Positions 1 through 64,000 of a DNA stretch of 64,000 bases are shown piece by piece. Below the pieces are notes generated by a model. It was not told the origin of the DNA. It was given only the letters and a program-made list of their open reading frames with translations, and made no database searches. A program made the translations under genes and the position numbers. Within the stretch, counting starts at the first letter, position 1; every line of letters starts with the position of its first letter. The stretch comes from Paracoccaceae bacterium (lineage in GTDB: Bacteria; Pseudomonadota; Alphaproteobacteria; Rhodobacterales; Rhodobacteraceae): NCBI GenBank assembly GCA_902554885.1, contig CACDPV010000004.1, positions 1 through 64,000 of the forward strand, in the 5' to 3' direction.

Positions 1-1
1 A

Positions 2-1327
2 CACAGTGATTTCTCTGAGGATACCTACAGAACACTAACAGCAGTAGACTCGGCCATTATGGTGATTGACGGGGCAAAAGGCGTAGAAAGCCAAACTAGA
101 AAGCTGTTTGAAGTTTGCCGGCTAAGGGATTTACCCATATTTACCTTTTGCAATAAAATGGATCGTGAAAGCCGAGATACCTTTGAAATTATCGATGAGA
201 TACAAGAAAACTTAGCAATAGACGTAACCCCAGCCAGTTGGCCAATTGGAATGGGTTCAAGTTTTTTAGGTTGCTACGATCTTATAAATGATAGGCTTGA
301 GTTAATAGATAGGGCCGATAAAAACCGTCTAGGTGAAAGTATTAAAATTAAAGGTCTAAATGATCCAGAAATAGACAAATATATTCCAAGTGAACTCAAA
401 AAAAAGCTGGTAGAGGAAGTTGAAATGGCGAAAGAGCTTCTACCCCCGCTTGACACACAATCATTACTCGAAGGGCATCTGACACCTATTTGGTTCGGAT
501 CCGCAATGAACAGTTTTGGTGTAAAAGAATTGATGAAAGGAATTGCAAATTTTGGGCCAGTTCCACAACTACAATCAGCGGTTCCAAGGCCAATAAAGCC
601 GTCAGAAAAAGAGGTGTCCGGCTTCGTATTTAAGGTACAGGCTAATATGGATCCAAAGCATCGCGATAGGGTGGCGTTCGTGCGCCTGGCATCAGGACAC
701 TTTAAGCGGGGAATGAAACTTACCCATGTGCGAACAAAAAAAGTTATGGCAGTATCAAACCCTGTGCTATTCTTGGCCTCAGACAGATCGCTTGCGGAAG
801 AAGCATGGGCGGGCGACATTATAGGGATCCCTAATCATGGACAATTGCGAATAGGCGATACTCTCACAGAAGGTGAATTATTGCAGGTCAAAGGAATTCC
901 TTCCTTCGCCCCTGAACTTTTACAGAATTGTTTATCACTAGATCCTATGAAGACAAAACATCTAGAAAAAGCACTTTTTCAATTTGCCGAGGAAGGTGCT
1001 GCAAAAATATTTAAACCAACTTACGGGTCTGGATATATTGTCGGTGTCGTTGGACCACTACAATTTGAAGTGCTTGAGAGCCGTATAAAAATGGAGTACG
1101 GATTGCCCGTGCGCTTTGAGGTGAGCCAGTTCAAATCGGCATGTTGGATTTCGGGCGAAAAGCAAGAATTAGATAAACTTTATTCTGAGAACAAACAACA
1201 CGTAGCCATAGATAGCGATGGGGATGGTGTCTTTCTCTCAAGGTTGCAATGGGACTTTGATCGAATAGCCCGAGACTATCCTGCCGTAAAGATATCTAAA
1301 ACAAAAGAGCTCACACTTACAAATTAG
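2..1327 (+). CDS. prfC: Peptide chain release factor 3 (5' truncated by window edge)
   Basis: GTPase that recycles RF1/RF2 from the ribosome after termination; cytoplasmic. The frame is open from base 2, so the first codons visible (HSDFSEDTYRTLTAVDSA) continue the G3 switch region DTPGH just outside the window; the P-loop is missing. The G4 motif NKMD is at bases 152-163. The C-terminal part (FVFKVQANMDPKHRDRVAF, then the FKPTYGSGYIVGVVGPLQFEV region) is the RF3-specific EF-G-like domain. 441 residues are visible of about 530 usual for the family. The partial state is due only to the window edge; the 3' end is intact. RF3 rather than EF-G is sure from the C-terminal sequence. Confidence 0.95.
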   Translation, partial: HSDFSEDTYRTLTAVDSAIMVIDGAKGVESQTRKLFEVCRLRDLPIFTFCNKMDRESRDTFEIIDEIQENLAIDVTPASWPIGMGSSFLGCYDLINDRLELIDRADKNRLGESIKIKGLNDPEIDKYIPSELKKKLVEEVEMAKELLPPLDTQSLLEGHLTPIWFGSAMNSFGVKELMKGIANFGPVPQLQSAVPRPIKPSEKEVSGFVFKVQANMDPKHRDRVAFVRLASGHFKRGMKLTHVRTKKVMAVSNPVLFLASDRSLAEEAWAGDIIGIPNHGQLRIGDTLTEGELLQVKGIPSFAPELLQNCLSLDPMKTKHLEKALFQFAEEGAAKIFKPTYGSGYIVGVVGPLQFEVLESRIKMEYGLPVRFEVSQFKSACWISGEKQELDKLYSENKQHVAIDSDGDGVFLSRLQWDFDRIARDYPAVKISKTKELTLTN

Positions 1328-1337
1328 CATCTTTTTT

Positions 1338-1366
1338 AGGGTCAAGATTGACCTTTACTTTATTTT
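1338..1366 (+). terminator. Possible rho-independent terminator of prfC
   Basis: Ten bases after the prfC stop, AGGGTCA and TGACCTT form a 7-bp stem (one G-T pair) around a 4-base loop, followed by a T-rich stretch interrupted by A and C. The stem is short, so efficiency is uncertain. The rest of the gap to 1459 shows nothing else clear. Confidence 0.45.
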
Positions 1367-1459
1367 TGGATATTACCCCGCGAAATGGACTTATCAGGAA
1401 CCAAAGTTATTGAAACTATTTATTTGCCGCCTGCGCTCTGAATAAAACGTAATTTATTT

Positions 1460-2824
1460 ATGGCGATATTTTCAGATCTAAAATTAAACCCAAAAATCCT
1501 GAATGCGATTGAAGACGTTGGCTACAAAGAGCCGACGCCAATTCAGTTACAAGCAATCCCCGCGGCACTAGAGGGCAAGGATGTATTGGGTATTGCCCAA
1601 ACAGGCACTGGTAAAACGGCAAGTTTCACCTTGCCGATGATTCATTTATTAGCCCGTGGACGGGCCAGAGCTCGCATGCCAAGATCACTTGTTCTTTGCC
1701 CAACTAGAGAATTGGCGGCTCAAGTAGCCGAAAACTTTGAACTATATTCGAAAAATTTGAAGCTTACCAAAGCATTACTGATTGGTGGAGTATCGTTCAA
1801 AGAGCAAGACCAATTAATAGACAAGGGGGTAGACGTGTTAATTGCTACTCCAGGACGCCTTTTGGATCATTTTGAGCGCGGTAAATTGCTGCTTACTGGG
1901 GTTCAAATTATGGTTGTTGATGAGGCAGATAGAATGTTAGATATGGGGTTCATACCTGATATCGAACGTATTTTCAATCTGACCCCTTTTACTCGTCAAA
2001 CACTGTTTTTTTCCGCAACAATGGCCGCTGAAATAGAAAGGTTAACCAATACTTTTTTATCGGCACCCTTGCGTGTAGAAGTCGCTCGACAAGCATCCGC
2101 TTCCGAAACTATTAAGCAAAGCGTAGTTTTATTTAAGCCATCACGAAAAGATCGTGAGGGTACTGAAAAACGAAAAGTTTTGCGAGACATGATACTTGAC
2201 GAAGGGAAGGATTGTAAAAATGCAATTATATTTTGCAATCGTAAGAGTGACGTAGACATCTGTGCAAAATCATTAAAAAAATACGGATTTAATGCGGCAC
2301 CAATTCACGGAGATTTAGATCAGAAACATCGAACTGACACACTTGAGGATTTCAGAACTGGATCTCTTCAATTTCTTGTAGCATCCGATGTAGCAGCTCG
2401 CGGATTAGATATTCCAAGCGTAAGCCATGTTTATAATTTTGACGTACCAACCAATGCAGAAGATTATGTTCATCGTATTGGCAGAACAGGACGAGCAGGT
2501 CGAAATGGAAAAGCATTAATGATTTCTACACCTCGAGATGAGAAAAACTTTAAAGCTATCGAAAAGCTAATTCAGCTCGAAATTCCGATAAATGATAGTT
2601 ATTCTGTCGTTAAGATACTTGGTGACGAGAAAAAAGCTAATAAAAAGGAGCTTAAAAACACTCCCCAAGGCAAAACAAATGTAAAAGGTAATAAGCCAAC
2701 TTATGGTTTATCCAAGTCCAACGTGACAAATCATAATCAACCAGCTAATTCATCAGAAGCTAAAAATGAATTTGGGCTACCAAATTTTATTACCAAAAGC
2801 TTCGTGGAGAGACTTATTGTTTAA
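1460..2824 (+). CDS. rhlE: DEAD-box ATP-dependent RNA helicase, RhlE type
   Basis: Cytoplasmic RNA helicase, probably acting in ribosome assembly or mRNA turnover. All helicase motifs are present in order: Q motif (EPTPIQ, residues 24-29), motif I AQTGTGKT (46-53), PTRELA (81-86), TPGRL (130-134), DEAD (154-157), SAT (185-187), and HRIGRTGRAGR near 340. The tail after about residue 385 is basic and low complexity (Lys/Asn-rich), typical for RNA binding in RhlE proteins. Length 454 matches the family. No clear Shine-Dalgarno lies before the ATG, but the N-terminus aligns with the usual RhlE start. An RNase J gene lies convergently downstream, which is functionally suggestive only. The exact subfamily (RhlE rather than DbpA or SrmB) is from overall resemblance. 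Confidence 0.9.
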   Translation: MAIFSDLKLNPKILNAIEDVGYKEPTPIQLQAIPAALEGKDVLGIAQTGTGKTASFTLPMIHLLARGRARARMPRSLVLCPTRELAAQVAENFELYSKNLKLTKALLIGGVSFKEQDQLIDKGVDVLIATPGRLLDHFERGKLLLTGVQIMVVDEADRMLDMGFIPDIERIFNLTPFTRQTLFFSATMAAEIERLTNTFLSAPLRVEVARQASASETIKQSVVLFKPSRKDREGTEKRKVLRDMILDEGKDCKNAIIFCNRKSDVDICAKSLKKYGFNAAPIHGDLDQKHRTDTLEDFRTGSLQFLVASDVAARGLDIPSVSHVYNFDVPTNAEDYVHRIGRTGRAGRNGKALMISTPRDEKNFKAIEKLIQLEIPINDSYSVVKILGDEKKANKKELKNTPQGKTNVKGNKPTYGLSKSNVTNHNQPANSSEAKNEFGLPNFITKSFVERLIV

Positions 2825-2854
2825 ACTATAATTATATATATTTTATTTATAGTT
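2824..2854. terminator. AT-rich inverted repeat between convergent rhlE and rnj
   Basis: AACTATAA (2824-2831) and TTATAGTT (2847-2854) form a perfect 8-bp stem around a 15-base A/T loop, exactly in the 41-bp gap between two convergent genes. It could act as a weak bidirectional terminator. No long T tract follows on either side, so confidence is low. Confidence 0.35.
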
Positions 2855-2865
2855 AAAATTCCACC

Positions 2866-4533
2866 TTAAACCAATCTGCTAATTACAACTGAGACTTCTG
2901 GCTTTTTTCCTATTTCTGACTTGCATGTATGCCTAGCCCCTCGTCTAACCACCTCTTCTAACTGCTCATTATCCAAGAGCACATCTGGCTCAATCCTACC
3001 AATCAATTGACTCAGGTCCTCCTCTAAACAATCAACTAAAGGCGCATTTGAATTTGTAACAATAGGTAAACCCTTTGTTTCACACCAAGGGTCTCCAATA
3101 AGGTCATCGTTTTCATCAAGAAGTACGCTAACAACAACCAAACCGTTTACGGCCATGCGTATACGGTCCCTTACTATACCATCTGCTGAAGTGACCCTAG
3201 AGCTTCCATCTAAATATACTCGCCCAACCTCTATTTTATTAAAAATTTTTGGCTCATTAGAAGATAAATTTAAAAAGTTACCATTAGGACAAACAATTGA
3301 TGCAAGCCCATTCTCGGAGGCCAACTTGGAATGTTCTCGCAAGTGCCGATGCTCTCCATGCATTGGTATAAGAAATTGTGGCTGAATAATTTTATGCATT
3401 TCCTTTAAGTCAGGTCGGTTTGCATGGCCAGAGACATGATAAAGACCCGACACATCCTCAACAACATCAACTCCCATCTCTGAGAATTGATTAATTATTC
3501 TAGAAACACCTTTTTCATTGCCAGGTATTGTCTTGGAGGAAAATATAAAGAGATCCCCCTCCTGCAACGAAAATCCTCTATATTTTCCATTAGCTAGCTG
3601 AGCTGTAGCAGCCCTACGCTCTCCTTGGGATCCCGTTGCCAATAGTAAGAGGTTTTCACGTGGTACTTGTAGAGCATCCTCAGGGCTAATGAGCGAAGGA
3701 AAGTCACTCAAGACACCTGTGTCAACTGACGCATCGATCATTCTTCGCATGGCTCGCCCAAGAAGGCATACAGAGCGACCAGCTTTTACACCCGCCTCAG
3801 CTAGGGTTTTTAATCTAGCAACATTAGAACCGAAAGTTGTAGCAACAACAAGCCTTTTGGCATTTTCTATGAGATCCTGTAAAGGCATGCTGATGGTTGC
3901 CTCTGACCGCCCCTCCTGTTTCGAAAACACATTTGTGCTGTCACAAATAAGCGCTTTTACACCACCTCTCGAAATATCATGCCAAACTTTTCTATCAAAT
4001 GGCTCACCCACACCAGGTGTCTTGTCAATTTTAAAGTCACCGGTATGAACAATTCGACCTGCAGGGGTGTCTATAACGAGGCTACTACTTTCCGGTATAG
4101 AATGTGAAACAGGCACAAATCCTACTTCAAAGGGTCCCAATTTTGTCATATCAGGCCATGCTTTTACCGTACGAACTAAATTTTCAGGCAATAGAGCGTC
4201 ATTCATCTTTAGTCGTGCAATGTGCGCGGTAAATGCTCTACAATATACAGGTACGCGCAACTCCTCCCACAAGTGCCCTACGGCACCAATATGATCCTCA
4301 TGTGCATGGGTAATCAAAAGTCCCTCCAGCCGATCCCGACGTTCCCTTATCCATGATATATCTGGTAGAATTAAATCTACACCGGGAGTAGTTTCCATAT
4401 CTGGAAATGAAACGCCTAAATCAACAATAATGAAACGCTCTTTTTCGGGTGGGCCATAACCATAGACGTAAGAGTTTAACCCAATTTCACCTGCGCCACC
4501 AAGCGGCATATAAATTAAATGATTCTCGCTCAT
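2866..4533 (-). CDS. rnj: Ribonuclease J
   Basis: Metallo-beta-lactamase/beta-CASP ribonuclease with 5'-3' exo- and endonuclease activity in RNA processing and decay. The zinc motif HAHEDH is at residues 76-81, with further ligands around VSHS (about 160) and HTGDFK (about 185), and a late conserved SGHA/MHGE pair (about 365-390). Length 555 is normal. Last gene of the long nuo-birA-coaX-rnj run; its ATG overlaps the coaX stop as ATGA, indicating translational coupling. Alphaproteobacteria of this order use RNase J alongside RNase E; whether RNase E is present cannot be seen here. Confidence 0.95.
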   Translation of the reverse strand: MSENHLIYMPLGGAGEIGLNSYVYGYGPPEKERFIIVDLGVSFPDMETTPGVDLILPDISWIRERRDRLEGLLITHAHEDHIGAVGHLWEELRVPVYCRAFTAHIARLKMNDALLPENLVRTVKAWPDMTKLGPFEVGFVPVSHSIPESSSLVIDTPAGRIVHTGDFKIDKTPGVGEPFDRKVWHDISRGGVKALICDSTNVFSKQEGRSEATISMPLQDLIENAKRLVVATTFGSNVARLKTLAEAGVKAGRSVCLLGRAMRRMIDASVDTGVLSDFPSLISPEDALQVPRENLLLLATGSQGERRAATAQLANGKYRGFSLQEGDLFIFSSKTIPGNEKGVSRIINQFSEMGVDVVEDVSGLYHVSGHANRPDLKEMHKIIQPQFLIPMHGEHRHLREHSKLASENGLASIVCPNGNFLNLSSNEPKIFNKIEVGRVYLDGSSRVTSADGIVRDRIRMAVNGLVVVSVLLDENDDLIGDPWCETKGLPIVTNSNAPLVDCLEEDLSQLIGRIEPDVLLDNEQLEEVVRRGARHTCKSEIGKKPEVSVVISRLV

Positions 4534-5309
4534 TTGATTTCTAATTTCTCATTGTGTTCAAAAATCAAACGCAAACCATGCATAGTTAGATCATCTTTCC
4601 ACTCATCAAATACCTTTTCGGCTGATTGAAATAAAGGCCCCAGTCCTCCAGTCGAAATTATTTTCATTGTTGATCTGTGCTCATTTTTAATGCGTGCACA
4701 AATTTCTTTTACCAATCCAATATAGCCCCAAAAAACGCCTGATTGCATGCACATTACTGTATTAGTCCCAATAACTTTTTCTGGCCTTGCAATATCGACG
4801 TGAGGAAGTGCCGCAGCTTCTTGATGTAATGCCTCTAATGACAAATTTACACCCGGAGCTATTACCCCACCGATATAAGCCCCATCATTATCTACCACAT
4901 CAAATGTTGTAGCAGTACCAAAATCAATTATAATCAAATTTCCACCAAATAAATCATATCCAGCAACAGTGTTGACTAATCTATCTGGGCCTACACCTGC
5001 TCCGCTATCAACCCGAACATTAAGCGGAAGCTTACACTCTGGCCTACCCACTACCATTGCCCTAGTCCCAAAGTAACGGTCAGCAAGTACTCTTAAATTA
5101 AAAACTACTCGAGGAACAGTTGATGAAATTATAACGTCGCTAATACTGACCTTAATTTTATTCAATTTTATTAAAGATGAGAGCCAAACATAATACTGGT
5201 CAGCTGTCCTTTGATGCTCAGTCGCAGTTCTCCATGTGGCAATAAATTCATTGCCGTCCCAAATAGAAAAAACCGTATTCGTATTTCCACAATCAATTGC
5301 TAAAAGCAT
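4530..5309 (-). CDS. coaX: Type III pantothenate kinase
   Basis: ATP-dependent phosphorylation of pantothenate, the first step of coenzyme A synthesis. ASKHA-fold signature DCGNTNT at residues 6-12, the substrate-site stretch SGAGVGPDRLVN near 103-114, and DFGTATTFDVV near 130-140 identify CoaX. Length 259 is standard. A Shine-Dalgarno AAAGG lies six bases before the ATG. It is placed between birA and rnj, the same order as in other Rhodobacterales, and overlaps rnj by 4 bp. Confidence 0.95.
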   Translation of the reverse strand: MLLAIDCGNTNTVFSIWDGNEFIATWRTATEHQRTADQYYVWLSSLIKLNKIKVSISDVIISSTVPRVVFNLRVLADRYFGTRAMVVGRPECKLPLNVRVDSGAGVGPDRLVNTVAGYDLFGGNLIIIDFGTATTFDVVDNDGAYIGGVIAPGVNLSLEALHQEAAALPHVDIARPEKVIGTNTVMCMQSGVFWGYIGLVKEICARIKNEHRSTMKIISTGGLGPLFQSAEKVFDEWKDDLTMHGLRLIFEHNEKLEIK

Positions 5310-5320
5310 CCTAAGCCTTT

Positions 5321-6037
5321 CTATTCAAAATAAACATCCGCCGCCGCTATGGACCGTGTAGTCCGCCCTGTTTTCAAAATTAAATGCCCATCCAAATTAA
5401 TATCAAGAAACCGTCCAATAAATGTCTCATTAGTCGTCTTTACGACAATTTGGTCACCCAGCCTGTGAATACGGCCTATCAAAATATTTCTTAATTCAGA
5501 AAACCCCTTTGCTTTTAAAGTCCCCTCATATTTTGAAAAATTAAGCGCAAGGTTTTTTAACAAATCAATAGGGTCTAATTTAATCCCAGTTTCTGCTATA
5601 AAAGATGTAGGACTGAAGGCATTTTCTTCCAGCTCTGAAGTCTCAGGATATGATAGTAAATTGACCCCAAAACCGATCGATAGGGCAACTTTATTTTGAC
5701 CCAGGGCTATCGTTTCCAAAAGTATTCCCGCAACTTTTTTTTCATTCAACAATATATCATTTGGCCATTTTATCGATATATTAGCTTTACTCTGGCCAAA
5801 GTAATCCAAACTGTCATACAATGATAAAGCAGCAGTAAAGGAGCTCAAAGCAAATTTATCTATGGTTGTCTTAGGGAAAAAGACACATGTACATGCAAAG
5901 TTTCCTATAGGGTCAATCCACACCCTTCCCCTCCGCCCTTTACCATCAGTTTGAATATGAGCGAATACCCATGTTTTATTAGATAGACTCGTAATACGCC
6001 TACGAGCCTCCAACATCGTACTATCAATTTTATCCAA
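5321..6037 (-). CDS. birA: Biotin--[acetyl-CoA-carboxylase] ligase
   Basis: Activates biotin to biotinyl-AMP and attaches it to the carrier of biotin enzymes such as acetyl-CoA carboxylase. The biotin/ATP loop GKGRRGR (around residues 33-39), KWPNDILLNEKKVAG (near 88-102) and a C-terminal SH3-like domain are present. No N-terminal HTH, so it is a mono-functional enzyme. The listed start is a TTG without an evident ribosome site, and the protein would begin only four residues before the conserved DST motif, unusually close. The frame stays open upstream into the nuoN 3' end with no ATG or GTG; an ATT at 6058 has AGG seven bases before it and would add a strand typical of the family. The start is therefore unsettled. 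Confidence 0.9.
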   Translation of the reverse strand: MDKIDSTMLEARRRITSLSNKTWVFAHIQTDGKGRRGRVWIDPIGNFACTCVFFPKTTIDKFALSSFTAALSLYDSLDYFGQSKANISIKWPNDILLNEKKVAGILLETIALGQNKVALSIGFGVNLLSYPETSELEENAFSPTSFIAETGIKLDPIDLLKNLALNFSKYEGTLKAKGFSELRNILIGRIHRLGDQIVVKTTNETFIGRFLDINLDGHLILKTGRTTRSIAAADVYFE

Positions 6038-6066
6038 TATTATTATTTCGTAAGAAATTTTTATAC

Positions 6067-7509
6067 CTAATTCACCAAAGAACTAGCCGCTAAATTAGCA
6101 GCAGACTCTATTCCAAAAAGATTTATGATCCCAACAACCATTACAACTGCAGCCGTTGCGGCAAAGCCTGACAATACTGGTGACTTTACAACATCTAAAG
6201 ACGCATCTTGCTTCTCGCCAAAGTACATCAAATACACAAGTCTCAGATAGTAGTAGGCCCCAATCACAGAAGCTAACACGCCCATAACAGCTAACCAAAT
6301 CAATCCTGCATCATAAGCCGCCCGCAAAACATACAGCTTTCCAAAAAAACCCACAAGCGGAGGCACACCAGCAAGGCTAAAAAGGAGCACCAGCATAGCT
6401 AACGCCCTGCTTGGCTGATTTACCCCTAATTGTGTCAAAGACCCAATATCTGTTACCGGCTGCCCATCTCTTTCCATAGACATTATAAAAGCGAAGGTAC
6501 CAATATTCATAACTACATATATCGCCATATAAACTAACATTGCTTGAAGACCCAAAACGGTACCTGAGGCAAGTCCGATCAGAGCATATCCCATATGAGC
6601 AATAGAAGAGTAAGCCATCAAACGCTTAATATTTTTTTGTCCAATTGCTGCAATTGCTCCAACAAACATTGAAAGGACAGACATAATGGCAACAACTTGC
6701 TGCCAGTCATAAATCAAAACATAAAAGGCATCGCATACAACTCGTGCAAAAAGGGCCATTGCAGCAATTTTAGGAGCGGTTGATAAAAAAGCAGTAATTG
6801 GAGTTGGGGAACCCTCATAAACATCCGGTGTCCACATATGAAATGGTACTGCCGAAATTTTAAAAGCAAGCCCTGCAACTAATAATATCATTCCAAACAT
6901 AAGACCGAGGCTTACGCTGCTACTATCCAATGAAGCAATAATAGCTTGAAAGTTTGTTGATCCTGAATATCCATATATCAGAGAAGCCCCATACAGCAAT
7001 AAACCGGACGATAATGCCCCTAGTACAAAATATTTCATACCAGCTTCTGTAGATTTGAGGCTCTCACGCCTCATTGAAGTAACTACATAAAGAGCCAAAG
7101 ACTGCAATTCTAACCCTAAATACAGCACCATAAGATCATTAGCAGAAACCATAAACATCATTCCAACGACCGAAAAAATTATTAAAATGGGATATTCAAA
7201 ACGTCCTAAATTATGCCGAAGCATATATCCTAAACTCATAACGAGAACAGCAGATGAAGAAAGTAAAATAAGTGCCTTTGCATATCTGGAAAATGCGTCA
7301 CTTATAAACATGTTATTAAAAGCAGCCTCACTGAGTGAACTATCTATTATCATCCATACTCCGATGACGAACATTAGCCCTGCAGTTGAAAAGGTTAAGA
7401 TTGCAGTTTTTTTATCCTGACCTCGATAAACACCAATTAGTAAAATAAGCATGGCAAACATAGACAAAACTATTTCAGGCAAAATTATATTTAAATCGTT
7501 ATGGATCAT
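6067..7509 (-). CDS. nuoN: NADH-quinone oxidoreductase subunit N
   Basis: Antiporter-like membrane subunit of complex I, part of the proton-pumping arm in the cytoplasmic membrane. 480 residues with about 14 hydrophobic segments. The conserved Lys/Pro region (FKISAVPFHMWTPDVYEGSP, near 217-235) and the KRLMAYSSIAHMGY segment (near 299-312) are characteristic of NuoL/M/N. Last nuo gene of the operon; a GGAG sequence precedes the ATG, and it begins 15 bp after nuoM. Confidence 0.97.
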   Translation of the reverse strand: MIHNDLNIILPEIVLSMFAMLILLIGVYRGQDKKTAILTFSTAGLMFVIGVWMIIDSSLSEAAFNNMFISDAFSRYAKALILLSSSAVLVMSLGYMLRHNLGRFEYPILIIFSVVGMMFMVSANDLMVLYLGLELQSLALYVVTSMRRESLKSTEAGMKYFVLGALSSGLLLYGASLIYGYSGSTNFQAIIASLDSSSVSLGLMFGMILLVAGLAFKISAVPFHMWTPDVYEGSPTPITAFLSTAPKIAAMALFARVVCDAFYVLIYDWQQVVAIMSVLSMFVGAIAAIGQKNIKRLMAYSSIAHMGYALIGLASGTVLGLQAMLVYMAIYVVMNIGTFAFIMSMERDGQPVTDIGSLTQLGVNQPSRALAMLVLLFSLAGVPPLVGFFGKLYVLRAAYDAGLIWLAVMGVLASVIGAYYYLRLVYLMYFGEKQDASLDVVKSPVLSGFAATAAVVMVVGIINLFGIESAANLAASSLVN

Positions 7510-7524
7510 GTTAAGTTTGCTCCG

Positions 7525-9075
7525 TTAATGTGATGCAATCATTGCATCGCCATTTATGCCAGCGATAGAAAGAGCCGAATTATAATTCTCCACCAAGGTT
7601 TGTACTGAGGGACCAATCAAGTCAAGAACAAGGACAGGATACACGCCCAATAACAAAGTCATTCCAATTAGAGGTGCGAATACTGCTCTTTCTCTTAAGG
7701 ACATATCCTGAATTGTGCGCAAGGCTTCCTTAATTAGATCTCCCATCATTACACGACGATATAACCAGAGAGCATATGCCGCTGACAACACAACACCCGA
7801 TGTAGCAAGTAAAGCAATCCACGTATTTACTTTAAATATACCTACTAGCGTAAGGAACTCCCCCACGAACCCCGAGGTCCCAGGCAGGCCAACATTAGCC
7901 ATTGTGAAAAACATGAAAATTAGTGCGTAAGCGGGCATTCTATTCACTAAGCCCCCATACGCGTCTATTTCACGTGTATGCATCCTATCATAGATGATAC
8001 CAACACAAAGAAACAGCGCTCCAGAAATAAATCCATGACTAAGCATTTGGAATATAGCACCATCAATACCCTGTTGATTGGCAGCAAAAATTCCAATAGT
8101 GACGTATCCCATATGAGCAACGGAAGAGTACGCAATTAATTTCTTCATATCACTCTGAACCAAGGCAACTAGTGACGTGTAGACGATAGCAATCACTGAC
8201 AACCAAAGAACAAAATCAGTCATTATATAAGAGCCAACAGGAAACATGGGTAGGCTAAATCGTAAAAAGCCATATCCACCCATCTTCAGCAATATAGCAG
8301 CCAGCACCACTGATCCGGCAGTGGGCGCTTGGACGTGGGCATCTGGCAACCATGTATGTACGGGCCACATGGGCATCTTAACAGCAAAACTTGCAAAAAA
8401 AGCTAGGAATAAAAGGGTTTGAGTCCCGCCTAAAATCTGGAAACCAAACAGACCAAAATTATTATAAGAGAACTGGTGCGACATTAAAGCTTGAATATCC
8501 GTTGTGCCAGATTCAGCATACATCACGACCATCGCGATAAGCATTAGAACTGATCCTAAAAGGGTATAAAGAAAAAACTTAAAAGACGCATAAACTCGGT
8601 TAGCCCCACCCCAAATACCAATTATTAAAAACATTGGAATAAGGCCAGCCTCGAAGAATAGATAGAAGAGCACTAAATCTAGTGCCATAAAAACACCTAA
8701 CATGAGTGTTTCGAGCAATAAGAAAGAAATCATGTATTCTTTAACACGAGCTTCAACACCCCAACTCGCCCATATAACAAGTGGCATCATAAAAGTTGTA
8801 AGCATAACAAAGAGGATACTTATTCCATCAACGCCCAACTTATATTTAAAACCCATTATCCAGTCAGTCTCTTCAACCATTTGAAAACTTGTATTTTCGG
8901 GGTCGAATTGAGCAACAATAAACAAAGAAACAAAGAAAGTTACACCAGTAGCAAAAAGAGCAAACCTCTTCGCAACTAAAGCGGCAGCATGATCATTACC
9001 TCTTGCTACCAATAGCAAAATAAGTGCCGATGTGGCTGGTATGAAGGTAACTATGGATAGTAAAAAATAATCCAT
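7525..9075 (-). CDS. nuoM: NADH-quinone oxidoreductase subunit M
   Basis: Antiporter-like proton-pumping subunit of complex I. 516 residues, mostly transmembrane helices. The signature [24 protein letters not shown] is near 232-255 and [18 protein letters not shown] near 311-328. The key glutamate on an early helix is in the [14 protein letters not shown] region. Sits between nuoL and nuoN, one base after the nuoL stop, so likely coupled. Confidence 0.97.
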
Positions 9076-9076
9076 A

Positions 9077-11197
9077 TTAGCTACCTGTACCCAGTGTCAT
9101 CCACGTTATAAGAATAACTATTCCAAGAACCATGGCGAACGCGTAAGTGAAAATATATCCTGACTGAGCGCGTCCAGCTAACTTCGTAAGTAATGGAATA
9201 AATACCATTGAAAGATTATTTATAAATCCATCTATTACCTGACCATCACCCTTCTGCCATAAAAGGCGGCCGAAATACTTTGCAGATCGAACAAAAAGTA
9301 AGTCATAAATCTCGTCAAAATACCATTTGTTAAGTAGGAAAAGATATAAGTACCTTTGATTATCAGCCAATTTTTTTGGCAGATCTTTACGCCATATGTA
9401 AAAGGTATAGGCAAGTAAAAATCCGACCAACATAGCCACAAAAGGACTTAATTTAACCCATTTAGGAACATGATGTGCTTCATCTAATGTGTGGTTATTA
9501 GGAGCCATGTAAATCGCACCTGATGGTGTGTGCTTGGACGAGTAAGTTATAGATGTTTTAGCATCATGATTAAACTCCGCAATTGCGATAGCACTTGATA
9601 AATTTTCAATCGCCACGTCAGATTTATTTTGATCTTCCTCACTTTTATAGTCTGAATGAGATACTTCCGATTCAATGCCAAAAAATTTATTTACACTATA
9701 GTGATCTCCAAAGAAACTTTTATACCAAATCATTCCTGAAAATATTGCACCCAAAGATAAAATGGCCAATGGCACGAGCATTATTTTGGGACTTTCATGA
9801 GCTGAATTATAAGTATGTAAATCTCCTCGGGGATTCCCATAAAAGGTCATAAAAATAAGCCTCCAACTGTAAAAAGATGTACACAAAGCCGAAATAACCA
9901 ACATCCAAAAGGAGTAACCACCTAAAGAGGCTGCGTAAGCACTTTCGATTATGGCGTCTTTTGACAAGAAACCAGCAAAACCAAAATGCGTCAGAGGAAT
10001 ACCAACTCCAGTTATTGCTAATGTCCCAATCATCATAGCGGCAAAGGTGTAGGGGATTTTTTTACTTAGACCACCATAATTTCTCATATCTTGCTCGTGA
10101 TGCATGGCATGTATAACCGACCCTGCTCCGAGAAATAAAAGTGCCTTAAAAAATGCATGTGTGAATAAATGAAACATTGCCGCGGAATATACCCCAGAAC
10201 CAGCGGCAACGAACATATATCCAAGTTGTGAGCAGGTCGAATATGCAATTACCCTTTTGATATCGTTCTGTACGAGACCGATAGTAGCAGCAAAGAAAGC
10301 TGTAGTAGCACCTATGAACGTTATAAAGGCCATTGCGTTGGGTGCAAATTCCATAAGTGGCGACATACGACAAACGAGGAACACACCAGCGGTTACCATC
10401 GTAGCAGCGTGAATTAGTGCTGAAACGGGAGTTGGTCCTTCCATTGCGTCTGGAAGCCAAGTATGGAGAAAGAGCTGAGCAGATTTCCCCATAGCCCCGA
10501 CAAATAAAAGAAATGCTATTAAATTGGCAGCATTCCATTCAGTCCATAAGAAAACTATTTCTTTATCGGCAAAGCCTTGCGCTGATGCAAAAACATGAGA
10601 AAACTGAATGCTGCCACTTAAATAAAAAATTCCGAAGATACCTAGTGCAAATCCAAAATCACCAACTCTATTTACTACAAACGCTTTTATTGCCGCAGAG
10701 TTAGCAGTGGGTTTTTTATAGTAGAAGCCGATGAGCAAATAGGATGCTACGCCAACACCTTCCCATCCGAAAAACATTTGCATTAAATTATCCGAAGTCA
10801 CCAACATTAACATTGCAAATGTAAAGAACGATAAATATGCAAAAAAGCGAGGTTTATATGTTTCATTATTAGTCCAATTGGGATCGTGATCCATGTATCC
10901 AAAGCTATACAGATGAACTAATGCAGAAACAGTAGTTACGACGATCAACATGATTGCGGTTAGACGATCAAAACGAATAGCCCAATAAGCCTCAAGAGAC
11001 CCCGAACTCATCCATTTAAAAATTTGTACTATTCTTAGTTCGCCATCAAAATCTAGAAAAAGAAACCAACTGACAAAACATGCCAAGAAAAGTAATGAGG
11101 TAGCCAAAATAAGAGCTACTTTTTCACCAATAATTTTCCATCCAAAACCCGCTAGAATAGCCCCAACTAGGGGGGAAAAAATGACAAAAAATTCCAT
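9077..11197 (-). CDS. nuoL: NADH-quinone oxidoreductase subunit L
   Basis: Largest antiporter-like subunit of complex I. 706 residues with the [17 protein letters not shown] motif (near 142-158), [29 protein letters not shown] (near 240-268) and [16 protein letters not shown] (near 324-339). A hydrophilic insert of about 80 residues (roughly 500-580) precedes the final helices that form the long lateral amphipathic helix. Only 5 bp separate it from nuoK. Confidence 0.97.
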
Positions 11198-11202
11198 TAA
11201 GG

Positions 11203-11508
11203 TTAGCCCTTCATCATATTTACGTCTTCAACCGCAATCGTTCCCCGGTTACGGAAAAAACTCACTATTATAGCGAGACCAATCGCAGCCTCTGCGGCTG
11301 CAACAGTAAGAATAAACAGAGTAAAAATCTGCCCGACCAAATCCCCAAGGTAGCTAGAAAATGCAACTAGATTTATATTTACGGCTAATAACATTAGCTC
11401 AATAGACATTAAAAGAATTATAACGTTTTTTCGATTGAGAAAAAGGCCAAAGATTCCGATAACGAAAAGTATCGAAGCAGTAGTAAGATAATGCTCTATG
11501 CCTATCAT
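11203..11508 (-). CDS. nuoK: NADH-quinone oxidoreductase subunit K
   Basis: Small membrane subunit of complex I, 101 residues and three helices, homologous to MrpC. Conserved Glu in [11 protein letters not shown] (residues 34-44) and the second Glu in [12 protein letters not shown] (near 69-80) are both present; these carry the proton path. A strong ribosome site AAGGGA lies just before the ATG, in the 33-bp gap after nuoJ. Confidence 0.97.
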
Positions 11509-11541
11509 ATTATTTTATCCCTTATCTTAATCTCGGTTTGT

Positions 11542-12150
11542 TCACAAACCTTGACCAGGTTTTACATCTCTAATTTCAACAGATTTATCAGGGTCTCGAT
11601 ATATTTGAGATAAAATGTTCTGTCTTTTTACATTTTTACGATGGCGTAATGTAAGAACGATCGCCCCAATCATTGCTACTAATAGTATTAGTCCAGACAG
11701 CTGGAATAAAATAAAATATCTATCGTACAATATCAGGCCAAGTGCCTTTGTGTTGTGATGTTGAGAGTTTGCGAGAACCTCGCGAGCGCCCAGTGCAGTC
11801 TCTGCATAAGACCAAACTCCAAATGCCATACCTAGCTGCATTACCAAAACCACACCTATTAGCAACGCAATGGGGAGATAACCCGCCATTTCTGCTTTCA
11901 AAGTGGAAAAATCAACGTCAAGCATCATAACTACAAAAAGAAACAAGACAGCAACTGCTCCAACGTAAACAATAATCAGAAGCATCGCTAAAAATTCTGC
12001 ACCTAGTAGAACAAACAACCCAGCAGACGAAAGAAAAGCCAGTATAAGCCATAAAACTGAGTGTACTGGATTTCGACTAATGACTGTCATCAGTCCACCA
12101 GCAATTGCGCTGAGTGAAAACAGATAAAAAGTTATAATAAGAATACTCAA
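11542..12150 (-). CDS. nuoJ: NADH-quinone oxidoreductase subunit J
   Basis: Five-helix membrane subunit of complex I, with the conserved [18 protein letters not shown] segment. I place the start at the TTG at 12150 rather than at an ATG further upstream: AAGGA lies seven bases before this TTG, and the protein then begins directly with the first transmembrane helix (202 residues). The upstream ATG starts would add a basic 13-residue leader that lies in the overlapping end of the 47-residue ORF and has no family support. The gene therefore begins 4 bp after the stop of the small upstream ORF. Confidence 0.93.
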
Positions 12151-12154
12151 TTTT

Positions 12155-12298
12155 TTATTCCTTAGACTCTTCAATAATTTCATAAGCAATCTTCAAAGCT
12201 ATTGTAGTTAAAATAACTCCCAAAAAAATCGAAGTAAGGATAATTGCCTCAGCCACAAACTTTAACATCTGTTCATATGGGTTTTTAGCATTACTCAT
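12155..12298 (-). CDS. Small single-span membrane protein in the nuo operon (47 aa)
   Basis: A 47-residue ORF beginning [18 protein letters not shown], with one hydrophobic helix (about residues 18-38) and a charged end (IIEESKE). Its ATG overlaps the nuoI stop (ATGA), and its 3' end contains the ribosome site (AAGGA) for nuoJ, so it is well embedded in the operon as a translated link. I recognise no named family. Rhodobacter nuo operons are known to carry several small unidentified reading frames among the 14 nuo genes. A role as complex I accessory or assembly peptide is inference. Confidence 0.7.
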
Positions 12299-12789
12299 CG
12301 GTAAGGTGCATCCATTTCTAAATTTTTAGCAATTTCAGATTCCCACCTGTCGCCATTTGCTAATAATTTCTCTTTGTCATAAAATAATTCTTCGCGCGTT
12401 TCCGTAGAAAATTCGAAGTTTGGTCCCTCTACGATCGCATCAACTGGGCATGCTTCTTGGCAAAAACCACAATAAATGCATTTAGTCATATCTATATCAT
12501 ACCTGGTTGTGCGCCTACTCCCATCTTCTCGTGGTTCAGCGTCAATAGTAATCGCCTGAGCGGGACAAACTGCTTCGCAAAGCTTGCATGCGATGCACCG
12601 TTCTTCACCATTAGGATACCTTCGCAGAGCATGTTCACCGCGAAAACGAGGGCTTAACTCACCTTTTTCATGAGGGTAATTAATCGTTGTTTTAGGTGAA
12701 AAGAAATATTTAAAACCAAGCTTAAAACCAGTCCATATATCAGCTAGTAGAAAATACTTTGCTGCTCGCGTGTAATCAATTTTACTCAT
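12295..12789 (-). CDS. nuoI: NADH-quinone oxidoreductase subunit I
   Basis: TYKY-type ferredoxin subunit carrying iron-sulfur clusters N6a and N6b in the peripheral arm of complex I. Two complete CxxCxxCxxxCP motifs are seen: [12 protein letters not shown] (near 61-72) and [12 protein letters not shown] (near 100-111). 164 residues, normal for Alphaproteobacteria. It overlaps the following 47-residue ORF by 4 bp. Confidence 0.98.
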
Positions 12790-12792
12790 AGT

Positions 12793-13830
12793 TCACGCCC
12801 CAATTACCCAGCGGGCATAAACCCCACCAAACATTTCAAATTTTGCAAAGAAGGCCACAAAAATAACCCAACCCAATGAAATTGGTAAAAATACTTTCCA
12901 GCCCAATCTCATTAATTGATCATAACGATATCTTGGAGTTATTGCTTTTACCATTGCAAACACAAAAAAGAAAAACCCCATCTTTGCCAGCATCCAATGA
13001 AATCCATCTGCAAGACCAGGAATGGGGGATAACCAACCTCCAAAAAACAAAAGTGTTGTTAAGGCACACATGAGAAATACAGCAATTAATTCACCAGCCA
13101 TGAATAGTAAAAAGGGTGTGGAGCTGTACTCAACTTGAAATCCTGCAACTAACTCACTCTCAGCCTCTGGCAGATCAAAAGGTGGTCTATTTGTTTCGGC
13201 TAAAGCAGATATAAAAAAGAGGAAAACCATTGGAAAATGTGGCAACCAGTACCAGTTGAAAATACCTAAATTACCGTCCTGCGCTCTTACTATGTCACCA
13301 AAATTCATTGATCCAGTTGAAATTATAACGCCTATAATGATCAAGCCAATTGATACTTCGTATGATATCATTTGCGCAGCGGATCTCAGCGAACCTAGAA
13401 AAGGATACTTGGAGTTTGACGCCCAACCTCCCATAATCACTCCGTAGACCTCTAAAGACGAAATTGCAAAGACAAATAAAAGGGCAACGTTGATTTCGGA
13501 TAGCACCCAACCTTCGTTTAATGGAATTACCGCCCATGCAAGTATTGCCATTACAAAAGAAATAAGTGGAGCCAAAAAGAATACCGGCTTGTCCGCACCC
13601 GCGGGTATGATTATTTCCTTAAAAACAAGTTTCAACATGTCGGCCCCAGATTGAAGCAGGCCGAAAGCACCCACCACATTGGGACCACGTCGCATCTGAA
13701 CGGCCGCCCATACCTTACGATCTGCATAAATTAAAAAATAAGCAGACAGAAGCAGAAATACTGCCATCATCAAACCTTGAGAAATTAAAATCAATGCAAT
13801 GCCCCAAGAAGAGTTCAAAAATTCAGCCAT
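12793..13830 (-). CDS. nuoH: NADH-quinone oxidoreductase subunit H
   Basis: Membrane subunit at the quinone chamber of complex I; 345 residues, eight or more helices. Conserved [20 protein letters not shown] (near 30-49) and [20 protein letters not shown] (near 210-229) are the family hallmarks. A GGGGGA ribosome site stands immediately upstream. Its first codons overlap the end of a possible 56-residue ORF. Confidence 0.97.
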
Positions 13831-13993
13831 TTTCCCCCACTTCGCAACTAAAGCTAAGTAGAATGCTGCATAAAAACAAAGCTAGTAATTTTTCCTGCTG
13901 GAGACATCGAGGCGGAAATTTTACGGTTCGTGAAGTTGCCTCTGCTGGTAAAACAAAAAGAATATTCAAAAGCATATGTCTTTTTCTAAACAT
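13823..13993 (-). CDS. Possible small ORF between nuoG and nuoH (56 aa)
   Basis: The reading frame from the ATG at 13993 begins [19 protein letters not shown], contains a second hydrophobic run ([15 protein letters not shown]) and ends 8 bp inside nuoH. GAG seven bases upstream of the ATG could be the ribosome site. It fills the only sizeable gap (167 bp) between nuoG and nuoH, and the nuo operon of relatives carries small frames, which supports it. The sequence matches no family I know and the composition is not clearly protein-like, so it could be non-coding leader. Confidence 0.35.
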
Positions 13994-13997
13994 GATA

Positions 13998-16013
13998 TCA
14001 CTCTGCCGCAATTCTGTTAGAATTTCTTGCTTTAACTTGAGCTGACAATTCACTCATCAAAACAGAGGCTCTAGCTATTGGATTTGTTAAATAAAAATCC
14101 TTAATTGGATATATAAAATCACCTTTACCCAAGTCCCCGCTCAATTCAGGACACCAGTCACTTTCACTTAGAGAATCTATATTTCTCAAATGAGGGTGCT
14201 CTGAAAAGAGACCCTCGCGAAGTTGTGCTAAGGTATCGAAATTTAGTGTCACGTCCAAATTTTGAGCAAGAGCTCGTAGAATTGCCCAATTCTCCCGAGC
14301 ATCCCCTGGTGCAAACCCAGATCTGTTAGCCAACTGTGGGCGCCCTTCTGTATTTACAAATATCCCACTTTCCTCGGTGTATGCAGCTGCGGGTAGGATA
14401 ATATCTGCTCTGTGAGCACCCATATCGCCATGGCTCCCCTGATATATAACAAAGGGGCCCGCTGGAATTTCTAGCTCATCTGAACCAAGATTAAAAATGA
14501 CCTCATAACTCATTAAGTCAGAAATACCATTTGGTGTAGCTGCTCCTATATCCATGGCACCCACCCTAGAAGCCGCATTATGAAGCAATAAAAACTTGCA
14601 ATTTGAGGCACTGGCTAGCTTCATTACGTGGCCTAACACCGCAGATCCATCTTTGCCTGTTAGAGCACCAACCCCTAAAATCACTACGACATTCTTCTCC
14701 TCACCAACCTTTAACGTAGAGGTGACTAGTTTCTTTAAAGCCGAACGGTCAGATCCTAGATGTAAGTAGTCATAAGTCAGGTCTACTTTTGGCCCAAGCA
14801 AATAAACATTTGCTCCTTCAGACCATACTTTACGGATCCGAGCATTTAAGACTGGCGCCTCATCGCGTGGGTTACTTCCAATCAAAAATATTTCATCAGC
14901 AAGGTCGAGATCATCGATCTTGGCATTACCAACATATCCAGATCTGTTGTCGATAGGTAATTTTGCACCATCTGTTCTACACTCAACAAATCCACCGACG
15001 CTAGTTAAAAGTTTTTTTAAAGCATAAGCCGTCTCGGTTGAAGTTAAATTTCCAACCAGCCCCATAACGTTTTTGCCAGAAATTGATTCAGATGCAAATT
15101 TCAAAGCCTCTGCCCAGCTTACAGCAACCAACTTACCATCTTTTCTTAGATAAGGCTTATCTAATCTTTGACGTCTCAGGCCGTCCCACACAAAGCGCGT
15201 TTTATCTGAAATCCATTCCTCATTTATACCATCGTGATTACGAGGCAAAATACGCATAACCTCACGACCTTTTGTATCAACTCTTATATTTGAGCCCAAT
15301 GCATCCATTACATCAATTGTTTCTGTATTTGATAATTCCCAAGGCCGTGCTGTGAAAGCATAAGGCTTGGAGGTAAGTGCACCGACTGGACAAAGGTCAA
15401 TAATATTTCCCTGCAAATTGCTGTTTAACGTCTCATTTAAATAGTTCGTTATTTCTGCATCCTCACCCCGACCTGTTTGACCCATTTGATTTATTCCCGC
15501 TACTTCAGAGGTAAATCGAACGCATCGAGTACAACTAATGCACCTAGTCATGTTTGTTGACACAAGCGGGCCAAGGTCAAGGTCGTCTACCGCACGTTTT
15601 GCTTCTTTAAATCTGCTAAAATCCACACCAAAGGCCATTGCCTGATCCTGAAGATCACATTCGCCGCCTTGATCACAAATTGGACAGTCAAGAGGGTGAT
15701 TGATCAATAGAAACTCCATTACACCCTCACGGGCCTTTTTCACCATTTTGGAGTTTGTGCGCACTACTGGAGGCTGTCCGTCAGGTCCTGGACGAAGATC
15801 TCTAACTTGCATCGCACAGGATGCAGTGGGCTTTGGAGGTCCCCCAACCACCTCTACAAGACACATCCTGCAGTTACCTGCGATTGACAGTCGCTCATGA
15901 TAGCAGAATCTAGGAACCTCTATGCCGACAAGCTCACAGGCCTGTATTAAAGTCATAGCGGGGTCAACCTCTATTTCTTGATCATCAATTATAATTTTTT
16001 TTAATTCTGTCAT
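13998..16013 (-). CDS. nuoG: NADH-quinone oxidoreductase subunit G
   Basis: Large iron-sulfur subunit of the complex I electron-input arm. N-terminal 2Fe-2S ligands C37, C48, C51, C66; then [14 protein letters not shown] and CISCTRC for the 4Fe-4S clusters, followed by a molybdopterin-oxidoreductase-like domain that has lost its cofactor in this family. 671 residues, as in other Rhodobacterales. It is preceded by an unusually long gap (115 bp) that holds a perfect palindrome. Confidence 0.97.
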
Positions 16014-16061
16014 ATTAGCACTTGGTAACTATTTATTTCAATTTTTTCAATTTATTATGGA

Positions 16062-16082
16062 GTTTTGTTAATTTAACAAAAC
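16062..16082. repeat. Perfect 21-bp palindrome upstream of nuoG
   Basis: GTTTTGTTAA and TTAACAAAAC flank a single central T (bases 16062-16082), 49 bp before the nuoG start, in the gap after the lipoprotein gene. No T-tract follows on the transcribed strand, so it does not look like a terminator; the symmetry with almost no loop suggests a protein-binding site or an RNA processing structure inside the operon. Confidence 0.6.
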
Positions 16083-16128
16083 GTGCTTAAATCACACCAA
16101 ATTCGTCGGCTTTTACAGTTAGATATTT

Positions 16129-16452
16129 TCATATTCTACAACGTCCCTTGATAAATATTGACTTGTTCGATGTAACTTTTGATACGTCATCAGGACTTAC
16201 ATCCCAGATAATATCCGAAGTACCAAATTTATTTACACAAAAAATTGTTGCTTCATATCTACCTGCCTCCTTTGCGCCAAACAAAGAACGGTGGGAGCGC
16301 GGCACTATAATTTCAAAATCTTTTTTGCTAGCTCCTACCTTTAATTTTGGATTAAATAGAACGCCATCAAAAGGAACTCGGTTTTCATTAATTCGAGCCG
16401 AACAGCCCAAAAGAAGCAATATAGATAGTGATATGATAAGAAAGTTTCCCAA
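16129..16452 (-). CDS. Small lipoprotein encoded between nuoF and nuoG
   Basis: 107 residues. Starts with a signal sequence and lipobox LLLGC (Cys17), so it should be lipid-anchored on the periplasmic side. The mature part contains FEIIVPRSHRSLFGAKEAGR and CVNKFGTSDIIWD, with two further cysteines (about 92 apart from the lipobox) that could pair. Comparable small lipoprotein genes occur at this operon position in Rhodobacterales, to my recollection as uncharacterised proteins. Its 3' neighbour is nuoG after a 115-bp gap; its 5' neighbour nuoF ends 6 bp upstream. An assembly role for complex I is unproven; it could simply be co-transcribed. Confidence 0.75.
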   Translation of the reverse strand: MGNFLIISLSILLLLGCSARINENRVPFDGVLFNPKLKVGASKKDFEIIVPRSHRSLFGAKEAGRYEATIFCVNKFGTSDIIWDVSPDDVSKVTSNKSIFIKGRCRI

Positions 16453-16458
16453 TTTACG

Positions 16459-17760
16459 TCACTCAGCCGCTAGCGCTTTGTTAACATTGGTCATTTTTCT
16501 ATTTATAATTCTTTCTTCTATTTCCTCTCTGAAATTTCTTATCAGCCCCTGAATTGGCCATGCAGCAGCATCTCCTAAAGCGCAAATAGTATGACCTTCC
16601 ACCTGCTTTGTTACATCGAACAACATATCAATCTCTTCTTTGTCCGCATCTCCAGACACTAGTCTTTCCATAACTCTCATCATCCAGCCAGTTCCCTCAC
16701 GACATGGTGTACACTGACCGCAACTCTCGTGTTTGTAAAATTTCGATAAGCGCCATATAGCTTTTATTATATCCACAGAACTGTCCATTACAATTACTGC
16801 GGCAGTACCTAACCCAGACCCAAGATCATTTCGCAAATAATCAAAATCCATTATTGCGTCTTTCATATCCTCACCCCGCACACAGGGAACGGACGAACCA
16901 CCTGGTATAACAGCTTTTAAATTTTTCCATCCTCCTCGAATTCCACCGCAATGTTTATCGATCAGTTCTTCAAACGAAATGGACATAGCCTCCTCTACCA
17001 CACAGGGATTATTTACATGTCCCGAAATAGCAAAAAGCTTAGTTCCAAAGTTGTTTGACCTACCAAAACCAGAGAACCAATCAGGTCCCCGCCTGAGAAT
17101 AGTTGGTACAACGGCTATTGATTCAACATTATTAACAGTTGTGGGGCAACCGTATAAACCCGACCCTGCTGGAAACGGCGGTTTCATTCGGGGCATACCT
17201 TTTTTACCTTCTAAACTTTCAAGTAAAGCTGTTTCCTCGCCACATATATATGCGCCTGCTCCATGATGAAGAAAAATATCAAAATCCCAATCAGAATTGC
17301 ACGCATTTTTACCTACAAAACCAGCTTCATAAGCCTCGTCAATTGCTAATTGAAGCATTTCTTTTTCTCTGATGTACTCACCCCGAATGTAAATGTAACA
17401 ACAGTTTGCTCCCATTGCGAACGAAGCAATTAAACAGCCTTCAATTAAGGTATGAGGGTCATGCCTCATGATCTCTCTATCCTTACAAGTGCCAGGCTCA
17501 CTTTCATCAGCATTAACTACTAAATAAGACGGGCGCCCATCGCTTTCTTTTGGCATAAATGACCACTTTAAACCTGTAGGAAAGCCGGCGCCTCCGCGCC
17601 CCCGCAGACCGGAGGCCTTCATTTGTTCAACTATCCAGTCTCGCCCTTTAACTAAAATGGATTTTGTGTCATCCCAATGGCCCCGTGCCAATGCGCCGCG
17701 AAGCGTCCGGTCGTGCATGCCATAAATATTAGTGAATATACGATCTGTATCGCTTAACAT
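16459..17760 (-). CDS. nuoF: NADH-quinone oxidoreductase subunit F
   Basis: NADH- and FMN-binding subunit of complex I. Glycine-rich nucleotide sites [18 protein letters not shown] (near 52-69) and [16 protein letters not shown] (near 173-188); the N3 4Fe-4S ligands [12 protein letters not shown] plus a later TICALGD cysteine near the C-terminus. 433 residues, normal length. Directly follows the DUF5337 gene with no gap. Confidence 0.98.
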
Positions 17761-17991
17761 TTACTTATTATTCCTTGTAATTCGACGTGACCGCCACATT
17801 AATAATCCAGAAATTATAGCCCAAAGAAAAGCGACCATTGCTAAAAAATCTATAAGCAAAGCATACCGTCCAGGAAATCCCAGATAAGAACCTAAAGACT
17901 GTGCTAAAATCCAAATCAACATGGTAACAGCAATGACCAAGCCAACTACTCGGCCCTGTCGTATCTCACCCCTACGTTCCTTAAACTTCAT
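17761..17991 (-). CDS. DUF5337-like two-helix membrane protein between nuoE and nuoF
   Basis: 76 residues from the ATG at 17991: a basic N-terminus (MKFKERRGEIRQGR), two transmembrane helices (about 13-32 and 42-64) and a basic tail. A TTG four codons upstream would give a longer form, but GGAAG lies five to six bases before the ATG, so I prefer the ATG. Its size, place and sequence resemble the DUF5337 family known from the nuo operon of Rhodobacterales. Function unknown; the location suggests a complex I accessory protein. Family assignment is from memory. Confidence 0.75.
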   Translation of the reverse strand: MKFKERRGEIRQGRVVGLVIAVTMLIWILAQSLGSYLGFPGRYALLIDFLAMVAFLWAIISGLLMWRSRRITRNNK

Positions 17992-18009
17992 TATGGCTTC
18001 CAACTTAAA

Positions 18010-18996
18010 TTACCCATGCTGATTAATTACAAATATTTTTGCCTGCTCAACAAAGCTTTTCAACTTGTTAAAGCTTAAAGAACCAGAGGAGTGCAAATGT
18101 ACCCAATTAATTTCCTCAGCGCCCCACTGGGATACTTGAACGATATAAAATATCCCTAAACGATTTAAAATGATTTTAGCTTTCTCTCCCAATCCTGAAA
18201 GACTTGATAAATCACTAGGCACTGACTTTTTGGGGGACTTTAAAATTTTTGGCTTCCTGATCGCCGATTGTATGGTTTTTTTCTTTCCAACCTTAAGCCA
18301 TGGAGTTACCAATTCCGTCTCAGTCCCATCTATTCGCTTTATGGTGTCTTTTAAATCAAAAGCCATTTGAACACTGCCATTAAACTTTGTCCGTCCACTT
18401 TCATATTTCGTAAGAGAGGTAAGGCCTTGTTTTGGCTCAGAAGCAAATCTACCATTCTGCGGACCTGGCGTTGGCAGCTCTTCAGTACATAAATTGTCGA
18501 TGATCTGACGCAGTGTTTCTTCACTTAAATCCTCATAATAATCTTTGCCGATTTGTGCCATTGGAGCGTTTGAGCATGCACCTAAGCATTCAACTTCCTC
18601 CCAACTAAAGTTTCCATCTGCCGATAACTGATGCGGATTAGGAGAAATTTTCTCTTTACAGACTGTAATTAAGTCTTCAGCACCGCAAAGCATACACGAT
18701 AAAGTACCGCACACCTGAACGTGAGCTACTTTGCCGACAGGCTGGAGATGAAACATGAAGTAAAATGTAGCAACTTCCAGCGCCCGCATGTACGCCATGC
18801 CTAGCAAGTCTGCAACGTGCTCTATCGCTGGCCTTGTTAGCCAACCTTCTTGCTCCTGAGCTCTCCACAATAGCGGTATTATCGCAGACGCTTCACGACC
18901 GACAGGATACTTTTTAATTTGAGCGTCAGCCCAGGCCTTATTCTCAGAAGTAAACGAGAAAGATCTTGGCTGTTCCTCGTGTAGTCGACGTAACAT
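18010..18996 (-). CDS. nuoE: NADH-quinone oxidoreductase subunit E with C-terminal extension
   Basis: Thioredoxin-fold 2Fe-2S subunit of the NADH-oxidising module. Cluster ligands are Cys96, Cys101, Cys137 and Cys141. The core ends near residue 175; a further 150 residues follow, with a Lys/Pro/Ser-rich linker and a terminal domain ([21 protein letters not shown]) resembling the helix-hairpin-helix unit found in extended NuoE proteins of Rhodobacterales. E. coli NuoE is only about 166 residues. The extension's role is unknown. The ATG follows the nuoD stop with a one-base overlap. Confidence 0.96.
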
Positions 18997-20210
18997 TAGC
19001 GGTCAATCTCTCCAAATACTATATCCATCGTGCCAATAATTGCCGCAACATCTGCCAGTTGATGGCCAGTTGCCATATGATCCATTGCCTGCAAGTGAAG
19101 AAAGCCTGGTGCACGTAATTTCGCTCTGTAGGGCTTGTTGGAACCGTCCGACACCAGGTAAACACCAAATTCCCCTTTAGGAGCCTCTACACAGGCATAG
19201 ACCTCTCCTTCAGGCACGTGAAAACCCTCAGTATAAAGCTTAAAATGATGGATTAAAGCTTCCATTGAGCCCTTCATTTCGGCTCGTCTCGGGGGCGTTA
19301 TTTTGCCCCGTGCCAGTATGTCACCAGGCTCTACTAAAAGTTTCTCAATCGCCTGCTTAATGATGTGCAGAGACTGACGCATTTCCTCCATGCGGACCAA
19401 ATATCTGTCATAACAATCACCATTTTTTCCTACGGGCACTTTAAAATCAAACTCGTCGTAACATTCGTAAGGTTGAGAACGCCTTAAATCCCATGCCAAT
19501 CCAGAACCACGCACCATTACACCGGAAAAACCATACTTTAGAATATCATCTTCCGTTACAATACCTATGTCGACATTACGTTGCTTAAAAATTCGGTTTT
19601 CAGTCAATAACTCATCAATATCTTTCAAAACCGCTGGAAATTCTTCGGCCCAGCTCAAAATGTCTTTAAGCAAATCATCCGGTAGGTCCTGATGGACCCC
19701 GCCCGGCCTGAAATATGCTGCATGCAAGCGCGCGCCGCACGCCCGCTCGTAAAATACCATTAATTTTTCCCGCTCTTCGAAGCCCCACAAGGGCGGTGTT
19801 AGGGCCCCAACATCCATAGCTTGTGTAGTAACATTTAATAAATGATTGAGTATTCTGCCTATCTCTGAATACAGCACCCTAATCAGCGAAGCTCTTCGTG
19901 GCACAGATACGTTTGTTAATTTTTCAATCGCGAGGCACCAAGCATGTTCTTGGTTCATTGGAGCAACGTAGTCTAGACGATCAAAATAAGGCAAGTTTTG
20001 TAGATAAGTTCTACTCTCCATTAATTTTTCAGTGCCTCGGTGTAAAAGCCCAATGTGAGGATCACAACGCTCAACTATTTCGCCGTCAAGCTCAAGAACA
20101 AGCCTTAAAACTCCATGCGCTGCAGGATGCTGGGGTCCAAAATTAATATTGAAGTTTCTGATTTTCTGTTCATTTGTCAGTGCATCCTGAAAACCTTTTG
20201 ATCCATCCAT
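18996..20210 (-). CDS. nuoD: NADH-quinone oxidoreductase subunit D
   Basis: 49-kDa subunit of complex I, related to the large subunit of NiFe hydrogenase and lining the quinone site. 404 residues starting with the conserved [20 protein letters not shown] and [12 protein letters not shown]; ends [12 protein letters not shown] as in relatives. Start and stop abut nuoC and nuoE by single-base overlaps, so the three are likely translationally coupled. NuoC and NuoD are separate here, not fused. Confidence 0.98.
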
Positions 20211-20815
20211 TATGTTGCCCCTTCAGCCTCATCATCGGGCATTATGTATTCGGCTCCTTCCCAAGGGCTTTTGAAGTCGAACTGACGGTATTCTTGCGTT
20301 AAATTTACTGGCTCATAAACAACCCTTTTTTGCGCTTCATCATAACGCACCTCGTTGTACCCTGTAGTTGGGAAATCTTTCCTTAAAGGAAAGCCCTGAA
20401 ACCCATAATCTGTCAGGATACGTCTTAAGTCTGGATGATCCTGAAACAGGATGCCGAACATATCAAAAACTTCTCTTTCAAACCAGTTTGCACTAGGATG
20501 AACACTAACTAAAGATTGGATCGGCTCATTTTCTCTTATAGAAACCTTTAATCTTACTCTATGGTTTTGAAACATAGACAGAAGATGATAAACCACCTCA
20601 AAACGCTTGACTCTTTCGGGAAAATCCACACCTGTTATATCCACCAGTGTTGAAAATTTACATCTGCTATCACATTTGAGAAAATCCACAAAACTTGCAA
20701 TGTTGGAAGGAGCAACCATAATGTTCAGCTCATCACTATCTGTATCCCACGAAATAACACAATCACTTCGTTTCTGTTCAATATAACCGCCAAGTTCGCG
20801 TAAAGCTTCTATCAT
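20210..20815 (-). CDS. nuoC: NADH-quinone oxidoreductase subunit C
   Basis: 30-kDa subunit of the complex I peripheral arm. 201 residues with the signature [31 protein letters not shown] (near 116-146), which contacts NuoD. Overlaps the end of nuoB by 4 bp (ATGA). Confidence 0.97.
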
Positions 20816-21345
20816 CGGACAATCGTTCCAGTCCGACGAATTTTTCGCTGCAAAGCCATTATGCCGTACAAAAGGGCTTCTGCCGTTGGGGGGCAGCCTG
20901 GAACATAAATGTCTACTGGCACAATCCGATCACACCCTCGAACGACTGAATAAGAGTAATGATAATATCCCCCTCCGTTTGCACAGGAACCCATGGATAT
21001 AACGTATCTTGGTTCTGGCATTTGATCATAAACTTTCCTCAATGCTGGTGCCATTTTGTTAGTTAAAGTACCCGCAACAATCATCAAATCAGATTGCCGT
21101 GGCGATGCCCGTGGAGCCGTGCCGAAACGTTCCAAATCATACCGCGGCATGGAGGTGTGCATCATTTCAACTGCGCAACAAGCCAGCCCAAAAGTCATCC
21201 AGTGAAGCGACCCAGTTCTTGCCCAATTGATTACGTCCTCAGCAGATGTAAGTAAGTAGCCTTTGTCTTGCAGCTGGCCACTAAGCGCTTTCGTTTCCAC
21301 TTCAAAATCGCGTCCAGCGGTATTCTCTCCAGCCATCACTCCCAT
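20812..21345 (-). CDS. nuoB: NADH-quinone oxidoreductase subunit B
   Basis: Carries cluster N2, the last iron-sulfur centre before quinone. The tandem cysteines in [13 protein letters not shown], the third in [15 protein letters not shown] and the fourth in [14 protein letters not shown] are all present. I start at the ATG at 21345 (177 residues, [14 protein letters not shown]), preceded by AAAGGG at suitable distance; an ATG seven codons upstream lies deeper in nuoA. The gene overlaps the nuoA end by 10 bp. Confidence 0.96.
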
Positions 21346-21701
21346 TCTAAAGCACCCTTTTTCCACTCATAAGCAAACCCAATGGTTAGTATCAAGAGGA
21401 AAACCATCATAGACCAAAATCCTAAAAACGATATATCTTTAAAAGCCACCGCCCAAGGAAATAAAAATGCGATTTCAAGGTCAAAAATAATGAACAAAAT
21501 CGATACTAAGTAAAAACGGACGTCAAATTTCATTCTCGCGTCGTCGAATGCATTAAAACCACATTCATATGCTGATACTTTTTCAGCGTCCGGATGCCTA
21601 ACAGCAATTACGGTGGCTGCTAGCAAAAGTAGCAACCCTAAGGCTACTGCAATCGCCAAGAAGATAAGTATCGGGAGGTATTCCGATAACATCTCGTCCA
21701 C
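21336..21701 (-). CDS. nuoA: NADH-quinone oxidoreductase subunit A
   Basis: First gene of the complex I operon. 121 residues, three transmembrane helices, with the conserved [43 protein letters not shown] region split over residues 41-83. An AGGGAG ribosome site precedes the start. A candidate promoter lies 55 to 85 bp upstream. Confidence 0.97.
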
Positions 21702-21755
21702 AGATGGCTCCCTTTTAATTTCAGGTCGCTAAGCGCCCCAGTTTGGCTAAGTTGT

Positions 21756-21784
21756 GGTTTAACCCCAAACGCTGTCAGGGTCAA
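21756..21784 (-). promoter_or_regulatory. Candidate promoter of the nuo operon
   Basis: On the minus strand TTGACC (21784-21779) and TAAACC (21761-21756) are separated by 17 bp, 55 bp before nuoA. The -35 matches well, the -10 only in three positions. Just upstream, ACGTT (21803-21807) and AACGT (21812-21816) form a short inverted repeat that could bind a regulator. The remaining part of this 224-bp gap shows only A/T-rich sequence. Confidence 0.4.
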
Positions 21785-21909
21785 CACGACTCGATCTTTT
21801 TTACGTTAAACAACGTCTACCTGAAATGATAAAGCGTACATATTGTCCTACTCTAAAAAAAAAGAAAAGAATTGATAAAAAATCTTTGTTTTAATGATCT
21901 AACATACAA

Positions 21910-21937
21910 AAATAAGCAATTTTTTTCAAATATTGCT
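21910..21937 (-). terminator. Possible terminator of the 102-aa protein gene
   Basis: On the minus strand AGCAAT (starting in the last codons of the gene) pairs with ATTGCT across an 11-base A-rich loop, followed by TATTTTTG. Six pairs and a fair T tract; would separate this gene from the nuo promoter downstream. Confidence 0.4.
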
Positions 21938-22234
21938 CTCGAAAACTTGTGGTGTTGCATCTACTGGTTGGCCCCATAGTCCAATCGCATAAGTAACTGT
22001 CATAGTGCCTTTGCAGTGTATCCTTAACCTTACCCAAAAACTTTCATCTTGAAGGGCTACACAATCATAAATTGATGCATCGATACCCATATTTCTCATA
22101 TCGGTTGCATATAGGTCGGCATAATGCACGATTATCGCGCTTTCGTCCAAATAAGCTGTCTTAAAACCCAAACGCAGCATTAATAGAATACCAATTAAAG
22201 CGCAAATCCCAAAGCAATACCAAATACTCTTCAA
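21926..22234 (-). CDS. Hypothetical exported or membrane-anchored small protein
   Basis: 102 residues with an N-terminal hydrophobic segment (about residues 4-22) that is either a signal peptide or an anchor, then a polar domain with two cysteines (in YDCVALQD and IHCKGTMT, about 16 residues apart) that could form a disulfide in the periplasm. No family recognised. It is transcribed in the same direction as the aminotransferase upstream (45 bp gap) and separated from the nuo operon by a likely terminator. Function unknown. Confidence 0.6.
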   Translation of the reverse strand: MKSIWYCFGICALIGILLMLRLGFKTAYLDESAIIVHYADLYATDMRNMGIDASIYDCVALQDESFWVRLRIHCKGTMTVTYAIGLWGQPVDATPQVFESNI

Positions 22235-22279
22235 TTAAAATTACTCTTTTCTAGATTTTACTGGAGCTACTACGTTTTT

Positions 22280-23464
22280 TTAATCCGTATTAGCTTCGAT
22301 CTCTTGGCAAATTATAGCAGCAACGAGCTTACAATCTTCAATTGAAAATGTTAATGGCAAACGCATGTCTAGTATTGAATTAATAATTTTATCTGATTTG
22401 GCCATTTGCTGAGTAGGGATATATCTCCAGCTATCATATTTTGAAGTAAAGCCTTTTGGCTCATTTTGACCAAACCATTTAAGTTCAACTCCCCTATTTC
22501 GACAACTTTCGACGATTGATTGAATTTCAAAGTAAGAACAATTGCTGAGCAAAAATTGGAATGATGAACCGACAAAATCTTCTTTAGTCGGACGTTTTAT
22601 TAAATGCAGACCTTTCACATCTTTTAAAATAGTCTCGATTGTCATGTATCTTTCGTTCCAACGAATTATCTTATCAGCAAGTTCCTTGAGCTGCGGCCGC
22701 AATATTGCAGCCCTCAAATGATCCATCCGTCCCGATATGTTAGGTGTTTCATATTTTATACTATCGAAGTCAATTTTACTTGGCGCAGAAAGGTGCTTAT
22801 CGAACATCATGTAAGACCCTGATAAAGCAATGGACTTCGCCATTACTATGGGATCATTTGTGGTTAGAAATCCTCCTTCACCTGAATTAATATGTTTGTA
22901 GGTTTGTGTAGAGAAGCAACCTATTATTCCATATGATCCAGTAGGCTTTTTATTCCAACCACCACCCATTGTATGGGCACAATCCTCGATTACAATTATA
23001 CCGTGTCGGTTGGTAATCTCTAAAAGTTTGTCCATATCGCATATGTGCCCTCGCATATGGCTTAACAAAAGAACCTCAGACTGCGAAGCCTTTGCTTCTA
23101 AATCGTCAAAATCAATTGTTAAATCTTCAGTAACTTCCACCAAAAGAGGAATAGCATTAATTGATGCAATTGCGCCAGGAACGGGAGCTAAAGTGAATGC
23201 ATTTGTCAAAACCGTTTGGTTCGGTTTTACACCTACGGCGCGCAGAGCAGTCGCCAGAGCATACCCTCCAGACGCTACCGCTAGACAAAATTTTGAACCT
23301 ATAATTTTCGCAAAATCAAGCTCTAGCGATGCAACCTCCCCTGCATCACCTTCCTTCAAATTATATCGATGCAGGCGACCAGTATTCAAAACTCTTGTAG
23401 CTGCATCTATCGCTTCTTGAGACAAAGGTTCTTGCTGTGTAAAGCTTCCCTTGAATATTTCCAT
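22280..23464 (-). CDS. DegT/DnrJ/EryC1/StrS-family PLP-dependent aminotransferase
   Basis: Sugar- or polyol-aminotransferase fold. From the ATG at 23464 (394 residues) the PLP lysine is Lys190 in QTYKHINSGEGG, with Asp161 in IEDCAHTMGGG as the cofactor-ring acidic residue and SGGYAL (65-70) at the phosphate site. The reading frame stays open 44 codons further upstream, but that stretch is hydrophobic and lacks a match to the family, so I reject it as N-terminus. Such enzymes usually act on nucleotide-sugar ketones, yet no sugar epimerase or glycosyltransferase lies nearby, so the substrate cannot be named. The ribosome site is weak. Confidence 0.85.
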   Translation of the reverse strand: MEIFKGSFTQQEPLSQEAIDAATRVLNTGRLHRYNLKEGDAGEVASLELDFAKIIGSKFCLAVASGGYALATALRAVGVKPNQTVLTNAFTLAPVPGAIASINAIPLLVEVTEDLTIDFDDLEAKASQSEVLLLSHMRGHICDMDKLLEITNRHGIIVIEDCAHTMGGGWNKKPTGSYGIIGCFSTQTYKHINSGEGGFLTTNDPIVMAKSIALSGSYMMFDKHLSAPSKIDFDSIKYETPNISGRMDHLRAAILRPQLKELADKIIRWNERYMTIETILKDVKGLHLIKRPTKEDFVGSSFQFLLSNCSYFEIQSIVESCRNRGVELKWFGQNEPKGFTSKYDSWRYIPTQQMAKSDKIINSILDMRLPLTFSIEDCKLVAAIICQEIEANTD

Positions 23465-23652
23465 AATTACATACCAAAAAAACAGAGATATAGGAGTTGT
23501 AAAAGCTATTACCAAAAGCAGAGCATTGTTGAAAGGATAATAAACCCATTTAAAAATTAAATTTTTGATAAAAATGCACGGAATTAAATAAACCAATAAA
23601 AACTGTAAATTTAATCCGAGCTACTTAATTAAGCAATTTTCAGAGAATGCTT

Positions 23653-24321
23653 TTAATCAATCCCCAAAATCTCCATTACAATTGCTGGAAGATCCAGGAA
23701 AGATTTGAGTACTGCATCAGGTTTGGAATGACTAAAATCAAAACCCTCAAAGCCAAAATCAACGATTATTATTGGTACCCCCACAGCCTTAGCAGTATCA
23801 AAGTCTGTCATAGTGTCACCAACCATCACAGACTGTTCCACAGTGCCACCTGCACCATTTACCGCTGCGATAAAGGGTGCAGGATGCGGTTTTTTAGAAG
23901 ATAATGTATCTGAGCCAATTAATTCTTTAAAGAGATGTCTTGCCCCCAATCGCACCATTAACTCTTCAGCCAATGCAGAAGGCTTGTTGGTGCAAATAGC
24001 AGAGTTTATGCCCAATAATTTAAGCTTACGAATGGCATCCAATGCATATGGGAAAAATTCAGTATCCTTATCCAAGCACTTGGAATAAGCATTGAGAAGA
24101 ATAGGATATTGTTGGTGAATAAAATGCTCATCATTCAGTCCAATTTTTTGACACCCTAATTCCAGCATTGCCCTGCCACCTCGCATTGCCACACCAGCAT
24201 CGTTTTCGTTATCTAAAAGCTTTGGATAGCCCAAACTGGCAAAACAAAAATTAGCTGCAGCTATCAAATCTGCGCTGGTGTCAGCAATAGTTCCATCTAG
24301 ATCAAAAACAACAGTTTTCAT
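23653..24321 (-). CDS. gph: Phosphoglycolate phosphatase (HAD superfamily)
   Basis: Removes phosphate from 2-phosphoglycolate, a product of DNA repair and of oxygenase side reactions. HAD motif I DLDGT is at residues 7-11, motif II in CTNKPS (near 113), motif III lysine in SSKKPHPAPF and motif IV in VMVGDTMTDFDTA. Start taken at the ATG at 24321 because GGAG lies seven bases upstream and the protein then begins MKTVVFDLDGT; an in-frame ATG 19 codons earlier adds an unrelated leader. Divergent from glmU-glmS, as in other Rhodobacterales. Confidence 0.9.
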   Translation of the reverse strand: MKTVVFDLDGTIADTSADLIAAANFCFASLGYPKLLDNENDAGVAMRGGRAMLELGCQKIGLNDEHFIHQQYPILLNAYSKCLDKDTEFFPYALDAIRKLKLLGINSAICTNKPSALAEELMVRLGARHLFKELIGSDTLSSKKPHPAPFIAAVNGAGGTVEQSVMVGDTMTDFDTAKAVGVPIIIVDFGFEGFDFSHSKPDAVLKSFLDLPAIVMEILGID

Positions 24322-24452
24322 ATTTGAGCTCCAAGTATTTAAGAAATTATGCTCATCATAAAATGAAACATTCGGCAACTAATTTTGACATAAGTTAAGC
24401 TTGCAACAAATCGACTATACGATAAAACGGTTTAAAACCTTAAGGACTTTCT

Positions 24453-25799
24453 ATGGATACTGCAGTTATAGTTCTGGCCGCAGGCAAGGGAACTCGGATG
24501 AATTCTAATCGTCCTAAAGTGCTACACGAAGTAGGGAACTTTCCTCTTATTTCTCATTGTATTAAAACAGCACAAAGTATTAACCCTCAAAAAATATTAG
24601 CTGTTTTAGGCCACAGACGGAAGGAAATAAAAAACGTCTTAGAAAATTCAGACACATCAATCGAATTAGTAATCCAAGAAGCGCAACTAGGCACAGGTCA
24701 TGCCGTCAGTATAGCGATCGAAGAATTAGCAGATTTTGATGGTAATGTAATTGTGCTATTTGGCGATACCCCATTCGTATCAGCAGAAACAATGAGAAAA
24801 ATTGAGGCTAGAAGCAGGCAAGCTGACTTGGTAGTTCTTGGGTTTCACGCACCGGATCCTTCTGGTTACGGCAGGCTTATTACGAATGATAATGAACTTT
24901 TGAAAATAGTTGAACATAAGGATGCAAATGGTCAGGAATTAGCACTTAATTTATGTAACAGTGGAGTTATGGCAGGAAGCTCACTAGTTTTAAAAGAACT
25001 GTTGAAAGAGTTAGATAGAGATAACAAAAACAATGAACTATATCTCACCGATTGTGTTCAATTAGCTAAAGCTAAAGGGTTGAATTGTAGTTACCAAGTT
25101 TGCGGACCCAAAGAGGCACTTGGCATCAACTCGCTTCAACAACTAAGTCTTGCAGAAAAGACGTTTCAAGAAACTACGCGCACTGAGGCCTTAGAAATTG
25201 GCATTCATCTCGTTGCACCAGAGACTGTCTTCTTTTCATTAGATACAGAAATAGGTCGAGATACAATTGTAGAGCCAAATGTAATATTTGGACCAGGCGT
25301 AAAAATCGGTACGGGCTGTACGGTAAAAGCCTTCTCGTACCTTGAAAGATGCAATGTCTCTCACAATTGTAGCATTGGCCCTTATGCTAGATTGAGACCG
25401 GGAGTTGACCTCTCAGAAGGTGTAAAAATTGGCAACTTTGTAGAAATAAAAAACTCCAAAATTGCAGAAAATTCTAAGATAAACCATTTATCATACATAG
25501 GTGATACAGAAATTGGTGAGAATTCAAATATTGGCGCCGGCACAATCACTTGTAATTACGATGGGGCTAACAAGCACAAAACAGTAATTGGTAAAAACGT
25601 ATTTATTGGTTCAAATACTATGCTGATTGCCCCGTTAACCGTCGGAAATAATTCAATGACAGGTAGTGGCTCTGTTATTACAAAAGATATACCAGCTGAT
25701 AATTTAGCCATCGCGCGCTCAGAGCAAAATAATAAAAACGGTGGCGCAAAGAAGCTTAAAGCACTCCTCCGAAACAAAAAAAATAAAACAAAATCCTGA
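24453..25799 (+). CDS. glmU: Bifunctional GlcN-1-P acetyltransferase / GlcNAc-1-P uridyltransferase
   Basis: Makes UDP-N-acetylglucosamine for peptidoglycan and lipopolysaccharide. The N-terminal pyrophosphorylase domain has LAAGKGTRMNSNRPKVLHEV (residues 8-27) and GDTPF; the C-terminal half is a left-handed beta-helix with hexapeptide repeats and the acetyltransferase segment NYDGANKHKTVIG (near 369-381). 448 residues. AAGGA precedes the start. glmS follows after 9 bp, so the two successive steps are co-expressed. Confidence 0.97.
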   Translation: MDTAVIVLAAGKGTRMNSNRPKVLHEVGNFPLISHCIKTAQSINPQKILAVLGHRRKEIKNVLENSDTSIELVIQEAQLGTGHAVSIAIEELADFDGNVIVLFGDTPFVSAETMRKIEARSRQADLVVLGFHAPDPSGYGRLITNDNELLKIVEHKDANGQELALNLCNSGVMAGSSLVLKELLKELDRDNKNNELYLTDCVQLAKAKGLNCSYQVCGPKEALGINSLQQLSLAEKTFQETTRTEALEIGIHLVAPETVFFSLDTEIGRDTIVEPNVIFGPGVKIGTGCTVKAFSYLERCNVSHNCSIGPYARLRPGVDLSEGVKIGNFVEIKNSKIAENSKINHLSYIGDTEIGENSNIGAGTITCNYDGANKHKTVIGKNVFIGSNTMLIAPLTVGNNSMTGSGSVITKDIPADNLAIARSEQNNKNGGAKKLKALLRNKKNKTKS

Positions 25800-25808
25800 G
25801 GTAAATAG

Positions 25809-27638
25809 ATGTGTGGCATAATTGGAATTTTGGGCAAGCATGAAGCCGCACCGATCCTAGTCGAAGCATTAAAAAGACTCGAATATAGGGGTTACGATAG
25901 CTCTGGAATAGCCACAGTCGAAAGTGAAGGCTCCATCGATCGACGAAGGGCAGTTGGAAAACTAATGGAACTACAGGACAAGCTTGTTTTTCAGCCACTT
26001 AAAGGAAAAGTGGGGGTTGGACACACCAGATGGGCAACGCATGGAGAGCCGAACGAAAAAAATGCACATCCACATAATAGCGGTGCAGTTTCAGTCGTGC
26101 ATAATGGAATAATCGAAAACTTTCTTGAACTTCGGCATGAATTAAGTTGTGACGGATATAAACCTGAAACAGACACAGACACTGAGACGATTGCCATGCT
26201 GTGTTCAAAGTTTATAGACGAAGGTCATGAACCAATCGTTGCAGCCCAAAAGACTTTATCAAAACTTTCTGGATCATTTGCAATCGCAATGCTTTTTGCA
26301 GGGCATGAAAACCTTATGATTGCGGCAAGATCTGGATCGCCTTTAGCAATAGGATATGGAAAAAATGAAATGTACCTTGGCTCAGACGCCCTAGCACTGC
26401 TGCCAATGACCAAAAAAATTACTTATCTCGAAGAGGGTGACCTCGCAATATTAACTCGAGAGGGAGTCGATATATATGATCATTTAGGGAATTTTGTATC
26501 TCGACCGATTAAATACCTGGATCAAAGCGCAAACTTTTACGATAAATCAGGCTTCAACCATTTTATGGAAAAAGAAATTTACGAACAACCGGTAGCTTTG
26601 GAAAAGGCAATAAAATCTTATATTTGCGACGAGAACGTTGGAGCAAAAATCAATCTGCTGAAAGAGTTAAATTTTAAAGAAATTCCAAAAATAATTTTAA
26701 TAGCTTGCGGGACTGCATACTATGCTTGTTACGTAGCAAAATATTGGATTGAAAAACTAGCTAAAATCCCAGTTGAAATTGATATTGGAAGCGAATTTCG
26801 CTACCGCGAGCCGCCAATAGAGAAAGGCACTGCCGCAATTTTTGTCAGTCAATCTGGAGAAACCGCAGATACACTAGCGGCATTACGCTATTGTGTTGGC
26901 AAAGCAAAAAACATTATTTCTATTGTAAATGTTTCTACAAGCTCCATTGCCAGAGAAAGTGATCAAGTTTTGGAAATTCACGCTGGCCCAGAAATTGGCG
27001 TAGCATCAACCAAAGCTTTCACATGCCAATTGGCAGTATTATTTTTGATGGCCCTAAAAGCAGCACGAGACAGATCAGAAATTTCAGAAATTAATATTGC
27101 AAAAACAGTCAGCGATTTAAAAAGTCTACCATCAACTCTTAGTCAATACTTGGGGAGAACTAATTCCATACAAGATATCGCATACAAGCTATCTACTGCT
27201 AGCGATGTAATGTTTTTAGGGCGTGGTTTAATGTATCCCGTTGCTCTTGAGGGAGCATTAAAATTAAAGGAAATTAGTTATATTCATTCTGAGGGCTATG
27301 CTGCTGGAGAACTAAAGCATGGGCCAATTGCACTGATAGATGATAGCGTCCCAGTCATTATATTAGCCCCCTGCGACGAATTATTTGAAAAAAATATATC
27401 AAATATGCAGGAAGTTATTGCTCGAAAAGCGAGTGTAATACTAATCTCGGATAAAGAAGGGCTGCAATCAGCTGGTTCAATGGTAAAAAATACTATCGAA
27501 ATGCCACGCACCAACAAGCTACTAACCCCATTAATATACGCACTACCAATGCAGTTACTTGCATACTTCTCAGCAGTATCTAAAGGTACAGATGTTGATC
27601 AACCGCGAAATTTGGCAAAATCCGTCACAGTTGAGTAA
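25809..27638 (+). CDS. glmS: Glutamine--fructose-6-phosphate aminotransferase (isomerizing)
   Basis: Converts fructose-6-phosphate and glutamine to glucosamine-6-phosphate, the entry into amino-sugar synthesis. Catalytic Cys2 (MCGIIGILG), the glutaminase loop GHTRWATHG, and two SIS isomerase domains (SQSGETADTL near 350; SEGYAAGELKHGPIALID near 490-508) are intact; the C-terminus ends DQPRNLAKSVTVE as usual. 609 residues. GAGG precedes the ATG. No glmS ribozyme-like region is expected or visible in the 9-bp gap. Confidence 0.98.
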   Translation: MCGIIGILGKHEAAPILVEALKRLEYRGYDSSGIATVESEGSIDRRRAVGKLMELQDKLVFQPLKGKVGVGHTRWATHGEPNEKNAHPHNSGAVSVVHNGIIENFLELRHELSCDGYKPETDTDTETIAMLCSKFIDEGHEPIVAAQKTLSKLSGSFAIAMLFAGHENLMIAARSGSPLAIGYGKNEMYLGSDALALLPMTKKITYLEEGDLAILTREGVDIYDHLGNFVSRPIKYLDQSANFYDKSGFNHFMEKEIYEQPVALEKAIKSYICDENVGAKINLLKELNFKEIPKIILIACGTAYYACYVAKYWIEKLAKIPVEIDIGSEFRYREPPIEKGTAAIFVSQSGETADTLAALRYCVGKAKNIISIVNVSTSSIARESDQVLEIHAGPEIGVASTKAFTCQLAVLFLMALKAARDRSEISEINIAKTVSDLKSLPSTLSQYLGRTNSIQDIAYKLSTASDVMFLGRGLMYPVALEGALKLKEISYIHSEGYAAGELKHGPIALIDDSVPVIILAPCDELFEKNISNMQEVIARKASVILISDKEGLQSAGSMVKNTIEMPRTNKLLTPLIYALPMQLLAYFSAVSKGTDVDQPRNLAKSVTVE

Positions 27639-27796
27639 GTGTGAATTTGTAAAATTATAGACTTGTAGTTCCGCGAAATTAGTATAAGTAACCCAAATCT
27701 TTTTGTAATAAATATCAGCGCAGTCACTCGTGGTCGGGAACAAAAAGATGGAGCCCCCTTCCTATGAAACGCGCCATAGATGGATTGGAAACAGAA

Positions 27797-28153
27797 ATGC
27801 CTCTATACGAGCATGTTTTTATTTCTCGACAAGACTTATCAAACACACAAGCAGAGGGTCTTGTTGAACACTTTGGAATAGTCCTCAAAGATAATGGTGG
27901 TACTGTAATCGACTCCGAGTACTGGGGATTGAAAACAATGGCCTATAAAATGAACAAAAATCGGAAAGGGCACTATGCCATGCTTAGAACGGACTCGCCC
28001 TCCGAAGCTGTTCAAGAAATGGAACGCCTAATGCGCCTTCATGAAGACGTAATGCGAGTTTTGACAATTAAAGTTGATAAGCATGATGAAGGTCCATCAG
28101 TTCAAATGCATAAACGAGATGATCGCGGTGAAAGACGCGAACAACGCGATTAA
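27797..28153 (+). CDS. rpsF: 30S ribosomal protein S6
   Basis: Ribosomal protein of the 30S platform that pairs with S18. I start at the ATG at 27797 (MPLYEHVFISRQDLS), which matches the family start; an earlier in-frame ATG at 27764 adds 11 residues with no counterpart. 118 residues with the core EYWGLKTMAYKMNKNRKGHY and a charged His/Arg tail. First of rpsF-rpsR-rplI. The 158-bp gap after glmS contains the leader (GC-rich stretch near 27720-27765), where S6-S18 autoregulation could act, but I could not define a motif. Confidence 0.95.
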   Translation: MPLYEHVFISRQDLSNTQAEGLVEHFGIVLKDNGGTVIDSEYWGLKTMAYKMNKNRKGHYAMLRTDSPSEAVQEMERLMRLHEDVMRVLTIKVDKHDEGPSVQMHKRDDRGERREQRD

Positions 28154-28174
28154 GGTTGGCAAGGAGTTTTCGAA

Positions 28175-28402
28175 ATGACAAACAAACCATTTTTTCGTCG
28201 AAAGAAGGTATGCCCATTTTCAAGTGAGGATGCACCAAAGATTGATTATAAAGACACTAAGTTATTGCAAAGGTACATATCAGAGCGAGGAAAAGTAGTT
28301 CCTTCTCGGATTACCGCCGTTTCTGCAAAAAAGCAGCGTGAACTTGCCCGCGCAATAAAACGTGCGCGCTTTTTGGCACTTTTACCTTACGCCGTTAAGT
28401 AG
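28175..28402 (+). CDS. rpsR: 30S ribosomal protein S18
   Basis: 75 residues: [59 protein letters not shown] is the standard S18 core (residues about 38-73). Located between rpsF and rplI, 21 bp after S6 with AAGGAG just upstream of the ATG. Confidence 0.98.
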
Positions 28403-28419
28403 TAGAGGAGATAGGAATT

Positions 28420-29049
28420 ATGCAAGTTATTCTTCTAGAAAGAGTATCAAAATTGGGTCAGATGGGTGACGTGGTAGATGTCAAACCAGGGTATGCACGA
28501 AATTTTCTGCTACCTCAGGGTAAAGCTCAGACGGCATCAGAGACGAACATAACAGCTTTTGAAAAGCAAAAATCCCAACTTGAAACAAAGAATTTAGAAA
28601 CAAAAAAAGAAGCAGACGCACTTCTAGGAAAACTGGACGGACAAACTTTTGTAGTAATCCGATCTGCATCTGACTCGGGAGCGCTTTACGGATCTGTTTC
28701 TCCACGGGATGCAGCAGAAGTTGCTACTTCCGCAGGCTTTTCAATTGACCGAAAACAAATTTCTTTAGTAAAACCTATCAAAGAATTAGGATTGCATGAA
28801 ATGTCAGTTGTTTTGCATCCAGAGGTGACTTCCACCATAATACTAAATGTTGCCCGATCAACTGAAGAAGCTGATTTACAAGCATCAGGCAAATCCATAC
28901 AAGACGTTGCTGCCGAAGCCGAAGCGGAAGCAGAGTTTGAGATAGCAGAACTGTTTGACGACATCGGAAGCGCAGCTCTTGATGATGATAACGAAGACGA
29001 TCAGGTGTCCGACGCACCAGTGGAAGACTCAGAAGAAAGCTCATCTTAA
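28420..29049 (+). CDS. rplI: 50S ribosomal protein L9 with acidic C-terminal tail
   Basis: N-terminal L9 domain [36 protein letters not shown] (1-36 region), connecting helix, and C-terminal domain to about residue 150. About 60 further residues are strongly acidic ([16 protein letters not shown]). E. coli L9 has 149 residues; extended acidic tails are common in Rhodobacterales. Last gene of the operon, followed directly by a good intrinsic terminator. Confidence 0.97.
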
Positions 29050-29072
29050 TCTGTACGAAGGTTTATGCATAA

Positions 29073-29099
29073 AACGAGCTCTTGAGGGCTTGTTTTTTT
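29073..29099 (+). terminator. Intrinsic terminator of rpsF-rpsR-rplI
   Basis: AACGAGCTC and GGGCTTGTT form a 9-bp stem (two G-T pairs) around a TTGA tetraloop, followed by TTTTT. Begins 24 bp after the rplI stop. Clearest terminator in the window. Confidence 0.8.
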
Positions 29100-29210
29100 G
29101 TGTGTTGCCAAAACTTACATTTTTCTTTTCGAATATTGCTATTTTTAAGTCCTTTTTGTAACAAAATTAATAAATTTCTTTAAATTATACTTTTACGAAG
29201 GCATTTCTTG

Positions 29211-29239
29211 TTGACCATCCTTTTTGTAATTCATATGGT
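29211..29239 (+). promoter_or_regulatory. Candidate ilvB promoter
   Basis: TTGACC (29211-29216), 17-bp spacer, TATGGT (29234-29239); would start transcription near 29246 with a leader of about 65 bases ending in a strong GGGGGAG ribosome site before ilvB. The rest of the 262-bp gap has A/T-rich sequence and the upstream terminator. Confidence 0.5.
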
Positions 29240-29311
29240 CGCCTTTGCGTCTGAGTTAGATTATATTATACAGCTTTAATATCTACTTAAAAATAGAGGG
29301 GGAGTTTCTTT

Positions 29312-31069
29312 ATGACTGGCCATATGACTGGAGCCAAGATGGTAGTTCAAGCCCTAAAGGACCAAGGGGTTGATACTGTGTTTGGATACCCTGGTGGAGC
29401 TGTGCTTCCGATATATGACGAAATTTTCCAACAGAATGAAATAAGGCATATACTTGTTCGGCATGAACAAGGAGCAGTCCATGCAGCGGAAGGATACGCA
29501 AGGTCTACTGGACGACCAGGGGTGGTTTTAGTGACTTCAGGACCGGGTGCGACTAACGCTGTTACCGGATTAACAGACGCATTAATGGATTCTATCCCCT
29601 TAGTTGTTCTTACGGGGCAAGTACCTACGTTTATGATCGGATCAGACGCCTTTCAAGAAGCGGATACAGTCGGGATCACAAGGCCCTGCACCAAGCATAA
29701 TTGGCTTGTCAAAGACACTGATAAGCTAGCGACGATTTTACATGAAGCTTTCCATGTTGCAAAGTCTGGGCGACCAGGCCCCGTTTTAGTTGATATTCCA
29801 AAGGATGTTCAATTTGCATCTGGGAATTATGTTTCAGGAAAGAAAGTACCTGCTTCTCAATATAAGCCGAAATTAAAGGGTGACATTGAACTAATTACGA
29901 AGCTCGTTGAGGCAATTGAGCAGTCAGAAAAGCCAATTTTATACACCGGTGGCGGCGTAATTAATTCTGGCACGGCAGCAAGTCAGCTTCTGAGAGAATT
30001 AGTAAAAGGTACAAATTTCCCAATAACTTCTACATTAATGGGCTTGGGTTGCTATCCCGCTTCTGGTAATAATTGGCTTGGAATGCTTGGAATGCACGGT
30101 CTCTACGAAGCAAATATGGCCATGCACGATTGTGATCTAATGATTAATATAGGTGCTAGGTTTGATGATCGGATTACTGGTCGAATAGATGCGTTTAGCC
30201 CTACTTCTAAGAAGGCTCACATCGATATAGACCCATCGTCAATAAATAAAGTAATTCACGTCGATATTCCTATCATAGGTGATATTGCTCATGTTTTAGA
30301 TGATGTTTTAAATATGTGGAAAGCGCGAGGTCGAAAGACAAACACCGCTGCTATTAGCAAATGGTGGGCTCAAATAGACGAGTGGAGATCTGTTAAATGC
30401 CTAAACTATAAAAATAGCAAAAAAACGATTAAACCCCAATTTGCACTTGAGCGTCTTGAGGAGCTAACTAGAAATAGATCGGACAGATACATTTGCACCG
30501 AAGTTGGCCAGCATCAAATGTGGGCTGCTCAATTCTTAGGTTTTGAGGAACCTAATCAATGGATGACTTCAGGTGGCCTTGGAACAATGGGTTACGGTTT
30601 TCCAGCTTCAATAGGGGTACAAATTGCTCATCCACATGCATTGGTTATTAATGTAGCAGGCGAAGCTAGTTGGTTGATGAATATGCAGGAGATGGGTACT
30701 GCCGTTCAATATAATTTACCTGTTAAACAATTTATTTTGAATAACGAAAGATTAGGTATGGTTAGACAATGGCAAGAATTGTTGCACGGTGAAAGATACT
30801 CACACAGTTGGTCTGATGCTCTTCCTGATTTTGTTAAATTGGCAGACGCATTTGGTGCAAAAGGCATTATGGTGTCGGACCCAGCCGATTTAGATGATGC
30901 TATTCTAGAAATGCTTTCTTACGACGGCCCGGTACTGTTCGATTGTTTGGTTGAGAAACATGAAAATTGCTTTCCAATGATACCATCTGGAGAGCCACAT
31001 AATAAGATGTTGCTGGGAGAGGCAGAAACCGGGGATGCAATAGGAAGCAGTGGTGCAGTGTTAGTTTGA
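29312..31069 (+). CDS. ilvB: Acetolactate synthase large subunit
   Basis: Thiamine-diphosphate and FAD enzyme that condenses pyruvate (or pyruvate plus 2-ketobutyrate), the first common step of valine, leucine and isoleucine synthesis. The N-terminal GYPGGAVLPIYDE and HEQGAVHAAEGYAR hold the catalytic Glu; the metal/TPP motif appears as AGEASWLMNMQEM, with Glu-Ala-Ser in place of the common Asp-Gly-Ser, a form I recall from alphaproteobacterial enzymes. 585 residues. ilvN follows after 22 bp. Confidence 0.97.
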   Translation: MTGHMTGAKMVVQALKDQGVDTVFGYPGGAVLPIYDEIFQQNEIRHILVRHEQGAVHAAEGYARSTGRPGVVLVTSGPGATNAVTGLTDALMDSIPLVVLTGQVPTFMIGSDAFQEADTVGITRPCTKHNWLVKDTDKLATILHEAFHVAKSGRPGPVLVDIPKDVQFASGNYVSGKKVPASQYKPKLKGDIELITKLVEAIEQSEKPILYTGGGVINSGTAASQLLRELVKGTNFPITSTLMGLGCYPASGNNWLGMLGMHGLYEANMAMHDCDLMINIGARFDDRITGRIDAFSPTSKKAHIDIDPSSINKVIHVDIPIIGDIAHVLDDVLNMWKARGRKTNTAAISKWWAQIDEWRSVKCLNYKNSKKTIKPQFALERLEELTRNRSDRYICTEVGQHQMWAAQFLGFEEPNQWMTSGGLGTMGYGFPASIGVQIAHPHALVINVAGEASWLMNMQEMGTAVQYNLPVKQFILNNERLGMVRQWQELLHGERYSHSWSDALPDFVKLADAFGAKGIMVSDPADLDDAILEMLSYDGPVLFDCLVEKHENCFPMIPSGEPHNKMLLGEAETGDAIGSSGAVLV

Positions 31070-31091
31070 ATATTTACTTTGTAGGTTACAA

Positions 31092-31649
31092 ATGTCAGCA
31101 TTAAAAATAAAAAAGGGATCAAGTAAGCATTCTGCTTATAACCTTAGGTCTAGTTTTGGCGACGAAATACAGACCCACACACTAGCAATATTAGTAGATA
31201 ATGAGGCTGGCGTTCTTGCTAGGGTAATAGGGCTTTTTTCGGGCCGCGGGTATAATATAGATAGTCTCACTGTTGCAGAAGTTGATCATGACGGACATCT
31301 AAGCCGAATTACTATCGTAACTACAGGAACACCGCAGGTTATCGAGCAAATCAAAGCTCAACTTGGACGAATTGTACCTGTCCATGAAGTACATGATTTA
31401 ACTGTTGATGGCCCCCATGTGGAGAGAGAACTTGCTCTTTTAAAGGTTGGAGGTAAAGGCGAAAAAAGAGTAGAAGCTTTGCGTTTAGCTGATATTTTTA
31501 GAGCACACGCAGTAGATAGCACGCTAGATAGCTTTACTTTTCAAATTACCGGCACGCCAGAAAAGGTTGACGCATTTGCAGAATTGATGCGTCCACTCGG
31601 TCTTATAGAAATTGCAAGAACAGGTGTAGCAGCACTATCTCGCGGCTAA
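31092..31649 (+). CDS. ilvN: Acetolactate synthase small (regulatory) subunit
   Basis: Regulatory partner of IlvB, binding valine through an N-terminal ACT domain. THTLAILVDNEAGVLARVIGLFSGRGYNIDSLTVAEVD (about residues 28-66) is the ACT signature; the C-terminal half (about 110-180) is the ALS_ss_C domain ending PLGLIEIARTGVAALSRG. 185 residues with an N-terminal extension of about 25 residues relative to E. coli IlvH, usual for the lineage. Confidence 0.97.
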   Translation: MSALKIKKGSSKHSAYNLRSSFGDEIQTHTLAILVDNEAGVLARVIGLFSGRGYNIDSLTVAEVDHDGHLSRITIVTTGTPQVIEQIKAQLGRIVPVHEVHDLTVDGPHVERELALLKVGGKGEKRVEALRLADIFRAHAVDSTLDSFTFQITGTPEKVDAFAELMRPLGLIEIARTGVAALSRG

Positions 31650-31666
31650 CATCAAAATTACTTATC

Positions 31667-31718
31667 TTGTCGTTTTCATTTAACTCAGTTGTCGTTTTGA
31701 GCTAGCCTCTAGTAGTAT
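31667..31718 (+). promoter_or_regulatory. Direct repeats and candidate promoter of the Rieske oxygenase gene
   Basis: TTGTCGTTTT occurs twice (31667-31676 and 31689-31698), 22 bp apart, two helical turns. The second copy could be a -35 (TTGTCG) with TAGTAT at 31713-31718 as -10 (18-bp spacer). A start near 31725 would leave only a few bases before the ATG at 31733, where no ribosome site is seen, so the message may be nearly leaderless. The repeat could be an activator site. Confidence 0.4.
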
Positions 31719-31732
31719 CTTTTTTTATTTAG

Positions 31733-32902
31733 ATGGAAAAAGTGAGCCAAAAAATGGAAAAGACAGCTACACTAGATAAAGTTTGTTTGCCAATAGGCAA
31801 AGCAAATGGGCTTCCAAATGAGCACTACACTTGTTCATCAGTTTTCCAAGAAGAAAAAGATATTTTACTCTTCGCTAAATGGAGTGGGCTGGCAGTTTCA
31901 GCGGAGATTCCAAATATTGGAGACGTTGTACCTATTCATTTTCAGGGCATTCCCTTGTTTATTGTTCGCACGAAAGAAAACAAAGTAAAAGTTTTTCAAA
32001 ATACTTGCCGGCATCGTGGTATGATACTTATTGATACAGCTAAATCCATAGAGGGGGCTATTCGGTGCCCCTATCATAGCTGGTGCTATTCAACAGACGG
32101 GAACCTTATAAGCACTCCTCATGTAGGAGGCCCAGGTAGAAACCTACATGAGGAGATTGATCGGTCTAAATTAGGCCTAACCGAAGTGCGAAGCCATGTA
32201 TGGATGGGGGTTATTTGGATAAATCTTTCGGGTAATGCACCGAAGTTTGAAGATAGTATGAAAGAATTAATGGATAGATGGGCAGACTTCGACAGGCCTC
32301 TTTTTCATGGTGGCAAGGAAAGTTCATTTACGATTGAAATAGCCGCAAATTGGAAATTGGCAGTAGAAAATTATTGTGAAAGTTATCATTTACCGTGGGT
32401 TCACCCTAGCTTAAACAGCTACTCCAAACTAGAAGATCATTATCATATTGAGTACAAAAACAAATTTTCTGGACAAGGTACAAAAGTTTATCAGCAGCTT
32501 AAGGATAAAGATGGTAATGTTTTCCCTGATTTCTCTAATTTAGAAGCGAAATGGGATACTGCAGCTGAATATATTGCTGTTTATCCAAATGTTCTCCTCG
32601 GCGTCCACAGGGATCATGCCTTTGCAATCATTCTCATACCGGATAGCCCTGAAAAAACAAATGAACACATTCACCTATTTTATTCTCAGGAAGACACGCC
32701 AGAACACTTACGCCTTAAAAATAGTGAGCAATGGAGGCTAGTTTTCGACGAGGATGTTCCTGTAGTTGAGGGTATGCAAAAAGGACGTCATGCGGTAAAT
32801 TTTGATGGCGGTCGGTTTTCACCAGTAATGGACAATCCTACTCATTGTTTTCACTATTGGGTTGCCAATGAGGTCCAAAATGGACGCATGCGGAAATCCT
32901 GA
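31733..32902 (+). CDS. Rieske non-heme iron oxygenase, alpha-subunit type
   Basis: Cytoplasmic oxygenase of the ring-hydroxylating/N-demethylating family. Rieske 2Fe-2S ligands Cys92, His94, Cys112 and His115 (CRHRG, CPYHSW), and the mononuclear iron site ENYCESYHLPWVH with His219 and His224. Length 389 and the ENYxExYH pattern resemble enzymes for quaternary amines (carnitine, glycine betaine, stachydrine) as much as aromatic ones. No reductase or ferredoxin gene lies nearby, so the electron donor and substrate are unknown. The ATG at 31733 lacks a Shine-Dalgarno; an ATG at 31754 is an alternative. The gene contains a 13-bp perfect inverted repeat (32115-32155). Confidence 0.88.
   Translation: MEKVSQKMEKTATLDKVCLPIGKANGLPNEHYTCSSVFQEEKDILLFAKWSGLAVSAEIPNIGDVVPIHFQGIPLFIVRTKENKVKVFQNTCRHRGMILIDTAKSIEGAIRCPYHSWCYSTDGNLISTPHVGGPGRNLHEEIDRSKLGLTEVRSHVWMGVIWINLSGNAPKFEDSMKELMDRWADFDRPLFHGGKESSFTIEIAANWKLAVENYCESYHLPWVHPSLNSYSKLEDHYHIEYKNKFSGQGTKVYQQLKDKDGNVFPDFSNLEAKWDTAAEYIAVYPNVLLGVHRDHAFAIILIPDSPEKTNEHIHLFYSQEDTPEHLRLKNSEQWRLVFDEDVPVVEGMQKGRHAVNFDGGRFSPVMDNPTHCFHYWVANEVQNGRMRKS
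32115..32155. repeat. 13-bp perfect inverted repeat inside the Rieske gene
   Basis: CTCCTCATGTAGG (32115-32127) and CCTACATGAGGAG (32143-32155) are exact reverse complements with a 15-base spacer, within the codons just after the Rieske cluster motif. It would form a stable hairpin in mRNA. Confidence 0.85.
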
Positions 32903-33113
32903 CGAGGATTTAGAGAAAAAAATTTTAGTTGCTCATCAGAATAATGATGGTCTTAAGTTAGCAGAATTATATGCAGAAGCAGCTTATAACTCACCCAATA
33001 AAAACAAAGCTTGTTTTTTTATGGTTAACGCATACACACTTGCTTTGGAGTATAAACACCCTAAAACGCAATCTTTCTTTCAGTTCCTTAAAAAACACGA
33101 TAGAGAAAACTAG
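32880..33113 (+). CDS. Small helical, TPR-like hypothetical protein
   Basis: 77 residues from the ATG at 32880, where GAGG lies six bases upstream; its first codons overlap the end of the Rieske gene by 23 bp, implying coupling. Sequence (KKILVAHQNNDGLKLAELYAEAA, ACFFMVNAYTLALEYKHPK) suggests two to three amphipathic helices in tetratricopeptide-like spacing. I recall similar short proteins in Rhodobacterales but no named function. A TTG at 32862 is a less likely start. Confidence 0.7.
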   Translation: MDACGNPDEDLEKKILVAHQNNDGLKLAELYAEAAYNSPNKNKACFFMVNAYTLALEYKHPKTQSFFQFLKKHDREN

Positions 33114-33172
33114 CACTCTTTCAGGTTAAACATCTATTTTCGATATAAATAATTCTAGAAAAGGAAATTTCA

Positions 33173-34237
33173 TTGAAGAAAAACCTTTTTTACAGTGCGC
33201 TTTTATTAGCGCTTGGGACGTTAGTTGGTTGGGTGGCTTCTAAAACCTTGCTACCTCTTCCTTGGATGCTAGGCCCATTATTAGCATGTGCTATATGGTC
33301 AATTAATTTTGGAGAGAAAATAGCTCCTTCAAATTACGTATTTCCTCAAAAATTTCGAAATTATTTCGTAGCTATAATCGGCGTAATGATTGGATCACAG
33401 GTTTCTCCCGATCTAATGGATCAATTCACCAACTACTTTCCAAGTATATTTGGTTTATTAATTTTTAGTTGGTGCGCCCATTTTATGAACTATAAAATTT
33501 TTCTAAAATTTGGAAAATATGATCGAGCTACTGCATTTTTTTCGGCTGCGCCCGGTGGGCTAATGGAGAGTATCGCTATGTCTGAACAGTATGGAGGAAA
33601 AATAAAAGTCGTAACTCTTCAACAATTCTTGCGAATTATTTTTGTAATAATTCTAGTGCCAGTCATGATTTCAATTTGGTTTGGAGCTCCAGTCGGTAGT
33701 GCAGCTGGCTTTATACTGGAAAAAAATGAAATTATTTCGGTAATTGACTTATTTTATATCACGATTTTAATAATTTTTGGTCTCATCCTTGGAGCTCAGC
33801 TCAGAATGCCTGCTGGTCACTTGTTGGGGCCTATGCTTTTAACAATTTTATTTACTTCAAGTACGAATATTAATATTCAGCTCCCAGATATACTGATCGT
33901 AGTTGCACAGGTAATTATCGGAACCAGCCTGGGTGCAAGATTTTTTGGGATGGATAAACGTGTTCTTTTTACTGCAGCTCGTCTGTCAGCATTATCAGTA
34001 ATTACAATGCTTATCCTAGCATTCATTTTTATAATCATACTCCAAAACTTATCTGAATTAACAACTGTAACACTTTTTATATCTTTTGCCCCAGGCGGCG
34101 TTACAGAAATGTCATTAATTGCACTATCGGTCGCATCAAGTCCAGCATTAGTAAGCGCTCACCATATTTTTAGAATAATCACGACTGTCTCATTATTGGG
34201 GATTATTTACAATAGATGGATTAATAAACTTAGCTAG
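33173..34237 (+). CDS. AbrB-type integral membrane protein (duplicated AbrB domain)
   Basis: 354 residues and about ten transmembrane helices in two related halves; each half holds a GxxLG/PAGHLLGP-like turn and a repeated APGG(LM/VT)E motif (SAAPGGLMESIAMSEQYG in the first half, SFAPGGVTEMSLIAL in the second), which identifies the AbrB membrane-protein family once mislabelled ammonia monooxygenase. Transport function is presumed, substrate unknown. The start is a TTG at 33173 with AAGGA seven bases upstream; no ATG fits. It may share the transcript with the Rieske gene and the small protein (59-bp gap). Confidence 0.85.
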   Translation: MKKNLFYSALLLALGTLVGWVASKTLLPLPWMLGPLLACAIWSINFGEKIAPSNYVFPQKFRNYFVAIIGVMIGSQVSPDLMDQFTNYFPSIFGLLIFSWCAHFMNYKIFLKFGKYDRATAFFSAAPGGLMESIAMSEQYGGKIKVVTLQQFLRIIFVIILVPVMISIWFGAPVGSAAGFILEKNEIISVIDLFYITILIIFGLILGAQLRMPAGHLLGPMLLTILFTSSTNINIQLPDILIVVAQVIIGTSLGARFFGMDKRVLFTAARLSALSVITMLILAFIFIIILQNLSELTTVTLFISFAPGGVTEMSLIALSVASSPALVSAHHIFRIITTVSLLGIIYNRWINKLS

Positions 34238-34267
34238 CACTTTTAAAACAGCCGGATTAGGAAATTT

Positions 34268-36091
34268 TCATGACAGTTGGCCATAAATTTGTTTATCTTC
34301 AAGTAACAACCATTCTTCCATAATTTTATCCATTTTCAACTTTCGTTCCGCTAACGCACTAGAGGCTTTATCAAATTTTTTTTGATCAGACTGATAAAGA
34401 TCATCAATGGATAAGAATTCCTCTAACTTTTTAATCTCTAACTCAAGTCTCTCTATTTCTTCAGGAATTTCTGACAACCTATGCTGCTCTGTGAAAGATA
34501 AACCTGCACTTTTCTTATTTTCCTGCAAATTCATCGTATTTTTGGGCTTTCGAGATTTTACAGCTGCATCTAATGAGTTTTTATCATCCAAAAACTTATT
34601 TAAGTATGACTCGTAACCCCCTGTAAAATCTATAATTCTACCATTTCCTTCAAAAAACAATACTCGTGTTGCAACCCGTTCAACGAAGTCTCTATCATGA
34701 CTTATTAAAAGTATTGTGCCGTCGAACTCACATAGTAGCTCCTGAAGTAAATCCAGCGTCTCAATGTCTAAATCATTTGTTGGTTCGTCCAGTAGTAATA
34801 GATTGCTTGTTTTAGCCATAAGTTTTGCAAGAATTAACCTAGATTTTTCACCTCCTGAAAGAGAGCGTACCGGCGCCCTTAAAGTACTGGGATCGAACAA
34901 AAATTCTTTCAAATATCCAACCACGTGTCTCGGGACGCCTTTTACCAGAATCTGGTCAGATCTACCTGGCAGCGCAATATCAGGATCACCAGCTAAATTT
35001 TCCTGAAGACTAGCATCCAAATCCAAGCTACCTTTGTTTTGCTCAAAAGTGGCAGTGATCCAATTTGTTCCTCGCTTAATAGTACCTTCATCAGGGGCTA
35101 AATCTCTAAATAGAATATTGAGAAGCGTAGTTTTTCCTACTCCATTGGCGCCAACCATCGCAATGCGCTCTCCACGGCTAATTGAGACACTGAATTTACT
35201 GCATATTTGCTTCCCACCAATATTTTTACTTATACCTTGCGCCTCTAATATTTTCCGCCCAGAAGTCTCACCAGACTGAAAAGACATTTTTGCATTAACT
35301 TGCCTTTTTTCCTGCAAATCATACTTAACTTTGAGCTTTTTTAAAGCCTTCAATCTACCCTGATTTCTTTTGCGCCTCGCAGAAATACCTTCTACTGCCC
35401 AAACGGACTCTTCTTTTATGCGACGCCTGATTTTATGGTTGCGTGCATCTTCTTCAGCCCAAGTTTTGTCACGCCAATCTTCAAAATCAGCGAAACTTTT
35501 TTCATTTCGTCTGAGCAAACCTCTATCTAACCATAAGGTAGATTTAGACACAGACCGAAGAAATGCCCGATCGTGACTTATAATTACTACTCCACATGTT
35601 AAGTTTTTGAGTACAGTCTCAAGCCATTTTATACTTTCAACATCCAGGTGGTTCGTGGGTTCATCTAGCAGCATCAAATCCGGAGTTTCTGCTATTATCT
35701 TTGCTAATGCCGCTCGTCTTATTTCACCACCGGATGCAAGCTTTACCTCTTGTTGAAGATTTAGCTTCAGCCCAGTACTTATTGCCTCAATTTTATAACC
35801 TTGATTACTATTCAAACGGCTTGTTGCAAAATCCCCCAAAGTGGGAAAAACAGATAGGTCTGGATCTTGCTCCATTAGACTTATTTTTATTCCTTTTTGA
35901 ACAGCTACAGTACCAGCGTCAGGAACAATTGCACCAGCAATCAGTTTGAGAAGAGTTGATTTGCCAGAGCCGTTTCTACCAACAAGACAACTTCGTTCCC
36001 TTTCAGTCAAAATCAAATCTATATTTTGGAATATGTCATACCCTCCAAAACCTAGACAAACTTCACGTAATTGGATTAAAGGCGCGCTCAT
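34268..36091 (-). CDS. ABC-F family ATPase (Uup-like)
   Basis: Soluble protein with two ABC ATPase domains and no membrane part, acting on ribosomes or nucleic acids. First Walker A GRNGSGKST (near 39-47), signature SGGEIRR, Walker B LMLLDEPTNH; second Walker A GANGVGKTT (near 316-324), LSGGEKSR, LLLLDEPTNDLD. The C-terminal 90 residues are a charged coiled coil (EEIERLELEIKKLEEFLS), as in Uup. 607 residues. Third in a likely bamE-olsB-ABC-F transcript; 33 bp after the acyltransferase gene. Confidence 0.92.
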   Translation of the reverse strand: MSAPLIQLREVCLGFGGYDIFQNIDLILTERERSCLVGRNGSGKSTLLKLIAGAIVPDAGTVAVQKGIKISLMEQDPDLSVFPTLGDFATSRLNSNQGYKIEAISTGLKLNLQQEVKLASGGEIRRAALAKIIAETPDLMLLDEPTNHLDVESIKWLETVLKNLTCGVVIISHDRAFLRSVSKSTLWLDRGLLRRNEKSFADFEDWRDKTWAEEDARNHKIRRRIKEESVWAVEGISARRKRNQGRLKALKKLKVKYDLQEKRQVNAKMSFQSGETSGRKILEAQGISKNIGGKQICSKFSVSISRGERIAMVGANGVGKTTLLNILFRDLAPDEGTIKRGTNWITATFEQNKGSLDLDASLQENLAGDPDIALPGRSDQILVKGVPRHVVGYLKEFLFDPSTLRAPVRSLSGGEKSRLILAKLMAKTSNLLLLDEPTNDLDIETLDLLQELLCEFDGTILLISHDRDFVERVATRVLFFEGNGRIIDFTGGYESYLNKFLDDKNSLDAAVKSRKPKNTMNLQENKKSAGLSFTEQHRLSEIPEEIERLELEIKKLEEFLSIDDLYQSDQKKFDKASSALAERKLKMDKIMEEWLLLEDKQIYGQLS

Positions 36092-36124
36092 AACAAATTG
36101 AGCTAGTTTAGAAAAATTAATAGG

Positions 36125-36856
36125 TCAAGGTTTGTTCATCAAAAAACGCTTCTTTTCATGTGGTATTTTACGCACCTCCAAGCCTGTAAAAACATGAAGC
36201 GTATTTAACTTGTAATCTATAACTGCATGGTCGCTTACCCATCCCCCCATTGAAAGATAAGCTCTCAAAAGAGGCGGCATTTTCAACATCGCTATTTTGA
36301 AATTTATATCAGGTCTAAGCGCTTTTGAGAATTTTAAAACGGATGGTGACTTAACACTAGGTAATAATTTTTTCGGACCCAAATAGCGTTCTCGAAGAAT
36401 AGCAAAACAATCTATATATTTCCCATGATCAATTCCTTCAAATGAAGTACAACCAAATATGAAGCCAATTTTTCTTCTTTCAACGTAATGCGCCAAATAA
36501 GCCCAAACTAATCTCAATATGTCTGGATCCTTCAAAGAGAAATCCGTACATACCCGCCCCACCTCCATTAAGGGCTGATCAAAATTTTCTAAGGTTTTGA
36601 TATCATAATGCGCTGCAGAATAACCAGTTTGAATCAAGGAACCAGGAGTATAATAGGTATATCTAAAGCATCCTACTACCCTCCGATGCTTCCTATCACG
36701 AATAATTACGTGATTAAATTTTTTATCATATTCATCCCTATCAAGACCGCTCTCGTTTACCACACCAAAGGCTTTATATCTAAAAGCTTGAGCTTCTTCC
36801 AAATCAACCGGGTGTGAAGCTGGCTCCAAATCAAATTTGGGATGGTAGTAGTTCAT
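36125..36856 (-). CDS. olsB: OlsB-like ornithine acyl-ACP N-acyltransferase (GNAT fold)
   Basis: 243 residues. Predicted to add a 3-hydroxyacyl group to ornithine, the first step of ornithine-lipid synthesis at the inner membrane. Supporting sequence: the N-terminal AFRYKAFGVVNESGLDRDEYDKKFNHVIIRD and VVGCFRYTYY, then MEVGRVCTDFSLKDPDILRLVW, and the conserved FGCTSFEGIDHGKY. These match the hemolysin/OlsB family. The usual partner olsA (acyltransferase) is not adjacent. An antecedent other than ornithine (for example another amino acid) cannot be excluded. Confidence 0.8.
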   Translation of the reverse strand: MNYYHPKFDLEPASHPVDLEEAQAFRYKAFGVVNESGLDRDEYDKKFNHVIIRDRKHRRVVGCFRYTYYTPGSLIQTGYSAAHYDIKTLENFDQPLMEVGRVCTDFSLKDPDILRLVWAYLAHYVERRKIGFIFGCTSFEGIDHGKYIDCFAILRERYLGPKKLLPSVKSPSVLKFSKALRPDINFKIAMLKMPPLLRAYLSMGGWVSDHAVIDYKLNTLHVFTGLEVRKIPHEKKRFLMNKP

Positions 36857-36919
36857 AAATTTCTCTCATATTAAAGCGGATTGACAATGATGCTTGTAGA
36901 GATAAATCCAAATTATTAT

Positions 36920-37366
36920 TTATTGTAGTAAAGACTCGGCAGAAGGACCACCAACATTTTGGAATAACCTGAAGAGAAATGACATATTTTTTAAACCAGA
37001 TGGTGTAGTATGGTAGTCTAGGATAACGATTTTACCTTTATCAATTCCAAATTTCTGAATATTGTCAAGTTTACCTTTGTCGTCGAAACTTAAAACTAGA
37101 ACTTGCCTATCTACGGGCTTCGAAGCCCATATTGAATTCTTTAAAACTTTAGACTGAACGAAGTAAATGTTTCCATCACTTAAGATACCACCAATTGATG
37201 GAGTACCAAGCTTCTTGATAACAGTATTTTTGTCATCTTGCGATACTGAAACACTTGATAATTCTTCCTCACTGGGTATGTAACCATGCTTACGATACTG
37301 TTCGGAGCAACCCAAAATAAGAAATAGTACAGCAACACTTAAAATCTTTTTAAGACGTCCAATCAT
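36920..37366 (-). CDS. bamE: Outer membrane assembly lipoprotein BamE (SmpA/OmlA)
   Basis: 148 residues with signal sequence and lipobox LILGC (Cys20). The mature domain has the BamE pattern, beginning with HGYIPSEEELSSVSV and continuing with KNTVIKKLGTPSIGGILSDGNIYFVQSK. BamE supports the BAM complex that inserts beta-barrel proteins into the outer membrane. Divergent from DUF177-rpmF, the standard arrangement in Rhodobacterales. TATACT-like -10 sequence is present in the 87-bp shared gap but no matching -35. Confidence 0.88.
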   Translation of the reverse strand: MIGRLKKILSVAVLFLILGCSEQYRKHGYIPSEEELSSVSVSQDDKNTVIKKLGTPSIGGILSDGNIYFVQSKVLKNSIWASKPVDRQVLVLSFDDKGKLDNIQKFGIDKGKIVILDYHTTPSGLKNMSFLFRLFQNVGGPSAESLLQ

Positions 37367-37453
37367 AAATTTAGCCTGACCTCATTAAAGTATAATATTA
37401 TGCTCAATTACATTATGTTGATTATTTATTGCAATAAAGGAAGAAATTTATAA

Positions 37454-38002
37454 ATGCCCAAAAGCGAAATTTCGGACAAAATCATAAAATTTTCAAATCT
37501 AAATGCCACCAAAAGCAATCGTTTTCGTTGGCAAGGTGATGCAATTAGTAACTCTAAGATCGCCGAGCAGCTTAGCTTAATCTCTGTTGAAAAAATAGAT
37601 TTTAGAGGAAAAATCAGCGCCCAAGGTAAAAATAAATGGCTATTAACTGGGGATTTGGGTGCTACGGCAATTCAAGAATGTGTCGTTACACTAAAAGCAA
37701 TTAAATGCCGGGTAGATGAAAAAATAAAACGTATTTATGTTCCCATGGAAGAAATACCCTCAGTGGAAAAAGACGACGGGCGCGATATCGAGCTCGAGTT
37801 AGATGAAAATTTAGAACCACTAACCAAGTCTTTAGATTTATCCTTGATTGCACAAGAAATGCTTGCTCTATTACTGCCAGATTATCCAAGATCTAACAAC
37901 AGCGACTATGTGTCAATTTCACTTGGCGACGATGGAAAAATAACTGAGCGAGATAATCAACAAAACCCTTTTGCGATCTTGAGCACCCTGAAGAAAAATT
38001 AA
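37454..38002 (+). CDS. DUF177 (YceD-like) protein
   Basis: 182 residues. Known as the partner gene before rpmF; YceD homologues have been connected to 23S rRNA/large-subunit biogenesis. The family core LTGDLGATAIQECVVTLKAIKCRVDEKI contains the conserved cysteine pair, and a late acidic stretch EDDGRDIELELDENLEPLTKSLDL precedes the LLPDYPR motif. Starts after AAGGAAG. 131-bp gap to rpmF holds a promoter-like TATAAT. Confidence 0.88.
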   Translation: MPKSEISDKIIKFSNLNATKSNRFRWQGDAISNSKIAEQLSLISVEKIDFRGKISAQGKNKWLLTGDLGATAIQECVVTLKAIKCRVDEKIKRIYVPMEEIPSVEKDDGRDIELELDENLEPLTKSLDLSLIAQEMLALLLPDYPRSNNSDYVSISLGDDGKITERDNQQNPFAILSTLKKN

Positions 38003-38091
38003 ATTCTCGAAGAAAGTCATAAAAAACAACTTAAATAACAAAATTTGGGTTGTATATCAGTGTTAAATAGATGTATTGCGCAGGGATAAAT

Positions 38092-38119
38092 ATTAACACT
38101 AGGGTTAATCCCTTATAAT
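38092..38119 (+). promoter_or_regulatory. Possible rpmF promoter region with inverted repeat
   Basis: ATTAAC and GTTAAT (38092-38097, 38104-38109) form a 6-bp inverted repeat that ends five bases before a perfect TATAAT (38114-38119). No good -35 is present at 17 bp. A start here would give rpmF a short leader of about 10 bases. Weak evidence. Confidence 0.3.
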
Positions 38120-38133
38120 ACTGAGATTTAGAC

Positions 38134-38340
38134 ATGGCTGTTCAGCAAAATAAAGTATCAAAGTCCAGACGAAATAATCGCAGAGCTCATGACGCTCTAA
38201 TGGCTGGAAATCCTAATGAATGTCCAAATTGTGGTGAACTAAAACGACCCCATCATATATGTGCATCTTGTGGCTTCTATGGAGACAAAGAAGTTATATC
38301 GATGACCGAGGAAATTGACCTGGATGATGACGCAGCCTAA
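38134..38340 (+). CDS. rpmF: 50S ribosomal protein L32
   Basis: 68 residues with the L32 start [20 protein letters not shown] and a four-cysteine zinc-ribbon (CPNCG at about 30-34, CASCG at about 46-50). It is therefore the zinc-binding form. plsX follows after 21 bp, the conserved rpmF-plsX-fabH order. Confidence 0.97.
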
Positions 38341-38361
38341 TTCCTCGTAAAGGATGGCGAT

Positions 38362-39456
38362 ATGACCACGACCGTGAATAATAAGTCGGAGGTGGTGCAA
38401 TCAAGCACAACTATAAGTATTGACGCAATGGGCGGCGATTTAGGGCCAGCTGCTGTAGTAGCCGGACTCGTTCGTGTGGCCCAAAAAAACAAGAGAATAC
38501 ATTTCCTTCTACATGGGCGGCAAGAACAGCTGCAAAAATTAGTGACTAAACGTCAATCCCTGAAAGGCCGAGTAACGATAATTGACAGCCTTGAAGTAAT
38601 TAAAATGGAGGACAAGCCAAGCCATGTGGTTAGACATGGAAAGGCTACATCAATGTGGTCGGCAATTGACTCGGTGAGAGATGGCAATGCCAGTGTTTGT
38701 GTTTCTTGTGGCAATACCGGAGCTTTGATGGCGATAAGTATGGTAAGGCTGCGTAAACTTAGTGGCGTAAACCGGCCCGCTATTGCAATACTTTGGCCTT
38801 CTTCGAATCCAATGGGATTCAATGTTATGTTGGACGTGGGCGCCGATGTTAGAGCTGATCCGAAAGATCTTCTACAATATGCTTTGATGGGCGTCTCTTA
38901 TGCTAGAAATGGACTGGGCATAGCAAAACCAAGGGTTGGTTTGCTTAATGTTGGAACCGAAGAACATAAAGGCAGAAGTGAACTTAAAGAAGCTTATTCC
39001 AAAATTGAGCATTGCCAATTGGAAGCAAATTTTGTTTTTAAGGGGTTTGTTGAAGGTGGAGATATCCCAGGCTCAAAAGTCGATGTGATTGTAACTGATG
39101 GCTTCACCGGAAATGTCGCACTTAAAACTGCGGAAGGAACTGCAAGTTTAATTGGTTATTTACTACGAGAGGCCTTTAGATTTTCCCCCTTATCAAAGCT
39201 TGCAAGCATATTAGCTTTTACATCATTAAACCGATTTAAAATGAGGATCGACCCAAGAAGAGTAAACGGTGGAGTATTTCTTGGCTTAAATGGTACGGTT
39301 GTAAAATCTCATGGTTCAGCAGACGCTACCGGAATCGAGGCTGCGGTTAAATTAGCGTTCGAGCTTTCCAAGAATGATTTTTTACAAAAAGTAGCCGCGC
39401 GGGTTGCATACGCAGGCGCAATAGATAACGATGTTTGCGATGATGCAAATAAATAA
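38362..39456 (+). CDS. plsX: Phosphate acyltransferase PlsX
   Basis: Converts acyl-ACP to acyl-phosphate for phospholipid synthesis, at the membrane periphery. ISIDAMGGDLGP (near 18-29), GKATSMWSAIDSV and NVGTEEHKGR segments are characteristic, as is VDVIVTDGFTGNVALKTAEG. 364 residues; N-terminal 15 residues are less conserved. fabH begins 12 bp later. Confidence 0.96.
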   Translation: MTTTVNNKSEVVQSSTTISIDAMGGDLGPAAVVAGLVRVAQKNKRIHFLLHGRQEQLQKLVTKRQSLKGRVTIIDSLEVIKMEDKPSHVVRHGKATSMWSAIDSVRDGNASVCVSCGNTGALMAISMVRLRKLSGVNRPAIAILWPSSNPMGFNVMLDVGADVRADPKDLLQYALMGVSYARNGLGIAKPRVGLLNVGTEEHKGRSELKEAYSKIEHCQLEANFVFKGFVEGGDIPGSKVDVIVTDGFTGNVALKTAEGTASLIGYLLREAFRFSPLSKLASILAFTSLNRFKMRIDPRRVNGGVFLGLNGTVVKSHGSADATGIEAAVKLAFELSKNDFLQKVAARVAYAGAIDNDVCDDANK

Positions 39457-39468
39457 TTTGGATGATAA

Positions 39469-40440
39469 ATGACAGTTCGCGCTATAATAACGGGATGTGG
39501 ACACTATCTACCGAAACGGATCGTAGAAAATTCTGAATTTGAACGAACTTTAGATACATCCGACGAATGGATTTCTAGTCGCTCTGGAATTAAACGCAGG
39601 CACTTTGCAAACGAAGACGAGACAACCTCTGCGATGGCCACATTGGCGGCTAAAGAAGCATTAGAGGATGCTGGATTAGTTGCTGAAGATATAGATGCAA
39701 TCATTCTAGCCACTTCAACTTCAGATCTCACTTTTCCATCGGCTGCTACTATGGTGCAGGCAAATTTAGGAATGACAAGGGGTTTTGCTTATGACGTTCA
39801 AGCTGTATGTGCGGGTTTTGTCTTTGCACTTGCAAACGCTAATGCGCTAATAATTTCAGGCCAAGCAAAAAAAGTATTGGTTATTGGTTCAGAGACATTT
39901 TCGAAATTAATGGACTGGGAGGATAGATCTACTTGCGTACTCTTTGGTGATGGTGCAGGCGCGGTTATTGTATCTGCAGATATTGGAACCGGAGATAAAT
40001 CTGATCGTGGCATTTTAGCCTCCGACTTGAATTCTGATGGAACCCTAAAAAATATTTTATATGTAGACGGAGGAGTATCTACACAATCTACCGGATATTT
40101 GAGGATGCACGGTAAGGAAGTATATAGACACGCAATTGAAAAATTAGCCACTACTGCTCAAAACTCAATGGAAACTGCAGGAGTTTCTGTTAGCGAAATT
40201 GACTGGATTGTTCCTCATCAGGCCAACATTAGAATTATTCATGGGACTGCAAAAAAAATGGGTATACCAAGAGAACGAATATTAACCACGGTGCAAGACC
40301 ACGGCAATACCTCAGCTGCCTCGATTCCTCTCGCACTTTCAGTTTCAAAAATAAATGGTTTTATAAAGAAAAATGACTTAATTGTTACAGAAGCAATTGG
40401 AGGTGGGCTTGCTTGGGGATCATTAGTAATACGTTGGTAA
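39469..40440 (+). CDS. fabH: Beta-ketoacyl-ACP synthase III
   Basis: Initiates fatty-acid elongation by condensing acetyl-CoA with malonyl-ACP. The Cys-His-Asn triad is present: Cys114 (DVQAVCAGF), His in IVPHQANIRI (near 246-251) and Asn in DHGNTSAASIPLA (near 276-281). 323 residues. Ends before the ihfA promoter. Confidence 0.97.
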   Translation: MTVRAIITGCGHYLPKRIVENSEFERTLDTSDEWISSRSGIKRRHFANEDETTSAMATLAAKEALEDAGLVAEDIDAIILATSTSDLTFPSAATMVQANLGMTRGFAYDVQAVCAGFVFALANANALIISGQAKKVLVIGSETFSKLMDWEDRSTCVLFGDGAGAVIVSADIGTGDKSDRGILASDLNSDGTLKNILYVDGGVSTQSTGYLRMHGKEVYRHAIEKLATTAQNSMETAGVSVSEIDWIVPHQANIRIIHGTAKKMGIPRERILTTVQDHGNTSAASIPLALSVSKINGFIKKNDLIVTEAIGGGLAWGSLVIRW

Positions 40441-40492
40441 ACTAAAAAACGCAAAAAAAATTAAGACTTTTCTTAACGTGGTCCCATTTAAG

Positions 40493-40522
40493 TTGACTTA
40501 CTAAATTTGTGAGCACTACAAT
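40493..40522 (+). promoter_or_regulatory. ihfA promoter
   Basis: TTGACT (40493-40498), 18-bp spacer, TACAAT (40517-40522): both boxes match the sigma-70 consensus in five of six positions, with a GGGGGA ribosome site about 12 bases later. Just upstream, TTAAGA/TCTTAA around CTTT (40461-40476) is a small inverted repeat that could end the fabH message or bind a regulator. Confidence 0.65.
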
Positions 40523-40546
40523 TGATTAAAAATGGGGGAAGATTAC

Positions 40547-40843
40547 ATGACGGAAAAGACTTTAACACGAATGGATTTAAGTGAATCTGTTTTTAGAGAG
40601 GTCGGGCTATCTAGAAACGAATCAGCCGATTTAGTAGAAAGCGTACTTGAAAAAATAAGTGCATCACTTGTATCTGGTGAACAAGTTAAGATTTCATCAT
40701 TTGGAACATTCAGTATTCGCCAAAAAAATGCGCGAGTTGGTCGAAATCCTAAAACAGGCGAAGAAGCGCCTATACCTCCAAGAAGAGTTCTCACATTTAG
40801 GCCTTCTCATTTGATGAAAGACAGAGTGTCAGAAGGAAAATAA
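40547..40843 (+). CDS. ihfA: Integration host factor subunit alpha
   Basis: DNA-bending nucleoid protein (HU/IHF fold) acting as heterodimer with IhfB. 98 residues from the ATG at 40547 ([20 protein letters not shown]), chosen because GGGGGA lies at normal distance and relatives start there; an ATG at 40532 is less likely. The DNA-intercalating arm [17 protein letters not shown] is present with its proline. Confidence 0.96.
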
Positions 40844-40862
40844 AAAGGGTCATTTTATAATT

Positions 40863-41468
40863 ATGTCAAAATCTGAGAAAGCTTTTCGCAACATTAGTGA
40901 AGTTTCAGATTGGCTAAAAACCCCAACGCACGTACTAAGATTTTGGGAAAGTAAGTTCAGTCAGATTAAACCGACCAAAAGAGCTGGAGGACGGCGTTAC
41001 TACCGCCCGAAGGATATGTTACTAATAGGCGGGATAAAGCAATTACTTCATATTGAAGGACATACCATAAAAGGCGCAAAACAAGTGTTGCGCGAAAAAG
41101 GTCTCAATTATGTAGTTGGACTTTCGAAACCAATAATTTCAAAAGAGTACGTGGAGGCTGGAAACCTAGAAAAAGCGGATGCAGAGGTCACTAAAACTAA
41201 CGCAAAATCCCATGATAAAAAACACACGTCTTTAAAAACTCAAAAGACTAATAGTTCAAATCAAAAGGTACCCGATCAACCGGGACTTTTTGACTTTTTT
41301 GACACTGACAACCCAAATAACGATAAAAACCCTAGTGACAAAATGAGGGACCCTGTGCTTTCTCCATCAGTTTTATTAAGTAGAATTGATGACTTAAATG
41401 TAGAACAAAGAAAAAATATGATACCCATTATGAGGGACCTGAGATATCTAATTGCATCATGGACTTAA
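40863..41468 (+). CDS. MerR-family transcriptional regulator
   Basis: N-terminal winged helix (residues 8-75: [38 protein letters not shown]) followed by a short helix and a 100-residue tail rich in Lys, Asn and Asp that ends with a conserved-looking [27 protein letters not shown]. No metal-binding cysteines, so not a metal sensor. Always found behind ihfA in this order; targets unknown. 201 residues. Confidence 0.9.
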
Positions 41469-41532
41469 AGGTAAACTTAGAAAATTTTTAACTTGCGTAT
41501 TAAAAAAAAACGAGTAGTAAAAAAGTATGCGT

Positions 41533-41609
41533 CGGGCTATGGCGCAGCCTGGTAGCGCGTCCGTCTGGGGGACGGAAGGTCGCAGGTTCAAGTCCTGCTA
41601 GCCCGACCA
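41533..41609 (+). tRNA. tRNA-Pro (anticodon GGG)
   Basis: 77 bases fold as a full cloverleaf: acceptor CGGGCTA / TAGCCCG, D stem GCGC / GCGC, anticodon stem TCCGT / ACGGA with loop CTGGGGG (anticodon GGG), T stem GCAGG / CCTGC with TTCAAGT loop, discriminator A and an encoded CCA. Reads CCC and CCU codons. Lies between the merR-like gene and dcd. Confidence 0.97.
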
Positions 41610-41641
41610 GATAAATTTCAGTAATATTGAAAGTATTTTAA

Positions 41642-42721
41642 ATGAGCGGAGTTCTCCCTAACCAAGAAATAGAGAAACTCGTTGAAATTGGCGCAATCAC
41701 TTCAGATACGCCCTTAGAACCTGAGCAAATACAACCCGCGAGCCTAGACATGAGATTAGGAGGTAAGGCATTTCGTATCAGAGCATCTTTTTTGCCAGGA
41801 CGGCATGAAAAAGTTAACGAGCGATTAAAATCGTTGAAAATGCACGAAATTGACCTGAGGAAAGGTTCAGTCCTTGAGAAGGGGTGTGTGTATTTGGTGC
41901 CGCTACTCGAAGAACTTAAATTACCAGCTGATATTCAAGCGGCAGCTAACGCTAAAAGCTCAACTGGACGTCTAGATTTACTAACAAGAGTAATTACGGA
42001 CTCCGGTGAGGAATTTGATCGAGTTTCAAGTGGTTACAGCGGCAAGCTATACGCCGAAATATGCCCTCGCTCTTTTTCAGTATTGGTGCGAGAGGGTATG
42101 AAACTTAATCAGATTAGATTTAGAAATAAAAATACAACTTTAAATGATAACGATTTAAGGGCTCTCCACACGCATGAAAACTTAGTGCCTGGAAATGCGA
42201 TAATTGATGACGGCCTTGGATTTTCGGTAGATTTAAGACCATCAATAGGTGATTTAGTAGGTTTTCGAGCAAAACCCCACACTGGAATAATTGATTTAGA
42301 CTTAATTGATCACTACAACCCAGCAGAATTTTGGGATGAGATAAGAACTTTACAAGGTGAGATCATTTTAGACCCTGGCGCATTTTATATTTTAGTGAGT
42401 CGTGAAAGTGTACATATACCTCCTAACTATGCTGCAGAGATGGCTCCATATATTTCTATGGTTGGAGAATTTAGGGTCCACTATGCAGGCTTTTTTGATC
42501 CGGGTTTCGGGCATAATGCAGCCGGAGGATCGGGCGCGCGGGGGGTATTAGAAGTTAGATGTCATGAAGCTCCCTTCGTATTGGAGCACGGCCAGGTAGT
42601 AGGACGTTTGATGTATGAAAAAATGTCGTACCAACCTACAAGGCTATATGGGCAAGGGGTAAAATCAAATTATCAAGGCCAAGGGCTAAAACTGTCAAAA
42701 CATTTTAAGAAAAGTTACTGA
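41642..42721 (+). CDS. dcd: 2'-deoxycytidine 5'-triphosphate deaminase (long alphaproteobacterial form)
   Basis: Deaminates dCTP to dUTP for dTTP synthesis. 359 residues, about twice the E. coli Dcd, as it contains two dUTPase-like beta barrels. First half: QPASLDMRLGGKAFRIRASF and AAANAKSSTGRLDLLTRVITD (active-site-like); second half: GFSVDLRPSIGDLVGFRAK, SRESVHIPPNYAAEM, HYAGFFDPGFGHNAAGGSGARGVLEVR. The long form is normal in Alphaproteobacteria. Starts 32 bp after tRNA-Pro. Confidence 0.9.
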   Translation: MSGVLPNQEIEKLVEIGAITSDTPLEPEQIQPASLDMRLGGKAFRIRASFLPGRHEKVNERLKSLKMHEIDLRKGSVLEKGCVYLVPLLEELKLPADIQAAANAKSSTGRLDLLTRVITDSGEEFDRVSSGYSGKLYAEICPRSFSVLVREGMKLNQIRFRNKNTTLNDNDLRALHTHENLVPGNAIIDDGLGFSVDLRPSIGDLVGFRAKPHTGIIDLDLIDHYNPAEFWDEIRTLQGEIILDPGAFYILVSRESVHIPPNYAAEMAPYISMVGEFRVHYAGFFDPGFGHNAAGGSGARGVLEVRCHEAPFVLEHGQVVGRLMYEKMSYQPTRLYGQGVKSNYQGQGLKLSKHFKKSY

Positions 42722-42739
42722 AATTTTGGTCATTTATCT

Positions 42740-43432
42740 CTATTCCACAAAAAGTTCAGGCTGATCCGTATTATCTGACAAATCAGCATCTTCTTTATTA
42801 ATGTCTGCGACACTATCTTTCATATTCGGTATAGTACTCTCAAGTAGACCAGCAGATTTCAGTTCCCTTAAGCCAGGCAAATCTTTCGCACTCTCTAATC
42901 CAAAATGGTCTAAGAAATGTTGAGTAACAACAAACGTGATTGGCCTTCCCGGAGTCATTTTTCGTCTTCCAAACTTTATCCAATCCATCTCGAGCAATAA
43001 ATCAACAGTGCCCTTAGAAACCCCTACCCCTCTAATCTCTTCAATTTCCAATCGGGTTACCGGCTGATGATAAGCAATTATAGCCAATGTTTCTACTGCT
43101 GCACGACTTAACTTGCGGGTTTCAACTGTCTCTTTTCTCATTAAAAAGCTAAGGTCGGCACTTGTGCGTATAGCCCAACCATCACCAACTTTTACTAAAT
43201 TAACTCCGCGGGTTCTATAATGTAACTTCAATTCACTTAAAGCCGATTCTGGATCAGAGCCTTGCGGCATTCGACTTTTTAACTCATTAACTGTAACTGG
43301 TGCGGAGGACGCGAATAGGATCGCTTCTACCATACGAATCTGCTCAGGAACCGAAGGTGCTTCGAAAAGGTTGGCCTGGTCAACTTCACCAACTTTTCGC
43401 TTGTTCGAGGATTTATCTGTTTGGTCACTCAT
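42740..43432 (-). CDS. scpB: Segregation and condensation protein B
   Basis: Partner of ScpA and Smc in chromosome condensation. 230 residues of winged-helix type: VEAILFASSAPVTVNELKSRMP, LSRAAVETLAIIAYHQPVTRLEIEEIRGVGVSKGTVDLLLE and GRRKMTPGRPITFVVTQHFLDHFGL are the family core. Overlaps scpA by 4 bp (ATGA). A C-terminal acidic tail of about 40 residues follows the core. Confidence 0.95.
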   Translation of the reverse strand: MSDQTDKSSNKRKVGEVDQANLFEAPSVPEQIRMVEAILFASSAPVTVNELKSRMPQGSDPESALSELKLHYRTRGVNLVKVGDGWAIRTSADLSFLMRKETVETRKLSRAAVETLAIIAYHQPVTRLEIEEIRGVGVSKGTVDLLLEMDWIKFGRRKMTPGRPITFVVTQHFLDHFGLESAKDLPGLRELKSAGLLESTIPNMKDSVADINKEDADLSDNTDQPELFVE

Positions 43433-44223
43433 TCAGAATTCCTTTTTCTAAGTTCAATTTTAGCAAAGGTTTCTGATTGTCTCAGTTCAACTGAACCTGC
43501 TTTTACCAATTCAAGGGTCGCAGCAAATGTTGCAGCGGTGGCCGCCCTTACACGCTTGGGTTCATTCTGCCATTCCTCTGGCAAAAAGCTCATCAAATCA
43601 TTCCATTCTCCGGAAAAACCAAGCATTTTTCGCATTCTCTCTAAAGCCGTCTCAATTGTGAAAACATTCTCTCTATCTGCAGTAAAAGGTCTAAAGTCAT
43701 CGCGTGTACGGATCCTAGCATATCCTTGCATTAGATCGAGAAGGCTCAAGGTATAATTAATCGTACGCTTTTTTTCTAAATTCTCAGGAATACCTCTTGA
43801 AAAAAACTCTTTTCCTAATTGATTTCGAGCCATTAATTTAGAACCTGCATTTCTCATTGCTTGCAAGCGCTCTAACCTGAATGCAAGAATTGCGCTTAGT
43901 TCTTCACCAGTTGGCCCATCGTCGCTTGGATCTTTAGGAAGTAATAATCGCGATTTGAGAAATGCAAGCCATGCCGCCATCACAAGATAGTCTGCGGCCA
44001 ATTCAATCCTTAATTCCTTTGCTTTTGCCACAAAATCTAAATACTGGCTAGCCAACTGAGAAATAGAAATTTTTAGTAAATCTACTTTTTGGGTACGTGA
44101 TAGCGTGAGCAACATATCTAAAGGACCCTCAAAACCGTCTACATTTATGACCAAGTTTTCTGGGGAATTTTCTACAATATAATCATTTTCTGGAAAAAAT
44201 TCTAAGTTGGGTGTGTCACTCAT
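43429..44223 (-). CDS. scpA: Segregation and condensation protein A
   Basis: Kleisin subunit bridging the Smc heads. 264 residues: NVDGFEGPLDMLLTLSRTQKVDLLKISISQLASQYL, YLVMAAWLAFLKSRLLLP, and the C-terminal winged helix MSFLPEEWQNEPKRVRAATAATFAATLELVKAGSVELRQSETFAKI. In relatives nagZ usually sits directly upstream; here only a 111-bp gap separates scpA from the SPOR gene. The ribosome site lies in the arm of a hairpin (44230-44266). Confidence 0.95.
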   Translation of the reverse strand: MSDTPNLEFFPENDYIVENSPENLVINVDGFEGPLDMLLTLSRTQKVDLLKISISQLASQYLDFVAKAKELRIELAADYLVMAAWLAFLKSRLLLPKDPSDDGPTGEELSAILAFRLERLQAMRNAGSKLMARNQLGKEFFSRGIPENLEKKRTINYTLSLLDLMQGYARIRTRDDFRPFTADRENVFTIETALERMRKMLGFSGEWNDLMSFLPEEWQNEPKRVRAATAATFAATLELVKAGSVELRQSETFAKIELRKRNSE

Positions 44224-44229
44224 ACTCTA

Positions 44230-44266
44230 CTCTTAAAGAACATGGCACAAAGCTGATCTTTAAGAG
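44230..44266 (-). promoter_or_regulatory. Hairpin covering the scpA ribosome-binding site
   Basis: CTCTTAAAGA (44230-44239) and TCTTTAAGAG (44257-44266) are perfect 10-base reverse complements with a 17-base spacer. On the scpA message the 3' arm ends six bases before the ATG and contains AAGAG, the only plausible Shine-Dalgarno. No T tract follows, so it is more like a translational control element or operator than a terminator. Confidence 0.55.
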
Positions 44267-44334
44267 CAAAGATGTCAAGTAATAGCAGAACAAAATCCGC
44301 AAATTAAAAGTATTTTTGAGGAAATTTAATTAAA

Positions 44335-45279
44335 TTACTTAGCAGTTATGGGCACACAATTTTCCTGAGAAATGACTGCAGAACAAAAGCGGCTAGCATC
44401 ATCAATATTAACAAAACCACCAAGTCGCAAACGATAAATCTCATTACCATTCCTTTGGATACGTTCTACAAATTTAGGCCTGCCGTCTAAAATAACTGAA
44501 AGATTTTCGCTAAGCCTACCCCATTCTGCTAAAGCAAGTTGTTTGTTTTCAAATGAACCAAATTGCACTACAGCCAGCCCAGTTTTAACAGATCCAAGGG
44601 TCGGAAGAATAGAATTCTCACTATTTGGAGAAGTAGGTTTAATCCGTAACGAACCTGGTCGAGGCATAGGCTTTATTATATGAGACTTAATGTTTCCCGA
44701 AATAACTTTGTTGCTCAATTGTTCGCTATTTGGCTTGAGAGCTATAGCAAGGGCAGCGGCGACCAATTCAGATTGATTATCAACAATAGTATAGTCGGTG
44801 CTTTCTATTGATGTCTTAATAGGTACTAGTGAAACTTCATTTAAAAGCTCAGGTTCGACTGCTTGCAAATGGCTTTGGGCTCTTTTTCCAATCTGGCTAT
44901 CTATTAACTTTTTTTGCTTCAAGGCCTGATGTATCGTTATATCGTCAGCGATTAACTTTGCAGTATAAGGAGCTAATTCTACTGCCTGCGGATTGGGAGG
45001 TAATTCTTGCGAGGCTATCTTAGATACAGCCAATTCAATATTTTCCGCTTCAATTCCCCCTGGGACTTCCGGAGCAACCCTGAGTGGACCTGGTTGCGCT
45101 GCAACAATAGGAATACCGTTTATATCCCGCGAAATTAAATTGTATGCCCAAAAACCTGCCCAAAGTATCAGATTTAGGCTAATTATCCCACCAAATATTG
45201 AAAAAAACGATAGCTTGTTGTTTTGGGTATCATTATTCGATACACCTTTTCTGCTGGCTGAATAAACCTGCTCAGTCAT
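44335..45279 (-). CDS. SPOR-domain membrane protein
   Basis: 314 residues: short cytoplasmic end, one transmembrane helix (about 25-48), a long periplasmic linker rich in Pro/Ala/Ser, and a C-terminal SPOR domain (about 232-312: GLAVVQFGSFENKQLALAEW, YRLRLGGFVNIDDASRFCSAV) that binds denuded peptidoglycan at division sites. Lies directly downstream of argS (61-bp gap), the standard arrangement of this order, and probably links to cell-envelope growth. No other domain seen. Confidence 0.88.
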   Translation of the reverse strand: MTEQVYSASRKGVSNNDTQNNKLSFFSIFGGIISLNLILWAGFWAYNLISRDINGIPIVAAQPGPLRVAPEVPGGIEAENIELAVSKIASQELPPNPQAVELAPYTAKLIADDITIHQALKQKKLIDSQIGKRAQSHLQAVEPELLNEVSLVPIKTSIESTDYTIVDNQSELVAAALAIALKPNSEQLSNKVISGNIKSHIIKPMPRPGSLRIKPTSPNSENSILPTLGSVKTGLAVVQFGSFENKQLALAEWGRLSENLSVILDGRPKFVERIQRNGNEIYRLRLGGFVNIDDASRFCSAVISQENCVPITAK

Positions 45280-45340
45280 TATACCTCTCTTTGCCAGGTT
45301 ATCCCGGCACCTTACCTCATAACCGCAGAATTATCGTTTT

Positions 45341-47083
45341 TTACATTTTTTCTGCTGGTTCTACACCTAGAATAGCAAGCCCTGAGGAAATAACAATAGA
45401 AACTGCACGCGCAAGCGCAATTTTGCTTTGAGTGATTGTTAAATCATCGGTATGCAGAAATCTAAGACTTTGATCATCACTGCCTTTACTCCAATGCGCA
45501 TGTAACTGTGATGACAAATCAAATAGGTAAAAAGCAACTCTATGAGGTTCATATAAACGTGCAGCTACCTCAACAAGTCTAGGCCACTCAGCAATCTTTT
45601 TAATAAGGCTCAATTCTGACGCATGCGTAAGGCTAGATAAATTTGCTACTGAAAGTACACGGTCAGCAATATCAATGTTTAATTCCTCGGCCTTTCGAAT
45701 AACGGACTTAATTCTTGCATGAGCATATTGAACATAAAAAACTGGATTTTCACGACTTTGCTCTAATACTTTTTGAAAATCAAAATCTAATGCAGCGTCA
45801 TTCTTTCTAGTAAGCATAACAAATCGTGTTACGTCTGGCCCTACCTGTTCTACGAGGTCTCTAAGCGTTACAAAATTGCCAGCACGCTTTGACATTTTAT
45901 AGGGCTCACCATTTTGATAAAGCTTTACAAGCTGGCATAATTTAATATCTAGAGGTACTTTACCATTAGAGAGAGCAGAAACTGCTGCCTTCATTCTTTT
46001 TACATAGCCACCATGATCTGCCCCAAATATATCTATTAGATGGTCAAAACCTCTGCTTAATTTGTCAAAGTGATAAGCTATATCCGGGGCAAAGTATGTC
46101 CAGCTACCATCAGACTTCAATACCGGCCGATCAACATCGTCACCATGCTCCGTTGACTTAAACAAGGTTTGTTCACGCGGCTCCCAATCATCTGTTTTTT
46201 TTCCTTTAGGAGGTTCTAAAACTCCCTTATAAATTAATCCATTATCTCTTAAACGACCCAAAGCAGCCTCTATTTGACCGCTGCCATAAAGTGATTTCTC
46301 GGAGAAAAAAGTATCCATTTTTATACCTAGAAGATCTAAATCTGACCTTATTAAATCCATCATGGCATCAACCGCATGGTCCCTCAATTCTGGGAGCCAC
46401 TCATCTTCAGACTTATTTAAGTAAGATTCCCCAACTTTTTCTTTAAGCCCTATTGCAATTGGTATTAAGTAATCTCCCGGATAAGTTCCATCTTCAAAGA
46501 CTACCTTCCTACCGAATGCTTCCTGATACCTAAGGAAAATAGACCTTGCCAGAACATCCACTTGAGCACCACCATCATTAATGTAGTATTCTCGAGTTAC
46601 TTCAAAACCAGAATATGAAAGAAGACTTGCTAGGGCGTCACCAAAAACCGCCCCTCTTGTATGACCTACATGAAGTGGACCTGTAGGGTTTGCAGAAACG
46701 AACTCTACATTTACCTTTTTTGAAGATCCCATATTGGATCTGCCAAAGTTTTTTCCAGCCTGCAGCACGCCAGAAAGCAAATTATACCAACAAACTTTAC
46801 TCAAACTGATATTTATAAAGCCAGGACCTGCGATATCTACCGAAGAAATAATTTCTTCTTTAGCCAATGAGTCTCTTATAATTTGAGCTAGTTCCCGCGG
46901 TCTGGTTTCAACTAATTTTGAAAGAACCATTGCAGCGTTAGTGGCCATATCGCCATGGCGAGTATCTTTCGGTGGCTCTACCGTAATATTTGAGAAATCT
47001 GTATCAGTGGGCAAAACACCTTGGCTTGATAGATTGTTTAAAACCTCAATCAAAATTCCACGAACATGTGTAAATAAATTCAT
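45341..47083 (-). CDS. argS: Arginyl-tRNA synthetase
   Basis: Class I synthetase. The HIGH motif appears as HVGHTRGAVFGDAL (near 137-150) after VEFVSANPTGPLHVGH; the KMSKS-like YKMSKRAGNFVTLRDLVEQVG is near 396-416; the DALR anticodon domain (YAHARIKSVIRKAEELN) closes the protein, ending AILGVEPAEKM. 580 residues, normal. Confidence 0.97.
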   Translation of the reverse strand: MNLFTHVRGILIEVLNNLSSQGVLPTDTDFSNITVEPPKDTRHGDMATNAAMVLSKLVETRPRELAQIIRDSLAKEEIISSVDIAGPGFINISLSKVCWYNLLSGVLQAGKNFGRSNMGSSKKVNVEFVSANPTGPLHVGHTRGAVFGDALASLLSYSGFEVTREYYINDGGAQVDVLARSIFLRYQEAFGRKVVFEDGTYPGDYLIPIAIGLKEKVGESYLNKSEDEWLPELRDHAVDAMMDLIRSDLDLLGIKMDTFFSEKSLYGSGQIEAALGRLRDNGLIYKGVLEPPKGKKTDDWEPREQTLFKSTEHGDDVDRPVLKSDGSWTYFAPDIAYHFDKLSRGFDHLIDIFGADHGGYVKRMKAAVSALSNGKVPLDIKLCQLVKLYQNGEPYKMSKRAGNFVTLRDLVEQVGPDVTRFVMLTRKNDAALDFDFQKVLEQSRENPVFYVQYAHARIKSVIRKAEELNIDIADRVLSVANLSSLTHASELSLIKKIAEWPRLVEVAARLYEPHRVAFYLFDLSSQLHAHWSKGSDDQSLRFLHTDDLTITQSKIALARAVSIVISSGLAILGVEPAEKM

Positions 47084-47174
47084 ATTCTCTTAGATCCTTT
47101 AATGCAGTGGGTTTATCACTCTACTGAAAAAGTTCAATGCTCTACAACGCGTAAGTTCAATGTCAGAAATCCAA

Positions 47175-48335
47175 TTAATCGCAAGAAAATTTTATTTGCT
47201 TACCGAATAACTTTTCATACTGAGAAATTGCAAACCGATCTGTCATCCCTGCGACGTAGTCGCAAACTAGGCTTAAAATACTTGACTCGGAAGATGCCGA
47301 GGTAAGATCTTCCTGCCATTTTTTAGGCATTAACTTTGGGTCATTGGTATAAGCAGCAAAAAGCTCTTTAACAATTAAAGTAACATTTTCTCGCATTTTT
47401 ATAACACTCGGAGCCCTGTACATACGCTCAAAAAGAAAACTTCTTATAGCATCTAAATTTCTATCTAATTCATCAGAAAAACCTATAACTTTAAAACCGG
47501 CTTTTCTAAGATCATCCGAAGACTTAGGTGCTAGTTTAACAAAAGTCTGTTGTGCCTCTTTTAACACGTCATCAACCAACATACCCAAAAAATATCTTAG
47601 TGCCTCATGCTGCCTTCGGTACTGATTAATTTTTGGATACTTTCTATCTACTTCTTGAAAACACTCACTCAACAACGGCAATGATGCTAACTCTTCTATA
47701 CTAAAAAGCTCTGCCCGTAAGCCGTCGTGCAAATCATGACTATTATATGCAATGTCGTCTGATATGGCTGCTACTTGAGCTTCAGCGCTAGCATGATCAC
47801 ACAAATTTAATTTATGTAACTTATCATAATCATTTATATAAGGCGCGATCTCCGTCAAAAGAGGGCCGTTATGCTTCACGATACCCTCCAAGGTCTCCCA
47901 ACTTAGATTTAACCCATCAAACGCTGCATAGTGGCGCTCAATAAGTGTTACAATTTTCAATGTATGTGCATTGTGATCAAAACCCGAATGTTCTGCCATA
48001 AGGCCATTTAGAGCTTCCTCTCCCGTATGCCCAAAAGGCGGGTGGCCTAAATCATGTGCCAACGAAACTGCTTCGGTTAACTCCGAATTTAAGCCTAATA
48101 CAGCGGAAATAGTCCTAGCAACTTGTGCAACCTCAATTGTATGAGTTAACCTTGTTCTATAATAATCACTTTCGTGTTCAACAAATACCTGCGTTTTGTG
48201 TTTTAAACGGCGAAAAGCGCTACAATGAATAATTCTATCTCTGTCACGTTGAAAATTATCACGAAAACTACTTTCTTTTTCATTGTGTAATCTACCAAGG
48301 CTTTGGGCAGGATTTGATGCGTAGTTTGCCTGCAC
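47175..48335 (-). CDS. dgt: Deoxyguanosinetriphosphate triphosphohydrolase-like protein
   Basis: HD-domain dNTP triphosphohydrolase. RDRDRIIHCSAFRRLKHKTQVF (near 30-51), TRLTHTIEVAQVARTI, SLAHDLGHPPFGHTGEEAL (HD motif near 91-109) and HDLHDGLRAELFSIEEL are the hallmarks. 386 residues, matching the type-2 dGTPase-like proteins of Alphaproteobacteria. Start is GTG with AAGGAAGG upstream. Divergent from erpA across an 84-bp gap holding nested inverted repeats. Confidence 0.93.
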   Translation of the reverse strand: MQANYASNPAQSLGRLHNEKESSFRDNFQRDRDRIIHCSAFRRLKHKTQVFVEHESDYYRTRLTHTIEVAQVARTISAVLGLNSELTEAVSLAHDLGHPPFGHTGEEALNGLMAEHSGFDHNAHTLKIVTLIERHYAAFDGLNLSWETLEGIVKHNGPLLTEIAPYINDYDKLHKLNLCDHASAEAQVAAISDDIAYNSHDLHDGLRAELFSIEELASLPLLSECFQEVDRKYPKINQYRRQHEALRYFLGMLVDDVLKEAQQTFVKLAPKSSDDLRKAGFKVIGFSDELDRNLDAIRSFLFERMYRAPSVIKMRENVTLIVKELFAAYTNDPKLMPKKWQEDLTSASSESSILSLVCDYVAGMTDRFAISQYEKLFGKQIKFSCD

Positions 48336-48375
48336 TTTTCTGAACCTTCCTTGTAAATTGGGTGATTAAGTCTTA

Positions 48376-48405
48376 TACTATTTTGCATAAGCAAACCATA
48401 TAGTA
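48376..48405. repeat. Nested inverted repeats in the dgt/erpA divergent promoter region
   Basis: TACTAT (48376-48381) and ATAGTA (48400-48405) enclose TTTGC-ATAA-GCAAA (48382-48395), a second inverted repeat, with a CCAT bulge on one side. It sits midway between the dgt and erpA starts and could be an operator for one or both. Confidence 0.5.
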
Positions 48406-48419
48406 ATGGAATTATATTA

Positions 48420-48743
48420 ATGCATCTACCACCAAAAGTTACAAATAGAGCATTTAAACGGCTTAGTGAAATTAATGCGGCAAATGAGGGAAAAGCCCTA
48501 AGGATTGCAGTAGAAGGTGGTGGTTGTTCTGGATTTCAATACGAAATCAGTTTGAGCGATCCGACAGAAGAGGATCTAGTAATAGAGGGAGGTGGAGAAA
48601 AAGTAATAATTGATACGGCTTCACTTCCATTTTTAGAAAATGCGATTATTGATTATGCGGATGAGTTAATTGGCGCTAGATTTGTAATCGAGAATCCTAA
48701 TGCTACAAGCTCCTGTGGTTGCGGAACTAGTTTTTCCATTTAA
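48420..48743 (+). CDS. erpA: Iron-sulfur cluster insertion protein (ErpA/IscA type)
   Basis: A-type carrier that delivers Fe-S clusters to apoproteins; many are needed by the nuo subunits nearby. 107 residues with the three conserved cysteines: GGGCSGFQYEI (near 37) and SSCGCGTSFSI (near 99-101). Assigned ErpA rather than IscA by its position beside xth and dgt in Rhodobacterales. Confidence 0.9.
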   Translation: MHLPPKVTNRAFKRLSEINAANEGKALRIAVEGGGCSGFQYEISLSDPTEEDLVIEGGGEKVIIDTASLPFLENAIIDYADELIGARFVIENPNATSSCGCGTSFSI

Positions 48744-48756
48744 AGAAACAAACACG

Positions 48757-49536
48757 GTGAAAATTGCCAGCTTTAATATTAACGGAATAAAAGCAAGAGC
48801 AAATGCTTTGATGACTTGGCTTAGAGAAGCTCAGCCGGACGTAGCTCTTTTGCAAGAAATAAAGTCGTTAAGCGAAAATTTTCCATCTGATTTGTTTAAG
48901 GATCTAGGGTATAACGTGGCAGTTAATGGACAAAAGTCATTTAACGGTGTGGCTATACTCTCTAAATTGCCAATTGAAGACATCGTGACCCGTTTACCGG
49001 GCGATAGCGAAGATGATCAAGCACGATGGTTAGAGGTAACTATTGTCGGCAACCAGGCAATTCGTATGTGTAATTTGTACCTTCCAAATGGAAACCCTAC
49101 TCCTGGGCCTAAGTACGACTATAAATTATCTTGGATGCGGAGACTTCACGAAAAAGCAAAACAACTGATAGATAGTGAGATCCCAGCATTTATGGCTGGC
49201 GATTACAACATCATTCCGCAGGCTGAAGATGCAGCAAACATCGGCGCGTGGGAACAAGACGCCCTTTTTTTACCAGAAAGCCGAGCTGAATTCAGAAAAA
49301 TTCTTAATTTAGGTTTTACAGATGCTTTTCGTGCAAAACATAATTCTTCGGGACACTATAGCTTCTGGGATTATCAAGCCGGCGCTTGGGATCGTGATGA
49401 TGGAATAAGAATAGATCATTTTTTACTTACTCCTCAATGTGCAGATTTATTAAAAAACTGCCAAATTGACAAACATATCAGATCTAGGGAAAAACCGTCC
49501 GATCATGTTCCAATCTGGATCGAATTAGATGGTTAA
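48757..49536 (+). CDS. xth: Exodeoxyribonuclease III
   Basis: AP endonuclease and 3'-5' exonuclease in base-excision repair. From the GTG at 48757 the protein begins VKIASFNINGIKARAN, the family start (259 residues); an ATG at 48700 would lie inside erpA and add 19 unrelated residues. LLQEIKS, FMAGDYNIIP, and the end IDHFLLTPQC ... REKPSDHVPIWIEL carry the catalytic Glu, Asn, Asp and His. The ribosome site is weak. Confidence 0.93.
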   Translation: MKIASFNINGIKARANALMTWLREAQPDVALLQEIKSLSENFPSDLFKDLGYNVAVNGQKSFNGVAILSKLPIEDIVTRLPGDSEDDQARWLEVTIVGNQAIRMCNLYLPNGNPTPGPKYDYKLSWMRRLHEKAKQLIDSEIPAFMAGDYNIIPQAEDAANIGAWEQDALFLPESRAEFRKILNLGFTDAFRAKHNSSGHYSFWDYQAGAWDRDDGIRIDHFLLTPQCADLLKNCQIDKHIRSREKPSDHVPIWIELDG

Positions 49537-49573
49537 TCTAGTCAATTAATTTATTTGCACATCTAAGTTTATT

Positions 49574-50734
49574 CTAGTTTGTGACATTGTGGTCATAAAT
49601 CCAATCAAATCTTTTAACAAGTAAATGCGGTAAGAATTTTGTGAGGAGCCTCAAAAAAAAGTGGAGGACCAGTCTGTATATACCATTTGATAAATGAAAC
49701 GTCCGTGCATTTTTTGCTGATGCACTTATAATACGTTGAACTCGCGGCAATCGTTCCCTTTGAAATTCATTAAAGGCAAATGACAATTTTGGAAATTTGG
49801 AAATTTTAGAGGCTATCACAAAACTATCTTCTATTGCCATCGCAGCACCCTGCGCCAGAAAGGGTAACGTGGGATGAGCAGCGTCTCCAACTAAAATTAC
49901 TCGATCATTATACCATTTCTTTTTCATAGGGTATCTAAACAAACCCCATTTATAAACACTCTCTATGGAAGCTATAATTTTAGAAGCTTCACCAGAGAAA
50001 TCTTTGAAGCTTTCTTTAACTACTTTTGGATCTTCATGATGCTTCCAACCATCTGGTTGCCACTCATTTTGCTCCTTAATCAGTACTAAATTCAGCTGGC
50101 TTCCATCAGCAATTGGATAGCTTACAAGGTGTCTTTTGGGAGCAAGTGTAACATGGGAAAAATCATCTTGGTTGATTGAATTTGGCACAATCGATCTCCA
50201 AGCTATTTGACGAGTAAAGATAGGAGTTTCTTCATCAAACAAAGCTTTCCGTACATTAGAATGTAATCCATCTGCCCCAACTATGATGTCCGCAGAATAT
50301 ACATTCCCATCTGAAAATATAACTTCACCATTATTTATTTTTTCTAATTTTTTATCGAAATGAACGGGAATCTTCAATTTTTTACAAGCCGCGTACAAAA
50401 TGCCGACAAGGTCTGCCCGGTGGCAGAAGAGAAACGCAGCATCTTGTTTGAATTTCATATAATCGAATAATGCAAGCTGAGAGTTTGATTTATAATCAAA
50501 AACCTTAATCCCCTTACAACGTCTTGAAAGAGCTGAAACCTCGTCCAAAAGCCCTATACGGGAAAAAACTCTATTAGCATTGGGGCTTAATTGTATTCCG
50601 GCTCCAGCCGTCGTGACCTCATTGGACCTCTCGTACACAGATGCATTTATACCAAAGTGCTTCAAACAAAGAGCAGTTGTAAGACCGCCTATCCCCGCCC
50701 CAACAACGACAATTTGTTTCGAACCTTCCAGCAT
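49574..50734 (-). CDS. FAD-dependent aromatic monooxygenase (salicylate/hydroxybenzoate hydroxylase family)
   Basis: 386 residues. Rossmann FAD site GAGIGG (12-17), the DG motif GADG (153-156) and GDAAHP (283-288) place it in the flavoprotein monooxygenase group A; AWRSIVP and LAQGAAMAIEDSF are typical of salicylate-hydroxylase-like members. Substrate unknown; a UbiH-type role in ubiquinone synthesis is less likely but possible. Downstream of dksA (32-bp gap), an arrangement I recall from relatives. Confidence 0.88.
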   Translation of the reverse strand: MLEGSKQIVVVGAGIGGLTTALCLKHFGINASVYERSNEVTTAGAGIQLSPNANRVFSRIGLLDEVSALSRRCKGIKVFDYKSNSQLALFDYMKFKQDAAFLFCHRADLVGILYAACKKLKIPVHFDKKLEKINNGEVIFSDGNVYSADIIVGADGLHSNVRKALFDEETPIFTRQIAWRSIVPNSINQDDFSHVTLAPKRHLVSYPIADGSQLNLVLIKEQNEWQPDGWKHHEDPKVVKESFKDFSGEASKIIASIESVYKWGLFRYPMKKKWYNDRVILVGDAAHPTLPFLAQGAAMAIEDSFVIASKISKFPKLSFAFNEFQRERLPRVQRIISASAKNARTFHLSNGIYRLVLHFFLRLLTKFLPHLLVKRFDWIYDHNVTN

Positions 50735-50766
50735 ACGAAGACTAGCACCTGCTTCACGATCTATTT

Positions 50767-51189
50767 CTAGTCGTCTCTATGAACTTTTTCCCTTCGTTCA
50801 TGCCGTTCTTGCGCCTCTAGCGTCATCGTTGCGATTGGTCGTGCATCTAGCCGTCTCAATGAGATTGGTTCACCTGTCATTTCACAGTAGCCATATTCGC
50901 CTTCATCTATTCTACGGAGTGCCGCATCAATTTTAGAAACTAGTTTTCTTTGTCTATCGCGAGTTCGTAACTCGAGCGCTCTGTCAGTTTCCTCGCTAGC
51001 TCGGTCAGCTATATCTGGAATATTGCGCGTGTTATCCTGCAGGCCCTCAATTGTTTCCCTAGAATCTGACATAAGATCGGTCTTCCAGGTAACAAGCTTA
51101 CGTTTGAAATATTCTAATTGACGATCATTCATAAAAGGTTCGCCCTCAACTGGACGATAATCTTCAGAAAAAACGTTATCCTGTTTCAT
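50767..51189 (-). CDS. dksA: DksA-type RNA polymerase-binding regulator (single-cysteine form)
   Basis: Binds RNA polymerase in the secondary channel with ppGpp and controls rRNA and amino-acid promoters. 140 residues from the ATG at 51189, after GGGGGA; an ATG 14 codons earlier is rejected. Coiled coil (about 25-90) with the tip acidic residues DIADRASEETDRALELR, then GEYGYCEMTGEPISLRRLDARPIATMTLEAQERHE, where the zinc finger's other three cysteines are missing. This one-cysteine version is known in R. sphaeroides. Confidence 0.93.
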   Translation of the reverse strand: MKQDNVFSEDYRPVEGEPFMNDRQLEYFKRKLVTWKTDLMSDSRETIEGLQDNTRNIPDIADRASEETDRALELRTRDRQRKLVSKIDAALRRIDEGEYGYCEMTGEPISLRRLDARPIATMTLEAQERHERREKVHRDD

Positions 51190-51382
51190 GCTTTGTCCCC
51201 CAAGCAGTTTATAAAACCAAAATTCTACCAATAACTAATAAGGTAAATAAACCTATCCTTGGGCAGATAAACCAATTGAAGTAAAATGTCACTACTCAAA
51301 GATGAACATTGAACGATTTTTATTTATATGCGAAATGTCTCGTTGTTCTAACAAAAGATATTTTCAGTAGAAAGCGACCCAA

Positions 51383-52222
51383 ATGAAGTTTAACAGCACT
51401 CAGAATTATGTTGCAACGGAAGATTTAAAAATAGCTGTAAACGCAGCGGTTACTTTAGAAAGACCTCTGCTTGTCAAAGGTGAGCCCGGAACCGGAAAAA
51501 CTGAGCTTGCAAAGCAAGTTGCAAATTCTCTTGGTCTGAAGCTGTATGAATGGAACATCAAATCAACGACAAAGGCACAACAAGGATTGTATGAATACGA
51601 TGCAGTTTCACGCCTGAGAGATAGCCAACTTGGCGATAAAAAAGTCGAAGAAGTTAAAAACTACATCAAAAAAGGTAAACTATGGCAAGCTTTTGAGTCA
51701 GATGAAAAGGTTGTTTTACTGATTGACGAGGTTGATAAAGCAGATATCGAGTTCCCGAATGATTTGTTGCAAGAATTAGACAAAATGGCTTTCCACGTTT
51801 ACGAAACGGGCGAAAATATAATAGCAAAAAAACGACCAGTGGTAATTATAACCTCAAACAACGAAAAAGAACTACCTGATGCATTCTTGAGACGCTGCTT
51901 TTTTCATTATATTCGGTTTCCTGACCAAGAAACTTTAGAAAAAATAGTGAGGGTTCACTATCCAAATATAAAGCAAAACCTTTTATCCACGGCGCTGGCG
52001 CAATTTTTTGAAGTACGTGAGCAACCCGGACTAAAAAAGAAACCATCAACTTCAGAAGCTTTAGATTGGTTAAAATTATTATTAGCAGAAGATCTGAGTG
52101 TAACAGATTTAACTAAGGACGGAAAAAACTCTTTACCGCAATTGCATGGGGCACTGTTAAAAAATGAACAAGACGTACAACTTTTTGAGCGCCTTGCGTT
52201 TATGGCACGAAGCCAAAGGTGA
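51383..52222 (+). CDS. MoxR-family AAA+ ATPase
   Basis: 279 residues. Walker A GEPGTGKT (33-40), Walker B VVLLIDEVDKAD (near 112-123), sensor 1 VIITSNNEKELPDAFLRRCFFHYI. MoxR ATPases act as chaperones that activate protein complexes together with VWA-domain partners; the VWA gene is 260 bp downstream with a small membrane protein between. Which complex they mature is unknown. Confidence 0.93.
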   Translation: MKFNSTQNYVATEDLKIAVNAAVTLERPLLVKGEPGTGKTELAKQVANSLGLKLYEWNIKSTTKAQQGLYEYDAVSRLRDSQLGDKKVEEVKNYIKKGKLWQAFESDEKVVLLIDEVDKADIEFPNDLLQELDKMAFHVYETGENIIAKKRPVVIITSNNEKELPDAFLRRCFFHYIRFPDQETLEKIVRVHYPNIKQNLLSTALAQFFEVREQPGLKKKPSTSEALDWLKLLLAEDLSVTDLTKDGKNSLPQLHGALLKNEQDVQLFERLAFMARSQR

Positions 52223-52314
52223 TTTTACTATCGTTTAGTTCAAACCTTAAATATAAACCACGCAACAACTAACCTTTCATGGCAAATGATGAAAAATAAT
52301 TGGTGGAGACAATC

Positions 52315-52479
52315 ATGTACCTAGTTTTTGGTATTCTTGGAGGAATTTGGGGCGCTAGACTAGCAAAAAAGCGCGGCGGTAAAAGACTTGATATTATTCA
52401 ATATTCTGTAGGTTACTTTCTATTTTATGCAATAATAGGTGTGATAATCACTGTGATTTTGGACAGAACAATTCTTTAA
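52315..52479 (+). CDS. Small membrane protein between MoxR and VWA genes (54 aa)
   Basis: 54 residues, MYLVFGILGGIWGARLAKKR then GGKRLDIIQYSVGYFLFYAI and a last hydrophobic segment ending LDRTIL: two membrane segments (about 1-13 and 29-50) with a basic loop between. GGAG lies six bases before the ATG, and the stop is 3 bp before the VWA start, so it belongs to the operon. I recall similar short proteins in this place in Rhodobacterales, without known function. Confidence 0.75.
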   Translation: MYLVFGILGGIWGARLAKKRGGKRLDIIQYSVGYFLFYAIIGVIITVILDRTIL

Positions 52480-52482
52480 AAT

Positions 52483-53667
52483 ATGTTTATTAAATTTTTT
52501 GAAAATTTACGACAGTATAAAGTACCAGTTAGCTTACGAGAGTACTTAACATTTCTTGAGTCTGTATCTCTCGATATGTGTACCTACGACATTGACCACT
52601 TTTATTTTCTCGGGCGCATTATAATGGTTAAGGACGAAAGGCACTTAGATAAATTTGACAGGGCATTTTCAAAAACCTTTAAAGGAATAGAAAGTTTATC
52701 AATTGGAGATCTAATAGAATCCCTAGAGTTGCCTGATTCATGGTTAGAAAAACTTACCGAGAGGGTTTTTGACAAAAGTGATTTAGAAAAAATTGAAGCG
52801 CTTGGCGGTTTCGAAAAATTGATGGAAACTCTTAAAAAACGCCTGCGAGAACAAGAGAAACGCCACCAAGGAGGCAGTAAATGGATTGGTACAGCAGGAA
52901 CCTCTCCTTTCGGCGCTTATGGATACAATCCAGAGGGAGTAAGAATTGGTCAAGATCGTAGTAGGCATCAGCGTGCAGTTAAAGTTTGGGACAAGCGTGA
53001 GTTTAAAAATTTAGATGACACAGTAGAGCTTGGGACACGAAATATAAAAGTGGCGATGAAACGTCTACGACAATGGGTAAGAGATGGTGCTGAAGACGAA
53101 TTGGATCTCGATGGAACAATTCGATCGACAGCTGAAAAAGGTTATTTAGACGTAAAAACTCAACCAGAAAGGCGTAATGCCGTAAAACTACTTCTTTTTC
53201 TAGATGTTGGTGGATCAATGGATCCATACATTAGATTAGTTGAGGAACTCTTTTCGGCGGCTCGTGCAGAGTTTAAAAACCTTCAACATTATTACTTTCA
53301 TAATTGTTTGTATGAGGGTGTCTGGAAAGATAACTCCCGGCGTTGGGAAAAAAAAGTAAATACATGGGAGATTTTAAATACTTATGGTTCTGATTATAAA
53401 TGTATATTTGTTGGCGATGCATCGATGTCTCCGTATGAAATCTTATATCGAGGAGGTGCAAACGAGTATTGGAACGAAGAGGCAGGGTCAGTTTGGCTAG
53501 AGCGTGCGAGAGAACAATGGCCATCCAATATTTGGATTAACCCTCTCCCCCAATCACAGTGGCAGTATACGCAATCAGTATCAATAATAAACGAAATTTT
53601 CCAATCAAGGATGTTCCCGCTAAATTTACGGGGAATAGACGAAGGTATGAAAACACTGCGTTCTTAA
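52483..53667 (+). CDS. VWA domain protein, CoxE-like
   Basis: 394 residues. The C-terminal half is a von Willebrand A domain (LLFLDVGGSMDPY, residues 237-249); the MIDAS motif reads DVGGS instead of DxSxS, as in CoxE-like proteins, whose metal binding may differ. The N-terminal half is helical (YKVPVSLREYLTFLESV). Partner of the MoxR ATPase; the pair probably handles a substrate complex elsewhere in the genome. The protein ends with the conserved SQWQYTQSV. Confidence 0.9.
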   Translation: MFIKFFENLRQYKVPVSLREYLTFLESVSLDMCTYDIDHFYFLGRIIMVKDERHLDKFDRAFSKTFKGIESLSIGDLIESLELPDSWLEKLTERVFDKSDLEKIEALGGFEKLMETLKKRLREQEKRHQGGSKWIGTAGTSPFGAYGYNPEGVRIGQDRSRHQRAVKVWDKREFKNLDDTVELGTRNIKVAMKRLRQWVRDGAEDELDLDGTIRSTAEKGYLDVKTQPERRNAVKLLLFLDVGGSMDPYIRLVEELFSAARAEFKNLQHYYFHNCLYEGVWKDNSRRWEKKVNTWEILNTYGSDYKCIFVGDASMSPYEILYRGGANEYWNEEAGSVWLERAREQWPSNIWINPLPQSQWQYTQSVSIINEIFQSRMFPLNLRGIDEGMKTLRS

Positions 53668-53704
53668 GTTGAAAAATGGCGATCAAAGGACCATATAATT
53701 GTGA

Positions 53705-54394
53705 ATGATAAAGTTTATCCCTATTATATTGCCTCTTGTCTATGGTTTGGCGATGTTTCGATTATCCGCCTGGAGATTAAACCGTACCTTAAAAAATCAA
53801 TCCAGCTTGCTGGCAGATAAACAACTTCTGAAACCAATCCAACGCTTAGCTGATGCACTTGATTTAGAAAGTATATCTGTAAACATATATGAAATTGAAC
53901 CAATAAATGGATTAGCAGCGCCCGATGGAAAAATTTTTATTACAAGAGGTTTTTATAATAAGTTTACATCTGGTGAGATAACTGGGAGTGAATTGGCATC
54001 TGTCATTGCACACGAATTAGGTCATGTAGCGTTAGGCCACTCACGACGACGCATGATAGATTTTTCGGGTCAAAATGCTCTTAGAATGGCTTTGGGAAGC
54101 ATGCTCTCAAGAATTATACCCGGATTGGGCGGCATTATAGCCAACGTTCTTTCAAACCTTTTGATGGCGCGTTTATCCAGAACCGATGAGTTTGAGGCGG
54201 ATGAATACGCATCTGCCTTGATGATGAAATCCGGTATAGGAGTTGAGCATCAAATCTCAATGTTTGAGAAATTGGAAAAGCTAAAAGGAAATAACGCAAA
54301 CTTACAGCCAACTTGGCTACTAAGTCATCCAAAAACAAAAAGACGGATCGAAAAAATCCAGGAAAATTTATTAAAGTGGAATGCGAACAAATAA
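53705..54394 (+). CDS. M48-family zinc metalloprotease
   Basis: 229 residues. N-terminal membrane segment (about 2-18), then the protease domain with zinc motif HELGH (103-107) and the third ligand Glu in DEFEADEYASALM (about 163). HtpX/Oma1-like, so probably membrane-associated with a cytoplasmic or periplasmic active site. Follows the VWA gene by 38 bp, suggesting the MoxR-VWA-M48 genes share transcription. Confidence 0.9.
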   Translation: MIKFIPIILPLVYGLAMFRLSAWRLNRTLKNQSSLLADKQLLKPIQRLADALDLESISVNIYEIEPINGLAAPDGKIFITRGFYNKFTSGEITGSELASVIAHELGHVALGHSRRRMIDFSGQNALRMALGSMLSRIIPGLGGIIANVLSNLLMARLSRTDEFEADEYASALMMKSGIGVEHQISMFEKLEKLKGNNANLQPTWLLSHPKTKRRIEKIQENLLKWNANK

Positions 54395-54420
54395 AACCTT
54401 TGATTGAAATTACTGGTGCC

Positions 54421-56028
54421 TCACAAGTTTTTGTAGGCTTCGATACGAGATAATAGCATTTGGGTAGAACCATCCTTTGAAACCTTACTTTTTTCACCAG
54501 TGATAATTTCAGTAAGTTCCTCCGCCAAAACTTTACCTAACTCAACACCCCATTGATCAAAGCTATTAATTCCAAGAATAATCCCTTCAACAAAAACTCG
54601 ATGTTCATATAAAGCGATGATTTTTCCAAGGATTTTTGGACTGAGTTTTGAATAAACCAAGGTAGTAGAGGGACGGTTTCCTGGAAATACTCTATGCGCT
54701 GCAATAGACCCAATGTCTGTTCTGTTTTCCTGGCTCAGTTTTAATCTTTCAATAACTTCAGCCATGGACAATCCGAGCATCAAGGCCTCAGACTGAGCAA
54801 GGCAATTTGCGACCAAAATATCATGGTGATCAGTCAAATAGCTCTCGGCACATGCTGCGCCCACCATAAATTCGCAAGGAATAATTCTTGTACCCTGATG
54901 AATTAACTGAAAAAAAGCATGTTGACCGTTCGTACCAGGTTCACCCCAAACAATAGCGCCCGAGTCATAAGTCAATTTTTTGCCATCTGTAGAGACGTTT
55001 TTGCCATTACTTTCCATCTCTAACTGCTGTAAGTAAGCAGGTAGTTTTGATAACCTCTGTTCATATGGCAACACTGCTCGAGTATGGTAGCCACAAATTT
55101 GATTATGCCAAATGCCCACTAAAGCAAGCATAATTGGCATATTTGTCTCCATAGGAGCTTCTTGGAAGTGCTGATCCATTTCAAAGGCCCCTTCGAGAAA
55201 TTGATCAAAGTTCTTTTCCCCTATTGCGATCATTAGTGACAATCCAATAGGACCCCAAATCGAATATCTTCCACCAACCCAGTCAGCAAAATCAAAAACA
55301 CGCTCCTCGGGGATACCAAAAGCTTTGGTATTACTTATTGAATTTGAAACTGCAACAAACTGATTAGTGGGATTAACAACTTTGCTCGTCATCCAATCCA
55401 AAGCTGTGCGTGCATTTGTCATAGTCTCAGTAGTCGTAAAGGTTTTTGATGCAACAATGATCAAGGTTGTTTTTGGATCAAGACCTTTTAAAGTGTCGTG
55501 TATTTGAGCACCATCAACGTTGGACACAAAGTGACATTTAGGTCCAGTATGAAAAGCAGCTAATGCAGATGTAGCCATAAACGGTCCCAAATCTGACCCA
55601 CCAATGCCTATATTAACTACATCAGTAATATTACCACCTAACCCTTTAAACTCTCCATCTCGAATACTTTTTGTGAATGCTCGCATTTTTGCCAGAGTAT
55701 CAGAAATTTTTGGCATGACGTTTTCACCATCAGAAAAAATCTTTGAACCAGATTTATTGCGCAAAGCCACGTGAAGCACCGATCTATCTTCCGTTTTATT
55801 TATCTTTTCTCCAGAAAACATTGCACTTCTAAATTGCTCAACGGCTTTTAGGTTTGCCAGTTGTAAAAGTTCTGCACGACATTTCTTATCAATTTGGGTC
55901 TTCGAATAATCAAAAAAAAGATCTCCTAAATCTATCGAAAACTCTACTGCCCTATTTGGATCGTCAAATAGAGATATAATCGAGCGAGAGCTCTTTGCTT
56001 CCCAATGTCTTTTTAATTTAGTAAACAT
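54421..56028 (-). CDS. pgi: Glucose-6-phosphate isomerase
   Basis: Interconverts glucose-6-phosphate and fructose-6-phosphate. Signatures: DVVNIGIGGSDLGPFM (near 128-143), SKTFTTTETMTNA, GGRYSIWGPIGL, and the later NQLIHQGT-like FFQLIHQGTRIIPCEF and SFDQWGVELGK. 535 residues. Third gene of zwf-pgl-pgi; gap to pgl is 25 bp. Confidence 0.97.
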   Translation of the reverse strand: MFTKLKRHWEAKSSRSIISLFDDPNRAVEFSIDLGDLFFDYSKTQIDKKCRAELLQLANLKAVEQFRSAMFSGEKINKTEDRSVLHVALRNKSGSKIFSDGENVMPKISDTLAKMRAFTKSIRDGEFKGLGGNITDVVNIGIGGSDLGPFMATSALAAFHTGPKCHFVSNVDGAQIHDTLKGLDPKTTLIIVASKTFTTTETMTNARTALDWMTSKVVNPTNQFVAVSNSISNTKAFGIPEERVFDFADWVGGRYSIWGPIGLSLMIAIGEKNFDQFLEGAFEMDQHFQEAPMETNMPIMLALVGIWHNQICGYHTRAVLPYEQRLSKLPAYLQQLEMESNGKNVSTDGKKLTYDSGAIVWGEPGTNGQHAFFQLIHQGTRIIPCEFMVGAACAESYLTDHHDILVANCLAQSEALMLGLSMAEVIERLKLSQENRTDIGSIAAHRVFPGNRPSTTLVYSKLSPKILGKIIALYEHRVFVEGIILGINSFDQWGVELGKVLAEELTEIITGEKSKVSKDGSTQMLLSRIEAYKNL

Positions 56029-56053
56029 ACTTTTCTCTAAAATTACTAATTTC

Positions 56054-56728
56054 CTACTCAGCCCAGTGGACTAGTGCACCGTCCAACACGCCAAGCACTG
56101 GTGCAGATAACGGATCAAGAGACAGCGCTTCATCATAAACTCTTTTTTTTTCAAGACCGAAAAAAACTAAATGTTTTGTTTGCGAAGAATTCAGAACTCT
56201 GGCAGTCAAGGAAATCCTACGCTCGGATATGCCTGGCGCCGATACTGCAACCAGATTTGGAGCTTCTGTACTTAAAGCTAGCTTCAAATTACTCGACCCT
56301 GGAAATAGAGATGCCGTGTGCATATCTGCCCCCATACCCAGAAGCGCAACCGATAAAGGAAGGCAAGCATCAAGATTTTTATTGATATGCAGAATACCCT
56401 CCTCCGGAGTATCAAAATCGGCATACATATGAACAAATGTTGCCTTTGATGCCTCATTTTTAAAGAGCGTCTCCTTTATTAATCTAGTGTTTGAGCGTTC
56501 GTGTGAATACGGGACCCACCTTTCATCTCCGAGAACAACTTGTACCCTTTTCCAGTCCAATTTATATTCTGAAAGTTTTTTTAATATTGGTCCGGGTGTA
56601 GAGCCTCCTGGCACCGCAAATGTGACACTCTGGCTACTATCTAGCGCATTCGTTAAGTCGTTTGATATTTTCGATGCGACTTTCTCAATTAATTCGTCTC
56701 TATCGTTATATTTTATTACATTATTCAT
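56054..56728 (-). CDS. pgl: 6-phosphogluconolactonase
   Basis: Hydrolyses 6-phosphogluconolactone, the second step of the oxidative pentose phosphate or Entner-Doudoroff route. VPGGSTPGPIL (near 49-59), VVLGDERWVPYSHERSN (near 75-91) and ALLGMGADMHTASLFP are conserved. 224 residues. Its ATG overlaps the zwf stop (ATGA), so the two enzymes are translationally coupled. Confidence 0.96.
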   Translation of the reverse strand: MNNVIKYNDRDELIEKVASKISNDLTNALDSSQSVTFAVPGGSTPGPILKKLSEYKLDWKRVQVVLGDERWVPYSHERSNTRLIKETLFKNEASKATFVHMYADFDTPEEGILHINKNLDACLPLSVALLGMGADMHTASLFPGSSNLKLALSTEAPNLVAVSAPGISERRISLTARVLNSSQTKHLVFFGLEKKRVYDEALSLDPLSAPVLGVLDGALVHWAE

Positions 56729-58173
56729 GATATTTCACGCCATTTTCGTCCGTCCCTGTGCATAAGCATCAAAGAATCTTCAGGACCAGAGCTACCAGGC
56801 TCATATTTTTCTGGTGTAGAACCTTTGCTTATCCATTGATCAATAACCGGATCTGTCCATGACCATGCAGCCTCCACCTCATCACCACGCATGAAAAGAG
56901 TTTGGTTACCCCGAATGACATCCATGATAAGCCTCTCGTATGCATCGGGAACAGCATCAACTTCAGGACCTAGAGCCTCAGCAAAAGTCATATCTAACGG
57001 GACATCGATTAGTCGCATGCCACCAGGCCCAGGCTCTTTAATCGTAAGGTCCATCGTCATCCCTTCATCGGGCTGCAAACGAATAACTAGTGCATTTCTA
57101 TGGCTCCCCGCATCTGGACCAAAAATTGAATGGGGCGTTTCTTTGAAAACCACTGCTATTTCAGAACACCGTGCTTTTAGCTTCTTACCAGTTCTTAGAT
57201 AAAATGGAGTACCTGCCCAACGCCAATTGCTAATCTGAACTTTAAGAGCAATAAAACTTTCTGTTTTCGAACTGGGATTGTCTACCGCCTCAAGATAGCT
57301 TTTGTCTGAGCCACTTTTACTATATTGCCCGCGGACGATATCACTGGAACTTATTGGGTCTAGCGCACGAATGACTTTTAATTTTTCATCGCGAACTGCA
57401 TCTGGAGAAAACTTAGCAGGAGGTTCCATCGCAATCAAACAGAGTAATTGCATAAGATGATTTTGAATCATATCCCGCATGGCGCCAGCCTGATCATAGT
57501 AACTGCCACGCCCCTCCACACCAACGGACTCAGCAACTGTTACTTGAATATGATCGATGTATTGAGAATTCCAGAGCGGCTCAAATAACATATTACCAAA
57601 ACGAACAGCCATGAGATTTTGGACCGTTTCTTTGCCAAGATAGTGATCGATTCGATAAATTTGGTCTTCACTGAAATGTTCTTTTAGCACTGCGTTTAAG
57701 GCTTGCGCCGAACTTAAATCTCTCCCAAAGGGTTTTTCTAAAACGATGCGTGAACTTTGAGACGCAATAGAGTATTGATGCAGCTTTTTAGCCAACTGAC
57801 CAAACAAAGATGGTGAGACTGAAAAATAAAAGGCCTGTATTGCGTTTTTTCGAACTTTATTAGCTAAATCTGACCATCCAAAGTCACCCTGAGCATCTAT
57901 TTGAACGTACTTGATTTGTTTTATGAAAATTTCGAGTTCAGCTGAAGCCATAAGCTCTGGCTCAAATTCCTTTAAAGCAGATATAACTAAATCTTGGTAA
58001 CTTTTGGTATCTAGCTCTGACCTTGCAACCCCTATTACGAAAGCGTCATTAGGCATTTGCCCCGCAACAAATCTTCTAAAAAGACTTGGCAGAATTTTTC
58101 GTTTTGCAAGGTCACCAGTTCCACCAAAAACCACTAAATCAAAGGCTTGAACCGGGATTACACGCGAGACCAT
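56725..58173 (-). CDS. zwf: Glucose-6-phosphate 1-dehydrogenase
   Basis: Oxidises glucose-6-phosphate to the lactone with NADP. N-terminal dinucleotide site FGGTGDLAKRKILPSL (near 15-30), active-site RIDHYLGKETVQNLM (near 173-187) and GVEGRGSYYDQAGAMRDMIQNH. 482 residues. TAGGAG lies upstream of the start. First gene of zwf-pgl-pgi; a perfect LacI-type palindrome lies 82-93 bp before it. No edd/eda genes are in the window. Confidence 0.98.
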   Translation of the reverse strand: MVSRVIPVQAFDLVVFGGTGDLAKRKILPSLFRRFVAGQMPNDAFVIGVARSELDTKSYQDLVISALKEFEPELMASAELEIFIKQIKYVQIDAQGDFGWSDLANKVRKNAIQAFYFSVSPSLFGQLAKKLHQYSIASQSSRIVLEKPFGRDLSSAQALNAVLKEHFSEDQIYRIDHYLGKETVQNLMAVRFGNMLFEPLWNSQYIDHIQVTVAESVGVEGRGSYYDQAGAMRDMIQNHLMQLLCLIAMEPPAKFSPDAVRDEKLKVIRALDPISSSDIVRGQYSKSGSDKSYLEAVDNPSSKTESFIALKVQISNWRWAGTPFYLRTGKKLKARCSEIAVVFKETPHSIFGPDAGSHRNALVIRLQPDEGMTMDLTIKEPGPGGMRLIDVPLDMTFAEALGPEVDAVPDAYERLIMDVIRGNQTLFMRGDEVEAAWSWTDPVIDQWISKGSTPEKYEPGSSGPEDSLMLMHRDGRKWREIS

Positions 58174-58253
58174 TTTTAACTCCTACAAATAATGCCCGAG
58201 AGCATATTAAACCACCCGAGCTCAAATAAAACCCCATAGATAGGCAAAGCTTA

Positions 58254-58267
58254 TGTTAGCGCTAACT
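58254..58267. promoter_or_regulatory. LacI-type operator upstream of zwf
   Basis: TGTTAGCGCTAACT contains the perfect 12-bp palindrome GTTAGC-GCTAAC (58255-58266) with a central CG, the classic LacI-family operator layout. It overlaps a weak -35-like TTAGCG for zwf, consistent with control of the zwf operon. In Rhodobacter the LacI-family regulator CceR binds very similar sites before Entner-Doudoroff genes. The rest of the 254-bp gap between zwf and tyrS holds only TTGACT (58272-58277), without a good -10. Confidence 0.7.
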
Positions 58268-58427
58268 TAATGTTGACTATTACTGAAAAAGTATTTTGTC
58301 CATAGAAACTCTTTAATTATCAAATAAAAGAGTTTTGAAGTTAAAAAGTAGATATTTTACCGAAGTATCTTTCACTCAGCCAATCACCCAGTTATAAGGC
58401 ATCGTAGAGATAGTGATGGGATAATTT

Positions 58428-59681
58428 ATGGGTTTTCAACCTAAGTCAGATTTTCTAAATATTATGATATCGCGTGGTTTTATTTCGGACTGCACCGACT
58501 ATGACGGCTTGGATAATCTTTTAATCTCCGAAGTTTGCCCAGGCTATATAGGGTTTGATGCTACCGCAAAATCTTTGCATGTTGGCAGCCTGATGCAAAT
58601 TATGATGCTACGCTGGCTGCAAAAAACTGGAGGAAAGCCCATTACTCTAATGGGTGGGGGCACCACAAAGGTTGGAGACCCAAGTTTTAGAGCAGACGAG
58701 CGTCCTTTATTAAGCAATAAACAAATTGAGGAAAACATTTCAGGTATTAAGGGAGTTTTTTCAAACTATCTTGATTTTGGAGAAAAACCCTCTGATGCCT
58801 TAATGATAAATAATGCGGAATGGCTTGATGAGTTGAATTATATTCAGTTCCTTCGTGAAATAGGTGGTCATTTTTCAGTGAACCGCATGCTCTCGTTTGA
58901 AAGCGTTAAATCCCGATTGGACCGCGAGCAATCTCTTTCATTTCTTGAATTTAACTATATGATTTTGCAGGCTTATGACTTTTATGAATTGAACCAAAGA
59001 TACGGATGCAAACTTCAAATGGGCGGTTCCGATCAAATGGGAAACATAATAAATGGCATGGAATTATCACGCCGTAAAGCAAATGCAAAAGTATTTGGGC
59101 TTACATCTCCACTACTTACTACTTCAGATGGTAAAAAGATGGGAAAATCTCAAAACGGGGCAGTCTGGCTTAATAAAGAAATGCTATCACCTTTTGATTT
59201 TTGGCAATTTTGGCGAAACACTTCGGATTCAGATGTAGGAAAATTCTTAAAACTTTACACGGAAATTGACCTTGATGAATGTGAAAAATTAGGATCTTTG
59301 AAGGGCGCCGAAATTAATGAAGCTAAGTCTATTTTGGCAAATCAGGTAACTACTTTATGTCATGGTGATAAAATAGCTTCAGATGTAGAGAATACAGCAA
59401 AAGAAGTTTTTGAAAAAGGCGGTGTTGGAAGTGATCTCCCATCTTACAGTGTCACATTGGGCGAAGTTAAAACTGGTTTAACCGTAGCTCAGTTATTGAC
59501 AAAAACTGGACTTACGAAATCGGGCAAAGAAGCCAAGCGCTTAATTTCAGAAAAAGGCGCACGACTAAATGGAGTTCTGATCACCGATATAAGCCAAATT
59601 GTAAATGTTGATGACTTTAATGAACCACTGAAACTAAGTGCCGGTAAAAAGAGACATGCGATCGTGGATCTTCAAAAATAA
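58428..59681 (+). CDS. tyrS: Tyrosyl-tRNA synthetase
   Basis: Class I synthetase. [20 protein letters not shown] (HIGH-type HVGS) near 43-62, the tyrosine site [28 protein letters not shown], and KMGKS (near 243-247) in place of KMSKS. An S4 RNA-binding domain closes the protein ([20 protein letters not shown]). 417 residues. Separated from zwf by the operator-bearing gap. Confidence 0.97.
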
Positions 59682-59706
59682 TATGATCGCAAATAATTGA
59701 AAGCGC

Positions 59707-60264
59707 TTATTGCTTGTGTCTAACTTGCTCCATAAAATCTGGGCTCCCTAGTACTGACCCGTTAGAGCCTAAACCCAACTTTATGTCGTCTATGACATCC
59801 ATTCCTGCGACTACTTTACCCACTACTGTATACTGACCATTCAGAAAATACCCTTCTTTAAACATAATAAAAAACTGACTGTTCGCACTGTCAAGGTTCT
59901 GGGCTCGCGCCATTCCAACAATACCTCTATCGAACGGTATATTTGAAAATTCTGCAGGCAAATCAGGCATATCAGATCCACCGCGCCCCGCCATTGAAAA
60001 GTCTCCCTCAACTTTACCAAATTGAACATCACCAGTTTGAGCCATAAAGCCCTCAATCACACGGTGAAAAGCTATGCCATCATATTTTCCTTTAGAAGCT
60101 AGCTCCACTATTCTTTTAACGTGCAACGGTGCAACATCTTCAAACAAGTCAATGACCACAACCCCATTTGCACCCTCGCCTTTTATGCTAATTTCAAGTT
60201 TAGCCGCAAATGCGGAAGTGGACGAAACAATCAAAATTAAAAGAGACAGAAATAATCTATGCAT
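59707..60264 (-). CDS. Periplasmic peptidyl-prolyl cis-trans isomerase (cyclophilin)
   Basis: 185 residues with a cleavable signal (MHRLFLSLLILIVSSTSAFA, cut about residue 20) and a cyclophilin domain: GIAFHRVIEGFMAQTGD, AEFSNIPFDRGIVGMARAQ, NSQFFIMFKEG, FLNGQYTVVGKVV. Assists folding of exported proteins. Its start overlaps the end of the cytoplasmic cyclophilin gene by 8 bp, a clear tandem duplication with divergent destinations. Confidence 0.93.
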   Translation of the reverse strand: MHRLFLSLLILIVSSTSAFAAKLEISIKGEGANGVVVIDLFEDVAPLHVKRIVELASKGKYDGIAFHRVIEGFMAQTGDVQFGKVEGDFSMAGRGGSDMPDLPAEFSNIPFDRGIVGMARAQNLDSANSQFFIMFKEGYFLNGQYTVVGKVVAGMDVIDDIKLGLGSNGSVLGSPDFMEQVRHKQ

Positions 60265-60763
60265 CAGCAGCCACCTTGACTGATATCATTCTATCTGGTG
60301 ATGCCGGCGGCTCACCTCTTTCAAGACCGTCAACGAACTCCATGCCGGATATAACCCGTCCATAGACCGTGTATTGACGGTTTAAAAAGTGATTATCGGC
60401 AAAATTTATAAAAAATTGGCTGTTTGCACTATCTGGGCTCGAACTTCTAGCTGCACCAAGAGTACCCCGATCATGAGGAATACTGGAAAACTCTGCCTTA
60501 ACATCAGAAAATTCTGAACCCCCGCGGCCTGCCATTCTTATATCGAAATTCGACTCCATGTTTCCATATTGCACATCTCCAGTTTGGGCCATAAAACCCT
60601 CTATGACTCTGTGAAAACAAACATTGTCATAAAGTCCGGACCTAACAAGGCTTTTCATCCTCTCACAGTGAAGTGGTGCAATATCAGGCAATAGCTCTAT
60701 AACAACAGTCCCACCTTTTACTTCCATGATAATCGTATTCTCTGGGTCTTTAATATTGTCCAT
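60257..60763 (-). CDS. ppiB: Cytoplasmic peptidyl-prolyl cis-trans isomerase (cyclophilin)
   Basis: 168 residues, no signal peptide. NVCFHRVIEGFMAQTGDVQYGN, AEFSSIPHDRGTLGAARSS, SANSQFFINFADNHFLNRQYTVYGRV mark a B-type cyclophilin. First of two tandem cyclophilin genes, divergent from pgk. The 124-bp gap to pgk shows TATAAT-like strings but no clear paired -35. Confidence 0.94.
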   Translation of the reverse strand: MDNIKDPENTIIMEVKGGTVVIELLPDIAPLHCERMKSLVRSGLYDNVCFHRVIEGFMAQTGDVQYGNMESNFDIRMAGRGGSEFSDVKAEFSSIPHDRGTLGAARSSSPDSANSQFFINFADNHFLNRQYTVYGRVISGMEFVDGLERGEPPASPDRMISVKVAADA

Positions 60764-60887
60764 TAACGGCTCCTGTATAATATTACACGATACCTATGAT
60801 GAAATTATTTTATTAACAAGGTATTGGATTGAATTATTGATAGATATTAAGGCATAAGGGCCCAAGTTTGAATTTAGGGGACTAAAA

Positions 60888-62075
60888 ATGGGCTGGAAAA
60901 CGTTGGATCAAATGGAATTGGCAGGAAAAAAAGTCCTTACAAAAGTGGATTTAAACGTTCCGATTATTGGAAATAAAATTTCTGACAACACGCGAATAAA
61001 AAAGATTGTTCCAACCCTATCTCACATAATCAAAAATGGTGGTCTTCCAATATTAATTTCTCACTTCGGACGACCGAATGGTATCAGAGACCCAAACTAT
61101 AGTTTTGCAAAAATATCTTCCGATATAGAAGAATTAATTGGCATGCCCCTGATATTTGCAGCTGATTGCGTAGGCACTGCGGCTGAACTTGCTGTATCAA
61201 CCCAAAAATTTGGAGGAGTTGTGTTACTTGAAAATACCCGCTTTCACGAAGGCGAAATGAAAAACGCTATCTCATTCGCTAAATCTTTGGCCGAATTAGC
61301 CGACATTTACTGCAACGATGCATTCTCTTGCGCCCACCGCACTCACGCCTCCACTGAAGCTATAGCCCATCTACTTCCAAATTGCGCAGGTAAATTGATG
61401 GAGCAAGAGCTAATTGCTCTAGAAAATACACTAACGAAACCCCAAAGACCTCTAGTAGCCATAGTCGGTGGCTCGAAAGTCTCTACCAAGATAGATTTAC
61501 TTAATAACCTCATTCACAAAGTGGACACACTGATCGTCGGCGGAGGTATGGCGAACACTTTTCTTTTGGCGCAAGGTTTTTTTATTGGGGCATCTCTGGC
61601 TGAACATGCACTTACGGATAGTGCTCTTAATATATTAAATTCTGCAGAAAAAGCTGGATGTAGAATTTTACTTCCCACAGATGTGGTTGTTGCCAAAGAA
61701 TTAAATGTTAATGTAGAGAGCTTTGTGGTGCCAGTAAATGAGTGTCCAAAAGATAGGATGATACTAGATGTTGGCCCTCAAACTGTCGAAAGAATAAAAG
61801 AAAGCCTGCTGAACACGGAGACTTTAGTTTGGAATGGTCCGCTCGGAGCGTTTGAAATAGGACCTTTCGACCGCGCAACAACTGACCTCGCAAATTTTGT
61901 TTCTAAGTTAAGCAATAATAATAAATTGGTTTCAATTGCTGGCGGGGGAGATACGTTGGCTGCATTAAAAAACGCTGAAGCTTCTAATGGTTTCAGCTAT
62001 CTATCAACGGCCGGTGGCGCGTTTCTAGAATGGATGGAGGGTAAAAAACTTCCTGGAATTATAGCACTCCAATAG
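60888..62075 (+). CDS. pgk: Phosphoglycerate kinase
   Basis: Glycolytic/gluconeogenic enzyme making ATP from 1,3-bisphosphoglycerate. KVLTKVDLNVPIIGNKISDNTRI (near 14-36), LISHFGRPNG, ENTRFHEGE, GGSKVSTKIDLL (near 194-205) and SIAGGGDTLAALKNAE are canonical; the usual DTF-type end reads STAGGAFLEWMEGKKLPG. 395 residues. Fructose-bisphosphate aldolase follows after 121 bp. Confidence 0.97.
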   Translation: MGWKTLDQMELAGKKVLTKVDLNVPIIGNKISDNTRIKKIVPTLSHIIKNGGLPILISHFGRPNGIRDPNYSFAKISSDIEELIGMPLIFAADCVGTAAELAVSTQKFGGVVLLENTRFHEGEMKNAISFAKSLAELADIYCNDAFSCAHRTHASTEAIAHLLPNCAGKLMEQELIALENTLTKPQRPLVAIVGGSKVSTKIDLLNNLIHKVDTLIVGGGMANTFLLAQGFFIGASLAEHALTDSALNILNSAEKAGCRILLPTDVVVAKELNVNVESFVVPVNECPKDRMILDVGPQTVERIKESLLNTETLVWNGPLGAFEIGPFDRATTDLANFVSKLSNNNKLVSIAGGGDTLAALKNAEASNGFSYLSTAGGAFLEWMEGKKLPGIIALQ

Positions 62076-62117
62076 AAAAATGTTTAAAGGAAGAATACTT
62101 AATAAATAAATTTCAAT

Positions 62118-62131
62118 TCATAGCGCTAAAA
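62118..62131. promoter_or_regulatory. Degenerate LacI-type site upstream of fda
   Basis: TCATAGCGCTAAAA matches the zwf-type sequence TGTTAGCGCTAACA in 11 of 14 positions, including the central TAGCGCTAA. It lies 66-79 bp before the fda start. A possible second target of the same regulator. Confidence 0.35.
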
Positions 62132-62196
62132 GGATTGAAACATTTGCTCAGACTTTTAGTGTATTACTAACCTAATACTTAAAAGGTCTTAAAACA

Positions 62197-63084
62197 TTGG
62201 ATAATACACAGTTGCTTAAAATGTCATCTGGCCAAGGATTTATTGCGGCTCTAGATCAAAGTGGAGGCTCCACTCCAAAGGCACTTAAACTCTACGGAAT
62301 AGAGGGGCTGGAATACAATACTTCGTCCGAAATGTATAATTTAATTCACGAAATGAGAACACGAATTATAAAATCATCTGCTTTTAATAGTAAAAGAATA
62401 CTTGCAGCAATACTTTTCGAAAATACAATGCTTAGGCAAATCGACGAGCTACCTACGGCAATTTATTTATGGGAAAAATTACAAATTGTTCCCTTTCTTA
62501 AAATTGATAAGGGACTTTGTTCATCAGAAAATCAGGTACAGTTGCTAAAGCCAATCAGTGACCTTGAAACTTCTTTAAAACTAGCAAAAGAAAACAAAAT
62601 ATTTGGAACAAAAATGCGTTCTGTAATAAACGGCGCTAACAACATTGGCATAAAAGATTTGGTTGACCAGCAATTTGATATAGGTGAGGAAATATTATCT
62701 TATGGCCTTGTACCTATTATTGAACCAGAAGTAGACATTAAAATTCCTGATAAAAAAGAGGCTGAAGACTTACTCTATAACAATATTAAGAGAAGACTTG
62801 ATAGAATTGAGCCAAGTAAAAAAGTAATGCTAAAGCTTAGTCTACCCGAGCATGACAACTTTTATGAACCACTAACACGACATCCAAATATTTTACGAAT
62901 AGTCGCACTAAGTGGAGGCTTTGAAAAGAAAATCGCTGTAGGTCGGCTAAGACAAAACAACAAAATGATTGCAAGCTTTTCAAGAGCTTTGACGGAAGGA
63001 TTGAAAAGTAATTCTACAGAAAAAGAGTTTGAAGAGCAATTAGATCAAACCATCCAAAGTATTTTCGAAGCATCTCTTACTTAA
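62197..63084 (+). CDS. fda: Fructose-bisphosphate aldolase, class I
   Basis: Schiff-base aldolase cleaving fructose-1,6-bisphosphate. GQGFIAALDQSGGSTPKALKLYGI (near 12-35 region), VPFLKIDKGL, GTKMRSVIN, and the lysine in KVMLKLSLPE are the class I plant/animal-like signatures of the short bacterial type. 295 residues. The start is TTG at 62197 (AAGG ten bases upstream); ATG at 62221 lacks a ribosome site and would cut the conserved N-terminus. Only aldolase in the window; class II was not seen. Confidence 0.92.
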   Translation: MDNTQLLKMSSGQGFIAALDQSGGSTPKALKLYGIEGLEYNTSSEMYNLIHEMRTRIIKSSAFNSKRILAAILFENTMLRQIDELPTAIYLWEKLQIVPFLKIDKGLCSSENQVQLLKPISDLETSLKLAKENKIFGTKMRSVINGANNIGIKDLVDQQFDIGEEILSYGLVPIIEPEVDIKIPDKKEAEDLLYNNIKRRLDRIEPSKKVMLKLSLPEHDNFYEPLTRHPNILRIVALSGGFEKKIAVGRLRQNNKMIASFSRALTEGLKSNSTEKEFEEQLDQTIQSIFEASLT

Positions 63085-63154
63085 AAAAGGGGATTCACTT
63101 TTAAAATCAGATGTGCCATTATTAAAAAAAAGCGATAAAGCGCATTGAGGCAAA

Positions 63155-63457
63155 ATGGCAGAAACAAGTTCAAGCACCCCCTGGGTTGTTATATGTGTAT
63201 TTACAATTTCTTTTTCATTAGGACTTTATTTTACATTCGCGGCCGTGCAGGGAGATTTTGGCATTCTACGGCGAGCCGAAGTAAATCACGATATACAAAA
63301 ATTACAGGTAGATTTAGCTAGTTTGAACTTAGAAATATCAAATCTAAAGAATCTCACTCGACGTCTTTCCGATAACTATCTGGATTTAGAGCTTTTGGAC
63401 CAGCAAGCCAGAGACATTCTTGGATACGTTAGATCAGACGAACTTGTGATTCAATAG
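63155..63457 (+). CDS. ftsB: Septum formation initiator, FtsB/DivIC family
   Basis: 100 residues: one transmembrane helix (about 10-30) followed by a periplasmic coiled coil (DIQKLQVDLASLNLEISNLKNLTRRL) and the conserved YLDLELLDQQARDILGYVRSDELVI. FtsB bridges FtsL and FtsQ at the divisome. Just before pdhA, as in many Alphaproteobacteria. Confidence 0.9.
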   Translation: MAETSSSTPWVVICVFTISFSLGLYFTFAAVQGDFGILRRAEVNHDIQKLQVDLASLNLEISNLKNLTRRLSDNYLDLELLDQQARDILGYVRSDELVIQ

Positions 63458-63505
63458 TAATACATAACAGTTAAAATTGCATAAAAGTCATACCTGATAT
63501 GCTAT

Positions 63506-63511
63506 TATAAT
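63506..63511 (+). promoter_or_regulatory. Possible pdhA promoter -10 box
   Basis: A perfect TATAAT lies 73 bp before the pdhA start in the 126-bp gap after ftsB; no convincing -35 is present 16-18 bp upstream. GGAG (63572-63575) precedes pdhA as ribosome site. Confidence 0.3.
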
Positions 63512-63583
63512 TTTATCCTCGCACTCATTAAAAATATATGCCATATTTAGTTTAATATTAAACTACTTTCCGGAGCAAAGTAA

Positions 63584-64000
63584 ATGGCTACTAAAAAGGT
63601 CACAAGAAAGTCTACTGAGGGAAAAGGTAACTTAATTAAATTTTATCGGGATATGCTACTTATAAGACGCTTCGAGGAAAAGGCAGGACAGCTATATGGA
63701 ATGGGTTTGATAGGTGGATTTTGCCACTTATACATTGGCCAAGAAGCCGTTGTTGTTGGCCTAGAAGCCGCGGCTAAAGAAGGTGATAAAAGAATAACTT
63801 CTTATCGAGATCATGGTCATATGCTTGCCTGCGGAATGGACCCAAATGGTGTTATGGCGGAACTTACAGGTCGGAGTGGCGGTTATTCAAAGGGCAAAGG
63901 TGGCTCTATGCACATGTTTTCAAAAGAAAAAAACTTTTATGGAGGGCATGGGATCGTAGGAGCTCAAGTTCCTCTCGGTGCTGGTTTAGCTTTTGCAGAT
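63584..64000 (+). CDS. pdhA: Pyruvate dehydrogenase E1 component subunit alpha (3' truncated by window edge)
   Basis: First 139 codons of the thiamine-diphosphate subunit that decarboxylates pyruvate for acetyl-CoA. [36 protein letters not shown] and [12 protein letters not shown], then [11 protein letters not shown] and [19 protein letters not shown], are the E1-alpha signatures up to the TPP region. The frame stays open to the window edge. GGAG is nine bases upstream of the ATG. Confidence 0.96.

Follow-up and report, generated by a model that had tools for sequence, protein, structure and literature searches.

A predicted CceR/GapR-type operator before the zwf-pgl-pgi operon of a Paracoccaceae bacterium

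The zwf-pgl-pgi locus and its upstream palindrome

The window analysed here, that is, the whole stretch of 64,000 nucleotides, contains on its minus strand the genes zwf, pgl and pgi, which are identified by curated models and, to judge from their spacing, are packed as an operon. The gap of 254 bp between zwf and the divergent tyrS gene holds a short palindrome. The features of this region are the following:

54421..56028, minus strand: pgi, glucose-6-phosphate isomerase (NCBIfam NF001211, 740.1 bits), 25 bp after pgl
56054..56728, minus strand: pgl, 6-phosphogluconolactonase (TIGR01198, 160.5 bits), overlapping the end of zwf by 4 bp
56725..58173, minus strand: zwf, glucose-6-phosphate dehydrogenase (NCBIfam TIGR00871, 566.8 bits), first gene of the operon
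58254..58267, no strand assigned: predicted CceR/GapR-type operator, TGTTAGCGCTAACT
58428..59681, plus strand: tyrS, divergent neighbour of zwf

Read on the zwf strand, the element is AGTTAGCGCTAACA and occupies positions -94 to -81 relative to the zwf start codon. Its core, 58255-58266 (GTTAGCGCTAAC), forms the perfect 12-bp palindrome that a previous sequence-only reading had reported at 58254-58267, with coordinates and letters that proved exact. The same reading had placed the palindrome over the likely promoter of the operon, a suggestion that was not borne out: a scan of the zwf strand returned two promoter-like pairs (0.9 expected), both ending at least 48 bp upstream of the site, and none at the site itself, and the zwf promoter was located neither by consensus nor by alignment of four genus sequences. 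The stretch between the operator and the zwf start (58174-58250) looks conserved by eye in four genus genomes and contains, on the zwf strand, the near-repeats GCTCGGG and GCTCTCGGG; possibly, it comprises promoter and leader. Elsewhere in the window, two overlapping reading frames at 59707-60763 encode proteins whose translations, judged by eye, resemble peptidyl-prolyl isomerases.

Conservation before zwf in relatives is the decisive evidence for this element; neither its palindromicity nor its exact position is strong alone. The window contains 18 perfect 12-bp palindromes, against approximately 16 expected in random sequence by our own arithmetic, so the palindromicity of 58254-58267 is in itself at chance level. 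Moreover, matches to the motif with up to 3 mismatches are not enriched, either in the window (2 matches versus 2.57 expected) or in the recovered genome (62 versus 70 for a backward control). At up to 1 mismatch, 58254-58267 is the sole place in the recovered part of the genome (1.46 Mb, 53% complete), and model R2, which was trained without this genus and is described below, puts it first there with an E of 0.0175. Five places in the genome match with up to 2 mismatches, three of which were set aside as lying inside reading frames.

Conservation before zwf and the candidate regulator

A first set of 80 zwf loci, scanned over 300 bp upstream of the gene, was split into 44 loci of Rhodobacterales, a class that was set by title and zwf identity and includes one locus (L048) titled Alphaproteobacteria only, and 36 others. 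The motif is present with up to 2 mismatches in 32 of the 44 Rhodobacterales loci and in none of the 36 others, while the exact 12-bp core precedes zwf in 17 of the 44; when the 11 loci titled Ruegeria are left out, 21 of 33 loci retain the motif at up to 2 mismatches. Palindromes built from 419 permuted half-sites reach a maximum of 9 of the 44 loci at up to 2 mismatches and 14 at up to 3. The second set, of 30 zwf loci from relatives, apparently has one genome in common with the first (G009 / L021); here, the motif was found in 21 loci at up to 2 mismatches and in 23 at up to 3, and the permuted controls in at most 5 and 14, respectively. A functionless palindrome produced by chance would agree with the count of 18 in the window and with the lack of enrichment of loose matches; nevertheless, it could hardly account for a sequence that is conserved before zwf across the order, where the permuted controls fail, and that is common to a coherent set of target genes, and its probability is considered negligible.

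The gap that holds the operator is also that of tyrS, whose start lies 161 bp away, and the operator could in principle serve this gene as well, or even mainly. However, of the 44 Rhodobacterales loci, only that of the close relative L021 has a tyrS gene in the 3 kb upstream of zwf, whereas 32 of the 44 keep the site, which therefore belongs to zwf. Thus, tyrS is probably not a target of the operator, and a shared or predominant role at tyrS is very improbable.

The 12 Rhodobacterales zwf loci without a site are L029, L036-L041, L045, L052, L055, L056 and L058. The last of them, from Amylibacter ulvae, has a site with 2 mismatches 1.06 kb upstream of zwf, before an extra reading frame; this site was excluded from the zwf counts.

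The operator reading had presupposed a LacI-family regulator in the genome and a palindrome conserved at zwf in relatives. In addition to the conservation in 32 of 44 loci, five LacI-family genes (L001-L005) were found in the recovered genome, and one of them, with a LacI helix-turn-helix and a sugar-binding domain, is of the GntR/CceR type:

G000:C19:3122-4153: L001, LacI-family protein, 343 aa (PF00356, 60.9 bits; PF00532, 72.5 bits)

With the GntR model, L001 reaches 280 bits, versus 79.6-162.6 bits for L002-L005, and with the IdnR model 223.3 bits; both values of L001 stay under the curated NCBIfam cut-offs (400 bits for GntR and 500 bits for IdnR). Among the 15 genus-mates, 12 have a relative of L001 with 71-95% identity, and the three without a match are represented by genomes that are 58-77% complete. 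The ortholog group across the family spans 58-95% identity and the next matches reach at most 44%; among the genomes of the 80-locus set, two matches have intermediate values of 49 and 50% identity. By model score and by the identities of its relatives, L001 would be a GntR/CceR-type LacI protein.

The presence of this ortholog and that of the zwf site co-occur clearly in the 30-locus set and weakly in the 44 Rhodobacterales loci. In the former, a site with up to 3 mismatches precedes zwf in 22 of 25 genomes with the ortholog and in 1 of 5 without it (Fisher p 0.006), and in the latter, where at least 49% identity and up to 2 mismatches were applied, the proportions are 30 of 39 and 2 of 5 (p 0.12); both tables were filled by hand, the Fisher p ignores relatedness and several of the genomes are incomplete. 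A CceR-like protein (49-69% identity) is encoded in nine of the 12 genomes without a zwf site, and no L001 ortholog was detected in two of the 32 that have it. No autoregulatory site was found in the 300 bp upstream of L001, where the best match has 5 mismatches, and at up to 3 mismatches the regulator gene is preceded by a site in 6 of the 27 loci covered, all six outside the genus. For the CceR/GapR regulon, an autoregulatory site at the regulator gene has been reported in 5 of 13 genomes, so this feature is not universal.

Candidate targets in the window, the genome and the genus

Within the window, the motif has one other match at up to 3 mismatches, which lies before the gene for fructose-bisphosphate aldolase:

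62118..62131, no strand assigned: second, weaker operator-like site, TCATAGCGCTAAAA, with 3 mismatches, starting at -79 from the fda start
62197..63084, plus strand: fda, fructose-bisphosphate aldolase (NCBIfam NF003784, 433.7 bits)

This site is weak alone, with 9 bits under model R1, whose training includes that very site. All 12 fda loci of the genus have a corresponding site, positioned -78 to -84 relative to where the protein match begins, and at up to 3 mismatches 19 of 22 fda loci in relatives have one, the permuted controls reaching at most 7 of 22. At higher stringency, the true motif is found in 5 of the 22 loci at up to 2 mismatches (6 for one permuted control) and in none at up to 1 mismatch (2 for one permuted control). 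It is likely that fda constitutes a second target within the window. Outside the window, the pckA gene of this genome has two operator-like sites upstream, with a distance of 20 bp from start to start (L009 1501-1534, contig C29), and all 14 pckA loci of the genus that were examined have such a pair, with 2-3 mismatches per site and starts 20 or 22 bp apart.

The genus was surveyed with R2, a sequence-only model derived from 34 zwf sites outside the genus, in which 9 duplicate or near-duplicate sites among the 31 from the genomes of the 80-locus set were omitted. The other model, R1, contains three sites of the genome itself and further genus sites and, because of this training set, is circular for the genus. 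In all 34 out-of-genus zwf sites the central C and G are invariant, which corresponds to an even palindrome with a central CG. R2 was run on 16 genus genomes, with 150 candidates scored per genome, strands merged by hand and a threshold of E up to 1. A site that is missing from the resulting list proves nothing, since 150 candidates per genome were scored; an iolG site of G007, for instance, was missed. The list holds at least 73 distinct sites in the 16 genomes, and 72 of the 73 listed are situated 30-126 bp upstream of eight gene types, assigned by a script with eight reference proteins and named through an NCBIfam check of one example each:

pckA: 21 sites in 14 genomes
edd: 12 sites in 12 genomes
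zwf: 10 sites in 10 genomes
gap: 7 sites in 7 genomes
eno: 7 sites in 7 genomes
pykA: 6 sites in 6 genomes
sugar-binding protein gene: 5 sites in 5 genomes
iolG: 4 sites in 4 genomes

The remaining site is located where a contig breaks off, and the genes upstream of it are those that also lie upstream of the binding-protein sites. Thus, 63 of the 73 listed sites are found in front of zwf, edd, gap, pykA, eno or pckA, all of which Ravcheev et al. 2014 (PMC4052901) name among the targets of GapR. At E up to 1, a single site precedes each of gap, pykA, eno, edd and zwf, 30-107 bp from the start codon, and the contrast between single sites at glycolytic genes and a pair at pckA suits repression of the former and cooperative activation of the latter. 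In one genus-mate (L226 531-2675), a tandem pair of GAPDH genes has an operator-like site in between. In the genome under study, R2 returned zwf and pckA only at E up to 1, and edd and gap were not found in its recovered part (53% complete). The co-targets anticipated from the sequence alone were therefore recovered in part: pckA and, weakly, fda in this genome and edd and gap in genus-mates, but no atp gene among the matches listed.

Nine of the 73 listed R2 sites, or ten with the one at the contig end, precede an inositol/rhizopine-type ABC importer operon or its iolG gene (for example, at L246 1488, L234 1551 and L312 8223 in genus-mates), and a further iolG site was read in G007. The site is placed before iolG in one group of genomes and directly before the binding-protein gene in another. 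The binding protein of the importer scores 234.9 bits on a rhizopine model, under the cut-off of 420, and iolG scores 422.5 bits, over its cut-off of 355; the binding-protein gene was not found in the recovered part of the genome studied here. Genes of this type are absent from the GapR target list as excerpted from PMC4052901, and no link between CceR and inositol was found in the literature searched. Tentatively, the CceR regulon of the genus might extend to this importer operon, in which case the uptake of cyclitols could be coupled to the Entner–Doudoroff switch without a local regulator, an extension that we regard as less likely than not. Alternatively, these sites could be used by an IolR-type LacI regulator encoded elsewhere, regulators of this kind being given for inositol genes by Ravcheev et al. 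(PMC4052901).

Similarly, the operator before zwf might be used, alone or together with CceR, by another LacI-family protein of the genome, which has four further genes of this family in a recovered part that lacks about half of the genome, and the IolR-type regulators just mentioned would fit the sites at the inositol operons. However, L002-L005 remain far below L001 on the GntR model, the list of targets agrees with the published GapR regulon, and a search of frames of 90 aa or more in the fetched inositol-operon stretches of G012, G001, G006 and G007 revealed no LacI gene, one being present in G005 at 9.3 kb from the site. The participation of another LacI-family protein at zwf is consequently improbable.

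Proposed mode of control and related systems

Conservation of the zwf site, a candidate regulator and a common set of targets support the LacI/CceR-type operator that had been proposed from the palindrome, and the palindrome is very probably an operator for CceR/GapR, a LacI-family regulator of central carbon metabolism encoded elsewhere in the genome. GapR and CceR are presumably one protein. Binding, effector and sign of control are modelled here on relatives. When glycolytic substrates are scarce, a CceR dimer would occupy the operator and block zwf-pgl-pgi, and this block would spare glucose-6-phosphate from being drained during gluconeogenesis. A rise in 6-phosphogluconate would then release CceR and switch on the Entner–Doudoroff genes. 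CceR may also occupy the paired pckA sites and the weaker fda site, there probably as an activator by analogy with Paracoccus denitrificans, an analogy on which the activation of fda in the manner of pckA is likewise based. When cceR is deleted in P. denitrificans, Zwf, Pgl, Edd, Eda, Pgi and Pyk increase and PckA and Fba decrease (PMC11323563), and gluconate-6-phosphate has been reported as the effector of CceR (PMC5507952).

The element at 58254-58267 thus adds zwf-pgl-pgi of this bacterium to a regulatory system that has already been described, and the known picture of CceR/GapR is unchanged by the zwf site. A lineage with fairly small genomes, two genus-mates of which have 2.2 and 2.4 Mb at 95-96% completeness, appears to keep the global switch between glycolysis and gluconeogenesis that its larger relatives have, which helps to predict the sugar responses of such bacteria. 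The CceR of Rhodobacter sphaeroides was reportedly described by Imam et al. 2015, and targets in ATP synthase and the TCA cycle are said to belong to its regulon, whereas none of these appears among the matches listed here.

The GapR regulon of Rhodobacteraceae (Ravcheev et al. 2014, PMC4052901; RSP_1663) likewise depends on a LacI-family regulator, and the general LacI rule given in that source, an even palindrome with a central CG, also applies to the site described here. The GapR targets matched are zwf-pgl-pgi, pckA and fba/fda in this genome and edd, gap, eno and pykA in genus-mates, whereas tal, mdh, pycA and scrK, which figure among the GapR targets in the same source, are not among the genes listed for R2 sites. 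Both papers, that on GapR and that on CceR, are cited for CceR and GluR in PMC5507952. The closest named NCBIfam models to L001 are GntR and IdnR of gammaproteobacteria, but these regulate genes of gluconate or idonate. Control of overlapping central-carbon genes by LacI-family proteins is also described for PckR in Rhizobiales and GluR in Caulobacter, which, according to PMC4052901, are non-orthologous and have different motifs of their own.
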